A program made the translations under genes and the position numbers. A model generated the notes under the pieces. The model ran no database searches. It saw nothing but the letters and a program-made list of their open reading frames with translations, and was not told the origin of the DNA. A DNA stretch of 53,792 nucleotides from Myxococcales bacterium (GTDB lineage: Bacteria; Myxococcota_A; Polyangia; Polyangiales; SLQV01): positions 1 to 53,792 of the forward strand of contig SLQV01000043.1 of assembly GCA_007131285.1 (NCBI GenBank), in the 5' to 3' direction. Below are positions 1 to 53,792 of this stretch, piece after piece; position 1 is the first letter of the stretch, and each line of letters begins with the position of its first letter.

Positions 1-1
1 C

Positions 2-1192
2 ATGGGTAAAGAGAAGTTTGTCAGGAAGAAGCCTCACGTAAACGTTGGGACGATCGGTCACATTGACCATGGGAAGACGACGCTGACGGCGGCGGTGACG
101 AAAGTGCTGGCGGAGAAGTTTGGTGGCGCGGCGGTAGCGTACGCGGACATCGCGAAGGGGGGGACGGTTCGTGACGATTCGAAGATCGTGACGATAGCGG
201 TGAGTCACGTTGAGTACGAGACGGAGCAGCGTCACTACGCGCATGTGGATTGCCCTGGGCACGCGGACTACGTGAAGAACATGATCACGGGGGCGGCGCA
301 GATGGACGGCGCGATTCTAGTGGTGAGCGCGCTTGACGGTCCGATGCCGCAGACGAAGGAGCACGTGCTGCTGGCGCGTCAGGTTGGCGTGCCGCAGATG
401 GTGGTGTTCCTGAACAAGTGCGACGCAGTGGATGACCCGGACTTGCTTGAGCTGGTGGAGATGGAGGTCCGCGATCTTCTGTCGAAGTACCAGTTTGACG
501 GGGACAATATACCGGTGGTTCGAGGCAGCGCACTGCAGGCGTTGCAGGGTCAAGAGATGGGCGTGAACTCGATTTACGAGTTGGCCAAAGCGCTTGATTC
601 GTGGATTCCGGAGCCGATGCGCGAGACGGAGAAGCCATTTTTGATGGCGATAGAGGACGTGTTCTCGATCAAGGGTCGCGGAACCGTGGTAACGGGGCGG
701 ATTGAGCGCGGCGTGATCAAGGTGGGTGAGGAAGTCGAAATTTTGGGCTTCGGTGATACGCGCAAGACGACGGTGACGGGCGTAGAAATGTTTCGCAAGC
801 TCTTGGACCAGGGGCAGGCGGGTGACAACGTGGGATGCCTGCTGCGAGGCATTGAGAAGGCGGACGTGGAGCGGGGCCAGGTACTGGCAGCACCGGGTTC
901 CCTGAAGACGCACAAGAAGTTTGAGGGCGAGGTCTATGTTCTGAAAAAAGAAGAGGGCGGCCGTCACAAGCCGTTCTTCACGAACTATCGCCCGCAGTTT
1001 TATATGCGGACGATGGACGTGACAGGCACGGTCTCGCTCTCGGAAGACGTGAAGATGGTGATGCCGGGGGACAACGTGAACATCGTGGTCGAGCTAATCG
1101 TCGCGGTTGCAATGGAAGAGAAGCAACGCTTCGCGATTCGCGAGGGCGGTCGCACCGTCGGTGCTGGCGTCATCGCTAAGATTTTGGAGTAA
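2..1192 (+). CDS. tuf: Elongation factor Tu
   Basis: This GTPase delivers aminoacyl-tRNA to the ribosomal A site. The protein is full length (396 aa, usual for the family). It shows the P-loop GHIDHGKTT at residues 19-27, the DCPGH switch II motif, the NKCD guanine-specificity motif and the beta-barrel segment with NYRPQFY. The window begins one base before its ATG, so its ribosome binding site and promoter are not visible. It lies 52 bp upstream of rpsJ, the usual tuf-S10 junction, and is probably co-transcribed with the S10 genes. Identity is certain. Confidence 0.99.
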
Positions 1193-1244
1193 CGTTTCGC
1201 TCAGAGACTCTGATGTGGCTTGGCCAGCTTAGCGTCTACTGAAA

Positions 1245-1568
1245 ATGGGTACTATCATGGTAGCAGCAAACAAAATTAGAATCCGGCTTAAGGCCTACGA
1301 TTACCGTCTGCTGGATCAGTCCGCAGCGGAAATACTTGACACGGCGCGGAGAACAGGCGCGGGTGTCGCGGGCCCGATACCTCTTCCGACGCGCATCAAT
1401 AAGTACACCGTTCTTCGCGGCCCACACGTAGATAAGAAAAGTCGCGAGCAATTCGAGATTCGCACGCATAAGAGAATCCTCGATATTTTAAAGCCCACGC
1501 CTGAAACGCTGGACGCGCTGATGAAGCTCGACCTTTCTGCGGGTGTGGACGTCGAGATTAAGACCTAA
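1245..1568 (+). CDS. rpsJ: 30S ribosomal protein S10
   Basis: This is a small-subunit head protein that also acts in transcription antitermination with NusB. The sequence carries the family core [18 protein letters not shown] and [11 protein letters not shown]. An alternative start lies 12 bp downstream ([12 protein letters not shown]) and gives a length nearer the usual 102-103 aa; neither start has a strong Shine-Dalgarno sequence. The stop codon is only 10 bp from the rplD start. rplC, which normally follows rpsJ, is not there. Confidence 0.98.
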
Positions 1569-1578
1569 GAGGCAAGCC

Positions 1579-2241
1579 ATGGCAATACTTCCGATAGTAG
1601 ATTTGAGCGGAAATAAAGTAGGTGACTTCACGTTGCCGGCAGGTTTCTTTGAGCGCGAGGTCAACCGTCACGTGCTCAACGAAGTGGTCCGGGCGCAACG
1701 GGCCGCTCGTCGCTCGGGCAGCGCGTGCGTTAAGAACCGCGCCGCTGTTCGCGGCTCCTCGAAGAAAATGGGCAAGCAAAAGGGAAGCGGTGGCGCGCGC
1801 CACGGTACGAAGCGAGCCCCCAGCTTTGTGGGCGGCGGTGTCGTGCACGGGCCTCAGCCGCGGTCGTATGCATTCCAGGTGCCTAAAAAGGTGCGCGCGT
1901 TAGCGCTGGAAGCGGCGTTGACGGTCAAAATCCGTCGCGGGGAATGCGTGGTCGTACAGAGCTGGTCGGGGGTGACGCATCGGACTCAGGAGCTGGCTAA
2001 AACGCTAGCTGCACTGGGGTGCGCTGTGGATCGAGGCGCCCTGCTTGTGGACGCAGAGGTCAGCCCAGCGCTGGGGCTAGCCTCACGGAACCTGCCGAAA
2101 GTCCAGGCGTTGCCGTCACTCGGCGCAAATGTGTTTGATATGCTGCGTCGCCAGCGGCTGGTGGTGACCGAGGCTGGCTTCAGTGCGCTTTGCGCGCGTC
2201 TTGAGCGTCATTTGAGTCCGCGTCAGGAGACTGCATCATGA
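1579..2241 (+). CDS. rplD: 50S ribosomal protein L4
   Basis: L4 binds 23S rRNA, lines the exit tunnel and in many bacteria represses its own operon. The 220-aa product has the tunnel-loop signature KKMGKQKGSGGARHGTKRAP and a downstream GPQPRSYAFQVPKKVR. The ORF track starts at 1543 inside rpsJ. I place the start at the ATG at 1579 because it yields the family N-terminus MAILPIVDLSGNKVG and has a purine-rich GAGGCAAG upstream. Its stop overlaps the start of rplW in an ATGA arrangement. Confidence 0.97.
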   Translation: MAILPIVDLSGNKVGDFTLPAGFFEREVNRHVLNEVVRAQRAARRSGSACVKNRAAVRGSSKKMGKQKGSGGARHGTKRAPSFVGGGVVHGPQPRSYAFQVPKKVRALALEAALTVKIRRGECVVVQSWSGVTHRTQELAKTLAALGCAVDRGALLVDAEVSPALGLASRNLPKVQALPSLGANVFDMLRRQRLVVTEAGFSALCARLERHLSPRQETAS

Positions 2242-2525
2242 GAATAGATCAGGTCATCAAGCGGCCGCGCGTGCTTACGGAAAAAGCGGCAAGCCTGCAG
2301 GCAGCTCAATCGACGTTCGTCTTCGAGGTAGCTGGCGACGCTACCAAGGGCGATGTCAAGGTTGCCGTCGAATCCTTCTATAATGTTAAGGTAGTCGACG
2401 TCCGGACGCTTGTCGTTCGCGGAAAAGATAGGCGAATTGGTCGTCGCAAGTTTAAGCGGCCCAACTGGAAGAAGGCGTTCGTGCGGCTAGGTGAAGGCCA
2501 GGTGCTCGACGTTTTCGCGGAGTAA
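2238..2525 (+). CDS. rplW: 50S ribosomal protein L23
   Basis: L23 sits beside the peptide exit and is the docking site for trigger factor and SRP. The 95-aa product has the family pattern I.RP.LTEKA near the N-terminus, then VKVAVESFYNVKVVDVRTL and a basic loop GRRKFKRPNWKKAFVRL. The start overlaps the rplD stop by four bases, implying translational coupling. Length and composition are ordinary. Confidence 0.97.
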   Translation: MRIDQVIKRPRVLTEKAASLQAAQSTFVFEVAGDATKGDVKVAVESFYNVKVVDVRTLVVRGKDRRIGRRKFKRPNWKKAFVRLGEGQVLDVFAE

Positions 2526-2528
2526 GTC

Positions 2529-3356
2529 ATGACAGTCAAGAATTTCAGACCAACGTCGCCCGCGCGACGATTCTATCAGGTGGCGGATACTCGCGGGCTA
2601 TCGAAATCCGGTCCGGAGAAAAGTCTTACGGTTGGAAGCACTTCGTCAGGTGGGCGCAACGCGGTTGGCCGTATCACGGTTCGGTTTCGGGGCGGAGGCC
2701 ACAAGCGTCGTCTGCGTGCAATCGACTTTCGCCGGGACAAGGTTGGAGTTCCCGCACGGGTGGCTACCGTTGAATACGATCCGAATCGGAGCGCGCGCAT
2801 CGCGTTGCTACACTATGTTGACGGTGAAAAGCGGTATATTCTCGCACCAGATGGTTTAGCCGTCGGCACAGAGGTTGTGTCCTCGCGGTTTGCGGACATC
2901 AAGGTTGGCAACGCGCTTCCTTTGCGATTTATGCCCACGGGAACCGTGATCCACGGCATCGAGTTGAAGCCGCTGAAGGGCGCGCAGTTGGTCAGGTCGG
3001 CCGGCGTTGCCGCTCAGCTTATGGCAAAAGAGGGGGACTACGGGCAGGTTCGGCTTCCCTCGGGAGAGGTGCGCATGGTGCACCTCGACTGCCGGGCAAC
3101 GGTGGGTCAAGTATCGAATCAAGAACACGCCCGGGTTTCGCTCGGCAAGGCGGGTAGGACCCGTTGGCTTGGTCGTAGGCCGCACAACCGGGGTGTCACA
3201 ATGAATCCCGTTGACCATCCAATGGGCGGCGGAGAGGGGAGAACCTCGGGTGGGCGGCACCCGTGTTCTCCCTGGGGACAGCTTGCGAAGGGTCTAAAGA
3301 CTCGGCGCAACAAAACGACTGAGAAGTTTATTGTTCAGCGGAAAAAGTCGAGGTAA
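2529..3356 (+). CDS. rplB: 50S ribosomal protein L2
   Basis: L2 is a primary 23S rRNA binder near the peptidyl transferase centre. The 275-aa product has [24 protein letters not shown], the central [16 protein letters not shown] and the C-terminal [17 protein letters not shown]. The histidine after VD is kept; the next conserved histidine of the bacterial HPHGGGEG motif is methionine, a variant I recall from some other phyla such as Bacteroidetes. It starts 3 bp after rplW and ends 3 bp before rpsS. Confidence 0.98.
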
Positions 3357-3359
3357 GGC

Positions 3360-3656
3360 ATGGCGCGTTCATTAAGAAAAGGCCCTTTTGTGGATGTTTC
3401 GCTGCTTCGGCGGGTAGAGAAGCATAACGAGAGCGGTGACAAGCGTCTGATCAAGACGTGGTCAAGAGCATCGACTATCCTGCCTGACTTCGTGGGTCAA
3501 ACGTTTGCCGTTCATAATGGCCAGAAGTTTATCACGGTGTTCGTTACGGAGAACATGGTCGGTCATAAGCTAGGTGAGTTTTCACCGACGCGTACCTTCC
3601 ATGGTCATGCGGCAGATCGCAAAGCCGGTAGGGGTGGAGCGGGCATGCGGCGTTAA
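3360..3656 (+). CDS. rpsS: 30S ribosomal protein S19
   Basis: S19 sits in the head of the 30S subunit and contacts A-site tRNA and S13. The 98-aa product begins [12 protein letters not shown] and contains [22 protein letters not shown] and [13 protein letters not shown], all family hallmarks. It is tightly coupled to rplB (3 bp). Downstream the operon is interrupted by a 259-bp spacer before rplV, where most bacteria have only a few bases. Confidence 0.98.
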
Positions 3657-3915
3657 TCGGTGTCCGAAGCCGGGATTTGCTAGGTTTGATGTTGCCGCGG
3701 CTAGGGCGTGGTTGTACACTCGCCGACCCCTCGGGTGAGAAGCAGCGCGACCGTTAGCGTAAGCGGAGTCGGATCGGCATGGGTCGTCTGCGCCATATGC
3801 CGCTTGCATGGGGTGTGTAGAGGTCTCGTTTGCGCGCCGTCCTAGCAAGTAAGGTTAGTCGAGGCGCGGCAATCGGGTTACCGCGTTGGGTAGTTAAGCA
3901 GTTAGTAGCAATAGT

Positions 3916-4254
3916 ATGGAAGCTGTCGCAAAGTTAAGACATCAGCGGATTTCGGTGCGCAAGGCGAGGGTTGTGCTTGACGCAGTCCGAGGCCGAAACG
4001 TGGTTGAGGCGCTCTTTGTGCTGCGCCACGCGCGGAAGAAAAATGCGGAAATCGTGCTGAAGTTGTTAGAGAGCGCGGTTGCCAACGCGGCGCAAAAAGA
4101 CGCTGGTGTCGCGCTTGAAGGCTTGAGAGTCGTTCGGGCGACGGCGGACAAGGCGCCGAATCGCTTTATGCGCCGGTGGCGTCCGAGGGCAATGGGGCGC
4201 GCGACCCAGATTCAAAAGGGCATGAGTCACATTGAGATTGCAGTTGGCGAGTGA
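3916..4254 (+). CDS. rplV: 50S ribosomal protein L22
   Basis: L22 binds 23S rRNA and its long hairpin reaches into the exit tunnel. The 112-aa product has the N-terminal RHQRISVRKARVVLDAVRGR, the central LLESAVANAA and the hairpin VRATADKAPNRFMRRWRPRAMGRA, followed by SHIEIAV. The ATG at 3916 gives the expected length. It is flanked by unusually long non-coding spacers (259 bp before, 103 bp after). Confidence 0.97.
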   Translation: MEAVAKLRHQRISVRKARVVLDAVRGRNVVEALFVLRHARKKNAEIVLKLLESAVANAAQKDAGVALEGLRVVRATADKAPNRFMRRWRPRAMGRATQIQKGMSHIEIAVGE

Positions 4255-4357
4255 AGGCCCTGGGTTTCGGCATCGAGGCGAGCGCCCGGCGCGCCTGATA
4301 AACCTCCACGCGGGTCAGTCAAGGCGCGGTGCTTGGGGCGATAGGAAGTAGAAGAGT

Positions 4358-5011
4358 ATGGGTCAGAAAACACATCCTTACGGTTTTCGGGTTGGAATTA
4401 CGAAGCCTTGGAAGTCCAAGTGGTTTCAAGACGCGCTTTATTCTCGTTGGCTAAGCGAAGACATTAAGCTTAAGCAGTATATTTCGGCGAAATTTACCCA
4501 CGCAGGAATTGCGGATGTGGAGATCGAGCGAGCGGCTAACAAAGTGAAGGTTGTCGTTCTGACGTCACGGCCCGGGATCATCATTGGCAAGCGCGGTGCG
4601 GGCGTCGATTCGCTGAGGGGGAATTTGCAAAAGTTTACCGCGAGTGATTTGTTTCTCGATATTCGCGAGGTCCGCAAGGCGGAGACTAACGCACGACTGG
4701 TCTCAGAGAATATTGCCACACAGCTTGAGCGACGGGTCGCTTTCCGACGAGCTATGAAGAAAGCCGTCTCTACCGCGATGAAGCTCGGCGTAAAAGGTAT
4801 TCGAGTTCGAGCCTCGGGGCGTCTCGGCGGAACGGAGATTGCGCGAACTGAGGGCTACCGTGAGGGTCGTGTGCCACTTCATACGCTACGGGCAGATATC
4901 GACTACGGCGTCGCAACGGCGCATACGACGGCGGGTACAGTGGGTGTGAAATGCTGGATCTGCAAAGGCGAGATTCTATCTCAACGTCGTCGCGCGGTGC
5001 CGGGGCGTTAG
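4358..5011 (+). CDS. rpsC: 30S ribosomal protein S3
   Basis: S3 forms part of the mRNA entry channel and has helicase activity with S4 and S5. The 217-aa product begins [23 protein letters not shown]. It has a type II KH domain with the [17 protein letters not shown] loop (about residues 70-90) and the C-terminal [19 protein letters not shown] and [17 protein letters not shown]. Family length is normal. A 55-bp gap separates it from rplP. Confidence 0.98.
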
Positions 5012-5066
5012 TCAAGCACGTTGGTTTCGCAAGATTAGTTAGTTAGTTTGTTTTTGGTGGCTCACC

Positions 5067-5483
5067 ATGCTTTTACCTAAACGTACGAAATACCGGAAGC
5101 AAATGAAGGGCCGCATGCGCGGGCTTGCTTATCGCGGTAGTGATGTTTCCTTCGGGGAGTTTGGTCTGCAGGCCGTTGAATGCGGGCGCATTTCGTCGAG
5201 GCAAATCGAGGCGGCGCGTATGGCGATTCAGCGGAGGGTTAAGCGCGCAGGCAAGTTATATATTCGCGTGTTTCCCGATAAGCCGCTGTCGAAAAAGCCG
5301 CTTGAGACCCGCATGGGTAAGGGCAAGGGTAGTGTCGAGGAGTGGGTAGCGGTGATAAAGCCCGGAAAGATGCTCTTCGAGATTGAAGGGGTGCCCCGAG
5401 CCATTGCCGAGGAAGCCTTCCGTTTGGCGGGAGTGAAGTTGCCTGTGCCGATAAAGTTTCGGGCGAGGAGTGAAGCACTATGA
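5067..5483 (+). CDS. rplP: 50S ribosomal protein L16
   Basis: L16 organises the tRNA binding region of the 50S subunit. The 138-aa product starts [19 protein letters not shown] and contains [39 protein letters not shown] and the C-terminal [18 protein letters not shown]. The stop overlaps the rpmC start in an ATGA coupling. Identity is not in doubt. Confidence 0.98.
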
Positions 5484-5665
5484 TTGCATCGGAACTGCGT
5501 CTTCTTCCGAAAGAAGAGCTAGAAAGCTTGGTCATTCGCGAGCGGGAGACTTTGTGGAAGAAGCGTATGGCAGCGTCCGTAGGCCAAGCTACTAAGTCTG
5601 CCGAGGTAGTACGCTCTAGGAAGCAAATAGCGCGTCTTCTTACTCTGCTGCGCGAGAAGGCCTAG
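5480..5665 (+). CDS. rpmC: 50S ribosomal protein L29
   Basis: This small helical L29 protein lies beside L23 at the peptide exit. The 61-aa product has the family pattern [26 protein letters not shown] followed by [18 protein letters not shown]. The ATG overlaps the rplP stop by four bases and rpsQ follows within a few bases, so it is translated as part of the run. Confidence 0.95.
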
Positions 5666-5670
5666 AAGAA

Positions 5671-5970
5671 GTGTCGGACATGGAAGATAAAGTAAAAGTT
5701 CTAGGGCGACGTCGTCTGCTCGTTGGTCGAGTGGTCAATAACACTGAATCAGACGGACGTGCAAAGAAGACGCTCGTTGTTGAGGTGTCCCGGCGGTTTC
5801 GTGACCCCATTTACGCCAAGTATGTGAAGAAGCGAAAGCGCTACCATGCGCATGATGAGAACGAGACCTACCGGTCCGGGGACCTTGTAGAGATTCGAGC
5901 CAGTCGGCCGTTGTCAAAAACCAAGCGCTGGGTCGCAGTGCGCCTCGTGGAAAGGCCGGATGAGGTTTAG
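5671..5970 (+). CDS. rpsQ: 30S ribosomal protein S17
   Basis: S17 is a primary 16S rRNA binding protein of the OB fold. The product shows [26 protein letters not shown], the [16 protein letters not shown] segment and [21 protein letters not shown]. Two starts are possible: GTG at 5671 and ATG at 5680. The ATG has a GAAGAAG element at workable spacing and would give [12 protein letters not shown], so it may be the true one. rplN starts 2 bp after the stop. Confidence 0.96.
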
Positions 5971-5972
5971 TC

Positions 5973-6341
5973 ATGATACAAACCGAAACAGTCTTAAGCG
6001 TCGCTGACAACAGCGGTGCAAAACGAGTGACCTGTATAAAGGTACTTGGTGGAAGTCGGCGGCGTTATGCCGGGGTCGGTGATGTGGTGGTGGTTGCTGT
6101 TCGAGAGGCATTGCCCGGGGCACGCGTCAAAAAGGGCGACGTGACCAAGGCGGTGATCGTTCGGACGGCCGCTGCCACGCAGAGGCCTGACGGTACCCTG
6201 GTTCGTTTTGATGGCAACAGCGCCGTGCTGTTGAACGCGTCTGGTGAGCCGCTCGGCACCCGTATTTTTGGTCCGGTTGCCCGTGAGCTCAGGGCAAAGC
6301 GTTTTATGAAGATTATCTCACTTGCGCCGGAGGTGGTGTGA
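5973..6341 (+). CDS. rplN: 50S ribosomal protein L14
   Basis: L14 lies at the subunit interface and contacts 16S rRNA. The 122-aa product begins [27 protein letters not shown] and ends with [27 protein letters not shown]. Both are diagnostic and the length equals the usual 122 residues. It sits 2 bp after rpsQ; the rplX ribosome binding site lies inside its last codons. Confidence 0.98.
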
Positions 6342-6342
6342 C

Positions 6343-6735
6343 ATGGCCCAGCGTCTACAGATTGGCGATACCGTAGTGGTACGTTCTGGTAACCATCGGG
6401 GTCTTACCGGTGCACTGGTTGGATTTACAGCGACAAAGGAGCGTGCCTTCGTAGAGGGCGCGCCAACGCGCCGTCGGCATCGTAAAGCGCTGCCTGGCGA
6501 GGCGCAGGGAACGATTGTGGAACTGCCGATTTCCGTGCATGTTTCTAATATCGCGCACGTGACGAGTGATGGAAAGCCGTCTCGAATAAGGGTGGTTGAG
6601 CGGAACGGGGAGCGTGTGCGGACGTTGGTCAAAGGCGGCCAGGACGTTCTGAAGCGTGAACTTGCAAACCTTGCTTCAGCGAAAGAGTCAGGCGTGGCTG
6701 CTGCACAAGACGCGGCAGAGGCAGGTGCGGAATGA
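6343..6735 (+). CDS. rplX: 50S ribosomal protein L24
   Basis: L24 is an early-assembly 23S rRNA binder. The protein has the KOW-type N-terminus ([24 protein letters not shown]) and [15 protein letters not shown]. The ORF track begins at 6322 inside rplN; I start at the ATG at 6343 because GGAGGT lies 8 bp upstream. At 130 aa it is longer than the usual ~105 because of an alanine- and glutamate-rich C-terminal tail ([13 protein letters not shown]). Its stop overlaps rplE by four bases. Confidence 0.96.
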
Positions 6736-7280
6736 GTGGGCAGTCATTGGTTCGTGAGCGTTACATATCAGCTGCCGTTCCTAAGCTAGTGCAGAACTTC
6801 GGGCTTAAGAATCCTATGGAGGTTCCGCGGCTTGACAAAGTTGTGGTGAATATGGGGCTCGGCAAGGCGGTTGAGAATCCCAAGCTGATTGAGGCGGCCC
6901 GCGACCAGCTTACTAAACTTGCTGGGCAAAGAGCGGTTGTTACCAAAGCAAGGAAATCGATTGCGAGTTTCAAGCTCCGAGAGAATATGCCGATCGGTTG
7001 CATGGTGACGCTCCGGCGGGACCGGATGTGGGAGTTTCTTGACCGGCTTGTGAATGTCGCCTTGCCTCAGGTTCGGGATTTCAAGGGTGTGTCCCGCAAG
7101 GGGTTTGATCCATGCGGGAATTTTACGATGGGGCTCAAGGAGCAATATATTTTCCCCGAGATTGATTACGACAAGGTCGAGGCGGTTCACGGAATGAACG
7201 TGACGCTTGTTTTCCGTAACGGCTCTAAAGAAAAATCGGTAGCACTTCTTGAAGCGCTGGGGATGCCTTTCAGGCGTTGA
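6732..7280 (+). CDS. rplE: 50S ribosomal protein L5
   Basis: L5 binds 5S rRNA and P-site tRNA. The 182-aa product has NPMEVPRLDKVVVNMGLGKAVENP, GQRAVVTKARKSIASFKLRE, and RDFKGVSRKGFDPCGNFTMG with FPEIDYDKV. All are conserved family blocks and the length is normal. In most bacteria rpsN (S14) follows; here rpsH begins after only 15 bp, so rpsN has been lost from this position. Confidence 0.98.
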   Translation: MSGQSLVRERYISAAVPKLVQNFGLKNPMEVPRLDKVVVNMGLGKAVENPKLIEAARDQLTKLAGQRAVVTKARKSIASFKLRENMPIGCMVTLRRDRMWEFLDRLVNVALPQVRDFKGVSRKGFDPCGNFTMGLKEQYIFPEIDYDKVEAVHGMNVTLVFRNGSKEKSVALLEALGMPFRR

Positions 7281-7295
7281 GGTTAAGGTGGCATC

Positions 7296-7682
7296 ATGAT
7301 TGATTCAGTTTCAGATTTTCTCGCGCGCGTTCGGAATGCCTCAAGTGCGGGGCATGAGGCGGTTGTGATGCCGGTATCGAAGCATCGCGTGGAGCTCGCG
7401 CGTGTTTTGGTCGAGCAAGGCTATGTACGTAACGTTACGGTGGACAAGGAAAAAAAGAGCCTAACGTTAGGTCTTAAGTACTTAGAAAACCGTGAGCCCG
7501 TGCTGAAGGGCGGTAGGCGCGTGAGTCGGCCCGGTCGCCGGGTTTACGTTGAGGCTCGGAAAATACCGTTGGTTCGTGACGGAATTGGCGAGGCCGTGCT
7601 CTCGACGTCACAAGGCGTTATGTCTGGTCGTCAGGCCTTCAAACGGGGCATTGGTGGCGAGTTTCTATTTGAGGTCTGGTAA
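7296..7682 (+). CDS. rpsH: 30S ribosomal protein S8
   Basis: S8 is a central 16S rRNA binder and, in E. coli, the translational repressor of the spc operon. The 128-aa product shows DSVSDFLARVRNA, SKHRVELARVLVEQGYV and the C-terminal STSQGVMSGRQAFKRGIGGEFLFEVW, matching the family end to end. It directly follows rplE without an intervening rpsN, and rplF starts 3 bp downstream. Confidence 0.97.
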   Translation: MIDSVSDFLARVRNASSAGHEAVVMPVSKHRVELARVLVEQGYVRNVTVDKEKKSLTLGLKYLENREPVLKGGRRVSRPGRRVYVEARKIPLVRDGIGEAVLSTSQGVMSGRQAFKRGIGGEFLFEVW

Positions 7683-7685
7683 GAG

Positions 7686-8303
7686 ATGTCACAGTCAGAG
7701 CAATTAAATAGCGCTGCGGGGCCCTTGCCTAAGGCGCAGAGCCGGGTTGGTAAGCAGCCCGTGGCTGTGCCTCGGGGCGTAAGTATTGTCGCTCAGGGTA
7801 GCGAGCTCCGTGTCCAAGGGCCAAAAGGTGTGGTGCTTCGGCCGTTGCCCTTGGGCGTTACCGTCGCGCAGGAAGACGGGTTTGCGCGTGTTGACGCCTC
7901 CAGCTGCGGTCGTCAGAGCAACCAGATGCAAGGCTTGGTCAGAGCGTTGCTTCAGGCGCAGGTTAAGGGTGTTACCGAAGGGTACAAGGTGGCCCTTGAC
8001 CTTTATGGTGTTGGCTACAGGGCGGAACTAGCGTCATCAAAGCTGACATTGTTGCTTGGTTTATCGCATCCCGTGGTTGTCGAGGTGCCGAAGGACATAT
8101 CGGTTAAAATAGAGACAGTCGACGAAGGTGGTACAAAGCGGCCACGGATTCATCTTGAGTCAGTGGACAACCAATTGCTTGGGCAGTTTCGGTCTAAGGT
8201 TAAGAGCTTCCGGCCACCCGAGCCATACAAGGGCAAGGGCGTGCGCATCATGGGTGAGAAGATCCGCGAAAAGGCGGGCAAGTCCGGTGCAAAGGGTCGA
8301 TAG
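7686..8303 (+). CDS. rplF: 50S ribosomal protein L6
   Basis: L6 binds near the sarcin-ricin loop and the factor-binding site. The 205-aa product has SRVGKQPVAVPRGV, GLVRALLQAQVKGVTEGYKVALDLYGVGYRA and the C-terminal FRPPEPYKGKGVRIMGEKIREKAGKSGAK. Compared with the usual ~178 aa it carries about 18 extra residues before SRVGK; there is no ATG nearer that motif, so the extension is probably translated. Confidence 0.97.
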   Translation: MSQSEQLNSAAGPLPKAQSRVGKQPVAVPRGVSIVAQGSELRVQGPKGVVLRPLPLGVTVAQEDGFARVDASSCGRQSNQMQGLVRALLQAQVKGVTEGYKVALDLYGVGYRAELASSKLTLLLGLSHPVVVEVPKDISVKIETVDEGGTKRPRIHLESVDNQLLGQFRSKVKSFRPPEPYKGKGVRIMGEKIREKAGKSGAKGR

Positions 8304-8321
8304 GAAGTTTAGGAAGTAGAT

Positions 8322-8675
8322 ATGGCTGATGTAGCAAAAGTTAGGAGCCTTGCCCGGTCGAGGCGGCAGAAGTCCGTCAGGAAGCGGGTTGTGGGCAGCG
8401 GCGGGCAGCCAAGGGTTTGCGTTTTTCGCAGTGCTAAGCATCTCTTTGTTCAGGTGATTGACGACGCGTCTGCAAAGACGCTCGCTTCTGCGTCTACCTT
8501 TGGCCTAAAAGGCAGCTCGAAAGTTGAGGCGGCACGAATCGTTGGCAAGACGCTTGCCGAGGCGTGTAAGTCGGTAGGTGTTGAGTCAGTGGTCTTCGAT
8601 CGGAATGGATTTCGGTATCACGGTAGGGTTAAGGCCGTCGCGGAAGCCGCGCGTGAAGGTGGTTTGAGGTTTTAA
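8322..8675 (+). CDS. rplR: 50S ribosomal protein L18
   Basis: L18 anchors 5S rRNA to the central protuberance with L5. The 117-aa product has [37 protein letters not shown], then [48 protein letters not shown], the standard family end. The ATG is preceded by AGGAAGT. Length is normal for the family. Confidence 0.98.
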
Positions 8676-8685
8676 GGGTTCTCAT

Positions 8686-9189
8686 ATGTCTAGACTAGCG
8701 AACGAGCCTTCTCAGGCGGATCTCACCGACCGTGTGGTGCATATCAACCGTGTAGCGAAGGTAGTAAAGGGCGGGCGACGCTTTTCCTTCAGCGCGCTCG
8801 TGGTTGTTGGCGACGGCCATGGCCACGTCGGCGTGGGTCTCGGTAAGGCAAATGAGGTCCCTGATGCCATCCGCAAAGGGAATGAGAAGGCGCGCAAGGC
8901 ACTTAAGAAAGTGCCGCTTGTGGGTGGAACGATACCGCATCGCGTTTTGGGCGAGTTCGGTGCGGGAAACGTGGTGCTGCGACCCGCATCTGAAGGTACA
9001 GGGGTGATTGCAGGCGGGGCGGTGCGCGCGGTGCTTGAGGCGGCGGGCGTGAAGGATGTTCTCGGGAAGATTCTTGGGACGACTAATCCGCATACTGTTG
9101 TGCATGCAACGCTGAAGGCGTTGTCTCAGCTTGAGACCAAGGAAGCCATGCGGGCGCGCCGTGGGCTGAAGGTCCGGGAGATAGTCTAA
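8686..9189 (+). CDS. rpsE: 30S ribosomal protein S5
   Basis: S5 forms part of the mRNA entry and decoding accuracy region. The 167-aa product has [49 protein letters not shown], and later [39 protein letters not shown]. Both are invariant family blocks. The stop TAA overlaps the ATG of rpmD (TAATG), indicating coupling. Confidence 0.98.
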
Positions 9190-9362
9190 TGCTCCAGATT
9201 AAGTTAATCCGTTCGCCCATCGGGATGAACCCTAAGTCTAAAAAAGTCCTAGAATCTTTGGGGTTAAAGCGACCGGGCGATAGTGTAATCAAGGCAAATA
9301 CGCCTCAGATTCGCGGAGCGGTCAAGAAAGTGCTTCCATTTCTCATCGTCGATGAGACTTAG
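9189..9362 (+). CDS. rpmD: 50S ribosomal protein L30
   Basis: This gene is absent from the supplied ORF track because it encodes only 57 aa. I translated it directly: it starts with the ATG that overlaps the rpsE stop and ends with TAG at 9360-9362. The product begins [18 protein letters not shown] and contains ESLGLKRPGDSVI and NTPQIRGAVKKV, the L30 pattern (usual length about 60). Position between rpsE and rplO is the conserved spc-operon place. A 183-bp spacer follows. Confidence 0.96.
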   Translation: MLQIKLIRSPIGMNPKSKKVLESLGLKRPGDSVIKANTPQIRGAVKKVLPFLIVDET

Positions 9363-9545
9363 GCGCATTGCTTTCGGCATGCGCCAGCGTGCTTAGATGG
9401 ACTGCGCGAGTGTCGCGACAGAAGTCGTGAGACGATAATTCGAGTTAGGTGATTGGCCAATCTTGCGGTTGTCGTGGGTGTGTTTCGGTCCGGGCGTGGC
9501 TTCGTTTGGAATGTGATTTAAGGTTGGGTAAAGTAGGGATTTGTC

Positions 9546-10049
9546 ATGTCAGACCAGGTTGAGTCAGCTCCGATTCTTTCGTCAATGTCCCCTGCCCCGG
9601 GTGCGCGTCACCGTCCTAAGCGGGTGGGGCGCGGCGTAGGGTCCGGGCTAGGAAAGACCAGCGGGCGCGGCCAAAAGGGACAAAAAGCTCGGAACTCGGG
9701 CGGAATCGGAAAGGTCGGTTTCGAGGGTGGTCAAATGCCCCTCCAGCGTCGACTTCCGAAGTTTGGCTTTACCAATTCCCCGAAGCACCCATGGCGTGAA
9801 GTCACGTTGCTGCAGTTGGAGCGGCTTAGGGCAGAGGGCATAGGTCAGGTCGATCGTCAGTTGCTTCAGCAGCGATTCGGCTCATCCAAGGCCCAGTTCC
9901 GCTTTAAAGTTATTGCGACTGGTTCTTTGAACGGTCCCATAGCTGTGACGGCGGATGGCTGCACTGCAGGTGCGCGCGGGGTGATTGAAGGCCAAGGTGG
10001 GAGCGTCGATGTCGGCACGGCGGCTTTGAGCAGCGCGACGTCGCGTTAG
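9546..10049 (+). CDS. rplO: 50S ribosomal protein L15
   Basis: L15 is a late-assembly 23S rRNA binder. The 167-aa product has the glycine/arginine-rich N-terminus [50 protein letters not shown] and a C-terminal [11 protein letters not shown]-like segment that corresponds to the family's V.A...S..A. block. About 15 extra residues precede the usual start. It is isolated by spacers of 183 bp upstream and 274 bp downstream. Confidence 0.97.
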
Positions 10050-10323
10050 GAAGGGCCTTTTAGGTGTGAACATTGCCGCTTTGGGCGTCGAAGGCGAGGG
10101 CGGCGTGCTACGCGCGTGGATAGGCGCATAAGGGACTGTGCGAACGACGTCCCGGTGCAGCCACACCGAGCCGTTTCAGCAGGAGAAAAGGCATATTCAG
10201 GGACAATCCTGTCGAGGATATCTGCAGTGGGCCTGGCAACGGTAGCCGGAAGGCATTCTAAGCTTTCCTTTTCACGTGGATCGAGATAGGCCTTGATACC
10301 TGTTGAGGGAGTAGCCGGGAGTT

Positions 10324-11649
10324 ATGTCGCTAGTAGGTCAGATTTTTCGCGCTGGCGAGCTTAGGCGTCGTCTGCTTTTTACGCTGGGAATGCTGGCAGT
10401 ATACCGTGTAGGTATATTTGTTACGACGCCAGGGGTTGACCGCAACGTGATGCGCAAGATTGTGCAGGATCAGAGCGGTACGTTTCTAGGTATGTTCAAT
10501 TTGTTCTCCGGCGGCGCGCTGGAGCAACTATCGATTTTCGCGCTCGGCATTATGCCGTACGTGAGCGCTAGCATCATTCTACAGTTGATGGGGGTCGTTT
10601 TCCATCCGTTGGCGGAGCTCCGCAAAGAAGGCGAGGCGGGTCAAAGGAAAATCAACCAGTACACGCGGTACGGGACTGTTCTGTTGAGTTTGTTCCAAAG
10701 TTTTGGGATTTCCTTTTACTTGGAGAGCCTTAACTCTCAGTCTCAGTTCGGCTCAGTGGTCGTCGATGCGGGTCCGATGTTTCGCTTGTTGACGGTGGTA
10801 TCTTTGACGACGGGGACCTGCTTTCTGATGTGGCTCGGCGAGCAGATTCAGGAAAAAGGAATCGGCAACGGCATATCACTCATCATCTTTGCTGGCATAG
10901 TTGCCGATCTGCCTAGTGCGATGCGACAGCTGTTTACCCAGGTGTCGATTGGTGAGATTCAGCCGGTGACCATGTTAGCCGTGGCGTTTATCGTTTTGAT
11001 CTTGGTCGCGGTGGTGGTCTTTTTTGAGCGAGGTCAGCGTCGCCTTCCTATTCAGTACGCACGGAGAAGCTCGGGGACCGGGGTCGCAACCGGAGGGCAG
11101 GTTTCACATTTGCCGCTCAAGGTGAACGCGTCCGGCGTGATTCCGCCTATTTTCGCGTCGTCTCTCCTGATGTTTCCGATGACCTTGCAGAATATAGATG
11201 TGCCTGGGATGAGCTGGTTTCTCGAGCTGCTGGTGCCAGGCAACTGGGCGTACACATTTGTCTTTGGCGGTTTGATTATCTTCTTCTGTTTCTTCTACAC
11301 CGCAGTGACGTTCCAGCCCGTTGAGGTCGCTGAGAACCTAAAGAAGCAGGGAGCGTTCGTGCCGGGGCTCCGGCCCGGCAAAGCAACGGCTGAGTATATT
11401 GATTACGTTGTGACGCGTTTAACCGCTGGCGGTGCGCTTTACGTTGCTGCGGTTTGCGTGCTCCCGACGCTGGTGCAGAGTGAGCTAAGGGTCCCGTTTT
11501 ATCTTGGGGGTACGTCGCTCATGATTGTAGTGGGCGTTGCGCTCGATACGGTGCAACAGGCTGAAGCTCATCTTATCACTCAGCGTTACGAAAATATTGG
11601 TGGCCGCTCGAGCGAGCGGCGGCTTAGTGGCCGTAGGGTGGACGCATGA
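10324..11649 (+). CDS. secY: Preprotein translocase subunit SecY
   Basis: SecY is the channel subunit of the inner-membrane Sec translocon with SecE and SecG. The 441-aa product has ten hydrophobic segments, the N-terminal RAGELRRRLLFTLGMLAVYRVG, plug and lateral gate region FSGGALEQLSIFALGIMPYVSASIILQL, the cytosolic loop ERGQRRLPIQYARR and the conserved NLKKQGAFVPGLRPGKATAEYID. It ends in an ATGA overlap with adk. A 274-bp gap precedes it, enough for its own promoter. Confidence 0.98.
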   Translation: MSLVGQIFRAGELRRRLLFTLGMLAVYRVGIFVTTPGVDRNVMRKIVQDQSGTFLGMFNLFSGGALEQLSIFALGIMPYVSASIILQLMGVVFHPLAELRKEGEAGQRKINQYTRYGTVLLSLFQSFGISFYLESLNSQSQFGSVVVDAGPMFRLLTVVSLTTGTCFLMWLGEQIQEKGIGNGISLIIFAGIVADLPSAMRQLFTQVSIGEIQPVTMLAVAFIVLILVAVVVFFERGQRRLPIQYARRSSGTGVATGGQVSHLPLKVNASGVIPPIFASSLLMFPMTLQNIDVPGMSWFLELLVPGNWAYTFVFGGLIIFFCFFYTAVTFQPVEVAENLKKQGAFVPGLRPGKATAEYIDYVVTRLTAGGALYVAAVCVLPTLVQSELRVPFYLGGTSLMIVVGVALDTVQQAEAHLITQRYENIGGRSSERRLSGRRVDA

Positions 11650-12323
11650 AGTGTGCGGTGTTGGTTGGGGCTGCCGGCGCGGGCAAGGGTACTCAGGCAA
11701 ACCTTTTGGTGGAGCGCATGGGCGTTGTCCATTGCTCCACGGGCGATCTTCTGCGCCAAGCAGTTGCCAAAGGGTCGGATCTGGGGCGCAGGGTCGAGGG
11801 CTTCATGGCGGGTGGCGCGCTCGTGCCAGACGACGTGGTCTTGGATGTCGTCGCTGCAGCCATGCGATCGTTCCACGCGGATGCATTTGTAGTGTTTGAC
11901 GGCTTTCCGCGGACCTACGCCCAGGCCGAGGCATTGGCCGGACGTCTCGTGGAATTGGGCGCAGAGTTCAGCTGCGCAGCGTTTGTAGACGTGCCACTCG
12001 ACGTGCTTAGGGAGCGACTCGCCGGACGCCGAGTCTGCCTGGCATGTGGACAAACCTATCATGTCGTATATAATCCCGCCCCGCCGGATGGGCAGTGTTC
12101 GTCCTGCGGCTCCGACCAAATACGGCAGCGTCCCGACGACGTGCCTGAGGTGGTGGAGAAACGGCTTAAGGCTTTTGAGGCGCAAAGGGAGGCGCTTATC
12201 TCGTGGTATGGTCCGCGGGGAGAAGCGGTTGTCGTTTCAGGGCTAGGGAGCGTCGACGAAGTCTACGGCCGGTTAGTCGAAGGTTTCGCCCAAGGGAGCA
12301 GGGGTGGCCTTGTGGGCACCTAG
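11646..12323 (+). CDS. adk: Adenylate kinase
   Basis: Adk interconverts ATP + AMP and 2 ADP in the cytoplasm. The 225-aa product has the Walker A loop GAAGAGKGT (residues 8-16), the AMP-binding STGDLLR and the core motif [13 protein letters not shown]. It is a long-lid enzyme: the lid holds two Cys-x2-Cys pairs (CLAC and CSSC), so a structural zinc is likely. Its start overlaps the secY stop. In most bacteria map and infA follow; neither is found before rpmJ. Confidence 0.97.
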
Positions 12324-12427
12324 AGGTGATTGGCGGAACACAAGGTTTCCAGCAGGTGCGCCGCACTCCGCATTGGCAGGCAAGCTTTCAAAGCCAGCTT
12401 ACGGATCGGTTTGTTTGGGGAAGTGAA

Positions 12428-12541
12428 ATGAAAGTTCGTCCTAGCGTTAAGAAAATCTGTGATGACTGTAAGGTTATCAGGCGCGCGGGTGTGGTGCGCG
12501 TTGTATGCGTCAACCCCAGGCACAAGCAAAGGCAGGGTTAA
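12428..12541 (+). CDS. rpmJ: 50S ribosomal protein L36
   Basis: This 37-aa gene is too short for the ORF track. The product begins [19 protein letters not shown] and ends [10 protein letters not shown], the complete L36 pattern. It keeps the zinc ribbon ligands (C11, C14, C27, H32), so it is the zinc-containing form. A 104-bp non-coding stretch separates it from adk, and rpsM starts 2 bp after its stop. Confidence 0.97.
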
Positions 12542-12543
12542 GA

Positions 12544-12915
12544 ATGGCTCGAATCTCAGGCGTCGATCTACCGGGTCGTAAACATTTACGCATCGCGCTG
12601 ACCTACGTATATGGTATCGGTCCCAAGCGCGCGGCGGAGCTGTGTGAGCTCACCGGCTTGGACGGAACACGTAAAGCAGAAACACTTGATGAAAATGAAG
12701 TCAAGTCGTTACGTGATATTATCGAATCAAAATATCGCGTCGAAGGAGATCTCAGGCGGGACGTGTCATTGAGCATCAAGCGCCTGATGGACTTGGGTTG
12801 CTATCGGGGCCTGCGGCATCGAAAGGGGCTGCCCGCGCGGGGGCAACGGACGCATACAAACGCACGCACGCGGAAGGGTCCCAGGCGTGGCGGGGTAGCG
12901 GCGCGAAAGCGTTAG
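12544..12915 (+). CDS. rpsM: 30S ribosomal protein S13
   Basis: S13 lies at the top of the 30S head and forms bridges to the 50S subunit. The 123-aa product begins [26 protein letters not shown] and ends [24 protein letters not shown], as expected. The ORF track starts at 12505 inside rpmJ; the ATG at 12544 gives the family N-terminus. It heads the alpha-operon block rpsM-rpsK-rpsD-rpoA-rplQ; a 117-bp gap separates it from rpsK. Confidence 0.98.
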
Positions 12916-13032
12916 GCCATTGTGCGATCTGATTCGAGGTTCAGGCGCGGCCCGCATGCAGAAGCGGGTGCCTGCGTTCAATAGCGTTTCTAGATAGGTA
13001 AGAGAGAGGCGCGTGGCGCCGAAAGTAAAGCA

Positions 13033-13416
13033 ATGGCAGCACCCAGGCAAAAGAAGAAGGTTAAGAAGAACGTAGGAAGCGGCATCGCGCACGTGCACGC
13101 AACTTTCAATAACACGTTGGTGACTATCACCGACCTTCAGGGCAATGTGATTTCGTGGTCAAGCGCGGGCGCCCGCGGATTCAAGGGATCGCGTAAAAGC
13201 ACGCCCTTTGCGGCGCAGATTGCCGCTGAGGATGCGGCTAGGAAGGCGGCGGACCACGGGCTATCGTCTTTGGCGATTTTCGTTCAAGGACCAGGAACCG
13301 GGCGCGAGTCAGCGTTGCGCGGATTTCAGCAAGCCGGGGTGCGCGTGACACTTATAAGAGATATCACCCCCATCCCGCACAATGGGTGTCGGCCACCGAA
13401 ACGGCGACGTGTCTGA
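13033..13416 (+). CDS. rpsK: 30S ribosomal protein S11
   Basis: S11 forms part of the platform near the mRNA exit. The 127-aa product has [55 protein letters not shown], and ends [19 protein letters not shown]. Every block matches the family and the length is normal. It is followed by a 69-bp spacer and rpsD. Confidence 0.98.
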
Positions 13417-13485
13417 AGTAGTGCGCTGCCCCCGTTTTGTTCTTGTTAATCGGGTGCGAAGAAGTTCGAGAGGTTTGAGTTAGTT

Positions 13486-14115
13486 ATGGCTAAGTATACC
13501 GGACCGGTGTGTAAGCTGTGTCGTCGTGAGGCGACCAAGTTATTTCTGAAGGGTGAGCGCTGTTATACGGATAAGTGCTCCTTCGATCGGCGCCCGTACC
13601 CACCAGGCCAACATGGTCAGAGGCGTTCCAAGTTTACGGAGTACGGTGTTCGTTTGCGCGAAAAGCAAAAAGTGCGAAGGATATATGGCGTGCTCGAGAC
13701 ACAGTTCCGCGGCTACTTTAAGAGTGCGGATCGCACCAAGGGGGTCACGGGTGAGAACCTGCTCGCATACCTAGAGCGCCGCCTGGACAGCGTGGTGTTT
13801 CGTCTTGGCTTTGCCCGCACCCGTGCGGAAGCGCGGCAGCTTGTGCTTCACCGCCACTTTCTCGTGAACGGGAAGCGGGTAAATATTCCAAGTTTTCTCG
13901 TGAGTCCTGGCGATGTAGTCAGTGTTAGGGAAAAGAGTGGCGGCAAGAGCGTATTTTCGGATGCGGTTGCCCAGTCGTCGTCGCGTGTGATGCCCGAATG
14001 GATTGAGCGGGGCGCTGACGGCAAGCTCGAGGGTAAAGTATTGACGCTCCCTGTTCGCGAGGCCATTACCCTTCCGATTCAAGAGCAACTGATTGTTGAG
14101 TACTACTCACGATAA
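13486..14115 (+). CDS. rpsD: 30S ribosomal protein S4, zinc-containing form
   Basis: S4 starts 30S body assembly and represses the alpha operon in many bacteria. The 209-aa product carries an N-terminal zinc finger with C9, C12, C26 and C31 (CKLC and CYTDKC), then the S4 RNA-binding domain [40 protein letters not shown]. The C-terminal EYYSR is the usual end. The zinc form of S4 here is consistent with the zinc form of L36. Confidence 0.98.
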
Positions 14116-14173
14116 GCACGGTGTGCGTACACAAGAAAACAATCCGCCGTTAGAGAAAAGCCGAGTTCAAGAA

Positions 14174-15196
14174 ATGACTTCTACCAATCTTACTGCACGC
14201 AACTGGCGAGAGCTGATTCGGCCGCGCTCCATCCCTGTGAGCACCGGAGGCGCTGGTGGCAACTACGCAAAGTTTGTTTGTGAGCCGCTTGAGCGTGGAT
14301 TCGGGACAACGCTGGGCAACAGCCTGCGACGCGTGCTTTTGTCGTCTTTACAAGGTGCTGCGGTAAGTGCGGCCAAAATAGACGGTGCACTGCACGAATT
14401 TACCTCGCTGCCAGATGTGGTTGAGGACGTTACGGACATCGTGTTGAACCTCAAGGCGGTGGTGATTCAGAGTTACACCGTGCGGCCCCAGGTGATCCGG
14501 GTGTCGAAAGAGGGGCCGTGCGTGGTCCGCGCGGGAGATCTCGAGGTCAATGACCAGCTTCGCGTGTTGAATCCGGAGCAGGTGATTTGCACGGTCGGTG
14601 AAGGCGGCAGGTTTTCTGCGGAACTTACGGTGACGGTTGGGCGTGGCTATGTCCCGGGCGATCGCAGTAAAGTGCCAGGCATTGCGCTCGGAACAATCGC
14701 GATTGACGCGCTTTATTCACCGGTAAGACGAGTAAATTACAGTGTGACCAACGCGCGTGTCGGGCAGATGACCGATTACGACCGTCTCGCGTTAGAGGTA
14801 TGGACCAACGGGGCTGTCAAGCCACAGGACGCGCTCGCCTACGCGGCAAAGATCCTAAAGGAACAGCTTACGGTTTTCATTAACTTCGAAGAAGAAGATG
14901 AACCGCTTGAGCGTCTCGATGCAGATGCGCCCATCAATGACAATCTTTTCCGTTCGGTTGACGAACTAGAGCTGTCGGTGCGTTCCGCTAACTGCCTGCA
15001 GAACGCGGAGATCAAACTCATCGGAGAGTTGGTTCAACGCAGCGAGGGCGAGATGTTAAAGACAAAAAACTTCGGTCGGAAGTCCTTGAGAGAGATCAAG
15101 GAAATCCTGACGGAGATGGGGCTTGGTCTTGGAATGCATCTCGACGACTGGCCGGGTTTGTTGAAGCGGTGGCAGGAACAAAACGAGTCTGAATAG
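14174..15196 (+). CDS. rpoA: DNA-directed RNA polymerase subunit alpha
   Basis: The alpha dimer nucleates RNA polymerase assembly and its C-terminal domain contacts UP elements and activators. The N-terminal domain has [25 protein letters not shown] and [19 protein letters not shown]. The C-terminal domain has [15 protein letters not shown], with the DNA-binding Arg, and [14 protein letters not shown]. The track's start at 14093 overlaps rpsD; the ATG at 14174 ([20 protein letters not shown]) gives 340 aa, the usual size. Confidence 0.97.
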
Positions 15197-15255
15197 CGTG
15201 GTGCTCGTTAGGGCTGCTTCCACGGTTTGAGTAGCGTAGTTAAGAGAGTTTGGCG

Positions 15256-15711
15256 ATGAGACACTGTAAAGCTGGTCGACGTTTTGGACGGAATGCACCC
15301 CATCGCAGAGCGATGCTTCGCAATCTCAGCGCGAACATCGTTATGCATGGTGCAATCACAACGACCGACGCGAAGGCTAAAGAGATCCGTCGATTTCTTG
15401 AACCGCTGATTACCAAGGCCGTGCGGCTGAAGGCGAGTGGTGACGTTAACAACGGTGGTCCGTCCAGTCCCCAGCGGGTTCATTGCTTTCGGCAGCTACG
15501 ACGTGATCTCCCGGAGCGTGCGGTCAGGACGGCACCTGGCGGGGTTGCGGAGGAAGTCTGGGTTGTGCGAAAGCTGGTCGACGAGGTTGGCGCCGGATTC
15601 GCGTCGCGCAACGCCGAAAAAGGTTGTGGGGGCGGCTACCTGCGTATAGCGAAGCTCGGTTATCGCGACGGCGACGGAGCGCCTTTGTCGCGTGTAGAGC
15701 TCGCTCTCTAG
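15256..15711 (+). CDS. rplQ: 50S ribosomal protein L17
   Basis: L17 lies near the exit tunnel base. The N-terminus MRHCKAGRRFGRNAPHRRAMLRNLSANI and the C-terminus GGGYLRIAKLGYRDGDGAPLSRVEL are the family blocks. At 151 aa it is longer than the common ~120 aa, with an extra segment in the middle (about residues 66-105, NNGGPSSPQRVHCF region). The ATG at 15256 is preferred to the TTG two codons upstream. It lies 6 bp before argS. Confidence 0.96.
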   Translation: MRHCKAGRRFGRNAPHRRAMLRNLSANIVMHGAITTTDAKAKEIRRFLEPLITKAVRLKASGDVNNGGPSSPQRVHCFRQLRRDLPERAVRTAPGGVAEEVWVVRKLVDEVGAGFASRNAEKGCGGGYLRIAKLGYRDGDGAPLSRVELAL

Positions 15712-15717
15712 GCCGTA

Positions 15718-17478
15718 ATGACTCTCAGCCTACTCGGTCGGGTAAGCGCAGACATTCAGCGTGTATTTGCATCCCGCTTTGGCGAGGATGCGGCCGCGCA
15801 TGTCGTCCGGTCAGTGCAGCCGCATTTCGGGCACTTCCAAGCCAATGGGTGTCTCGCTTTAGCAAAACCGCAGAAACGGGCCCCACGTGTACTCGCGGAG
15901 GAGGTGGTCACCGGCATACGTGCGGAGGGCTTTGGCTGGATCGAACGGGCTGAGGTTGCTGGCCCAGGGTTTGTCAACGTCTGGGTAAAGCCGGAGAGTT
16001 TCTTCGAGCTCGCGTTAAGTGAGCGAAGCTGGAAGCCTGCGGCCTGTGGCGCCAGCGTGCGGCCGCAGGGCCTCCGTGTTTTGATTGATTATTCGGCGCC
16101 AAATATCGCTAAGCGCATGCACGTTGGTCACTTGCGCACGACGGTGATTGGCGAGTCGCTTAAGCGTCTCTTGCGGTACGTCGACTGTGAGGTGGTTGCG
16201 GACAATCATCTCGGTGATTGGGGCACCAACTTTGGACTCTTGCTTGCACAGGCGGAGGACGAAGGGTTGGCGGCGAGCGAGCTCGCAACGCAAACGCTTG
16301 AGGCGCTTGAGGGTCTCTACCAGCGGGCCCGCCTTAGAGCGAAGGACGACGAGCGCTTTGCGGCCAAGGCGCGGGCGCACTTGGCGGACCTTCACGCCGG
16401 CGAAACCGGCGCACTCGAAATCTGGACCGCGTTATGTGCAGCGACGCGAAAGGAGGTTGATGCCGTCTACGCGCGTTTAGGTGTCGCGTTTGATATGTGG
16501 CGCGGGGAGAGTTACTACCGAGACCGGCTGGCGGGGGTGGTTGAGGGGCTGTTGAGCGCAGGCCTGGCGCGGGAAGATGACGGCGCGGTTGTTGTGTTCT
16601 TCGAGGAGAACTTGGCGAGGCTCGGCGGTATGGCGGCACCAAAGGCGCCGTTCATTGTGCGCAAACGCGACGGCGCGTTTTTGTACTCAACAAGTGATAT
16701 TGCGACGCTGATCTCACGTAACGAAGAACTGAGCGCAGATGAGATACTCTACGTGGTCGATGCGCGGCAGTCGCTTCACTTTCAGCAACTCTTTGCACTA
16801 GGTAAGATGCTCGGTTTAGGGGCGCGCTGTACGCACGTTTCTTTCGGCTCGGTGCTCGGTACAGATGGATCGCCACTCAAGAGTCGGGCAGGGAACCTGA
16901 TGCCGCTCCTAGCGCTGCTTGACGCCGCCACCGAGAAAGCTCGCGAACGCATGGCGGAGCAAGGGATCGACCTTGAAAGTGATGTATCCGCCGATACGGC
17001 TCGGGCAGTAGGAGTGGGTGCGGTGATCTATGCCGACCTCCGGCAGCACCGAGGCAGTGACTATCGCTTCGACCTCGACAAGTTGATATCCTTTCAAGGC
17101 AACTCGGGCCCCTATTTGCTGTACGCGTACGCGCGTATTGCCTCAATGCTTCGGCAGGTGGATAGCGCGACGCATGTGGAAGCCTCGCTTGACAGTTTGG
17201 ATGTACACAGCGCGGTTGCGGAAGAGGTGGCGCTTGCGGTCGCGCTCTCTGCGTTTCCTGATGCCGTGGCGCATGCTGCTAACGCGCTTGAGCCACATTT
17301 GCTCGCGGACCATCTCTATAGCGTGGCCCGGGAATTCTCAGCATTCTACGCGGCGTGCAGTGTGTTGGGTTCGGAAGGCGCGGTGCGCGCGCGCAGACTG
17401 GCTCTCTGCCATGCGACGGCGCAGCAACTTGCCACCGGGCTTGAGTTGCTCGGCCTGGAGGTTGTCGAGCGCATGTAG
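15718..17478 (+). CDS. argS: Arginyl-tRNA synthetase
   Basis: This class I enzyme charges tRNA-Arg. The N-terminal Add-1 domain recognises the D-loop. The catalytic core has NIAKRMHVGHLRTTVIGESLKR, with the HIGH-type HVGH near residue 135, then DNHLGDWGTNFGLLL and a KMSKS-like region TDGSPLKSRAGN. The C-terminal DALR anticodon domain has LLADHLYSVAREFSAFYAACSVL. At 586 aa it is the expected size. It starts 6 bp after rplQ and is probably co-transcribed with the ribosomal genes. Confidence 0.97.
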   Translation: MTLSLLGRVSADIQRVFASRFGEDAAAHVVRSVQPHFGHFQANGCLALAKPQKRAPRVLAEEVVTGIRAEGFGWIERAEVAGPGFVNVWVKPESFFELALSERSWKPAACGASVRPQGLRVLIDYSAPNIAKRMHVGHLRTTVIGESLKRLLRYVDCEVVADNHLGDWGTNFGLLLAQAEDEGLAASELATQTLEALEGLYQRARLRAKDDERFAAKARAHLADLHAGETGALEIWTALCAATRKEVDAVYARLGVAFDMWRGESYYRDRLAGVVEGLLSAGLAREDDGAVVVFFEENLARLGGMAAPKAPFIVRKRDGAFLYSTSDIATLISRNEELSADEILYVVDARQSLHFQQLFALGKMLGLGARCTHVSFGSVLGTDGSPLKSRAGNLMPLLALLDAATEKARERMAEQGIDLESDVSADTARAVGVGAVIYADLRQHRGSDYRFDLDKLISFQGNSGPYLLYAYARIASMLRQVDSATHVEASLDSLDVHSAVAEEVALAVALSAFPDAVAHAANALEPHLLADHLYSVAREFSAFYAACSVLGSEGAVRARRLALCHATAQQLATGLELLGLEVVERM

Positions 17479-18064
17479 GTAATGCGGCGCACGGCTCGGC
17501 CGTGTGTGGGTGGCGACTCGGGTTCGCGAAGTACGTGCACAAGAGGGTCGTGGGCTGCTCCCGTCGGGAGCGCTATGGCGGCAGCCAAGGCTCGTGGGCT
17601 GTGGGACCGGGGCAGCTTCGCGTTCTCGAGTTCGAAGCGCTTATATCGCCCTAAACGGTGAGGGCTTCTACAGATGCGCTGCGTCCGGTACCGCGTGCTT
17701 CCACCAAAAGCGAGGTGTCGATGGGCCTCGCCGGTCGGAGTTCTCGATAGTCCGCGAGCAAGTCATCGATGATCCCCGCCACACGTCGCTTGCCCGCGAT
17801 TGGGTCGAGGCGCTCGTTGGGAAACGCCGACAGGGCGGCGAGTGGATCGACTTCCTGGGCCGCCAGCGGACCGAGCCGGTGCGAGTCGTGTCGCCGCCCG
17901 CGCCGTACAAGCAAGTCGTAGGATTGCTGCATGAACGATGGAGTGCGTGGGCGGCCACTTCAGGACGCTGGCGCCACCGGCTCTCACGCCCGGTCAAGCG
18001 CAGCGCTATTGAAGGCCGGCGCGGCGCGCACTAGATACTAGGGCTCGCCTACACGGAGGGGATT
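17479..18064 (+). other. 586-bp region with no convincing gene
   Basis: Open frames exist on both strands (for example 17504-18034 plus, 17651-17932 minus) but none has a recognisable domain. The minus-strand stretch has the most protein-like composition, with an IIDDLLADYREL helix, but no start signal. It may be the remnant of a lost gene. I would not annotate a CDS here. Confidence 0.4.
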
Positions 18065-18982
18065 ATGAAAGACGCGACCACGAGAACGCATCGGTTGCAT
18101 GTGCGAAGCAGATCACGCGCGACTGCACGCCTAAAGCGCTGCATCACGCTTTGGGGTGGTGCGTGCGGCCTTGCCGAGAGGCTTTTGCGTTTCGAAGGAT
18201 TCGGAGGCGTTAGACATGCTCGTTCCCGGCCTCTGCTCCTACACTCCTCGCGTTTCAGTGTATGCGTTTGGCTATGCACGCTGTGTGCGCCTCTCGCTGC
18301 ATGTGGGGGAACGCAGAGCGCTGCACCTAACACGCCATCACGCGACCAGGGCCGCGCGTCAGGTGGCGACCCGAGCATGAAAAAGACGCTGCGCACCGCC
18401 GACGACAAGCTTGGCACTCGGGCTCCGGGGACAGGACTTGCGCTGGCGACGCCAGCACCGACGGCAAGCGTGCGTGATCTGGAAGGCAAGCTTGTGCAGC
18501 TTGAGAACGTTTGGAGCCAGGGCCCCGCACTGCTTGTCTTCTATCGGGGCGGCTGGTGTCCTTACTGCAACTGGCAGCTGCACCAACTCTCCGAAAGCTT
18601 TGATGCCTTCGCTTCACGTGGCGTGCGTATCGCTGCCATCAGCGTCGACCGCGTCGCGAATGCTGCCGCGCTAGCAGAGGCGCGTGGCCTGCCTTTTCCC
18701 GTATTTTCAGATGCCAAGCTCGCGGCACATCGTGCCTTCCGTGTGGTGCACGAGCTCGATGCCGATACGGTCGCTAAACTGCGAGGTTACGGGATCGACG
18801 TCCAGGCGGCGTCTGGCGAGGCCCATCAATCGATCGCTGTCCCTGCGGTATTTATAATCGGCCGCGTCGGTGGGTCACCTGCGTCAGTGCACTTTGTGCA
18901 CTCGGATAACGACTACGCCACCAGGCCCGACCCAGACCAGCTCCTAGCGCTCTTCGATACGTTGCCTATCGATAAACCCTGA
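18065..18982 (+). CDS. Peroxiredoxin-like (AhpC/TSA, thioredoxin-fold) lipoprotein
   Basis: This is probably a thiol-dependent peroxidase or redox protein of the periplasm. The C-terminal 190 residues form an AhpC/TSA-type thioredoxin fold with FYRGGWCPYCNWQLHQL (cysteines 165 and 168) and AISVDRVANA. A hydrophobic stretch ends in the lipobox LAAC, Cys80, followed by GGTQ, so the mature protein is likely membrane-anchored. The ATG at 18065 has a strong GGAGGGG site, which leaves a very long arginine-rich region before the signal segment. A later TTG start nearer the hydrophobic part is possible. The exact substrate is unknown. Confidence 0.8.
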   Translation: MKDATTRTHRLHVRSRSRATARLKRCITLWGGACGLAERLLRFEGFGGVRHARSRPLLLHSSRFSVCVWLCTLCAPLAACGGTQSAAPNTPSRDQGRASGGDPSMKKTLRTADDKLGTRAPGTGLALATPAPTASVRDLEGKLVQLENVWSQGPALLVFYRGGWCPYCNWQLHQLSESFDAFASRGVRIAAISVDRVANAAALAEARGLPFPVFSDAKLAAHRAFRVVHELDADTVAKLRGYGIDVQAASGEAHQSIAVPAVFIIGRVGGSPASVHFVHSDNDYATRPDPDQLLALFDTLPIDKP

Positions 18983-19027
18983 GCCCAGCCGCACCCATCC
19001 GAGCGGGGCTTGGCCGTCTGTCGCAGA

Positions 19028-19045
19028 GTCTCTCCATTGAGAGAC
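19028..19045 (+). terminator. Hairpin downstream of the peroxiredoxin-like gene
   Basis: GTCTCTC and GAGAGAC form a perfect 7-bp stem around a CATT loop, 45 bp after the stop codon and before the phosphatase gene. There is no clear T-tract, so terminator function is only a guess. Confidence 0.35.
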
Positions 19046-19163
19046 AAGCGGCAGCCGTCTTTCGGACGGAAATAGGTGGCACTTGCATTAGTTCGTGCGG
19101 CTATGGTTATGTTGTGGAACCCTGTTCATCAGTGTTTTTGGCTATTAAGCCATTAGAGTTCGT

Positions 19164-21995
19164 GTGGGCGTGGCCAAACTATCTCCGAAAGCTGTGACCG
19201 CCTTGCTTAGGTGTGCCGATGCTGTTTCTCCAGACGCGGCGGAAGCAAACTATTGGAACATCGACCCTGCGTGTGGCTTGAAGAGCGGTCTCGGGCTCGA
19301 CCACGCAGCGCTGTGGCTCGACCATCTTGCTGAGCACACGAGACATCCCCATTTCGCCGCGCTCGCGGGGCGCCACCTCGTTGAGACGGCGCTCGAGTGG
19401 AAACCTAGGCAGCGCATGGGAGACCGCTTTAAACCGCCTACACGCGGTCTCGAGGCTTTTTTGCAGCGTGTGAATCGCCTGCAAATCGGCGGTATCTTCC
19501 GCCTAGTGTCCAGAGATGGGCCATTTTCGGCCGTTGTCGTTCTAGAAGTGCAGGCGGGCGCTTTGCCAGCGTGTTTGCACGAGTACTGGATCGGAATGCT
19601 CGAAGCCTTTCCTGCGTTCTGGCAACTGCCCTACGCGTGCGTGACGTCCGCGTCTGTCCCGCGGCAGCAGAAGGGAGGTGCCTCGCCCCAGCCTCAGCTT
19701 GGTTTCGCGGTGACCTGGTCCGCCGAGCCACAGTCGACACGCCTCTTTTCGCGCGCCTGTGCGTCCGCGATGGGTGTGGTCCTAGCCTTGGCTATTTGGT
19801 TTAGTGCTGACGGCCTCGACACAGGTGTGCGCGCTGCGCTCGCGTTAGTGCCCGCGGGAATGCTCGCGTGGCTTGTCGCTACGTGCTGCGTATTGCTCGG
19901 GCGCCTTTCGGTCAGTGACACGATTAACGCGCAGCAGCGCGTCAGTCTCGTGCGGGCCATGGACGAAGTGCGCCGCCGCTTTGATGAAAGCGAACGCTTT
20001 GCGGCTTTGCTACGCGAACGCCTCGACGAGACGGCCGTGCCGGTACGCGCTTTGGACCGCGCCGGCAGCATTGATATTTTGGCACCTAAATCACCGGGCG
20101 AAGATTCTACGAATGCGCGCGCGTACCCCATTGACCTTGGGGCTTGGATACGTGCTTTGGTAGATGAGGTACGTCACCGGTGCCTCGTGCCACCGGGACT
20201 TGTCCATTTCCGTCTGCCGCCGGAGCCGGTGTGGGCGCGCGTCGATGCGGACCGACTTCGCTACATCGCTAAGTTCGTGCTGCGCCAGATCATTCAAGAT
20301 GCACCGGATGAACTTGATATTCAGCTAGAGCTTTCGTTACAAGGGTGCGCTGTCATAGTCGATATCGAGGTGCAACCCGCGCCGAGTTCAACACGCGCGA
20401 TGCGTGGCGAAGCGCGCGCAGATGGCTGGACGACGCTCGGCGCGCTTCCCGTCTCAAAGACATCGAGTCTTAGCAACGAGCTCGTTAATCCGGAGCTTGC
20501 GCAGGCGTACATGCGTAATTTTGGCGGCCAGATCTTTGGTCCGGAGCGGCGCCCAAAGCATGGGTATGAATGTCTGGGTTTCCGCATAGAGTTGCGGCGG
20601 CACGATGCACCAGTGGCCCCGGGTCTGCTGCAGGGGGCGCAGCCGGCCTTGGATGGTGAAAGAGCGGCGAGGCGCGAGGGCCAAGAATCTGTCGAGATGT
20701 CTCTTGATGAGATTCGCGCACTCACCGATAAGCAGGAGGTGCCATCCGCGGGAGCAGAATCGCCGCAACTCAGCGCCCTTGCGGCGGAACGACTCCAAGA
20801 TGTTGCGGAGAGCCTGCTCCAGTCGGTATCCGTTTTAGTGGTTGCTCCGGATCAGCGCCTTAGGCGTCTGATCCGCCGCACGTTGGAGCAACATTTTCAC
20901 GTCAAGACGTGTCACGACGCAGAGGCTGCACTCGACGTTGCATCGCAGATGTTCCCCGACTTGATGGTCGTTGACATGAGCCGTCCGTCGCTCATTCAAA
21001 GTCAACTGCTTCCGCGCTTTGCGGCGCTTGGGGCGCGTTTCGCACGTAGCCCTGTGGTTGCGCTCACGGAGGAAGATCACCTTGCCAGCAGTCTCGAGTA
21101 CCTTCGATCCGGCAGCGGCGATGTACTGCGCATCCCTTTTCATCCCGAGGAGCTAGTCCTGCGCGTCCGCGGCCTGGTACGTGCGAAACTATGGGAACGG
21201 CAGTTGTTTCTCGCCTATCGGGATCTCGAGGCCCAGAAGGCCGAAATCGAGGAGGATCTCGCGCTAGCCCGCTCATTTCAGCGGTCGCTGCTGGGTGACC
21301 AAGCGAGGTGGAAGCAGCTCGGAGTGGCGGTGCGCTATGAGCCGATGTTAGCTGTCGGCGGAGACCTAGTTGATGTTGGTGACCGCGGGTCGGGGGCGGT
21401 GCGCCTGTTTGTTGCCGATGCGACGGACCATGGTGTGCAGGCAGCGTTGCGTACGGCGAGCATCGCTTCGTTCTACCGCCGCGTGACACGCGGCGGTACT
21501 AAGGGGCCCGCCCGGGTGATGCAGCAGCTTAATCGCGAAATGTTGCTATTCGGTGGCGCGCAGATGACGTGTAGCGCCGCGTGTATCGAGCTAGAACGTT
21601 CCGGCGCTCGAACCATGATTCGCGTGAGTGCCGCAGGTGATGTGGGGCTTGCGCTCGCGTGCGCTGCCGGTCAGTCCCGACCGTTGCCGCTCAGGGCTGG
21701 GTTGCCTCTGGGCATTCTCGAAGAAGCGGTCTACGTTGAGGTGGCTTTTGACGTAGAAGATGCCGGTTATTTGACCGTCTTCAGTGACGGGCTTACCGAG
21801 CAGCCCAATGCCCAAGACGTGACATTTCTTGAAGCACGCATGCCTGCCGCGCTCGATGCGATGGCGCGTGCAGAAGACGCGCAGCAAGCAGTCGCGGTTC
21901 TCAGCGCGCACTTCGAGGCTTTCCGCGGTGTGACCCCACCGCGCGACGATGTCGTGATCGTGGCCGCCCAACTTGCTAAGGGCCGTTCGGTGTGA
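19164..21995 (+). CDS. Multidomain PP2C/SpoIIE-type phosphatase with transmembrane, degenerate kinase and receiver regions
   Basis: This is likely a signal-controlled Ser/Thr phosphatase that resets a partner-switching pair. Order in 943 aa: an N-terminal domain of about 190 residues of uncertain family; two hydrophobic segments (about 200-250); a coiled segment; a histidine-kinase-like ATPase region with no obvious N-box; a receiver-like domain (about 555-680); and a PP2C domain (about 700-940). The receiver keeps an Asp in DLMVVDMSRP but has RIP in place of the usual KP. The PP2C domain keeps GGDLVD, VADATDHG, FSDGLTE and PRDDVVIV, so it should be active. The start is GTG. The next two genes encode an STAS-like protein and an anti-sigma-type ATPase. 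Confidence 0.85.
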   Translation: MGVAKLSPKAVTALLRCADAVSPDAAEANYWNIDPACGLKSGLGLDHAALWLDHLAEHTRHPHFAALAGRHLVETALEWKPRQRMGDRFKPPTRGLEAFLQRVNRLQIGGIFRLVSRDGPFSAVVVLEVQAGALPACLHEYWIGMLEAFPAFWQLPYACVTSASVPRQQKGGASPQPQLGFAVTWSAEPQSTRLFSRACASAMGVVLALAIWFSADGLDTGVRAALALVPAGMLAWLVATCCVLLGRLSVSDTINAQQRVSLVRAMDEVRRRFDESERFAALLRERLDETAVPVRALDRAGSIDILAPKSPGEDSTNARAYPIDLGAWIRALVDEVRHRCLVPPGLVHFRLPPEPVWARVDADRLRYIAKFVLRQIIQDAPDELDIQLELSLQGCAVIVDIEVQPAPSSTRAMRGEARADGWTTLGALPVSKTSSLSNELVNPELAQAYMRNFGGQIFGPERRPKHGYECLGFRIELRRHDAPVAPGLLQGAQPALDGERAARREGQESVEMSLDEIRALTDKQEVPSAGAESPQLSALAAERLQDVAESLLQSVSVLVVAPDQRLRRLIRRTLEQHFHVKTCHDAEAALDVASQMFPDLMVVDMSRPSLIQSQLLPRFAALGARFARSPVVALTEEDHLASSLEYLRSGSGDVLRIPFHPEELVLRVRGLVRAKLWERQLFLAYRDLEAQKAEIEEDLALARSFQRSLLGDQARWKQLGVAVRYEPMLAVGGDLVDVGDRGSGAVRLFVADATDHGVQAALRTASIASFYRRVTRGGTKGPARVMQQLNREMLLFGGAQMTCSAACIELERSGARTMIRVSAAGDVGLALACAAGQSRPLPLRAGLPLGILEEAVYVEVAFDVEDAGYLTVFSDGLTEQPNAQDVTFLEARMPAALDAMARAEDAQQAVAVLSAHFEAFRGVTPPRDDVVIVAAQLAKGRSV

Positions 21996-22253
21996 TGGCC
22001 TCCGCTAACACGGTATCCTTGCTCCGCTTTTGCGCGCGCTCTCGCCACCCTACGCCGCCGCATGCGGTGCAGAAAATCTATTGACCCGGCCCCGGGTGCT
22101 TTGCGAGCCTACCATAGAGATTCTAGATAGACGTTTGAGGGGAGCGATTCCGCAAGCGCGCGTGAGCTCGCGCTGGGCTCCGCGTCCATCTTTACTCGGG
22201 GGCGCATGTGGAGTGATGTTTCTGAAAGAAACCAATGTTACGCGTCCAGTTAT

Positions 22254-22269
22254 CCTTATTCGAATAGGG
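22254..22269 (+). promoter_or_regulatory. Palindrome upstream of the STAS-like gene
   Basis: CCTTATTCGAATAGGG contains the perfect 10-bp palindrome TATTCGAATA and lies 37 bp before the ATG of the STAS-like gene, within a 310-bp intergenic stretch (21996-22305) that otherwise shows no gene. It could be an operator; nothing identifies the regulator. Confidence 0.3.
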
Positions 22270-22305
22270 TGTACAGTTAGAGTTGCTTGGGGGAGATAAA
22301 TCGCG

Positions 22306-22689
22306 ATGACCCATGATGTATTCGAGTGCGATAATCTAACCGTTGTGCGCGAGCAGGATGGCGATACGTTGCGCTACGTCTGGCGCGGAGTGTGCGACCG
22401 GCGTGATGCCCCACCGGGGCTGAGTGAGTTCATTATAAATGAAGAAAGCCGTGCAGCGAGCATGCTTCGTCTAGATTTCACACCGCTAAAATTTGTGAAC
22501 TCACGGATGCTTGTGTTTCTGATACGCACCATAAAAGCTGTGAGCGAGCTCGGTACATCTGTTCACATAACTTACACTAGTAATGTGATATTTCAAAGCA
22601 ATCTATTCGCTGCTCTCGAGGGTGCGCTTGCGCATTCGGCTTCTCTTGTTTTTGAGGACCGAAAGTCAGTCACGCCAGGAGCGGCTTAA
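22306..22689 (+). CDS. STAS-like anti-sigma-factor-antagonist-type protein (slr1659-like)
   Basis: This is likely the switch protein of a partner-switching module, phosphorylated by the neighbouring ATPase and dephosphorylated by the upstream PP2C protein. The 127-aa product has the STAS-type core LRLDFTPLKFVNSRMLVFLIRTIKAV followed by a strand and a helix, as in the cyanobacterial slr1659 group. The usual phospho-acceptor Ser after the FxNS position is followed by Arg-Met rather than Ser-Gly. A strong ribosome site (GGGGGAGA) precedes the ATG. The stop overlaps the next start by one base (TAATG). Confidence 0.7.
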   Translation: MTHDVFECDNLTVVREQDGDTLRYVWRGVCDRRDAPPGLSEFIINEESRAASMLRLDFTPLKFVNSRMLVFLIRTIKAVSELGTSVHITYTSNVIFQSNLFAALEGALAHSASLVFEDRKSVTPGAA

Positions 22690-23204
22690 TGTCGGATCCA
22701 CATCTCTCGATGACCTTTGAGCTGCGTGGACCGAGAGGACGTGATTGGTCCCACGTTGCCAAGCTTCGGGGTGCGGCAGAGGCGCTAGCCCGGTCATTGG
22801 AGCTGCCAGCTGAGGTGCTGACAGCCATCGCGGTGGCGGTCGAGGAACTCGCTGAGAATTTGATTAAGTATCACCACTGGGAAGGGCAGGGCGACCCTTG
22901 TGCGCGCTTGACGATGGGCGTCGTGCATGAGTGCGCCGAGCTTGTCATCGCCTCGTACAGTCAGCTTCAGCCCGACCGTGGGCATCTTGAGCACCTTGGG
23001 AGCGTTTTCAAGAGTATTGAGGTGCACGGCCCGCGCGAGGCCTACACGCGCCGCATCAGTGAGCTTGCGGCGGGCGAAGATGGTGGCCAACTGGCTCAGT
23101 TAGGCCTCTACCGCATCGCAGTCGAAGGTGGCTTTACCCTTGCCCTAGAGCATGCCGCGGGCGCTGATATCACCATTACCGCGACCCTTCCTCTCCCGAC
23201 CTAA
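22689..23204 (+). CDS. Anti-sigma-factor-type ATP-binding protein (HATPase, slr1658-like)
   Basis: This is likely a serine kinase of the GHKL fold acting on the STAS-like partner encoded just upstream. The 171-aa product has the N-box VAVEELAENLIKYHHWEG (around residues 50-66), which fits the ELxEN pattern of RsbW/SpoIIAB and the slr1658 group. The G-boxes are not obvious, so the catalytic state is uncertain. It is translationally coupled to the STAS-like gene (TAATG), so the two proteins are probably made in equal amounts. Confidence 0.7.
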   Translation: MSDPHLSMTFELRGPRGRDWSHVAKLRGAAEALARSLELPAEVLTAIAVAVEELAENLIKYHHWEGQGDPCARLTMGVVHECAELVIASYSQLQPDRGHLEHLGSVFKSIEVHGPREAYTRRISELAAGEDGGQLAQLGLYRIAVEGGFTLALEHAAGADITITATLPLPT

Positions 23205-24070
23205 GCATGATGCGCCTGGCGCGCCGGCAAAACATCGGTGGCAGCGCTGCGTGCGTGACAGTCGACGAGAGCTTCGGGCAGGGCGAGTTCGTGGGGCACG
23301 CGTAGGAGCCCTAAGCGCCTCAGCGCTTCGCCTAGTTCGGTTCGGCTGGTGATCGCAACGAAAACAGGGGCAATGATCATGGGTGGCGCGATGGGGACCC
23401 TCCACCAGGGGGTTGTCGCGCCGGTGCCGGTTGCCAAGACCGCGATAGCGAAGCCTAAAAGCAGCGGGGTGTGGCAGGCGCGAAAGCTTTCGACGAGGCT
23501 CGGCTTGTCGCTTGCGCGGGGTGTTGGTGCCCAGGCAACTGGCTTGCCGCAAGACATGTTCAGGATAAAGCGGGCATGGAAGGCGGCGCGGACGGGAAAA
23601 AGAAACACCGACAGGAGCAGTTCGACGATATCGCTGGCGAGGAGCAATACGTAGTCTCGGAGCCCTCCGCGGCGCGTGAGGTGTGAGGGCGCGCACCCTT
23701 CCTGCCGCGCGTCCGAAAAATGCCAGCGCAATCGTGGAAGCGAGGAGCCACAGGCCTGGGTTCTGCACCGACGCGAACCCTTCATGGAGTGCCACCGCCG
23801 GTACGACGGTCAGCTGCACGCCAAATCAGATGTGCAGAAAACGACTGACCAGGCCGAGTAGTGCGAATGCCAAGACGAGCGGTCCCAGGAAGTAACCGTG
23901 TCCAAAAAGTTGCCGTCTTACTTGAAAAGGCGTCGACGCGCGCGAAGGCACCCCGTGGGTTTACGTCTGACTATGCCGCGCGGCAGACAAATGTGGTACG
24001 ACCCGGACTCACGTGGGCAGGCTTCGTGCCTGCCTCGCGTTGCGGGGTCGTAGAGGCGATGCCCGGGTAG
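23205..24070 (-). pseudogene. Decayed OpgH/MdoH-like glucan glucosyltransferase remnant
   Basis: On the minus strand, one frame reads LLLASDIVELLLSVFLFPVRAAFHARF and ITSRTELGEALRRLGLLRVPHE. These resemble the C-terminal membrane part of the periplasmic-glucan glucosyltransferase OpgH (E. coli: LTSRSVLGEKAMRWGLFLIPEE). Upstream, in a different frame, sits NPGLWLLASTIALAFFGRAAGR, preceded by an in-frame TGA after LVSRFLHI. So the C-terminal part survives across at least one frameshift and one stop, and the catalytic N-terminal part is gone. The assignment rests on remembered family sequence. Confidence 0.55.
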
Positions 24071-24074
24071 TATC

Positions 24075-24968
24075 ATGTCATTGTCCGCCGCTGCACCTCT
24101 GAAACTCGAACCGAGCTTTCGCGCGCTCGCGGCGCGTTACCGCGCGGTATTCTTTGACGCGTACGGCGTGCTCAAAAATAGCAAGGGCATGATCGAGGGA
24201 GCGGGCGAGGCCCTGGCTGCGCTGATGGATGCCGGCATTGACTGCTACATCATTACCAACGATGCGTCGCGTTCGCCGGAAGCTATGGCGTTGACGTATG
24301 TTCACCCGCAGCGCGGACCACTGCTTTCGTTGGATAAAATTGTTAGTTCGGGCATGCTCGCGAGCGAGTTTTTGAGTCTCAAATTTGGAGATTTAGGGCC
24401 TGAAGCGACGCCCGGATGCGTAGCCTACCTGGGGAAACCTGAATCGGCCTATTTCATCGAAGCGGCGGGTTTGCAGGCGGTGCCTCTCGCGGAGGTATTG
24501 GATGCGCAGCAGCTTGTCGCGCTGGCTTTTCTCGATGACGAAGGGTTTGACTGGAATATCAGTCTGACTCGCGCCGTGAACATACTTCGGCGCGCCAATC
24601 TCACCACATTAGTCGCAAACCCAGACGTCTCTTACCCTGCGGGGGGTGGCGAGGTGGGCGTCGCCGTTGGCAGTCTTGCCAATATGGTAGAGCGTATCAC
24701 TCGTAAAACGTTTTTGCGTTTCGGTAAGCCAGATACGCAAATATTCAGTTTTGCCTACGCACGCTTGCTCGCAACATACCCGGATATTACGAAGCGAGAA
24801 GTGTTGATGGTCGGCGATACCCTACATATGGACATTCTCGGCGCCAACCAATTTGGCATCGATACGGCGCTCGTGCTTTCGGGCAACACGCAGGCGGATG
24901 AGGTCTCAAGACTCGTGGGCTCCACCTCTGTGATTCCAACCTACGTGTGCCGCAGTATTGTCGATTGA
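24075..24968 (+). CDS. HAD superfamily class IIA hydrolase (TIGR01459-like)
   Basis: This is a predicted phosphatase of the NagD/pNPPase group with an unknown small phosphorylated substrate. The 297-aa product has motif I FFDAYGVLKN, motif II ITNDASRSPEA and the C-terminal GKPDTQIFSFAY and VGDTLHMDILGANQFGIDTALVLSG, the class IIA layout with a cap between motifs II and III. In motif I the second Asp of DxD is Tyr, as in the TIGR01459 group (D.WGV). It stands alone between a pseudogene and a convergent kinase gene. Confidence 0.8.
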   Translation: MSLSAAAPLKLEPSFRALAARYRAVFFDAYGVLKNSKGMIEGAGEALAALMDAGIDCYIITNDASRSPEAMALTYVHPQRGPLLSLDKIVSSGMLASEFLSLKFGDLGPEATPGCVAYLGKPESAYFIEAAGLQAVPLAEVLDAQQLVALAFLDDEGFDWNISLTRAVNILRRANLTTLVANPDVSYPAGGGEVGVAVGSLANMVERITRKTFLRFGKPDTQIFSFAYARLLATYPDITKREVLMVGDTLHMDILGANQFGIDTALVLSGNTQADEVSRLVGSTSVIPTYVCRSIVD

Positions 24969-24996
24969 CGCGCTTCATACCCCGGTAACTGTTCAG

Positions 24997-25021
24997 GGGG
25001 GCATTTTACACGCATGCCCCC
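24997..25021. terminator. Hairpin between convergent genes
   Basis: GGGGGCAT and ATGCCCCC form a perfect 8-bp stem with a 9-nt loop, 29 bp after the HAD gene stop and between two convergent genes. There is no T-tract. It could act as a bidirectional transcription stop. Confidence 0.4.
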
Positions 25022-25215
25022 GGGTTTACGTGAGTGAATCCCGCAAACCCTCCCCCACTGTACCTCTAAAGGCTGGCCTAAAGCCGGCAAGCGGGGCCCC
25101 AACGCCCACTGGCTTCCTTCCGCAGCGTTTTTGCTTTCTGGAGCCCCTGATCGGTTGCCTACCCCGAGGTGGACCCTCTGCGGTTCGGTGCCGGCCTTGG
25201 GCGATTGATAGAGAA

Positions 25216-26364
25216 CTACGTGTCTTCGGTGAGGACTGAGAAAAGCACGGTGAAGTCGAGTTCGTCAAGCCGCTGCAAGTAGACGGTAAGTGCTTCTCGC
25301 TTGAGCCGCTTGATGAAATGTGGCCTGAAGAAGTGCTCGCCTTTACGAATGACGTAGTTGAGAATGAAGAAGCGGTAAACTTCTTTGAGGAAGAGCAAGT
25401 CGTTTTTGGTGAGCGGATTGATGCTGTGATAGGCTCGGAGAAAGAGCCGGAAGCGCGGCTCCAGTAGGCAGTCCGGAAGGTAGCTGAAGTCCGAACGGTC
25501 GCCTACTTCACTGACGACACGGCTCAGAAAGTAAAAATCCAGCGTGGGGGATTCCATCCGAAACCAGTCGTAGTCCCAGCGGCTGTGTAGTTTGAAGCGC
25601 TCGCCACGATATTTGACTGAAAAGTTTCCGATGTTCCAATCGATAAGAAGGGGTAGCCTCTGCCAATAATCGTAGCCAAGTTCGTCGAGACTTGTCAGGA
25701 AGGCAAAGCAAGCGCGTTTGAGAAGCGCGATATGCTCGTTTGAGATGCGCAAAGACTGTGGTGCGCGAGGGCTGCTGACGCTATCCATCAGGTGAATGAT
25801 ATCGCTCTTAATGGAAACTGACGTGAGCGGAATTTTTCCTGCTATAATTCGGCATTCCTTGTGAAAATAAGCAATCTCTTCTGCGAGGTTGACGATTTGA
25901 TCCTCGTTGAGCAGGCGTGGCAAACTTTGCTGGAAGTCGGCATTTTTGTAAAAAACGGCCCATGCCTCGCCGTCCAAGTAGGTGAAGACACGCGCACCAT
26001 CTGCTAGCGCGTCGGCTAGAAAATCCTTGTAGCGCGTGCGCTGAAGCAGCTTGTTCCAAAGATGAATCCGGTCGTGGTCCTCGCGAAAGAGAAAGTAAGA
26101 GGCGTACGACGATGTTTTAGCAATGACACGTTCGCCATCAGACAGACGCAAGCGAAAGACCTGGTTGGTGGAAACGTTGGCGCTGGCCTCCTCTGCCGAG
26201 ACAATCGTGCGCGAATCGCCGTAGGCAGCCCACGCATCCTCAACGAGCCGAGGCACGCGCACGAGCTCGGTTTCGTTAGCTAACGCAAGCAGCTCTTCTG
26301 CCTCCTCAGGCGCATGCGTGCCCACGCGCGCCGCGCTGTCGATACCTTCGTAGCCTTCGCCCAT
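25216..26364 (-). CDS. Kinase-fold phosphotransferase (aminoglycoside phosphotransferase/homoserine kinase-like)
   Basis: The 382-aa product looks like a small-molecule kinase of the APH/choline-kinase superfamily. An N-lobe segment ERVIAKTSSYASYF gives the ATP-binding lysine. The C-lobe has LLIDWNIGNFSVKY, matching the catalytic loop D...N, followed by HSRWDYDWFRMESPTLDFYFLSR, matching the metal-binding DxD and the following helix. The His of the usual HxD is replaced by Leu-Ile. The substrate cannot be told. It is transcribed against the HAD gene. Confidence 0.65.
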   Translation of the reverse strand: MGEGYEGIDSAARVGTHAPEEAEELLALANETELVRVPRLVEDAWAAYGDSRTIVSAEEASANVSTNQVFRLRLSDGERVIAKTSSYASYFLFREDHDRIHLWNKLLQRTRYKDFLADALADGARVFTYLDGEAWAVFYKNADFQQSLPRLLNEDQIVNLAEEIAYFHKECRIIAGKIPLTSVSIKSDIIHLMDSVSSPRAPQSLRISNEHIALLKRACFAFLTSLDELGYDYWQRLPLLIDWNIGNFSVKYRGERFKLHSRWDYDWFRMESPTLDFYFLSRVVSEVGDRSDFSYLPDCLLEPRFRLFLRAYHSINPLTKNDLLFLKEVYRFFILNYVIRKGEHFFRPHFIKRLKREALTVYLQRLDELDFTVLFSVLTEDT

Positions 26365-26743
26365 GACGCTAACCTACTACCGCACTCCGTTCCACGCGAC
26401 AGCAGTCTATGCGTGCATGGATTCAGGGATTGCGGCCACGCGTGTTCGGTTGAGGACCTCCAGCGGCTTGCGTTCTCGCAGCGAATACGCTTGAGCCTTA
26501 AGTTAGCGGCGGTTTTTAGCTGCGGGTGCACTCGATCCTAGGCCCTCAACCGAATACACAAGGCTTTGAGCCAAACACACGGCTTTGCCGAATGCTCAGA
26601 GCAATGCCGAAAGGTTCGCGAGTAACTGTTTAGGGAGGACTTTGCAGTAAGCTGATACACATTAGAGCTAGTCTCCGCTAAACTGGCCCTTGAGTACGCT
26701 TCTCGCTTGACATCAGGCAAGCGCTAAAAGAAAACGCGCCACG
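26365..26743. repeat. Intergenic region with an 11-bp inverted repeat and small hairpins
   Basis: This 379-bp divergent intergenic stretch has no credible gene. It holds TTCGGTTGAGG at 26445-26455 and its exact inverse CCTCAACCGAA at 26544-26554, 88 bp apart. Right after come two short hairpins in near-tandem, GGCTTTGAGCC and CGGCTTTGCCG. It may be a folded RNA or a small decayed element. Promoters for both flanking genes should also lie here. Confidence 0.4.
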
Positions 26744-27457
26744 ATGGGTAGTCTAACCAACCGCCACAGAAGCGCTCGTTTTCGGGAGCTAGCAGGGCTG
26801 AACCCGTGTGCGCTTGTGATACTCAGTGCGTGCTACGCCTGCGTTTCGGATGCGGCGTATCCAGATCACTTTGAAGACGTCGATAAGCTCGGTGCACAAT
26901 CGTATGTTGTCTGTATCGGGGCGAAAGGCGATTTAGCGAAGGCTCAAGCGTGGGCGAAGGACCTTTTCAGGGCGCCACCTTCGATTGACGTCCTTCTCGG
27001 TCCAGAGACAGTGCCCTATCAGTCACGTTTCTACGACGGCTCAACCGATGTGCGTGGTGGGTATATGTTTGCCAAAGTCAAAGAACGCGTAGACCTTATC
27101 ATATCAGTTGCTGTAGGGACCGGAAAGGACTCAGTCCCCGCGACTCGAAAGATGTTTAATCAGGTGAAGTACGAAGCGGAAAGTATATATCGCGAGCAAT
27201 CTTCGTCTATGGAGAGTTCAGTTGAGCTTAAAGTCCCTGAAAAACGTGACGGCGTGTGTGTGTTAGTGGAAGCCTCGTCCGTGGATGACGCCGTTGAACG
27301 CGCCGTCCAGGCGTTTTCAAGAGCCGTGAATGACGCGGTAAGCCGTTTACAAGGTGTGGCGGGCTTCGCGGCGAGGGTAGGGACGTGGGTGGCTACGGCG
27401 ATTATGCTTGTGATTCAATATGCATTGGAGCGACTGCCGGGAGGTGGGGTCATCTGA
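26744..27457 (+). CDS. Unrecognised lipoprotein with C-terminal hydrophobic segment
   Basis: I do not recognise the family. The 237-aa product has a basic start, a hydrophobic run and a lipobox-like LSAC (VILSAC, followed by YACVSD), so it is probably exported. The middle part is hydrophilic and probably mixed alpha/beta (GAKGDLAKAQAWAKDLF, VDLIISVAVGTGKDS, VCVLVEASSVDDAVERAV). It ends with a hydrophobic segment (TWVATAIMLVIQYALE) that could be a second membrane anchor. No neighbour suggests its job. Confidence 0.6.
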   Translation: MGSLTNRHRSARFRELAGLNPCALVILSACYACVSDAAYPDHFEDVDKLGAQSYVVCIGAKGDLAKAQAWAKDLFRAPPSIDVLLGPETVPYQSRFYDGSTDVRGGYMFAKVKERVDLIISVAVGTGKDSVPATRKMFNQVKYEAESIYREQSSSMESSVELKVPEKRDGVCVLVEASSVDDAVERAVQAFSRAVNDAVSRLQGVAGFAARVGTWVATAIMLVIQYALERLPGGGVI

Positions 27458-27770
27458 CCTTCGTTGAGGGTCGGGGGGCAAAGACGTATCAAAGGGCTCA
27501 CGAAACGGCACGCGTGCGACGGCATAGGGCGGGCGGCATGTTGGAAGCACAGCCTCGGGTTGCGAGACAGCCTTCAAATGCGGCATCTTACAAGGGCCGG
27601 CTTCTCTCGGGTATTCAAGCGAGGAACTCGCGCCGCCCTCCTGAAACATCCTGCCCCCTGTGCCTCAGAAAGGTGGCTCAATGCCGCGCGAGTGGCCTCA
27701 GCTAGCCCACTGGCTCTTTCCCGCAGATGATTCGCGCTCTAGACGTCTGAATGCCTACCTTGGAGGCGTG
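27458..27770. other. 313-bp gap without a gene
   Basis: Short overlapping frames on both strands look like chance readings. I see no RNA gene, repeat or clear regulatory site here. Confidence 0.4.
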
Positions 27771-28646
27771 TCAGCGCTTGGCGTCGTCGTCTTTTTCTTC
27801 GTTGAGATAGGAGAGAATGACCTCGTTGAGGGTGTGCTGTCGCAGATTTGAAGGCGGATTCAGGGCGGGTTTGGGTGGAATGATATCGATACCGGCAGGC
27901 ACCTGATGGGGCCCCGATTGGTAGCGACCGGCGGTTGAGCGGGTCCGCGTTCTAAAGGATACGGGTGCCGGTGCAGTCGGCTCCGAGGGCGCTGGCGCTG
28001 CAGGCGCGCTGCTCGGGCAGAGCGAATGCGATACGGTCGCTCGGGTGTCGGGTGGCTTCGTGTGCTCGCCGGCCTCCGGTGTGATCGGTTCGGACGCTGG
28101 CGGCGATGATTCGCGTTTGGGGTTGAAGAGAGGCGATGCCTTCAAGAGTTTTTCCGCAGCGCGTTCAAGCGCCGCAATATCGAGTTCTGCGCTGGAATCC
28201 GCGGTGTCGCTTGGGGTTGGAGCAAGCGGGCGCTGTTGCCGCGTCGCAGGCTCCGGCGGACCGGCGGCGGTTGCATCGCGACCAGGCGTCTCCTCGTGTT
28301 GGCAAGGCTCGCCAGGGTGTTCCGGGGCTACAACATTACGAATAGTGGCATCGGCGAGCCGACCGTCCTTCGTGTTGAGCGAAAGCACCTCGTCTAGTTC
28401 ACCGGTCGTTAGCGCGTCGATGAGTGCTTTGTGTTCATGCCGCATCAGCTCGCGGACAGCGTCCGGGTAGGCGGGGGTGTCGACTAAGTGCCCGTATGCA
28501 GCCTTGCGGCTTGCTACGACGCGGCCTCCATCAGCAAAGCAATGCGTAAAGATATGAGGGCGCTTAATACCCGAGTCCTCAGTCTGGACGTGGTAGGTTT
28601 TGCCCCGGTGACGGACATTCGTATTGTGACCTAGAAGCGGACCCAC
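27771..28646 (-). CDS. Myxobacterial-type conserved protein with NVRHRG/HVQTEDSG N-terminus
   Basis: Function unknown. The first 85 residues (LGHNTNVRHRGKTYHVQTEDSG, then PHIFTHCFADGGRVVASRKAAYGHLVD and a basic helix) match a conserved N-terminal module that I recall from hypothetical proteins across Myxococcota. The rest is a long Pro/Ala/Glu-rich linker, probably disordered, ending in a short helix LNEVILSYLNEEKDD. The start is GTG. It lies on the same strand as the receiver/GGDEF-like gene upstream, 95 bp away, so they may be co-transcribed. Confidence 0.7.
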   Translation of the reverse strand: MGPLLGHNTNVRHRGKTYHVQTEDSGIKRPHIFTHCFADGGRVVASRKAAYGHLVDTPAYPDAVRELMRHEHKALIDALTTGELDEVLSLNTKDGRLADATIRNVVAPEHPGEPCQHEETPGRDATAAGPPEPATRQQRPLAPTPSDTADSSAELDIAALERAAEKLLKASPLFNPKRESSPPASEPITPEAGEHTKPPDTRATVSHSLCPSSAPAAPAPSEPTAPAPVSFRTRTRSTAGRYQSGPHQVPAGIDIIPPKPALNPPSNLRQHTLNEVILSYLNEEKDDDAKR

Positions 28647-28741
28647 ATTAGCAAGTTACCATATCGTCCGCCTTGCTGGAGCCCGCTAATCGTCGGTTAG
28701 AACACGCTCCATGGTTATGCGGATGCTTCCACCGTGCCTGC

Positions 28742-29686
28742 CTACGACATGGATTGCAGGTTAGCGTGGCGTGCGAGCTCCAGAAAACGCGCTGGATTAT
28801 CGGTGCCGGCCTCCGGGTAGGTCATGAACGTGATGCGGTGCGCGTGAGCGGAGTGCGCCGACTCCCTGAGCCTGCTTGCCAAGCGTTCTGCAACGATGGC
28901 AGTGCCGGCACGGTTCGTTTCCGGTAGCAAGACCACCAAGTCTTCGTTCGGTGTGGAGAATACGTAATCCAGCGTGCGTACCTGCTCGCGGACAAATTCC
29001 GCGAGCGTTTCGACGCTGCAGTACGGGCCGGGTGCGAGTTCCACGGCAATGCAGCCCAGCGCACCAACGAAACGCGCGGCGCGCGTAAGTTCGTAGTCAA
29101 GAGCAATGGCAAGCTGCTCCGCGGTACCAGGTTGTAGCAGGCCACCACTCTGCGCTGAGGGCATGGGGCAGGGCATGCCACTGGGATGAGCTTTGACGGT
29201 CTCGGGGTGCTCGCTCCTGCTGCCAGGGTGTGGCTGCGCTGCCGACGCTGCATAAACGTCCTCCCTTTCGCCGCTCATTGCTACCGTTTTGGTCACAGGA
29301 AGCGTGTGCAGGTATTGACGTAGCGAGCGCGTCGCCAACGGCTTTTGCAGAAGCGTGTGCGCGCCAAGCGCACGCGCAGCAGCTTTAAAGGTCTCAGATG
29401 CGCCGGGTGAGGTCAGGAGCGTGACGGGAACGGAGCTAAACACATTGTCTTCACGCAGTGCTTCCAAGACATCGAGACCGGAAACTGGTGCCAGGTCCGC
29501 ACTGACGAATACCCAATCGGCCGCCTCTCGCGCCATCATGGCCAGGAGGTTGTCGCCATCTACCGCGGTTAGCGGAATATGCCCTGCATCCACGCAAACC
29601 TGTTCCAGTAGACGGACATCGAAGGGGTCTGGGTCCGCGATGAGAATTAACGCTCGCTTTACATCGTTGCGCCGACGTCCTGCCAC
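28742..29686 (-). CDS. Receiver protein with degenerate GGDEF-like C-terminal domain
   Basis: The 314-aa product starts with a receiver-like domain (ALILIADPDPFDVRLLEQVC, LLQKPLATRSL). The phospho-acceptor region SADLAP has its Asp one residue nearer the Pro than normal, so phosphorylation is doubtful. After a linker comes a fold resembling a diguanylate cyclase: AIALDYELTRAARF, YVFSTPNEDLVVLLPETN and ERLASRLRE. The GGDEF signature itself is replaced by TPNED, so no cyclase activity is expected. It may be a signalling scaffold. Confidence 0.65.
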   Translation of the reverse strand: MAGRRRNDVKRALILIADPDPFDVRLLEQVCVDAGHIPLTAVDGDNLLAMMAREAADWVFVSADLAPVSGLDVLEALREDNVFSSVPVTLLTSPGASETFKAAARALGAHTLLQKPLATRSLRQYLHTLPVTKTVAMSGEREDVYAASAAQPHPGSRSEHPETVKAHPSGMPCPMPSAQSGGLLQPGTAEQLAIALDYELTRAARFVGALGCIAVELAPGPYCSVETLAEFVREQVRTLDYVFSTPNEDLVVLLPETNRAGTAIVAERLASRLRESAHSAHAHRITFMTYPEAGTDNPARFLELARHANLQSMS

Positions 29687-30030
29687 TCACGCCTTTCCTG
29701 AGGGAGGCGGCTCAGTTGCGGATAGAGCTTGCGTGCCCACCCGCTTGGTTGCGGACGTGTCGTCCGCACGGTCCCCCACCCGGAGAGTTTAGCGACTCTC
29801 GTTACTCAATATCAATCACGGCGTGATGCATCCCCGCGGGAGGCGGGCCGGATACCGCCCAAACGCCCGCGACGAACGGCGCGCAGCTAGCGACGGTCCT
29901 TGTAGAGGGGCTGCTCGTGTCGTGAGGCGAAAACTGGCGCGTTCAGCTGTGTCGCTCCTCGCTTCTGTGATCAGTGCCTGCGGTATCACCCGAAATTGCG
30001 GCGCCCTGCGCAAAGGGGTACACCTTTGGG
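29687..30030. other. 344-bp divergent intergenic region
   Basis: This lies between the divergent receiver gene and the rRNA methyltransferase gene and should hold both promoters. CAAAGG and CCTTTG flank a GGTACA core at about 30010-30027, just before the methyltransferase ATG, and could be a small operator or hairpin. The frame 29823-30188 has a signal-like stretch but runs into the downstream gene and is not convincing. Confidence 0.35.
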
Positions 30031-31524
30031 ATGAACCCTACGGCGCAGCGTCCGCGACCCGCGGCCCAGGCCGCCGAGATTCTCTGGCGTATCGAGAAAG
30101 ATGCGGCGTTTGCCGCACCCTTGCTGGCCCGTGCGGTGATCGCACCGCCGCATGGGTCAGCGAGGGTTTCGCCGAGCACAGCGCTTGATCACACCTTGAG
30201 AGCCGCGGGGCGCGAGGGCCCGGGGCTTGAAGTCACCCCCGCGCAGGTAGCGCGCTTCAGCGCCTGTCAGGATGGGCTTGCCGCAAGTGCGGCAAGCCCA
30301 TCAAGCGAAAGTGTCTCGGTTGATCAAGGACGGGCGCGGCTGACGCAGCTTGTCTACGGTACCCTGAGAATGCAGGTCGCGCTCGACGCCCTGCTGGCGC
30401 CGCATTGCCGCAAGAAGCTAAGCGCGATGGACGGTTTGTGCCGCAACGCATTGCGCGTATCGCTCTACGAGATCGCATGCATGGGCGCGCCTGCTCACGC
30501 GGCGGTCGGTGCGTGTGTTGCCTACCTGAAGGTCAAGCGTTCAAGGCCTCTCGGGGGCCTTGCGAATGCGGTGCTGCGTGCCGTGCTCCGCGACCCACCC
30601 ACACTGAACGAGCACATGGCGCTGCCCCGTTGGATCGAAGACCGCCTTGCGGGCTCGCTCGGGAAGGCACGTGCGCGGTCGCTGAGCTATGCCCCCATGC
30701 CGCCTAAAACCGGCATTGCCTGCCGGGATGCCGACGCCTTCGACGAGATGCAGCGAGCCCTCCGCGACGACGCGGAGGTTAACGTTTCCCCTTTCCATCC
30801 CTTGATTCTGAACGTACGCCGCGCGGGCAGCCTTGACCGTCTCGCGCCGATTCAACGCCATGAGGCTTGGATACAGGAGGAAGGCTCGCAGCTCATCGCC
30901 GAGTGCTTACCGCTGCGGCGGGGCGCAAGCGTACTTGACGCCTGCGCGGGCCGGGGGCACAAGACGCTCGCGCTCTTGCGCCGAGACACCTCACTTGAGA
31001 TAAGCGCGGCGGATTGTTACCCGGAAAAACTTGAGCTTTTGCTGCAGGCGTGCGCGCGCCATTTTCCCACGGTTTCCGTTGAAACCGCCGCTGTCGACTG
31101 GACCGTTGGCAGCGGGGAGTTCGCCCACCGCTTGTTCGATGTTGTGTTGGTCGACGCACCATGCTCCGGCCTTGGCACCGCTGCCCGTCGACCGGAACTG
31201 TTGCACCGGCTCACGCCCGAACGCCTTGTGGTCCTTCAGGCAGGACAGCAGAACCTGCTCACCGCGCTCGCGTCTCATGTAGCACCCGGTGGTATGCTTG
31301 CCTACTGCGTCTGCTCACCGCTTCGAGAAGAGGGCGCGTACGTCGCTGAGGCTTTCAGCGCGCGGCACCCTGACTTTGCGCTCAGTGCGCCGCCCATGCC
31401 CGCGGCCTTAGTATCGGCGCTCGGTGCCTTGGGGCCTTTTATGGAACTTGGCCCCTGGCTCGATCCGGCCAACGACGGTCCAGACGCATACTTTCTGGCC
31501 CTTTGGCAGCGCAGCTCCGGTTAG
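30031..31524 (+). CDS. rsmB: 16S rRNA (cytosine-C5)-methyltransferase, RsmB family
   Basis: This is a SAM-dependent enzyme that makes m5C967 in 16S rRNA (E. coli numbering). An N-terminal NusB-like region (AAEILWRIEKDAAFAAPLLAR ... LVYGTLRMQVALDALLA, NAVLRAVL) is followed by the Rossmann domain with VLDACAGRGHKT, VLVDAPCSGLGTAARRPEL and YCVCSPLREEGAYV, which holds the catalytic cysteines. I use the ATG at 30031, giving 497 aa. Relative to the family there is an insert of about 55 residues between the first two NusB helices. It contains a perfect DNA palindrome. Confidence 0.88.
   Translation: MNPTAQRPRPAAQAAEILWRIEKDAAFAAPLLARAVIAPPHGSARVSPSTALDHTLRAAGREGPGLEVTPAQVARFSACQDGLAASAASPSSESVSVDQGRARLTQLVYGTLRMQVALDALLAPHCRKKLSAMDGLCRNALRVSLYEIACMGAPAHAAVGACVAYLKVKRSRPLGGLANAVLRAVLRDPPTLNEHMALPRWIEDRLAGSLGKARARSLSYAPMPPKTGIACRDADAFDEMQRALRDDAEVNVSPFHPLILNVRRAGSLDRLAPIQRHEAWIQEEGSQLIAECLPLRRGASVLDACAGRGHKTLALLRRDTSLEISAADCYPEKLELLLQACARHFPTVSVETAAVDWTVGSGEFAHRLFDVVLVDAPCSGLGTAARRPELLHRLTPERLVVLQAGQQNLLTALASHVAPGGMLAYCVCSPLREEGAYVAEAFSARHPDFALSAPPMPAALVSALGALGPFMELGPWLDPANDGPDAYFLALWQRSSG
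30271..30302. repeat. Perfect 14-bp inverted repeat inside the rsmB-like gene
   Basis: GATGGGCTTGCCGC and GCGGCAAGCCCATC flank AAGT, forming a 32-bp hairpin within the reading frame. It encodes DGLAASAASPSS in the extra segment of the NusB-like domain. No second copy was noticed in the window. Confidence 0.85.
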
Positions 31525-31717
31525 CGTGTGGATGGCAGAGATCGGCCGCATTTGGCACCTCATCGCACGCGCTTCAGTCGCCCGGATAGCTGGAAATAGC
31601 TAAGAAATCTTCCATGTCTTGTGCGGGCGATGCATGTGCTTTGAGGCCGCATTTGCGATTCCTCGTTTCGGTTCCCGCGCTAGGCAGCGCGAGGGCTCTG
31701 TCTCATAAGATGTGCCA

Positions 31718-31746
31718 TTGACAGGGGCAGGGGGCTTCATTAAGGT
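31718..31746 (+). promoter_or_regulatory. Sigma-70-type promoter upstream of tRNA-Pro
   Basis: TTGACA at 31718 is separated by 17 bp from TAAGGT at 31741, about 60 bp before the tRNA. Position and spacing fit a housekeeping promoter driving the tRNA and perhaps the response regulator behind it. Confidence 0.5.
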
Positions 31747-31806
31747 CTTGCCGCTTGAGAAGTTTCCGCGGTGGCTGGAGTCTTCGTGCAGGAATGCTTT
31801 CGAGTG

Positions 31807-31882
<76 letters not shown>

Positions 31883-31923
31883 CGATAACTCAATGAACGT
31901 GTGGGCGGAGCGAAGGACGAATC

Positions 31924-32532
31924 ATGGTAAAAGCAGTCGCAGCGGTGCGCGTCTTGGTCGTCGATGACGACAAAGATGTCTGCGATTTCATGGAAACATT
32001 TCTGGTGAAGGACGGCTTTGAAGTCCGCACCCTGTCCGACGCGACCAAGGTCCAAGATGAAGTGCGCACTGGCGCATACAATCTGCTGATCTTGGACATG
32101 ATGATGCCGCAACTCGATGGCATCAGCGTGCTCAAGGCGGTGCGGAAAGTCGATAGTGATATCGCGGTCGTCGTTTTCACTGGATATCCGAGTATCGAGA
32201 CGGCTGTTCAAGCCATGCAGCTCGAAGCGGTGGACTACCTCTCCAAGCCCTTCAATCCAGAGGAGTTCCGCGAGGTGCTCGAACGGGTACGACGCAAGAA
32301 GGGCTTGCTCAAATCGCCGGAAGAGAACTTGCACCGCGTCATCGGCGAGACGGTGCGCGGCCTAAGGAAAACGCGTGGTCTGACCCTCAAGCAAATGTCG
32401 AAGCGCACGAATCTGAGTGTTTCTCTGCTCTCTCAGATCGAGCGTGCCGAATCAAGCGCGTCTATCTCATCGCTTTTTAAGATTGCGACCGCGCTTGACG
32501 TTCGCATACAGAGCCTGTTCGGCGATTATTGA
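31924..32532 (+). CDS. Response regulator with Cro/CI-type (XRE) helix-turn-helix output
   Basis: This is a two-component transcription regulator. Residues 8-125 form a canonical receiver with VLVVDDDKD, phospho-acceptor Asp in LLILDMMMPQLDG, the Thr in VFTGYPS and Lys in DYLSKPFNPEE. Residues about 138-202 form an XRE domain: IGETVRGLRKTRGLTLKQMSKRTNLSVSLLSQIERAESSASISSLFKIATALDV. The receiver is intact. No histidine kinase is adjacent, so its partner is unknown. XRE output is uncommon among response regulators outside deltaproteobacterial lineages. Confidence 0.9.
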   Translation: MVKAVAAVRVLVVDDDKDVCDFMETFLVKDGFEVRTLSDATKVQDEVRTGAYNLLILDMMMPQLDGISVLKAVRKVDSDIAVVVFTGYPSIETAVQAMQLEAVDYLSKPFNPEEFREVLERVRRKKGLLKSPEENLHRVIGETVRGLRKTRGLTLKQMSKRTNLSVSLLSQIERAESSASISSLFKIATALDVRIQSLFGDY

Positions 32533-32695
32533 CGCGTCGCGCCCGGGGTGGAGAGCCAGCGAGCGCGTGTGCCGATTCGGGCAAGCGCACGAAGCTTTTG
32601 TCGCTTTTGTCGAAGCCCGGGCCGCGGGCAGGTCTTCGTCCTACGGCCGGGAGCGCCCCTCACTTATCTTTGGTCCCGCACCCGTGACCCGCTGA

Positions 32696-34156
32696 ATGGC
32701 TAGAAGCGCCGACACGCAGCAAAGCTTTCGCCGCGGACTGCTTTGGTTCGGCTCGGGGACGGTACTCGCGCGCCTTGCAAATGTGTTGAGTCTGCTGGTG
32801 ATCCTGCGGCTGCTCTCACGGCAGGCGTTGGGTGAAGCGTCGCTAGTGTTGGGCGTGCTCATCATTCTAGAGTCCTTTGCGAGCCTAGGTCTCGAACTTG
32901 CGTTGGTGCAGGCGAAGCGCTTGCGCCGCGGCGAACTCGCGAGCCTGCACTGGTTCGTCGGCGGGGTGGGCGCGAGCCTGGCCGCGCTTGTCTGGTTTTC
33001 TGCACCAGCGCTGGCGTTGGCTTTCGACAGTGAGTCGCTCTCCCCGCTGATGCGCCTCGCATCGCTTAAGCTCGTCCTGCTCGGCTTCTGTCTTGTCCCG
33101 CAGCAGCGCTTAGTGCGGGGTCTGCGCTTTCGTCGCTACTCCGTCGCGCATGCCGCCGCAGGTATCGGCGAGGATATTGCCAAGGTTGCGCTCGCCTGGG
33201 GCGGCCTCGGCGCCAGCGCGCTCGTGGGGGCTAACGTGCTGCGTGGTGCGGTACTCCTCGGCTGCTTGTTGCTCATGACTCGCTTCTGGCCCCGGCCCCG
33301 GTTGCGTTTGGGTGAGGTGCTGCCGCATCTTCGCTTTGGCTACCGCATCGGCCTGAGCGGGGTGATCCTGCAGGGCGCCAGCAACGTCGACTACTTCATC
33401 GTTGGTCGCTTCCTCGGCCTGGAAGCCCTTGGGCTTTACCGCGCCGCCTTTGAGCTTGGCGTCATGCCCCTAGACATGATCGGTCGCGCCATCTACCGCA
33501 TCGCCACACCGGTATTCGCCCGCCACGCCCGTGACAAGGCCGCGTTTCTCGCCAGCGTGAGTGACGTGAGCACCGCGTTGCTGCGCTTGCTGGTGCCGGT
33601 GGCGGGCGGCCTTGCCTTCGCGGCTCCCGAACTGCTGCTCCTGGCCGGTGGTGCGCAGTGGCTGCCGGCGGTCTTCACCGCGCAGCTTCTCGTGGCCGGC
33701 GGCCTGCTGCGCGCGTTCGAGCGCCTCCTGCTGCAAGGACTGATGGCCTGGGGGCGACCGGGTCTCGCGCTGCTTGAAGCGGTTCTCTCGCTGGGGCTTG
33801 TCGCCGCAGGCCTCGTGGTGGCCGTCTGGCTGGGGGGCGGCCAGCCGTCGCTTTGGTCCCTCGGTGCGGGCTGGGGCGCAGCGCATGTGCTGCTGCTCGG
33901 GGCGACGTGGCGTTCTTGCCAGATCGCCTTCGGCCTAGACAGCGGTGCACTTTGGCTTCGCGTACGCGCGCAGCTCGCACTGCTGGCGCTCATCGCTGCC
34001 TGCGGTCTCGCCAGCGAAGCGCTCTGGCCACACAACGTAGAAAGCCCCATACAGGTGGGCTTGAGGCTCGCGCTCTTCGTTATCGGCCTTCCACTGCTGT
34101 GTCTTGGCGGCGGACGTTTGCGCCGCCGCTGGGCCGGTCCCCGTCAGGGTAGCTAA
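32696..34156 (+). CDS. Polysaccharide flippase (Wzx/MOP superfamily)
   Basis: This is probably a lipid-linked oligosaccharide flippase of the inner membrane. The 486-aa product has about 12-14 hydrophobic segments. It has the MOP-type N-terminus FRRGLLWFGSGTVLARLANVLSLLVILRLLSRQALGEASLVLGVLIILESFASLGLELALVQ and the mid-protein LQGASNVDYFIVGRFLGLEALGLYRAAFELG pattern typical of the flippase/RfbX group. It stands apart from the membrane glycosyltransferase cluster 4.6 kb downstream but may feed the same pathway. Confidence 0.85.
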   Translation: MARSADTQQSFRRGLLWFGSGTVLARLANVLSLLVILRLLSRQALGEASLVLGVLIILESFASLGLELALVQAKRLRRGELASLHWFVGGVGASLAALVWFSAPALALAFDSESLSPLMRLASLKLVLLGFCLVPQQRLVRGLRFRRYSVAHAAAGIGEDIAKVALAWGGLGASALVGANVLRGAVLLGCLLLMTRFWPRPRLRLGEVLPHLRFGYRIGLSGVILQGASNVDYFIVGRFLGLEALGLYRAAFELGVMPLDMIGRAIYRIATPVFARHARDKAAFLASVSDVSTALLRLLVPVAGGLAFAAPELLLLAGGAQWLPAVFTAQLLVAGGLLRAFERLLLQGLMAWGRPGLALLEAVLSLGLVAAGLVVAVWLGGGQPSLWSLGAGWGAAHVLLLGATWRSCQIAFGLDSGALWLRVRAQLALLALIAACGLASEALWPHNVESPIQVGLRLALFVIGLPLLCLGGGRLRRRWAGPRQGS

Positions 34157-34337
34157 GCGAGCGGCGTGCCCGGGGGGGCCGGGGCGCGAGCCGCCAAACG
34201 CAGAAGCTGTCTCCGAATACGTGAGGCAATATCCGCGCCCGCACGCTGGTCCAGATACCCTCATGTGCGGGGGCGACGCGGCTGAGCGCATCTTTGCCTC
34301 TGGACGCGCGGGGCTTTTCTGCACTACATCCAAGGGA

Positions 34338-36461
34338 ATGAGTGCGCTTTGGATGTCTTTGCTCCTTGGGGTAAATCTAGCTTTTTTTGCGTGGACAGCT
34401 CAGCGGCGTGTGCGGCAAGTCTTCGTCGCCCGGGGCGCTGCCCGCTTCACCTGGCGCCAAGGTGAACTGCTGGCGCGGGTTAAGGATACCCTCGTATATG
34501 CTCTTGGGCAGCGACGGATGACCAAGTACACCGTCGCTGGCCTCGCCCATATCCTAATTTTTGCGGGCTTTCTCGTGCTGCTCCTGCGCTCCCTCCTCCT
34601 CTGGGGTCGCGGCTACGATGTCGGTTTTGATTTCTTCGGTGTGCTCGGTGCAGGGACGTTGCTGGGTGACGGCTACAATCTCGCCAAAGACATCTTTGCT
34701 TGCCTGGTCGTCCTAGGCGCAAGCGTCTTCGTGTGGCTGCGTGTGGTTGTGCGCTCGCCGCGCATGACGCTTGGCGTCGAAGGGCTCGTCATTCTCGGCA
34801 TCATCATCACGATGATGCTTGCAGACTTTCTCTATGACGGCGCCGGTCAGGTCCTGCATGCGCGTGCCCTGCACCAAGAGTGGGCATTTCATGCTTTCGA
34901 GCCGGTGGGGTCGCTCTTCGCGCTTGGGCTCAAGGGTGTGGAAGACACGGGCGTCCTCAAGCTGCTCTGGCACGCAGGCTTCTGGTGGCACGCCGCCCTT
35001 GTGCTCATTTTTCTGAACATCCTTCCCTACTCGAAGCATTTCCACATCATCACGGCTTTCCCCAATGTATTTACCCGCGATCGGTCGCCCTACGGCCGCC
35101 TGCCAAAAATCGATGACCTCGAAGGGCGCGTCGAGCGCGAGGAGGCCCTCGGCATCGGCAAGCTCGAAGATCTCTCCTGGCAGCACGCCCTCGATCTCTA
35201 CACCTGCACCGAATGCGGCCGCTGCAGCGACCATTGCCCCGCGTACATTACCGACAAGAAACTCTCGCCAAAGCATCTCACGCTCGCGCTGCGCGACCAT
35301 CTCTACGATACAGAGGCGGCCCTTTTGCACGGCAAGACGCCAGAGAGCGACGAGCGCGGTCCACTGCGCACGCACCCTGAACCGCCAGAGGATGCCTACT
35401 TTCGTAACGAAACGCCGCAGGCGCTCGTGCCACATATTATCGACCCGGATGTCATCTGGGCCTGCACCTCCTGCCGCGCCTGCGAAGAGCAGTGCCCGGT
35501 CCTCATCTCTTACGTCGACAAGATTGTGGGGATGCGCCGCGACCAGGTGCTCATGCAGAATACCTTCCCCCCGGAGCTCGCCAAACCCTTCCAGGGTATG
35601 GAGGTCAACGGCAACCCTTGGAACCTGCCGCAGGTCGACCGTGACGGCTGGGCCAAGGGGCTGAGCGTGCCCCGTCTCGTGGACCGGCCTGACGCCGAAG
35701 TGATCTACTGGGTGGGCTGCGCCGCCAGCTACGACGACCGCGCCCAGCGCGTCGCTCGGTCCGTCGTGGAGCTGCTAGGCGCCGCGGGCGTCAACTACGC
35801 CATTCTCGGTAAGCAAGAATGCTGCACCGGTGACTCCGCGAGACGCGCCGGCAACGAGTACCTTTTCCAAATGCTCGCCGAGCAGAACGTGGAGACCCTC
35901 AATGGCCTAGGCGCGCAGGAAAAGACCATCATCACTGCCTGCCCCCATTGCTTCAATACCCTCGCCAACGAGTACGGGGATTTCGGTGGCAACTATAAGG
36001 TGGTTAACCACACAGACTTCCTCTTCGAGCTCGTGCGCGAGGGCAAGCTCACGCCGGTGCACCGCGTCGAAGAGCGCATCACCTACCACGACAGCTGTTA
36101 TCTCGGCCGCTATAACAACGTCTACGACTCCCCCCGCGACATCCTGAAGTCGATTCCCGGCGTTACCCTCGGGGAAGTCGAGAAGGCCAACCGTGAGCAG
36201 GGCCTCTGCTGCGGCGCTGGCGGCGCGCAGATGTGGATGGAAGAGCAGAACAACAACCGGGTCAACCGCAAGCGCACCCTCCAGATCCTGCAGACGCAGC
36301 CGGAAACCGTCGCCAGTGCCTGCCCTTTCTGCATGACCATGTTGACGGACGGCATCAAGGACGCCGAGCGCGACCAAAACGTGAAACAGCTCGATGTTGC
36401 GGAAGTCTTGGCCCGCGCCGTGCTCGGCCCGGTCCACCAGGAGGCTGCTTCTGCGGGCTGA
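34338..36461 (+). CDS. Membrane-bound Fe-S oxidoreductase with two CCG domains (heterodisulfide-reductase-like)
   Basis: This is likely an electron carrier between a soluble donor, perhaps electron transfer flavoprotein, and the quinone pool. I start at the ATG at 34338, which has AAGGGA just upstream; the track's earlier start overlaps the flippase. The 707-aa product has about six N-terminal membrane segments, two 4Fe-4S motifs (CTECGRCSDHCP and CTSCRACEEQCP), and two cysteine-rich CCG domains (ECCTGDSARR with CPHCFNTLANEYG; DSCYLGRYN with LCCGAGGAQMW and CPFCMTML). The layout matches a family I recall from myxobacteria and sulfate reducers. Confidence 0.85.
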   Translation: MSALWMSLLLGVNLAFFAWTAQRRVRQVFVARGAARFTWRQGELLARVKDTLVYALGQRRMTKYTVAGLAHILIFAGFLVLLLRSLLLWGRGYDVGFDFFGVLGAGTLLGDGYNLAKDIFACLVVLGASVFVWLRVVVRSPRMTLGVEGLVILGIIITMMLADFLYDGAGQVLHARALHQEWAFHAFEPVGSLFALGLKGVEDTGVLKLLWHAGFWWHAALVLIFLNILPYSKHFHIITAFPNVFTRDRSPYGRLPKIDDLEGRVEREEALGIGKLEDLSWQHALDLYTCTECGRCSDHCPAYITDKKLSPKHLTLALRDHLYDTEAALLHGKTPESDERGPLRTHPEPPEDAYFRNETPQALVPHIIDPDVIWACTSCRACEEQCPVLISYVDKIVGMRRDQVLMQNTFPPELAKPFQGMEVNGNPWNLPQVDRDGWAKGLSVPRLVDRPDAEVIYWVGCAASYDDRAQRVARSVVELLGAAGVNYAILGKQECCTGDSARRAGNEYLFQMLAEQNVETLNGLGAQEKTIITACPHCFNTLANEYGDFGGNYKVVNHTDFLFELVREGKLTPVHRVEERITYHDSCYLGRYNNVYDSPRDILKSIPGVTLGEVEKANREQGLCCGAGGAQMWMEEQNNNRVNRKRTLQILQTQPETVASACPFCMTMLTDGIKDAERDQNVKQLDVAEVLARAVLGPVHQEAASAG

Positions 36462-36523
36462 GCCGAGGCGCTAGCGCGCAACGTGTCTGGCTACCCCTGG
36501 TTCCGCTAAGGGCCCCGCAAGAC

Positions 36524-36545
36524 CTCGGCACCTTTAGGTGCCGAG
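36524..36545 (+). terminator. Strong hairpin after the Fe-S oxidoreductase gene
   Basis: CTCGGCACCT and AGGTGCCGAG form a perfect 10-bp stem around TT, 62 bp after the stop codon. There is no T-tract, so it is a candidate terminator or processing hairpin. The rest of the 282-bp gap up to pyk shows no gene. Confidence 0.5.
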
Positions 36546-36743
36546 TGGTGAGCGGACCCAAGAACCACTCGACGAGTGCGTTCTGGGCGGTAGCCCCAAC
36601 CGTGGGGAAGAGGCCCTCGCGGCGCGGTATTCGGGAGCCGCGTGTGCAACCGTGCCGTAGCGTACGCCGGCCTGAAAACGGCCGTGCCGTGAGGCCGCAC
36701 GATTGAAGCTGACAAGCGTTGCAACTGGGGCTAGAAAGCGCGC

Positions 36744-38156
36744 ATGCAGCGTCGTTGTAAAATCGTCTGTACCATGGGCCCTGCGGTTGCGACCGATGAG
36801 GCTGTCAAGCAGCTCATCGCCGCGGGCATGGACTGCGCCCGGCTTAACTTTTCCCACGGCACCCACGCGGCACACGCGGAGACCGCCGCTCGGATTCGCG
36901 CCGCGGCCAAGGATGCCCGTCGGCACATCGCTATTTTAGCGGACCTTTGTGGTCCCAAGATGCGCGTGGGTCGTTTCGCCGACAACTCGGTAGAACTAGT
37001 GCCTGATACGCGCTTTGTCCTGACCTCACGAGAGGTCATCGGCTCCACCAAAGAAGTCAGCATCACTTACAAGACGCTGCCTCAGGAAGTGTCGAAGGGT
37101 GACGTCATCCTCCTCGATGACGGCTTGCTCAAGCTGCGCGTCGACGAAGTGCACGACCAAGACATTCACTGCATCGTCGAAGTAGGCGGTGAGCTTTCGA
37201 ACAACAAGGGCATGAACGTGCCCGGCGCCACCCTCAACGCCCCTGCGCTTACGGACAAAGACCGTACCGACCTCGCCTTCGCCGTCGAAACGCTCGGCGT
37301 CGACTACGTCGCCCTCTCGTTCGTCCGTCGCCCGGAAGACGTGCTCGAAGCGCGCGCGCTCGCACGGGATGTCCCGCTTATTGCCAAAATCGAGAAGCCC
37401 GAAGCGATTGACTGCCTGGAAGCCATTATCGACGCGGCGGACGGCGCGATGATTGCCCGCGGTGACCTCGGGGTCGAAGTCGGGCCGGAAAAGGTGCCCC
37501 TCATCCAGAAGCGCATCATTAACGAAGTCAAAGAGCGCGGTAAGGTCGTCATCACGGCCACCCAAATGCTCGACTCGATGATCCGTAACCCGCGTCCCAC
37601 GCGTGCCGAGGCCGCCGACGTCGCCAATGCGGTGCTCGACGGCACCGACGCCGTCATGCTCAGCGGCGAATCCGCTTCCGGCAAGTACCCTATCGAGTCG
37701 GTACGCATGATGACCGCCATTATAACCGAGGTGGAGTCCGAGTGGATTGGCGCGGCGGACCGAGAAGCCAAGGACCCCCAGCACGTGGGCCAGTGGGGCT
37801 TCGCCACGGCCGCCGCCCGTGCCGCCGCCTTCCTTTCGTTTGTGCTGCCTTTGCGCGCCATTGTGGTCTTTACGAGCGACGGCCGTTCGGCGGGGCTGCT
37901 GAGCGGCCACCGGCCGCGGGCCATGATCGTCGGCGTGGCCGATAACGCCCGCCTCGCCAACCGCATGGCGCTGGAGTGGGGCGTGGTTCCGAAGGTGCGT
38001 GCCACGCAAAGCGAAGACCTAGCGGACGTGCTCAAGGTGTCCATTGACCTCGTGACCGAAGACAAACTTTGCGCTAGCGGCGACGCCTTCGCCCTCGTCG
38101 CCGGCTGGCCGGTCTCCGGCCACACAAACACCGTCAAGCTGCACCGCCTCGCCTAG
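36744..38156 (+). CDS. pyk: Pyruvate kinase
   Basis: Pyruvate kinase makes pyruvate and ATP from phosphoenolpyruvate and ADP in glycolysis. The 470-aa product has KIVCTMGPAVAT, ARLNFSHG, ADLCGPKMRVG, KGMNVPG, ALSFVRRPEDV, IAKIEKPEAI, the catalytic MIARGDLGVEVG, and VITATQMLDSMIRNPRPTRAEAADVANAVLDGTDAVMLSGESA. A C-terminal allosteric domain ends at SGHTNTVKLHRLA. Length is normal. It stands alone. Confidence 0.97.
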   Translation: MQRRCKIVCTMGPAVATDEAVKQLIAAGMDCARLNFSHGTHAAHAETAARIRAAAKDARRHIAILADLCGPKMRVGRFADNSVELVPDTRFVLTSREVIGSTKEVSITYKTLPQEVSKGDVILLDDGLLKLRVDEVHDQDIHCIVEVGGELSNNKGMNVPGATLNAPALTDKDRTDLAFAVETLGVDYVALSFVRRPEDVLEARALARDVPLIAKIEKPEAIDCLEAIIDAADGAMIARGDLGVEVGPEKVPLIQKRIINEVKERGKVVITATQMLDSMIRNPRPTRAEAADVANAVLDGTDAVMLSGESASGKYPIESVRMMTAIITEVESEWIGAADREAKDPQHVGQWGFATAAARAAAFLSFVLPLRAIVVFTSDGRSAGLLSGHRPRAMIVGVADNARLANRMALEWGVVPKVRATQSEDLADVLKVSIDLVTEDKLCASGDAFALVAGWPVSGHTNTVKLHRLA

Positions 38157-38218
38157 ACGACGCACCCTCGCCGGGGAAAGGCCGCAGCGGCTGATGTCGG
38201 GTGGGCAACTGAAGTCGG

Positions 38219-38540
38219 GTGGGTAAACCTCGGTCAACCTGCGCTCTTCGATTAGGACCGCATCGACGTGGGCAAAAAGATCCACATCGCCTTCGCGCGT
38301 TCCAGCGCAGGTTCTCCGTCGATGGGCCTCAAGTCGCGATCAGAAACCGTCCTGGCGTGCTCTCGAAGTGGTTCAATCAGCCCATCATTGCCCTCGGCAA
38401 CATGACCGAGGGATTGCAGAACTCAAGTCGCGGTCGCTGGTAGTCCGGCCGCTATCACAACGCCGCCCTTCACGACGAACCGCTGTCCAACGAAGAAGTC
38501 GCCGACCGCTTCACCAGCGGCCCGCACTCGTGCACTTCAT
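38219..38540 (+). pseudogene. LamG/concanavalin-like domain remnant broken by a stop
   Basis: In one frame, KWFNQPIIALGNMTEGLQNSS is followed by a TAG at 38441-38443. The same frame then reads GRYHNAALHDEPLSNEEVADRFTSGP, which resembles the final strand and helix of LamG-type jellyroll domains (ALYDRALSEEEVAAHY). Upstream pieces such as KKIHIAFARS appear in another frame. It is therefore a decayed fragment of a secreted or surface protein. It occupies part of the 591-bp gap after pyk (38157-38747); I see no other gene there. Confidence 0.45.
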
Positions 38541-38747
38541 GCGCTTCTGGTCGTCGGCCCAGTCGTTATGGCCGCCATGCGCACTTGCCTCCGATTGCCA
38601 ACATCAGTCACTTAATACGCTGAAGCGATAGCTTGAGCCTAGCCGGGAGCGGGGTTCGCGTGTGTGGGCGTGGGCGGGAGACTCGGGACACCGCCTTGAA
38701 AGTATGGGGGGCTGTCGGCAGGAGGATCAAGCTATGGTCGAAGCGTA

Positions 38748-40463
38748 TTAGTCCGATTGTGGCGCCAGCGTACAAGTGCCAGGTGTATCCTCGATGAAGG
38801 TGTGCGTGCAGAGTGGCGACGCGCCACAGTAGCCGTCCACAATGCCCTTCGCTTCGTCGCAAGGAAGCAAGAAATGGCCGGACGTTGTGCCTTCCGCCTC
38901 ATTAATCGCAACGAAACCCTTGAGAATGGGCACCCCATAGGTGTCCTCGTGATATTCACCTGCGAGCCAGACATAAGTGCGCGTCCCATAGCTACGCGAG
39001 ATGCGCCCGACGGTGTCGACATCGTTGAGCCATTCGCCTACGCCGCGCTGCGCCTTAAGCGTAAGGAACCCGCGCGTAGAGCTAGCGAACGCCCAATAGC
39101 TCGGTGGGTTGCCTCTGCTCCAAGCGCTTGCGCCATCAATAACCTGATTAGTCTGGGCAAGGGGCAGTTCGCGGACACGGAACGTGGAGTAGTTGAGCAG
39201 GGCAGCTATGCCGGCACCGCCTAGTATAGTTGCGAGAATGAGCGAACGAAGTCGAGAGCTTGCAAAGAACCGGGCAGCCTCCCCGACGAGAAGCGCGGCG
39301 AGGGTAGCCCCTTTGAGCCGGTCGAAGTGATAAATGCGAGCATGATTGACGAGTAAGCAATGTTCGAGCAAAAGCAAAGCGGCCACGAATGCGACGGACC
39401 TACGAAGCCCATCAGAGGTATTCCTTCGCAGCAGACCGAATGCGCCAACGGCTGCGACGGGGAGAAACCACCTTAGGCTTCCCCAATACAGCGGTCCAAA
39501 GTCAAAGAGGTCCCTGAGAGAACCGCTTCTGTGCGAGGAGCGTTCTTGGAGTCTAGCAAGCAACTCCGGTGCAGAGATGCCGACTACGAAGTGGCTGATG
39601 ATCGACACCCCGGCCAATCCCACCGAGAGCAGTGGGAGACCCGCGAGGAGCTTTTGGCGGTAGTCCCCGCGCTGCGTCCAGGTGTGGGCGAGTCCACACA
39701 GACTGACGCCAAGCGCGAGAATGAAACCTGACCACTCAACCCAAGCGCTGACAAATACCAACACACCCAAAAAGAAATGAGAGCGCAATCGAGCCGAGGG
39801 AACGCTCCATATGCGCACGCACTGAAGCAAAACGCCGTGGTAGAGCGGTTGAAAAAGAGAGTGGGCCCAATAGACGTGCCCATGAGAAACCAGCGTCTCG
39901 GGAAAAGTGAGGTACGCGAGCGAGGCTGCGACCGCAGGCCACCTGCTGCCTTGGTGCAGCTTTAACACCGTAAGGTAGAGCAAGAATGCCGAAGCTGCGT
40001 GAATAAGTAGGCCTAGAAGCAGTAGCGCATTCAACGGACTCAACCCGGGGAGCAGGGCCTGAAAGGCACTAAGCACCACAAATGCGGCGCTAGTAAACGA
40101 GGTGTACACGTAGGCGTCTCCGACTGTTCGAACAGTCGACCCCCAAGGAAGTACGTCTTGCGGCTCGTGGCCTAATGTAACGGTTGGCAGAAGAAAGTGC
40201 GTACGTATCGGCTGCTCGCGCAGCGCCGTTGCTGTGAGCAGCGCGTGGTAAGTGGCGTCCGAGTTCTCGTGCGTTGCGGAAGCGGGGTGCGCAAGGCGCA
40301 CGGCCACAGTCGTTAGGAAGGTTCCTAGAAGGAGCGTAAGCGCAAACCCTGGCTTGGGTCTCAGTGTAAGCGAAGCGAACATCACGCACTTCTCTCGTCC
40401 GACAAGCCAGCGCTGTGCGTGGCGCGCGACGCAGCAAAACAACGCGCTTAGCGCGCGGGTCAA
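38748..40463 (-). CDS. Polytopic membrane protein, GT-C glycosyltransferase-like
   Basis: The 571-aa product has about ten hydrophobic segments. After the first of these, an acidic periplasmic loop ENSDATYHALLTATALREQP sits where GT-C enzymes place their catalytic acid. The C-terminal 130 residues are periplasmic and contain paired cysteines (LLPCDEA, GYCGASPLCTHTF, GTCTL). It may use a lipid-linked sugar donor to glycosylate an envelope target. A later ATG at residue 28 (MFASLTLRPK) is an alternative start. It is divergent from the next membrane gene across a 224-bp gap. Confidence 0.6.
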   Translation of the reverse strand: MTRALSALFCCVARHAQRWLVGREKCVMFASLTLRPKPGFALTLLLGTFLTTVAVRLAHPASATHENSDATYHALLTATALREQPIRTHFLLPTVTLGHEPQDVLPWGSTVRTVGDAYVYTSFTSAAFVVLSAFQALLPGLSPLNALLLLGLLIHAASAFLLYLTVLKLHQGSRWPAVAASLAYLTFPETLVSHGHVYWAHSLFQPLYHGVLLQCVRIWSVPSARLRSHFFLGVLVFVSAWVEWSGFILALGVSLCGLAHTWTQRGDYRQKLLAGLPLLSVGLAGVSIISHFVVGISAPELLARLQERSSHRSGSLRDLFDFGPLYWGSLRWFLPVAAVGAFGLLRRNTSDGLRRSVAFVAALLLLEHCLLVNHARIYHFDRLKGATLAALLVGEAARFFASSRLRSLILATILGGAGIAALLNYSTFRVRELPLAQTNQVIDGASAWSRGNPPSYWAFASSTRGFLTLKAQRGVGEWLNDVDTVGRISRSYGTRTYVWLAGEYHEDTYGVPILKGFVAINEAEGTTSGHFLLPCDEAKGIVDGYCGASPLCTHTFIEDTPGTCTLAPQSD

Positions 40464-40687
40464 AAACTTCCCGCGCTGCGAAATGTTAGCGGTTCTCTAG
40501 CATAAGGATCTGGGCCCAGCCACGGCGACGCCGCCCCCGCGCCCACTCGCTGAAAACGGAAAAAAGCGAGCCTCGAGTTCTTCTCGGCCCAAAGTGCGCG
40601 TCGTTTGGCCGACCCTTAAAGAATTTCGTTACTCGGTAGGCGACACGGTGTGCGACAACGTGACGCTTTGTGCTCTACTGCGCAGCT

Positions 40688-42121
40688 ATGGAGCCCGTGA
40701 AAGCAAACCGTTTCGGGAGAGCCCTTCTGACCGCGACACTAGGCTATCTTCTGCTCGCCTCAGCCGTGTGGAGCACCAGCATCACCCGCATCTGGAATCG
40801 CTCGTTGGTATCCTCGGTGGGAGAGGTCCTGTCGGAGACATACTACCCCGCCCTTGCTCGAAGCATTCTCCAGGGGCGTCTCGACGTGCCAGAAGAGGCC
40901 ATCGCGCACGAGGCCTTCATTCACGAGGGGAAATTCTACGGGTACTTCGGGCCTGTCCCCGCGCTCATGAGGATACCCCTGATACTGGCGTTCCCGGGGC
41001 TCGCAGGCAGTTGGACGCCTCTTTTTGTCATCCTCAGCGCGGTAGGCAGCCTTCTGGTGGCAAACCTCATCTTGTTCGAGATATGGGGGTTTTGCGGAGG
41101 CACACGTCGACGCGAACAGGTTATGCGCGATCACGCGCTTTATAATCTTGCGGCGATATTCAGCTTGTCCTTTCCGCACGCCGTAAGGCACGCCTCCTTG
41201 TTTCACGAGGCGGCGTCGGTCGGTGTGTTTTTCTGCCTGTGCTCAGCACTAAACATTCTTCGCTATTGGACACGTGGGCGCAAAGCGCGGAGTCTCATGT
41301 GGGCGGGCGGGCTTGCGTTACTTGCGGCGGGAACTCGGGGGAGTGTGGGTCTTCCGATACTCCTCTTCGTGTATCTGATGACTGCAATTCTTGTGTTTCG
41401 AGGCGGTGGCACCGGATTGGGGCGCCATTTGTCGGTCAATCCCCGGCTCGCTGCGGTAGTGTGCGTCCTAAGCGTCGGCATGGCGGCGCTTGCGTATCGC
41501 AATCACGTGAGCGTCGGAAACCTAACGGGTGCACCTAATCTAGATAGATACGTTCAAACCCCGATTGGATCGGAGCGCTACCAAAGGACCAACGGCAGTT
41601 TCTCCAGCATAAGAAACGTGCCAACGAATCTTTATGCGTATCTGCGCTTGGATGGCGTTCGATGGACCAAGGATTTTCCTTACATGCGCTATTTGCAGCC
41701 GGAAGAGGTCGTCGTCTTTCGGAACTCACGGATGGATTTCTGGTCGTGGTACGCGAGCGCAAGCAGTGCTTTTCCATTCTGGATTCTTCTGGCTCTACTG
41801 AGCCTAGCCTCGGTTTGGCGGATGTGGAAACGTCAGAGCCGGAGTCCGGAGCACATCGGTGTGTATGGTGCGCTCGGCTCGACCTTGTTGTGTTGCGGTC
41901 CGATACTTCTTTCGGCGTCGATTTGCTTTCGTTATCTCCATGACTGGGCCCCGTTCTTGCTCATCGCCGGGGCTGTTGCGCTGGTCGACTACCGCGACAT
42001 CTTCGACAAGTTGGCGCGCACGCGCATCAGGCTGAAACCCGTTGTGGCGCATGCAGTGTTTTATAGTGTTTTCGCGTATTCATGTTACGCCGCGAGCCTG
42101 CTTTCGTGGTTGAGGGAATAG
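40688..42121 (+). CDS. Polytopic membrane protein, possible GT-C glycosyltransferase
   Basis: The product (477 aa from the ATG at 40688; the track begins at a GTG six codons earlier) has about nine hydrophobic segments. The first periplasmic loop reads SSVGEVLSETYYPALARSILQGRLDVPEEAIAHEAFIHEGKFYGYFGPVPALMRIPL, with acidic residues and a Tyr-Gly-Tyr-Phe-Gly-Pro block like dolichyl-phosphate-sugar transferases of the GT39/PMT type. No precise family is recognised. It lies in a set of four such genes and precedes another on the same strand. Confidence 0.55.
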   Translation: MEPVKANRFGRALLTATLGYLLLASAVWSTSITRIWNRSLVSSVGEVLSETYYPALARSILQGRLDVPEEAIAHEAFIHEGKFYGYFGPVPALMRIPLILAFPGLAGSWTPLFVILSAVGSLLVANLILFEIWGFCGGTRRREQVMRDHALYNLAAIFSLSFPHAVRHASLFHEAASVGVFFCLCSALNILRYWTRGRKARSLMWAGGLALLAAGTRGSVGLPILLFVYLMTAILVFRGGGTGLGRHLSVNPRLAAVVCVLSVGMAALAYRNHVSVGNLTGAPNLDRYVQTPIGSERYQRTNGSFSSIRNVPTNLYAYLRLDGVRWTKDFPYMRYLQPEEVVVFRNSRMDFWSWYASASSAFPFWILLALLSLASVWRMWKRQSRSPEHIGVYGALGSTLLCCGPILLSASICFRYLHDWAPFLLIAGAVALVDYRDIFDKLARTRIRLKPVVAHAVFYSVFAYSCYAASLLSWLRE

Positions 42122-42212
42122 AAAAAACGCGCCGCTGGCCAGCGTCATCCTTCGCGTGCGTCGGCCGTCGCCGTTCAAGAGGGGCCCGGGGCCTAGGCGC
42201 GGGCTTGGCGCG

Positions 42213-44027
42213 ATGAAGGGGGCAGCCATTGGGCGTGGTTGCAGGATGGATGCGGCCGTTGCGCTAAGTGTGATCATCGCGCTGGTGAGTGTCGCGGTGT
42301 TTGCGGCGCCCTACTTTCGCTACCGGATTCATCTGGGTGACGATGCGCTGGTTACGCTGCATCGTTTCAGCGCGTTTGCTGAGTGTTTGAAAGAAGGCGG
42401 CTGGCCGTGCTGGTGGATTCATCACGATGCATTTGGCTTGGGCAGCCCAACGCATCTTTTTTACCCCACGGTCGCGCTATGGCCGGCGTTCGCGCTGCAC
42501 GTGTTTGGCGTATCCTTGGTGCGCGCCATTGAGCTAGCTGCTGTCGCGAATCATCTGGCGCTGGGGCTCGTCACATGGCTGGTGGTGCGTCGACGGTTTT
42601 CCGACGTCGTAGCGCTCGCGTGCGCGACGCTCGTATCTCTCGCGCCCCCGCACCTGCTGTTGCTCAATCAGCGCAGTGCCTACGCCGAGGCGTGGTCCCT
42701 CATCGCCATGGTGTGGGCGGTGTCGTCCTGGCTTGATGTTACGCAGCCGAGGCAACGCGCCAGGGCTGGGCAGGCGGAGGACCGGTCGTGCGTTGCCGTT
42801 TCGTGGCTGGCGCTGGGGCTCGCGTGCACCATCATGGCGCATCCCCTCATGATGTTGCTTTTTGCAGTGCCATTTGCGGGCTTGCACCTGGCGCTTTGGC
42901 GCTCGAGCGCGAAGCATATGCGCGCCTTGACCTGCGCCTACCTTGCGGCCCTCGCGTTGAGCGCCCACGCGTGGGTCCCAGCGGTGAGTGAAGCGGCGCA
43001 GCTCCAGACTGCGGCGCTTTTGACCCAGGGAAAATACGCCTACGCCGACCACTTCTACACAAGTCTGTGGCCGCTGGTTGCCCCCGCACGAGGCGCATGG
43101 CCGGTTCGCCTCGGTGTCCTGGCGACCGTCGCCGTGTTGCTCTCCGTGCTGTTCCCATCGCTCAAGCGCCAGGGAGCTGCCCGCGAGATTGCGCACGATG
43201 CGCCTCGCGCGCCTGGAGACGGTCGAGGCTTGAAGCCTGATGCGCGCGCAGCGCTTGCAGGGATGTCGCTTGTGGCTTGTTTGCTTGCAACGTCATTCAC
43301 GCAGCCGATTTGGACACTGCTGCCGCCGCTCAGACTTGCGCAGTTTCCCTGGCGCTACCTGACGGTGGCGCTTGCCTTTGCAGTGCTGCCACTTGCCTGG
43401 ATGCTCGATAGGTTGGGGCAACGGGTAGGGGGTGCGGCATCCATGCGCGCCTCGCTCGTTTTCGCCGGGCTCGTTGCTGCGGTGATGCTGTGGGGCGCCC
43501 CAGCGCTTAAGGTTGTACGAGGACGTGACTACGACGATGCCAGGCTCCTAAGCGCGAAGGCGCGCTGTGGGAGCCAATATCACGGAGGAATGGACTACCT
43601 TGCCCGCGGCGTTGATGCGCAGCGGCTTGAGCAGGCGCAACAGCATCGCTGTGATATTCCCGTGGCAGAGGTGCTCGGGGTGGCGGAAGGCGCGGTCGTG
43701 TCTGCGCACCGCTCGTCGCAGGGCATCCATGCTCGGGTGCGTCTCCGCGAGGAGGCGCTTGTGCGCTTCGGTTCGATGGCCTTTCCCGGTTGGCAGATTC
43801 GCCTGCGAAACGCGAAAGAAGTCCTGCCCATCGATACGGCTGCAGACGACCCGTTTGGCCAGCTGCGCGTGCGCCTTCCCCGGGGCACGCACGAGGTGGA
43901 TGCGCATTTTGGTTGGACGTTCACGCGCGCGCTCGCCTACGCCGGCTCCGGGCTGGCGTGGCTCGTGCTGTTTGGTACGCAGATGTGGCCCTGGCTGCGG
44001 CGGCGCCGGGCATCACGAACAGACTAG
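42213..44027 (+). CDS. Large polytopic membrane protein (6-PTPS-related/GT-C-like)
   Basis: The track's ORF begins at a GTG (42156); I prefer the ATG at 42213, with 42246 also possible, because the first membrane segment (VALSVIIALVSVAVFAAPYF) follows directly. The loop HLGDDALVTLHRFSAFAECLKEGGWPCWWIHHDAFGLGSPTHLFYP and LNQRSAYAEAWSLIAM resemble bacterial membrane proteins annotated as 6-pyruvoyl-tetrahydropterin synthase-related, which have a GT-C-like topology. Its C-terminal region is periplasmic. Its stop codon overlaps the stop of the convergent DUF2723 gene (CTAG). Confidence 0.6.
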   Translation: MKGAAIGRGCRMDAAVALSVIIALVSVAVFAAPYFRYRIHLGDDALVTLHRFSAFAECLKEGGWPCWWIHHDAFGLGSPTHLFYPTVALWPAFALHVFGVSLVRAIELAAVANHLALGLVTWLVVRRRFSDVVALACATLVSLAPPHLLLLNQRSAYAEAWSLIAMVWAVSSWLDVTQPRQRARAGQAEDRSCVAVSWLALGLACTIMAHPLMMLLFAVPFAGLHLALWRSSAKHMRALTCAYLAALALSAHAWVPAVSEAAQLQTAALLTQGKYAYADHFYTSLWPLVAPARGAWPVRLGVLATVAVLLSVLFPSLKRQGAAREIAHDAPRAPGDGRGLKPDARAALAGMSLVACLLATSFTQPIWTLLPPLRLAQFPWRYLTVALAFAVLPLAWMLDRLGQRVGGAASMRASLVFAGLVAAVMLWGAPALKVVRGRDYDDARLLSAKARCGSQYHGGMDYLARGVDAQRLEQAQQHRCDIPVAEVLGVAEGAVVSAHRSSQGIHARVRLREEALVRFGSMAFPGWQIRLRNAKEVLPIDTAADDPFGQLRVRLPRGTHEVDAHFGWTFTRALAYAGSGLAWLVLFGTQMWPWLRRRRASRTD

Positions 44028-46378
44028 GGGCGGGTCATGAGGGCGCGGCGTAGCGTGGCGAGGGGCTCGGCCCACGGGTTGATGTGGGCGGCGAGGTGGG
44101 CGGCTAGGCGGGCTTCCGGCAATGCGCCTTGCTGATGAAAGACGAGCGTCTCGTTGTAGTGGCGCCACAAAAGTTGGGCTTGGGTTTCGCTGTCGAGTCG
44201 AAGCGGCAGCTGGCTGTAGATGTCGGTGTAAGTTTGCCAAAGCGCAGCGGCGCCTCGGGTTATCTGGGTGCTTGGCGCGTCAAACGCGTTGTAGCGCCAC
44301 GAGAGATCTGAAGGGATGAGTGTGCTGCGCAGCGGTTCGGGAACGCGGGGGTCTGCTTCCAAGTACAGGGGCAATAGGGGCGTGAGACTCTCAAGCGTCA
44401 AGGCAAGCGCGCTGGTGTCGGCGAGACTGAGCGCGACCACGAGCGGTGCTAGGCGCGGTGCCTCCGCGCTCGTCGCTTCCGCCACGCCCGCATACGCCAA
44501 GAACGGGACAGGTAACGTTACGAGGTCTGGCCGCGGCGCCTCGGAGGCATGGAGCCCCCAAGTCATAAAGGTTGTCTGCGGATTAAAGCTAAGCTCGACG
44601 GCGCGGGGGGGGCGCTTGACGTAGCCGAGCCAGCTCACGTAGTCCGTCGCACGGAAGGTCCGCAGGCTGTTGTGGACCAAGGTCGCCTCGGGGCTTGTCG
44701 CGTAGACCGCCCACCCCGTGACCCCTGCGGTAATCGCCATGAGTCCGGCGGTGCGCCAGGGCCGGCCCGCTTCCGAGCGCCCTTGGTCCGCGGAACGGAC
44801 CGCGTTCGGCGCGTCATCAGCAGCCCTCCCGGCGTCGATGACGGGTGGGGTGGCTGGGGCACCGCGAGGGCTTGGTGCGACTTTCCGCGCCGCGCGCAAC
44901 CCGCTTTGCAGTCGGGCCCCGAGTGCCGAGAACGCCGCCAGCAGGCCGGCCGCCGCCAGTGCCGCGGGCAGGGCGAGCGCCGCGAGCCCCGGCAGGAGAT
45001 AACCCAACGCGTCGGGATTGTCGCTGATGTGCCCTAGCCATAAACGGAGTGCGACGTGACCGCCGAAGAGAAGCCCCGCTAGATAGAGCGCGGGACGGAG
45101 CTGGGCGATGCGGAGGCTGGCGTAGCCGCCTACGGCAACGAGCAGCCACAGCGGCCACGGCACCGCTGTGCCCAGCGCGACGAGCAAGTCCACCGCACGC
45201 TTTGCGCTAGGTTCGTTTACGCCGGCTCCGGTGTTTCCCTGATAGACTTGCGCGCTGACGTACCAAAAAAAACGCTGAACACTGTCGACTACGCCAAGGT
45301 TGACGGTGCCTCGGCCGCTGCGTAGTGGCAAGAGCAGGTAAGCCGCACTGCCAAGCAGCGCCGCACTCAAGAGCACCGCGCTAGAGGGGCCCAAGCGCTG
45401 CACTGCGTGGGCAACACTGTTGCGTAGCCGTCCGGTGGCCCGGCGCAGCTCAAGCCAAGCGCGCCCGGGCCGTGAATCCCGAACGCGAGGGCGTGAACCG
45501 GCAGAATCGGAATGCCCACGAGAACGCAACTGTCCCGCGCCTGTGCCGCCTGCGCCTCCAAGGCTCAAGTGGCGGGTCACGATGGCTCGGAATGCGATTG
45601 TGAACGCTCGAACGTTCATCTTTGCGCTGGTGGTTGAACCGGCGGCTGAGGTGAGTTCGGTGCTGGCTACCTCACGCAATAAGGTGTTCATCAACCAAGC
45701 CGTGGCCAGCAGCGCGAAGCATACCAGGGCGAGAAGGTGGTGATTCGCGATACCTGCGGCCAGCAAAAGCCCGAGCTGAGCCACGCGTCTGAACGCGGGG
45801 GGCGGAGTCGCATCAACTGCCGCTCCCCTTGTGTCAATGGGCTGAACGAAGGGAGTGTCGGCGCAGGCTGTCGCGTTGCTGTCAGCAGGCCTCCAAAGCG
45901 TACTCCGGCCAACGTAGAGTGCGGCCATTGCAATGCAGAAATGCAAGCCATAGACCTCGGGCCGCAGCGCTTGCCAGAACGTGGCGGCGCTGCCCGCCAG
46001 AAGCAGTACGGCGAGTGTGGCAGCGGCCGTTTGGCCGGGAGGACTCAGGAGAGAGACGGCTGGGCCTGCGCCTGCCCGCAGCCAAGCGCGCAGCACGCAC
46101 AGCAAGAGCGCCCACCCCAGTGCCAGGCAAGCCGCCGAACCCAACGCCACCCGAAAGGGCAAGGGGCCGATGGGAAGGAGCGTAAACGGATAAGTGACCA
46201 GCGTGTAGAGTGGCGATCCAGGCGGATGAATAAAGGTCAGCTCAATGACCGCGGCCATCGCCTCGCCGGCGTCAAACCAGTAGCCACTGCCGGAAACGCC
46301 CCATACATACAGCGCCCAGAGCGCAAGGCCGAGTGCGACTCCAGCCCTCCCGTGTTCCGCCGCAGGCCTTCGATACAT
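44024..46378 (-). CDS. DUF2723 family membrane glycosyltransferase (TMEM260-like)
   Basis: This is probably a protein O-mannosyltransferase-like enzyme of the inner membrane. The N-terminal motif SGYWFDAGEAMAAVIELTFIHPPGSPLYTLVTYPFTLLPIGPLPFRVAL matches the DUF2723 signature (D.GE, then HPPG.PLY and LP.G). About ten or more membrane segments follow, then a soluble C-terminal half. The track starts at 46594; I use MYRRPAAEHGRAG at 46378 because the membrane segment follows immediately, giving 784 aa. The region contains extended low-complexity Ala/Arg loops. Confidence 0.75.
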   Translation of the reverse strand: MYRRPAAEHGRAGVALGLALWALYVWGVSGSGYWFDAGEAMAAVIELTFIHPPGSPLYTLVTYPFTLLPIGPLPFRVALGSAACLALGWALLLCVLRAWLRAGAGPAVSLLSPPGQTAAATLAVLLLAGSAATFWQALRPEVYGLHFCIAMAALYVGRSTLWRPADSNATACADTPFVQPIDTRGAAVDATPPPAFRRVAQLGLLLAAGIANHHLLALVCFALLATAWLMNTLLREVASTELTSAAGSTTSAKMNVRAFTIAFRAIVTRHLSLGGAGGTGAGQLRSRGHSDSAGSRPRVRDSRPGRAWLELRRATGRLRNSVAHAVQRLGPSSAVLLSAALLGSAAYLLLPLRSGRGTVNLGVVDSVQRFFWYVSAQVYQGNTGAGVNEPSAKRAVDLLVALGTAVPWPLWLLVAVGGYASLRIAQLRPALYLAGLLFGGHVALRLWLGHISDNPDALGYLLPGLAALALPAALAAAGLLAAFSALGARLQSGLRAARKVAPSPRGAPATPPVIDAGRAADDAPNAVRSADQGRSEAGRPWRTAGLMAITAGVTGWAVYATSPEATLVHNSLRTFRATDYVSWLGYVKRPPRAVELSFNPQTTFMTWGLHASEAPRPDLVTLPVPFLAYAGVAEATSAEAPRLAPLVVALSLADTSALALTLESLTPLLPLYLEADPRVPEPLRSTLIPSDLSWRYNAFDAPSTQITRGAAALWQTYTDIYSQLPLRLDSETQAQLLWRHYNETLVFHQQGALPEARLAAHLAAHINPWAEPLATLRRALMTRP

Positions 46379-47070
46379 CGCGCCTAAAGTGCCAGCCCCG
46401 CGGCAGTAGGTCCACTTCACAACGCAGGCGTGGACGGGAAGGGCATTCGCCGCTGCATTGTAAGCGTGTGGCCCCAGGCCCCCTCGATTTAGCGCGCGCG
46501 CGCGCGCGGCAGATCTTGTGGGAGACCACCGCATCGGTGGCATCCGTGAAGTCGTCCGAAGCATGCGCTCGTCGATAAGTTTAGGGATAATCAATTGTTG
46601 TGGTGGGTTTCTTTTGGGCGCTTCCGCGTCGGCTGACGATCGACCTCCGAAGCAATTGCCTGCTTATGTTTCGGTTTTGAAAAACTTGGCTGGGGGCTAC
46701 ACGCCGCGTGCGGTCTGCTTTCTCAATCGTTTCGGGCTCCTCGTTCGCCATGATTTTCCATGCCAGTTGCGCACGCGTATTTCTATCTCGAACGCCCTTG
46801 CATCCGCGCTTCGAATGTGAGTAGAACGGCCTCTAGCCTACTACCTGTAGTAGGCTAGGGGCTTCTGAGGGCGGTGAACCTACTACCTGTGGTTTGCGCC
46901 TGTGGAAATCCTGGGGATTTGCTGTGCGCCAGTTGTGGCGTGACGCTGGGGCGTCCTTGCCGCGGTCATGGTTGCAGAGACGTGGCCTTTGGGATGCCGT
47001 CTTGGGGATGCGGGTGGGTGTAGCCGGTGGCGAGCCAAAGGCTTGTACGTTTAGGGGAGGAAAGTAAGGG
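46379..47070. other. 692-bp divergent region upstream of nrdA
   Basis: No convincing gene; the plus frame 46518-46820 lacks any domain. An alternating GC run (about 46492-46508) lies just behind the DUF2723 gene start. The nrd palindrome pair is described separately. A strong ribosome site GGGGAGG with AAGGG stands before the nrdA ATG. Confidence 0.5.
46833..46895 (+). promoter_or_regulatory. Palindrome and tandem half-copy upstream of nrdA, NrdR-box-like
   Basis: CTAGCCTACTAC (46833-46844) and GTAGTAGGCTAG (46847-46858) are perfect inverse arms. The inner 16 bp CTACTACCTGTAGTAG recurs as CTACTACCTGTGGTTT at 46880-46895, exactly 42 bp further on. Its core CTA-n4-TAG fits the outer positions of the NrdR box (CwA-n4-TwG), though the centre differs. 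It lies 176 bp before the nrdA start. It could also be an RNA hairpin. Confidence 0.5.
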
Positions 47071-49737
47071 ATGCTCTTAGAGGCTTTGCAGCAGACGGAA
47101 CAGTCAAAGACTGGCACGGCGCAGGGGTTTGGGGACGCGGAGTTAGAGGGTGTAGGGGCCACGGTCCCAGCAGAACCCACAGAGCTTCGGGACCCCAACG
47201 CGTTAGACCTAACGACCCAGGTGCACGTTGCCGGTGGCACGGCCGACGAGCACGCGGCGAGCGTGCGCCATGGCGTAGATGTGCGGGCGACGCAGCAGCG
47301 TTTGGCCGACGAGCGCGCGAGTGAGCGGAGGCGAGATCGCGCGCATGTCGGTGATGAGGGTGAAGACACCGCCCCGACAATGCGCGTCCTTAAACGTAAT
47401 GGCGGCATTGAACCCGTCGACGTGACCAAGATCGTACGCGCCGTGGGCCGCTGCTGTCCTGGGTTGCGGCATGTCGATGCGAATCGCGTCGCCATCAAAA
47501 CCATCTCCGGGCTCTACGACGGCGCTAGCACCAAGGAACTCGACCAGCTTTCCATTCAGACGGCGGCTTCGCTCATCGCCGAGGAGCCCGAGTACTCGCG
47601 CCTCGCGGCGCGTCTGCTCTCGGCCTACATCTCCAAGGAGGTCCGGGGCCAGTTCATTCACTCCTTCTCCCAGTCCATCCTGCGCGGCCATGAGCTAGGC
47701 CTGATCAACGAACGCCTGGTCAACTTCGTCACCGTTAACCAGCGCAAGCTTGACGACGCCATCGAGCAGGATGGTGATTTTCGCTTTGAATACTTTGGCT
47801 TGCGTACGGTGTACGACCGCTATTTGGTGCGGCATCCCGAGGCTCGGGACGTTATCGAAACGGCGCAGTATTTCTTTATGCGGGTTGCGTGCGCGCTGAG
47901 CGAGACTCCGGCGGAAGCGATTGAACTCTACGGCCTACTGTCGCGCCTTGAGTACATGCCAAGCTCGCCAACGCTCTTCAACGCTGGCACCTGCCACGAG
48001 CAGCTTTCGTCGTGTTTTCTGCTCGATTCCCCTTCGGATGCGCTTGAGTCCATTTATCGTCGTTATACCGATATAGCGCTGCTTTCAAAGTTCTCCGGCG
48101 GCATCGGCCTCGCCTATCACCGCGTGCGTGCACGTGGCTCACTAATCGCTTCCACGAACGGTCATTCCAACGGTATCGTGCCCTGGCTCAAGACGCTGGA
48201 TGCCTCCGTCGCCGCGGTGAACCAAGGCGGCAAGCGCAAGGGCGCATGCTGCGTGTACCTCGAGCCTTGGCACGCTGACATCGAGTCTTTCCTCGAGCTC
48301 CGCGAGAATACCGGTGACGAGGCGCAGCGCACACACAATCTCAACCTCGCCAACTGGGTCAGTGACCTCTTTATGAAGCGCGTCGAGACCGATGCGGATT
48401 GGTCGCTTTTCGACCCGAAGAGCGTCGGTGATTTTCCGGATCTTTTCGGCGAAGCCTTCGAAAAGGCCTACGTGGAAGCCGAAGCCAAAGGTCTTGCGGT
48501 GCGCAAGGTCAAAGCGCGCGACCTCTACGCACGCATGATGCGCTCCCTCGCGCAGACCGGTAACGGCTGGATTACCTTCAAGGATGCGAGCAACCTCAAA
48601 TCCAATCAGACCGCCGACCCGGGAACGCCGGGCGCGGGCGCGGGCCGTACCATTCACCTCTCGAACCTTTGCACCGAGATTCTTGAGGTCACAACAGAAC
48701 AAGAGACCGCGGTGTGCAACCTCGGCTCGATCAACCTGGCGCGCCATCTCGGCGACGACGGGATTGACTACGCCAAGGTGCAGGCCACGGTGGCACGCGC
48801 CGTGCGTCAACTCGATCAGGTCATCGACCTGAACTTCTACCCCATCGATGGGGCACGCGTATCGAATAGCAAATGGCGGCCGGTGGGCCTCGGCCTGATG
48901 GGCCTGCAGGACGTATTTTTCGCGCTCGGCCTGCCCTTCGATTCGGAGGAAGCCAAGGCAATCTCCCGCCGCGTCCAGGAGGAAATTTACTACGCCGCGC
49001 TCCGCGCATCCTGCGAACTGGCGCAAACACGCGGCGCCCACCCAGCGTTTCCCGATACGCGTCTCGCGAAGGGTGTCTTCCAGTTTGAGCTATGGGGCGT
49101 CGCGCCGGCGGACCCCGCCCGCTGGGAGGCGTTGCGTCAGGATATCATGGCGCATGGCCTGCGTAACTCATTGCTGATCGCCATCGCACCCACGGCGACG
49201 ATAGCGTCCATTGCTGGCTGCTACGAATGCATTGAGCCGCAGGTTTCGAATCTCTTCAAGCGTGAGACACTCTCCGGCGAGTTCATTCAGGTCAACCGCC
49301 ATCTGGTACGCGAGTTGAAAAGCCGTGGCCTATGGACCGACGAAATTCGTACCCAGATCAAGACATCCGAAGGCTCGATTCAGCACATCGAAGCCATCCC
49401 CGAAGATGTCCGCCAGGTGTATCGCACGGCCTGGGAGCTTTCGATGCGTGAACTTATCGATATGGCTGCCGAGCGAGGTGCGTTTATCGACCAGAGCCAG
49501 TCGCTTAACCTCTTTGCCGAAAGCCCCAACATTGGTCGTCTCTCGTCGATGTATATGTACGCTTGGAAGCGCGGCTTAAAGACGACATACTATCTGCGTT
49601 CGCGGCCAGCCACGCGCATCAACCAAACCACGGTAGAGAGTCAGCGTCCCCCGGCCCCCGGCGTGGAAGCGCCAGACTTGAGCGCGGTCATCGCCTGCAG
49701 TCTGGAGAATCCCGAGTCCTGCGAGGCGTGCCAATAG
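47071..49737 (+). CDS. nrdA: Ribonucleoside-diphosphate reductase alpha subunit (class Ia)
   Basis: This subunit makes deoxynucleotides and carries the active and allosteric sites. After a non-conserved, charged N-terminal region of 103 residues comes an ATP-cone (MRVLKRNGGIEPVDVTKIVRAV). The catalytic barrel has LSSCFLLDS, GGIGLAYHRVRARGS, LSNLCTEI, AVCNLGSINL and AIAPTATIASIAGCYECIEP. The C-terminal redox pair is SCEACQ. Start 47071 is chosen because GGGGAGG and AAGGG precede it; the ATG at 47380 before the cone has no such signal. nrdB follows after 241 bp. Confidence 0.95.
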   Translation: MLLEALQQTEQSKTGTAQGFGDAELEGVGATVPAEPTELRDPNALDLTTQVHVAGGTADEHAASVRHGVDVRATQQRLADERASERRRDRAHVGDEGEDTAPTMRVLKRNGGIEPVDVTKIVRAVGRCCPGLRHVDANRVAIKTISGLYDGASTKELDQLSIQTAASLIAEEPEYSRLAARLLSAYISKEVRGQFIHSFSQSILRGHELGLINERLVNFVTVNQRKLDDAIEQDGDFRFEYFGLRTVYDRYLVRHPEARDVIETAQYFFMRVACALSETPAEAIELYGLLSRLEYMPSSPTLFNAGTCHEQLSSCFLLDSPSDALESIYRRYTDIALLSKFSGGIGLAYHRVRARGSLIASTNGHSNGIVPWLKTLDASVAAVNQGGKRKGACCVYLEPWHADIESFLELRENTGDEAQRTHNLNLANWVSDLFMKRVETDADWSLFDPKSVGDFPDLFGEAFEKAYVEAEAKGLAVRKVKARDLYARMMRSLAQTGNGWITFKDASNLKSNQTADPGTPGAGAGRTIHLSNLCTEILEVTTEQETAVCNLGSINLARHLGDDGIDYAKVQATVARAVRQLDQVIDLNFYPIDGARVSNSKWRPVGLGLMGLQDVFFALGLPFDSEEAKAISRRVQEEIYYAALRASCELAQTRGAHPAFPDTRLAKGVFQFELWGVAPADPARWEALRQDIMAHGLRNSLLIAIAPTATIASIAGCYECIEPQVSNLFKRETLSGEFIQVNRHLVRELKSRGLWTDEIRTQIKTSEGSIQHIEAIPEDVRQVYRTAWELSMRELIDMAAERGAFIDQSQSLNLFAESPNIGRLSSMYMYAWKRGLKTTYYLRSRPATRINQTTVESQRPPAPGVEAPDLSAVIACSLENPESCEACQ

Positions 49738-49978
49738 CGCGCGCGTTTCGTTGGCGTCGGGGTGGACGACCGCCCGGATGTCAGCCGGGGGTACGCCTAA
49801 GTCGGTGCATGTAGGGCAGGATTTTTGGGCCGCTACCTAGTGGAAATATCAGCGTTTCGGCCCCATAATTAAGAGAGTGAGATAAAGCGATGCGCTTGGA
49901 CCAGTTGCCCGGTTTCAAAGACCAGCGGTTGGCATGACGCTTGGTGAATCTCAGCGCGTAAGAAGGTAGGACACAGAT

Positions 49979-50977
49979 ATGTTGCTCGATCCCGGAATGA
50001 ATCTGACCTTGCGGCCCATGCGCTACCCAAAGTTTTACGAGATGTATCGCGCTTCGATCCGCAATACATGGACGGTAGAAGAGGTTGATTTCTCGACCGA
50101 TATCGTGGATCTGCACACCAAGCTGACCGACGGAGACCGGCATGTTGTCAGCCGTCTTGTCGCCTTTTTCGCGACAGGAGACTCCATCGTGTCCAATAAC
50201 CTGGTGCTGAACCTCTACAAGCACATCAACGCGCCGGAAGCGCGCATGTACTTATCGCGTCAGCTCTACGAAGAGGCGCTGCACGTCCAGTTCTACCTGA
50301 CCCTCCTCGACACCTACGTGCCCGACCTGGAGGAACGCGCCAAGGCATTCTCCGCTATCGAGCAAATCCCCTCGATTAAACGCAAAGGTGAGTTCTGTCA
50401 GAAGTGGATAGACTCCATCCACGACCTCGATAGCCTGCAAACTGAGGAAGACCGACGCAACTTCCTCATGAATCTGATCTGCTTTGCTACGTGCATCGAA
50501 GGACTGTTCTTCTTCGCGGCCTTTGCTTACGTGTACTTCTTCCGGTCACGAGGGCTACTGCATGGTCTCGCCGCGGGCACAAACTGGGTCTTCCGCGACG
50601 AGAGTGCGCACATGAACTTTGCCTTCGAGGTCGTCGAGACCGTCCGGCGCGAAGAGCCCGACCTCTTCGACGATGCGTTGAAGGCACGTATTGCCGCGAT
50701 GATCGACGAGGCGGTGAGCTGCGAGCTAGCCTTTGCGGAAGATCTTCTCAGCGGCGGCATTCCGGGCCTTTCGCTCAAAGAAATGCGCGAATACCTTGAG
50801 TATGTTGCAGACCAGCGTCTCGCGACGCTGGGCTTAGAGAAGCGCTACTTTGCGAAGAACCCCTTCGGCTTCATGGAGCTTCAGGACGTCCAAGAGCTCA
50901 CCAACTTCTTCGAACGCCGAGTTTCCTCTTACCAAGTCGGCGTTACCGGAGATGTTTGCTTCGACGCCACATTTTAG
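49979..50977 (+). CDS. nrdB: Ribonucleoside-diphosphate reductase beta subunit (class Ia)
   Basis: This is the radical-generating subunit that partners NrdA. The 332-aa product keeps the di-metal ligands: Asp in FFATGDSIVSNN, Glu and His in EEALHVQFY, Glu in CIEGLFFF, and Glu and His in FRDESAHMNF. The Tyr four residues after the first His (HVQFY) corresponds to the radical Tyr122 of E. coli, so it is not the tyrosine-less class Ic type. The last residues, VCFDATF, form the acidic tail that binds NrdA. It is probably expressed with nrdA. Confidence 0.96.
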   Translation: MLLDPGMNLTLRPMRYPKFYEMYRASIRNTWTVEEVDFSTDIVDLHTKLTDGDRHVVSRLVAFFATGDSIVSNNLVLNLYKHINAPEARMYLSRQLYEEALHVQFYLTLLDTYVPDLEERAKAFSAIEQIPSIKRKGEFCQKWIDSIHDLDSLQTEEDRRNFLMNLICFATCIEGLFFFAAFAYVYFFRSRGLLHGLAAGTNWVFRDESAHMNFAFEVVETVRREEPDLFDDALKARIAAMIDEAVSCELAFAEDLLSGGIPGLSLKEMREYLEYVADQRLATLGLEKRYFAKNPFGFMELQDVQELTNFFERRVSSYQVGVTGDVCFDATF

Positions 50978-51059
50978 AAGAGCACCGAAGCCTAGGTATC
51001 GCAGCTGGCGCCTCCGGGTGCGTGCCGGATGGTCTCGGCGGCCAAGTGTCGGCAGGCAG

Positions 51060-52283
51060 CTAAGTGTTGGGGGGGAATAGCGCCTTGAACGGCATAGTCT
51101 CGAGTTCTTCGGCAGTGTAGGGGCGCCGAGCGGGTCCGATGCCGGCCCAAAGCAGCGAGAAGCGTCCGGCGTCGGGTTCAACGACAACGCTGTGCAGTCT
51201 GGGACGCGTCTCGAGCAGCGCGCCTTCGCGACCATCGACAAATAGCCGTGGGGGCACGTTGGGCAGGTTAAAGCGCACGTTTTCTCGGCTAGGATGTAGA
51301 CGCACAAGTTCGATGGCCTCGCCCGGTCCCACCCTCCGTGCGAGTCCCAGAGAAGCTCCATTCGCGAAGTAGGGAGAGACGCGCTCGAGGTCCGGGTCTG
51401 ATTCGGAGTCCGCAAGCAGTGCAGTAAAAACGCTTTTGGGATAAAACCCCCGGCGCACCTCGGTGTAATGTTGGGAGAGCGGGGCGTGCTCCGTCGGTAG
51501 CCCCGCGCACGCACAGCGGGGAAAAAGGGATGGTTCCTGCCAGCCTAGCGTCCATGGAAGCGGCATGCGCGGCCATAGGTCTGGGGACCCGGCGGCGAGT
51601 TGCTCCGGGTGAAGGCGGCCCGTCGGCTCCTCAAGCTGCGGGAGCTGGAAATGGTCAAAAGACGCGCGCGTCACCTCGACCAGATAGCCACGCCCGAACG
51701 GGTTGCGCGGGTAGCGGTAGGGGCTCGCCTCCGCCACCGCTTCGTCGTCACCCAGTAGGTCGCGCGCCTCCTCGTAGGGGTTGCCGTAGCGCGCCTCCGC
51801 AGCCACGTCGCTGCCCCCGTAGGCCAGCGCCATGGTTAGCGGAACGGCGCCCGTAAAGGGCTGTGCATCAGAGAAACGAACCCGACCAAGATGGTCGAGC
51901 CCCGCGCTTCGCTCCCCCAGCACGCTCAGAACCTTGCGGTGCTTGCCAATCGTTATCGCGGCTTCGAACGAGCGCTCCCCCCTGCGGGGGTACGCGTGTC
52001 CCAGCACAACGACGTCCGTCAGTGGTTTGAAGGGATAGAGGTCGCTGTCGTGCAGCATCAGCCCGAGCGGGCTCGCCGGGTCATCGACACAATCCTCGTA
52101 GAGATGCACCTGACTCTCAGCGGGCCAAATCCGGCCATCGACATCGAACGCATAGGTGCGCTTCGCCAGAACGAGCAGCGCAAAGAGGGATCCACCCCGG
52201 AGCTGTGCTTCCGTGCCCTCCATCCCAGCGGGCGTCTCAATCGACAACTGCCTGGCGGCTCCTCCTGATGCGCCGAGCTCCAC
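51060..52283 (-). CDS. DUF2169 domain protein (type VI secretion accessory)
   Basis: Proteins of this family are commonly encoded beside type VI secretion PAAR/VgrG or effector genes and are thought to help load them. The 407-aa product has LLVLAKRTYAFDVDGRIWPAES, LMLHDSDLYPFKPLTDVVVLGHAYPRRGERSFEAAITIGKHRKVLSVLGER and FGRGYLVEV, which match the domain. The start is a GTG that overlaps the stop of the upstream PAAR-like gene by one base, so they are coupled. It is convergent with nrdB. Confidence 0.85.
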   Translation of the reverse strand: MELGASGGAARQLSIETPAGMEGTEAQLRGGSLFALLVLAKRTYAFDVDGRIWPAESQVHLYEDCVDDPASPLGLMLHDSDLYPFKPLTDVVVLGHAYPRRGERSFEAAITIGKHRKVLSVLGERSAGLDHLGRVRFSDAQPFTGAVPLTMALAYGGSDVAAEARYGNPYEEARDLLGDDEAVAEASPYRYPRNPFGRGYLVEVTRASFDHFQLPQLEEPTGRLHPEQLAAGSPDLWPRMPLPWTLGWQEPSLFPRCACAGLPTEHAPLSQHYTEVRRGFYPKSVFTALLADSESDPDLERVSPYFANGASLGLARRVGPGEAIELVRLHPSRENVRFNLPNVPPRLFVDGREGALLETRPRLHSVVVEPDAGRFSLLWAGIGPARRPYTAEELETMPFKALFPPNT

Positions 52284-53107
52284 TAGAACGCCTCCACGCC
52301 CTGGAGCAACGCGGCGTAAGTTGCTTCTGTCGCGGCGCTTTCCTTGGTGTAGTCCGGCGCGCCTCCCTGGGCGGCCAGGCCCGAAGTCAAAGCGCGGTTC
52401 GCAATCTCCGACGGAATTCTCATCTCCAGCTCGGTGCGACTGAACACCCGGATATTGCGCCCCGTTATCTGGCCGCGCGTTTTCAGGTAGCGGTCCGAGA
52501 GCAACCGCCCTGAAGCTCCCCCGGGATGACGGAGGGCTCTTCGCAGTATCTTGCGCCGCATGCGCGCCTCCGCACGAGAGTTCGAGCGACTAAAGTATTT
52601 GCTGACCAGTTTTGCCTGCACATGCGCGGCGACGATGCTGAGTAGGCCTCCCATTAAGTCACTCAAGCTCATGCGTGACGACACCGTGCCAGGAGCTATG
52701 ACCTTAAACATCGTGATAATTGGGAAGTTAGAACAGTTGTCGCTAAACCCGAGTACGACCGCGGGTGCGACTGCGACGGCGCTTGGGCCGCCAGGTGTCC
52801 CGACCTGCACACTGCTCACTGAGAAGTTGAGCGTAGACCCGCTTAGCAGCACATGAACGGGGAAGATAAGATTCGGTCCGGTCGGAATGTGTGGAATGAG
52901 TGCGCCGATGTCGTGACCGTTCGTGACCGTTTGGAAGTTGTCACACAGCACCGTGCGGCTGAGGGTATCCGGCGAGGTCAAAGCCCACTTCAGTCGCGCG
53001 CAGGTGAGATGCGGAAAGTTGGGGACAGGCGGGCCAATAGGGCTCGGCATCGACTCGTGGATATCGAGACCAACCATCACGTGTGCCGATTTATGAAGGT
53101 TTTGCAT
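52283..53107 (-). CDS. PAAR-like (DUF4150-type) protein with basic C-terminal extension
   Basis: The 274-aa product sits between two DUF2169 genes, the usual place of a PAAR-like spike-tip protein. It starts VMVGLDIHESMPSPIGPPVPNFPHL, resembling PAAR/DUF4150 metal-binding repeats, and has a second block TVLCDNFQTVTNGHDIGALIPHIPTGPN. Gly/Ser/Val-rich strands follow. The last 100 residues are basic (SRSNSRAEARMRRKILRRAL) and may be an effector or linker region of unknown type. The family call is by pattern and context, not certain. Confidence 0.6.
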   Translation of the reverse strand: MQNLHKSAHVMVGLDIHESMPSPIGPPVPNFPHLTCARLKWALTSPDTLSRTVLCDNFQTVTNGHDIGALIPHIPTGPNLIFPVHVLLSGSTLNFSVSSVQVGTPGGPSAVAVAPAVVLGFSDNCSNFPIITMFKVIAPGTVSSRMSLSDLMGGLLSIVAAHVQAKLVSKYFSRSNSRAEARMRRKILRRALRHPGGASGRLLSDRYLKTRGQITGRNIRVFSRTELEMRIPSEIANRALTSGLAAQGGAPDYTKESAATEATYAALLQGVEAF

Positions 53108-53234
53108 GGGTCACTTGGTATTTCCCTAAGCCGTCACAGGTTCTTAAGGGAGGGGCGTTCGCGTGGGTGTGTAGGTCGGGGGGCACTTAGGCATTTGGGA
53201 TTCGCACGTGAGGGGGAGATAGCCGGTCCGTCCG

Positions 53235-53792
53235 TTAGGAAGGCGCCGCATCCGGCATGGGCAGCAGGTGGCACTCCCGCACTTCTTTCGCGATAACGCG
53301 ATAAGTAAACGGGAAGCGATAGCTGATAAATAGTAGCCCGCGTTCCGCATCAATGCCGATTTGATCAATGGCGAGTGGTCGCTCGTGGAGCGCATCGCCC
53401 AAGCGCAGCTGGACCCATGCGCCGGGACCCTGCAGCTGAAAGCTCAGCGCGCCGTCGGGATGCAAGCCTTCCACCTGGACCGGTTGCCCGGGCGCAACGC
53501 CCTCGAGGACCATACGTGGAAAGGCCGCATTGTGGAGCCGCGGTGTGAGCATCTCGATGGCACTTTTGTCCTCACTTAGCTTGGTGCCGCTCAAGATACG
53601 CAGTCCGTGTGTTTGAGGGCAGAATCCTACGCCTGCCGGTTCGGGTTGGTCGCGCCAATGTCTGATGGGTGCCTCCACGAGCTCGAGATTCGGCAAGGGG
53701 CCATCGATTGCCGCATCCTGCTCGATGTAATAGCCCCGGCCTTCGGGGTTGAGGGGGTAGGGCACGCTCAGGCCGTCCCACACAGTCCGGCC
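53235..53792 (-). CDS. DUF2169 domain protein, partial (cut by window edge)
   Basis: Only the C-terminal part lies in the window; the frame runs to the edge at 53792 with no clear start. The visible part has YPLNPEGRGYYIEQ, IRHWRDQPEPAGVGFCPQTH and LPNLELVE, which correspond to the second half of DUF2169 proteins. It is 127 bp upstream of the PAAR-like gene on the same strand, giving a DUF2169 / PAAR-like / DUF2169 order. Confidence 0.75.
   Translation of the reverse strand, partial: GRTVWDGLSVPYPLNPEGRGYYIEQDAAIDGPLPNLELVEAPIRHWRDQPEPAGVGFCPQTHGLRILSGTKLSEDKSAIEMLTPRLHNAAFPRMVLEGVAPGQPVQVEGLHPDGALSFQLQGPGAWVQLRLGDALHERPLAIDQIGIDAERGLLFISYRFPFTYRVIAKEVRECHLLPMPDAAPS

Follow-up and report, generated by a model that had tools for sequence, protein, structure and literature searches.

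A probable partner-switching locus in a Myxococcales genome with a membrane PP2C phosphatase that carries a vestigial kinase and a degenerate receiver

The SiaABC system consists of the PP2C phosphatase SiaA, the kinase SiaB and the substrate SiaC, and SiaB is a proven kinase which phosphorylates SiaC at Thr68 in the peptide LLYLNTSSIK (PMC7647112, PMC7278518). In the SypE/SypA system of Vibrio fischeri an ATPase, a receiver (REC) and a PP2C domain are combined in one protein, which acts on a separate STAS protein (PMC12826045). A third point of comparison is the pair slr1658/slr1659, the first of which came to notice through an iron-recovery mutant of a cyanobacterium.

We analyzed a stretch of 53,792 nucleotides from an uncultured Myxococcales bacterium (contig SLQV01000043.1, the window), in which three open reading frames at 19164-23204 of the forward strand encode a PP2C phosphatase (P0001), followed by an overlapping gene pair for a STAS protein (P0002) and a GHKL-type ATPase (P0003; Table 1). 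This arrangement, already noticed in a first-pass annotation of the sequence, holds. All three reading frames are real and each one is kept in the genome of a sister species (G001:C316), with protein identities of 68% for P0001, 81% for P0002 and 83% for P0003. The comparison revealed strong purifying selection on all three, with a dN/dS of about 0.06-0.10 in the REC, PP2C, STAS and ATPase regions at saturated dS. The stop and start codons of the STAS and the ATPase gene overlap, which couples both genes, and the co-translation proposed in the annotation applies to this pair only, because the PP2C gene is located 310 bp upstream of the STAS gene. It need not share an operon with P0002 and P0003. 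A scan for promoters and terminators produced signals at no more than chance level. The true start of P0001 may be the GTG at position 19170, since the orthologue has its ATG at this point of the alignment.

Table 1. Features of the locus, with positions in the window
Feature	Position	Strand	Evidence or remark
P0001, 943 aa membrane PP2C (SpoIIE-type) phosphatase with vestigial histidine kinase and degenerate REC	19164..21995	+	ORF, Pfam, orthologue/paralogue alignment
P0001 N-terminal domain, aa ~1-185, putative input domain	19164..19718	+	family not recognised
Two predicted membrane segments, aa ~194-218 and ~221-251	19743..19916	+	Kyte-Doolittle
Vestigial histidine-kinase ATPase	20133..20603	+	paralogue alignment, hhalign
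Degenerate receiver, acidic pair A-P (aa 561-562), Asp604 kept, R656	20832..21179	+	Pfam 1.1e-8, alignment
Coiled linker, REC to PP2C	21180..21350	+	92% identical between species, dN 0.047
PP2C domain, metal-binding Asp734, 752, 875, 929	21261..21983	+	Pfam SpoIIE E 1.4e-25
P0002, 127 aa STAS-fold switch protein	22306..22689	+	AF2 pLDDT 92, Foldseek
Predicted acceptor Ser66 of P0002 in F-V-N-S-R	22501-22503	+	alignment with SpoIIAA Ser58
TAATG stop/start overlap of STAS and ATPase genes	22687..22691	+	sequence; couples both genes
P0003, 171 aa GHKL/RsbW-like ATPase, predicted Ser/Thr kinase	22689..23204	+	Pfam, AF2, Foldseek

The N-terminal domain of P0001, previously described as sensory-type, is without a recognised homologue outside the genus: profile searches found relatives in the own genus only, and there was no match in Pfam or PDB even with a two-species profile. 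Weak genome matches (G216, G256) looked spurious, one lying in an unrelated frame and the other in a short frame interrupted by a stop codon, and an identity as AraC-type Arabinose_bd domain is unsupported. Hydropathy analysis agrees with the two membrane segments. The suggested degenerate kinase-like ATPase is vestigial: the region aligns with the intact HisKA/HATPase domains of two paralogues from the same genome but has lost the H-box, the N-box Asn and both the G1 and the G2 box. A profile-profile comparison with hhalign recognised it with a probability of 71% (P 3.6e-5), the match spanning 37 columns. The reported K-to-R change of the receiver was indeed found at R656, but the set of changes was incomplete, since the Mg-binding acidic pair, which is E-D in the paralogues, is also gone. 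The acceptor Asp604 and Thr635 are retained and the receiver is 80% identical between both species, which share the identical decay; the residue set of a functional response regulator (acidic pair, Asp acceptor and Lys) is thus incomplete. The coiled linker between receiver and PP2C domain is the most conserved stretch of P0001. The PP2C domain itself is intact, as anticipated, with every metal-binding Asp in place, and the catalytic Asp residues are kept in 65-66 of the 66 PP2C proteins found in such cassettes.

Family searches, structure prediction and Foldseek placed both small proteins in the expected folds, P0003 with SpoIIAB, RsbW and SiaB and P0002 with SpoIIAA, RsbV and SiaC. In detail, P0003 matches Pfam HATPase_c_2 at 1.1e-6, and its AF2 model (pLDDT 88.8) retrieved SpoIIAB (1e-6) and SiaB (2.7e-4), while the model of P0002 retrieved SpoIIAA (E 1.8e-5) and RsbV (TM 0.80 by target length) and its orthologue matches Pfam STAS_2 at 9.7e-4. 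Furthermore, the profiles of P0003 and P0002 match the SiaB and SiaC chains of the solved complex 6KKO at 4.8e-5 and 7.6e-4, respectively. P0003 contains the N-box residues Glu53 and Asn57, which are invariant in 59/59 members of the ATPase family, and an LGLYR motif resembling the G2 box; a DxGxG G1 motif is missing. The alignment with SiaB places an Asn in the column of the expected G1 Asp, and 50 of the 59 family members also have Asn there. In P0002, Ser66 directly precedes helix 67-80, equivalent to the position of Ser58 in SpoIIAA, and is the predicted phosphoacceptor. The preceding Asn is a family-wide feature (52/56 STAS relatives) and also found in the LNT68SS of SiaC. The annotation had seen no standard phospho-site context here, but the site is of the SiaC-type N-S with Ser66 kept, and only the neighbouring Arg67 is unusual (4/56, versus Ser or Ala in 50/56). 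P0002 also has Phe96 in place of the Trp of 52/56 relatives, and P0003 has Ser91 in place of the family Asn. Judged from these residues, Ser91 and the missing G1 motif in P0003 together with Arg67 and Phe96 in P0002, interaction or catalysis might be changed.

The proposed resemblance to the cyanobacterial pair slr1659/slr1658 is borne out mainly by the relatives. The slr1658 superfamily model (NCBIfam NF047703) was matched by 57/59 ATPase relatives and the slr1659 model (NF047705) by 52/56 STAS relatives, with E-values down to 4e-16, while P0003 reached 18.6 bits against slr1658 at a curated cut-off of 100 bits, and P0002 did not match the slr1659 model. On the sequence level, P0002 and P0003 are best regarded as divergent homologues of both superfamilies, which score below the cut-offs and hence are not members. 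The NCBIfam model of SiaB was matched by 12 of the 59 ATPase relatives (best 2.8e-6) and that of SiaC by one of the 56 STAS relatives (0.0074), and neither P0002 nor P0003 matched or reached the cut-offs. Using a profile from a five-row alignment to search for related loci, we found the STAS gene next to the ATPase gene on the same strand at 65/66 and 67/68 ATPase loci in two overlapping sets, which comprise 117 distinct pairs from four phyla, and a PP2C gene within 5 kb of the ATPase at 40/66 and 49/68 loci, despite short contigs. The distance matrix of the ATPases correlates with that of the STAS proteins (r = 0.83) and of the PP2C proteins (0.62), values that none of 2000 permutations reached. 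Part of this Mantel correlation stems from the common history of the species, and neighbouring ORFs were used to build the STAS profile. In the tree all 113 other pairs group to the exclusion of the window lineage, with 99/90 support and on long branches. Clustering of conserved neighbours revealed no common output gene for this lineage. A methyltransferase-like gene recurs beside other loci and is not present at the window locus.

The locus combines a PP2C domain with metal-binding Asp, a GHKL fold with N-box Glu and Asn and a STAS protein with a Ser at the start of helix 2, and we consider it likely that the three proteins form a phospho-switch that works by partner switching like SiaABC and slr1658/slr1659, with a target of the STAS protein encoded elsewhere. 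In the basal state P0003 would bind P0002 and phosphorylate Ser66. Once activated, the membrane phosphatase P0001 would remove this phosphate, and unphosphorylated P0002 would then exchange its partner and bind the target encoded elsewhere in the genome. We infer the kinase and phosphatase reactions, the role of Ser66 as acceptor, the conformational activation and the distal target, whereas gene content, folds, conserved residues, recurrent linkage, the paralogues and the decay fixed in two species were observed directly. The mosaic structure of P0001 is explained by its paralogues, because the genome (3.1 Mb, 91% complete) holds three PP2C/STAS/ATPase trios, the other two of which carry an intact kinase-receiver-PP2C protein; its three best SpoIIE proteins are all located in these trios. 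P0001 would be descended from such a hybrid, with a kinase and receiver now devoid of the residues for phosphotransfer, and therefore activation of the PP2C domain would probably be conformational, starting in the N-terminal and membrane part and transmitted by the degenerate receiver and the highly conserved coil. More tentatively, and with less than even confidence, we propose that the genus has rewired a phosphorelay-controlled phosphatase, so that the dead kinase and receiver would act solely as a mechanical linker between a new, genus-specific N-terminal/membrane input and the PP2C domain, in parallel to two sister switches under phosphorelay control and directed to a non-sigma target.

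The loss of kinase and receiver motifs together with the deviating signature residues in STAS and ATPase could also indicate a broken paralogue on its way to a pseudogene, but the sister species has identical losses in full open frames, the dN/dS values are low and all catalytic Asp of the PP2C domain are kept; given this conservation between species we rejected such decay, to which we assign hardly any probability. It also seems quite improbable that the receiver still serves as a phosphorylation input at Asp604 via another kinase, like in SypE or HsbR. The retained Asp604 and Thr635 and the high identity of the receiver would fit, but in both species the acidic pair for Mg2+ and the conserved Lys are replaced.

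A canonical sigma-factor switch, with P0003 as anti-sigma factor that is displaced by unphosphorylated P0002 and then releases a sigma factor encoded elsewhere, is suggested by the nearest Foldseek folds, SpoIIAB and SpoIIAA, and by contig C27, which encodes a single FliA/WhiG-like sigma factor of group 3. In agreement with the annotation no sigma gene was found on the contig of the window, however, and no sigma protein of the 91% complete genome reaches the SigB/SigF/SigG cut-off of 234 bits, as the candidate from group 3 obtains 53.8 bits and the others are RpoD, RpoD-like, RpoH types and ECFs. In addition, SiaB and SiaC, the closest characterised N-[S/T] relatives among solved structures, act on a diguanylate cyclase. 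We therefore regard this reading as unlikely, and the target of P0002 is probably not a sigma factor of the SigB/SigF type. The same relationship to SiaB and SiaC, together with four GGDEF proteins in the genome (contigs C1, C47, C111 and C156), makes it conceivable that the pair controls an enzyme, for example a diguanylate cyclase in the way SiaC activates SiaD, but a GGDEF gene is found beside none of the three cassettes and this family was not recognised among the recurrent neighbours, so that roughly one chance in four seems appropriate. This reading would be one possible output of the SiaABC-like switch preferred here and not an alternative switch.

Compared with the known systems, the locus shares with SiaABC(D) of Pseudomonas aeruginosa the membrane PP2C, a GHKL protein as predicted kinase, a STAS-fold protein as its putative substrate and a predicted acceptor after Asn (V-N-S66 versus LLYLNT68SSIK, with Ser instead of Thr), and SiaB, like most relatives of P0003, carries Asn at the G1 position where Asp would be expected. 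A relict of kinase and receiver, both present in P0001, is not mentioned for SiaA (PMC7647112, PMC7278518), and SiaD (GGDEF) is part of the sia operon, whereas the cassette in the window is without a GGDEF gene. SypE resembles P0001 as a single ATPase-REC-PP2C protein with a separate STAS protein, but its ATPase is an RsbW-like Ser kinase, whereas P0001 contains the inactive remnant of a histidine kinase and the predicted kinase is encoded by a gene of its own. RsbU/RsbV/RsbW and SpoIIE/SpoIIAA/SpoIIAB have the same three folds and the same division of labour, in combination with a D-S acceptor and a G1 box instead of N-S and a missing G1 box. The pair slr1658/slr1659 also consists of GHKL and STAS-like proteins from adjacent genes. 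The designation as a candidate undescribed system went too far, because the superfamily is recurrent and named by NCBI and SiaABC is a biochemically characterised analogue. Unusual are the lineage-specific phosphatase with pseudo-kinase and pseudo-receiver, the three parallel cassettes and that no target is encoded nearby. The three cassettes, two with an intact and one with a dead phosphorelay, provide a natural comparison for PP2C activation, with Ser66, Glu53/Asn57 and Asp734 as testable residues, and the orphan slr1658/slr1659 pair is now connected with PP2C phosphatases in four phyla as well as with the worked-out SiaABC system.

The contig belongs to a genome of 3.1 Mb (91% complete), and the contig of the sister species carrying the orthologous trio (G001:C316) matches it at 82-84% identity. 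A 310-bp gap, in which consensus scans found no match above chance level, sets the phosphatase gene apart from the two small genes, which are joined by a one-base overlap of stop and start codon (TAATG).

Genes of the cassette (plus strand)
Protein	Type	Position	Length
P0001	membrane PP2C phosphatase	19164-21992	943 aa
P0002	STAS-fold switch protein	22306-22686	127 aa
P0003	GHKL/RsbW-like ATPase	22689-23201	171 aa

The first-pass annotation had recognized PP2C, receiver, ATPase relict, STAS and GHKL-type ATPase parts, and Pfam, profiles and models confirmed this reading. P0002 matches no Pfam or NCBIfam family and the STAS_2 match of its orthologue (9.7e-4) stays under the cut-off; its model (pLDDT 92) matches RsbV and SpoIIAA of the SpoIIAA-SpoIIAB complex (E 1.8e-5). 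P0003 contains a Pfam HATPase_c_2 match, and its model (pLDDT 88.8) matches SpoIIAB (1e-6), RsbW and SiaB. Profile searches gave the same placement from sequence alone, with TM1442, SpoIIAA and SiaC matched by the STAS profile (56 relatives) and RsbW and SiaB by the ATPase profile (59 relatives). The proposed resemblance to slr1659/slr1658 also holds, as 52/56 STAS and 57/59 ATPase relatives match these superfamilies. P0002 and P0003 themselves score far below the curated cut-off and are therefore classed as divergent homologues, not members.

P0001 begins with a 185-residue domain, for which searches recognized no family and found occurrences only in the own genus, followed by two hydrophobic segments. 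A Pfam search detected the receiver (1.1e-8) and SpoIIE/PP2C (1.4e-25), the latter with the complete set of metal-binding Asp, as in 65-66 of 66 cassette PP2Cs. The mosaic makeup is explained by the paralogues on C103 and C51 of the same genome, which are HisKA-HATPase-REC-PP2C proteins with intact catalytic motifs. Compared with these, the kinase part of P0001 has lost the H-box, the N-box Asn and the G1 and G2 boxes, and in the receiver the acidic pair E-D is changed to A-P and K to R, whereas Asp604 is kept. The sister species phosphatase shows identical losses, and profile comparison still picks up the ATPase relict over 37 columns. Between both species, dN is 0.125 for the receiver, 0.047 for the coil and 0.124 for PP2C; the value of 0.32 for the N-terminal and kinase-relict parts indicates weaker constraint, with dS saturated and ratios therefore rough. 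P0001 is probably activated conformationally.

The STAS family signature is N-S-(S/A)-(T/C), with N in 52/56 and S in 54/56 relatives. P0002 reads N-S66-R-M, and Ser66, the predicted phosphorylation site, aligns with Ser58 of SpoIIAA. SiaB phosphorylates SiaC at Thr68 in the peptide LLYLNTSSIK, where an Asn likewise precedes the acceptor. SiaB, a proven kinase, and 50/59 ATPase relatives carry Asn at the place of the G1 box, so the missing box does not disqualify P0003, which has Ser91 there. P0003 would provide the kinase reaction and P0001 the phosphatase reaction.

Regarding the output, no SigB/SigF-type sigma factor above cut-off was found in this 91% complete genome; it encodes one FliA/WhiG-like candidate besides RpoD, RpoD-like, RpoH-type and ECF factors. 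An RpoH-like gene is counted twice because contig C83 (L126; 11122 bases) reads the same on both strands, which almost certainly results from misassembly. Four GGDEF proteins are located elsewhere. The HATPase_c_2 search revealed no other RsbW-like ATPase standing on its own, and the two matches to Pfam STAS come from a SulP-type transporter and from a DauA-like fragment, so that the three trios are the sole recognized partner-switching genes of the genome. By eye, the C51 trio (L016:4996-12000, L114; kinase-receiver-PP2C with membrane part, STAS, ATPase) begins within the terminal part of a large polyketide-synthase-like gene that runs in the same direction, and a ketosynthase-like gene lies in the adjoining stretch; it is possible that this trio controls, or is controlled by, polyketide synthesis.

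ATPase matches occur in 110/290 genomes of the class, although those close to the threshold probably include ordinary histidine kinases, and relatives span, among others, Spirochaetota, Desulfobacterales and Gammaproteobacteria. In two overlapping samples of 66 and 68 ATPase loci (117 distinct ATPase-STAS pairs), 65 and 67 loci, respectively, have a same-strand STAS gene next to the ATPase gene, in either order, and 40 and 49 have a PP2C domain no more than 5 kb away. Distances correlate with r = 0.83 for ATPase-STAS and 0.62 for ATPase-PP2C, values not attained in 2000 permutations; part of this correlation stems from the common history of the species. With long branches, the three cassettes of this genus fall outside the remaining 113 pairs.

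At 27 loci (including L145, L147, L160, L175 and L182) from Desulfobacterales, Gammaproteobacteria, Myxococcota and Spirochaetota, a gene of ~470 aa with a C-terminal methyltransferase-like domain adjoins an ATPase-STAS pair and a membrane PP2C on the same strand; we found no description of a function for this four-gene operon. Multihaem cytochrome-like and MauG-like genes lie a few kb from some pairs (L060, L089 and neighbours), perhaps indicating a redox link. Two large myxobacterial genomes (L102 in G254, L103 in G275) carry three similar PP2C-STAS-ATPase cassettes in tandem, and giant open frames of ~1770-1900 aa with a PP2C domain lie near the pair at L053, L065, L069, L082, L083, L094 and L106.

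The earlier proposal that the system is of an undescribed kind is too strong, because SiaABC is a characterized analogue (PMC7647112, PMC7278518) and the pair belongs to an already named superfamily. The novelty lies in the variant: a PP2C protein that carries a pseudo-kinase and a pseudo-receiver together with a putative input domain specific to the genus, in one of three parallel cassettes.
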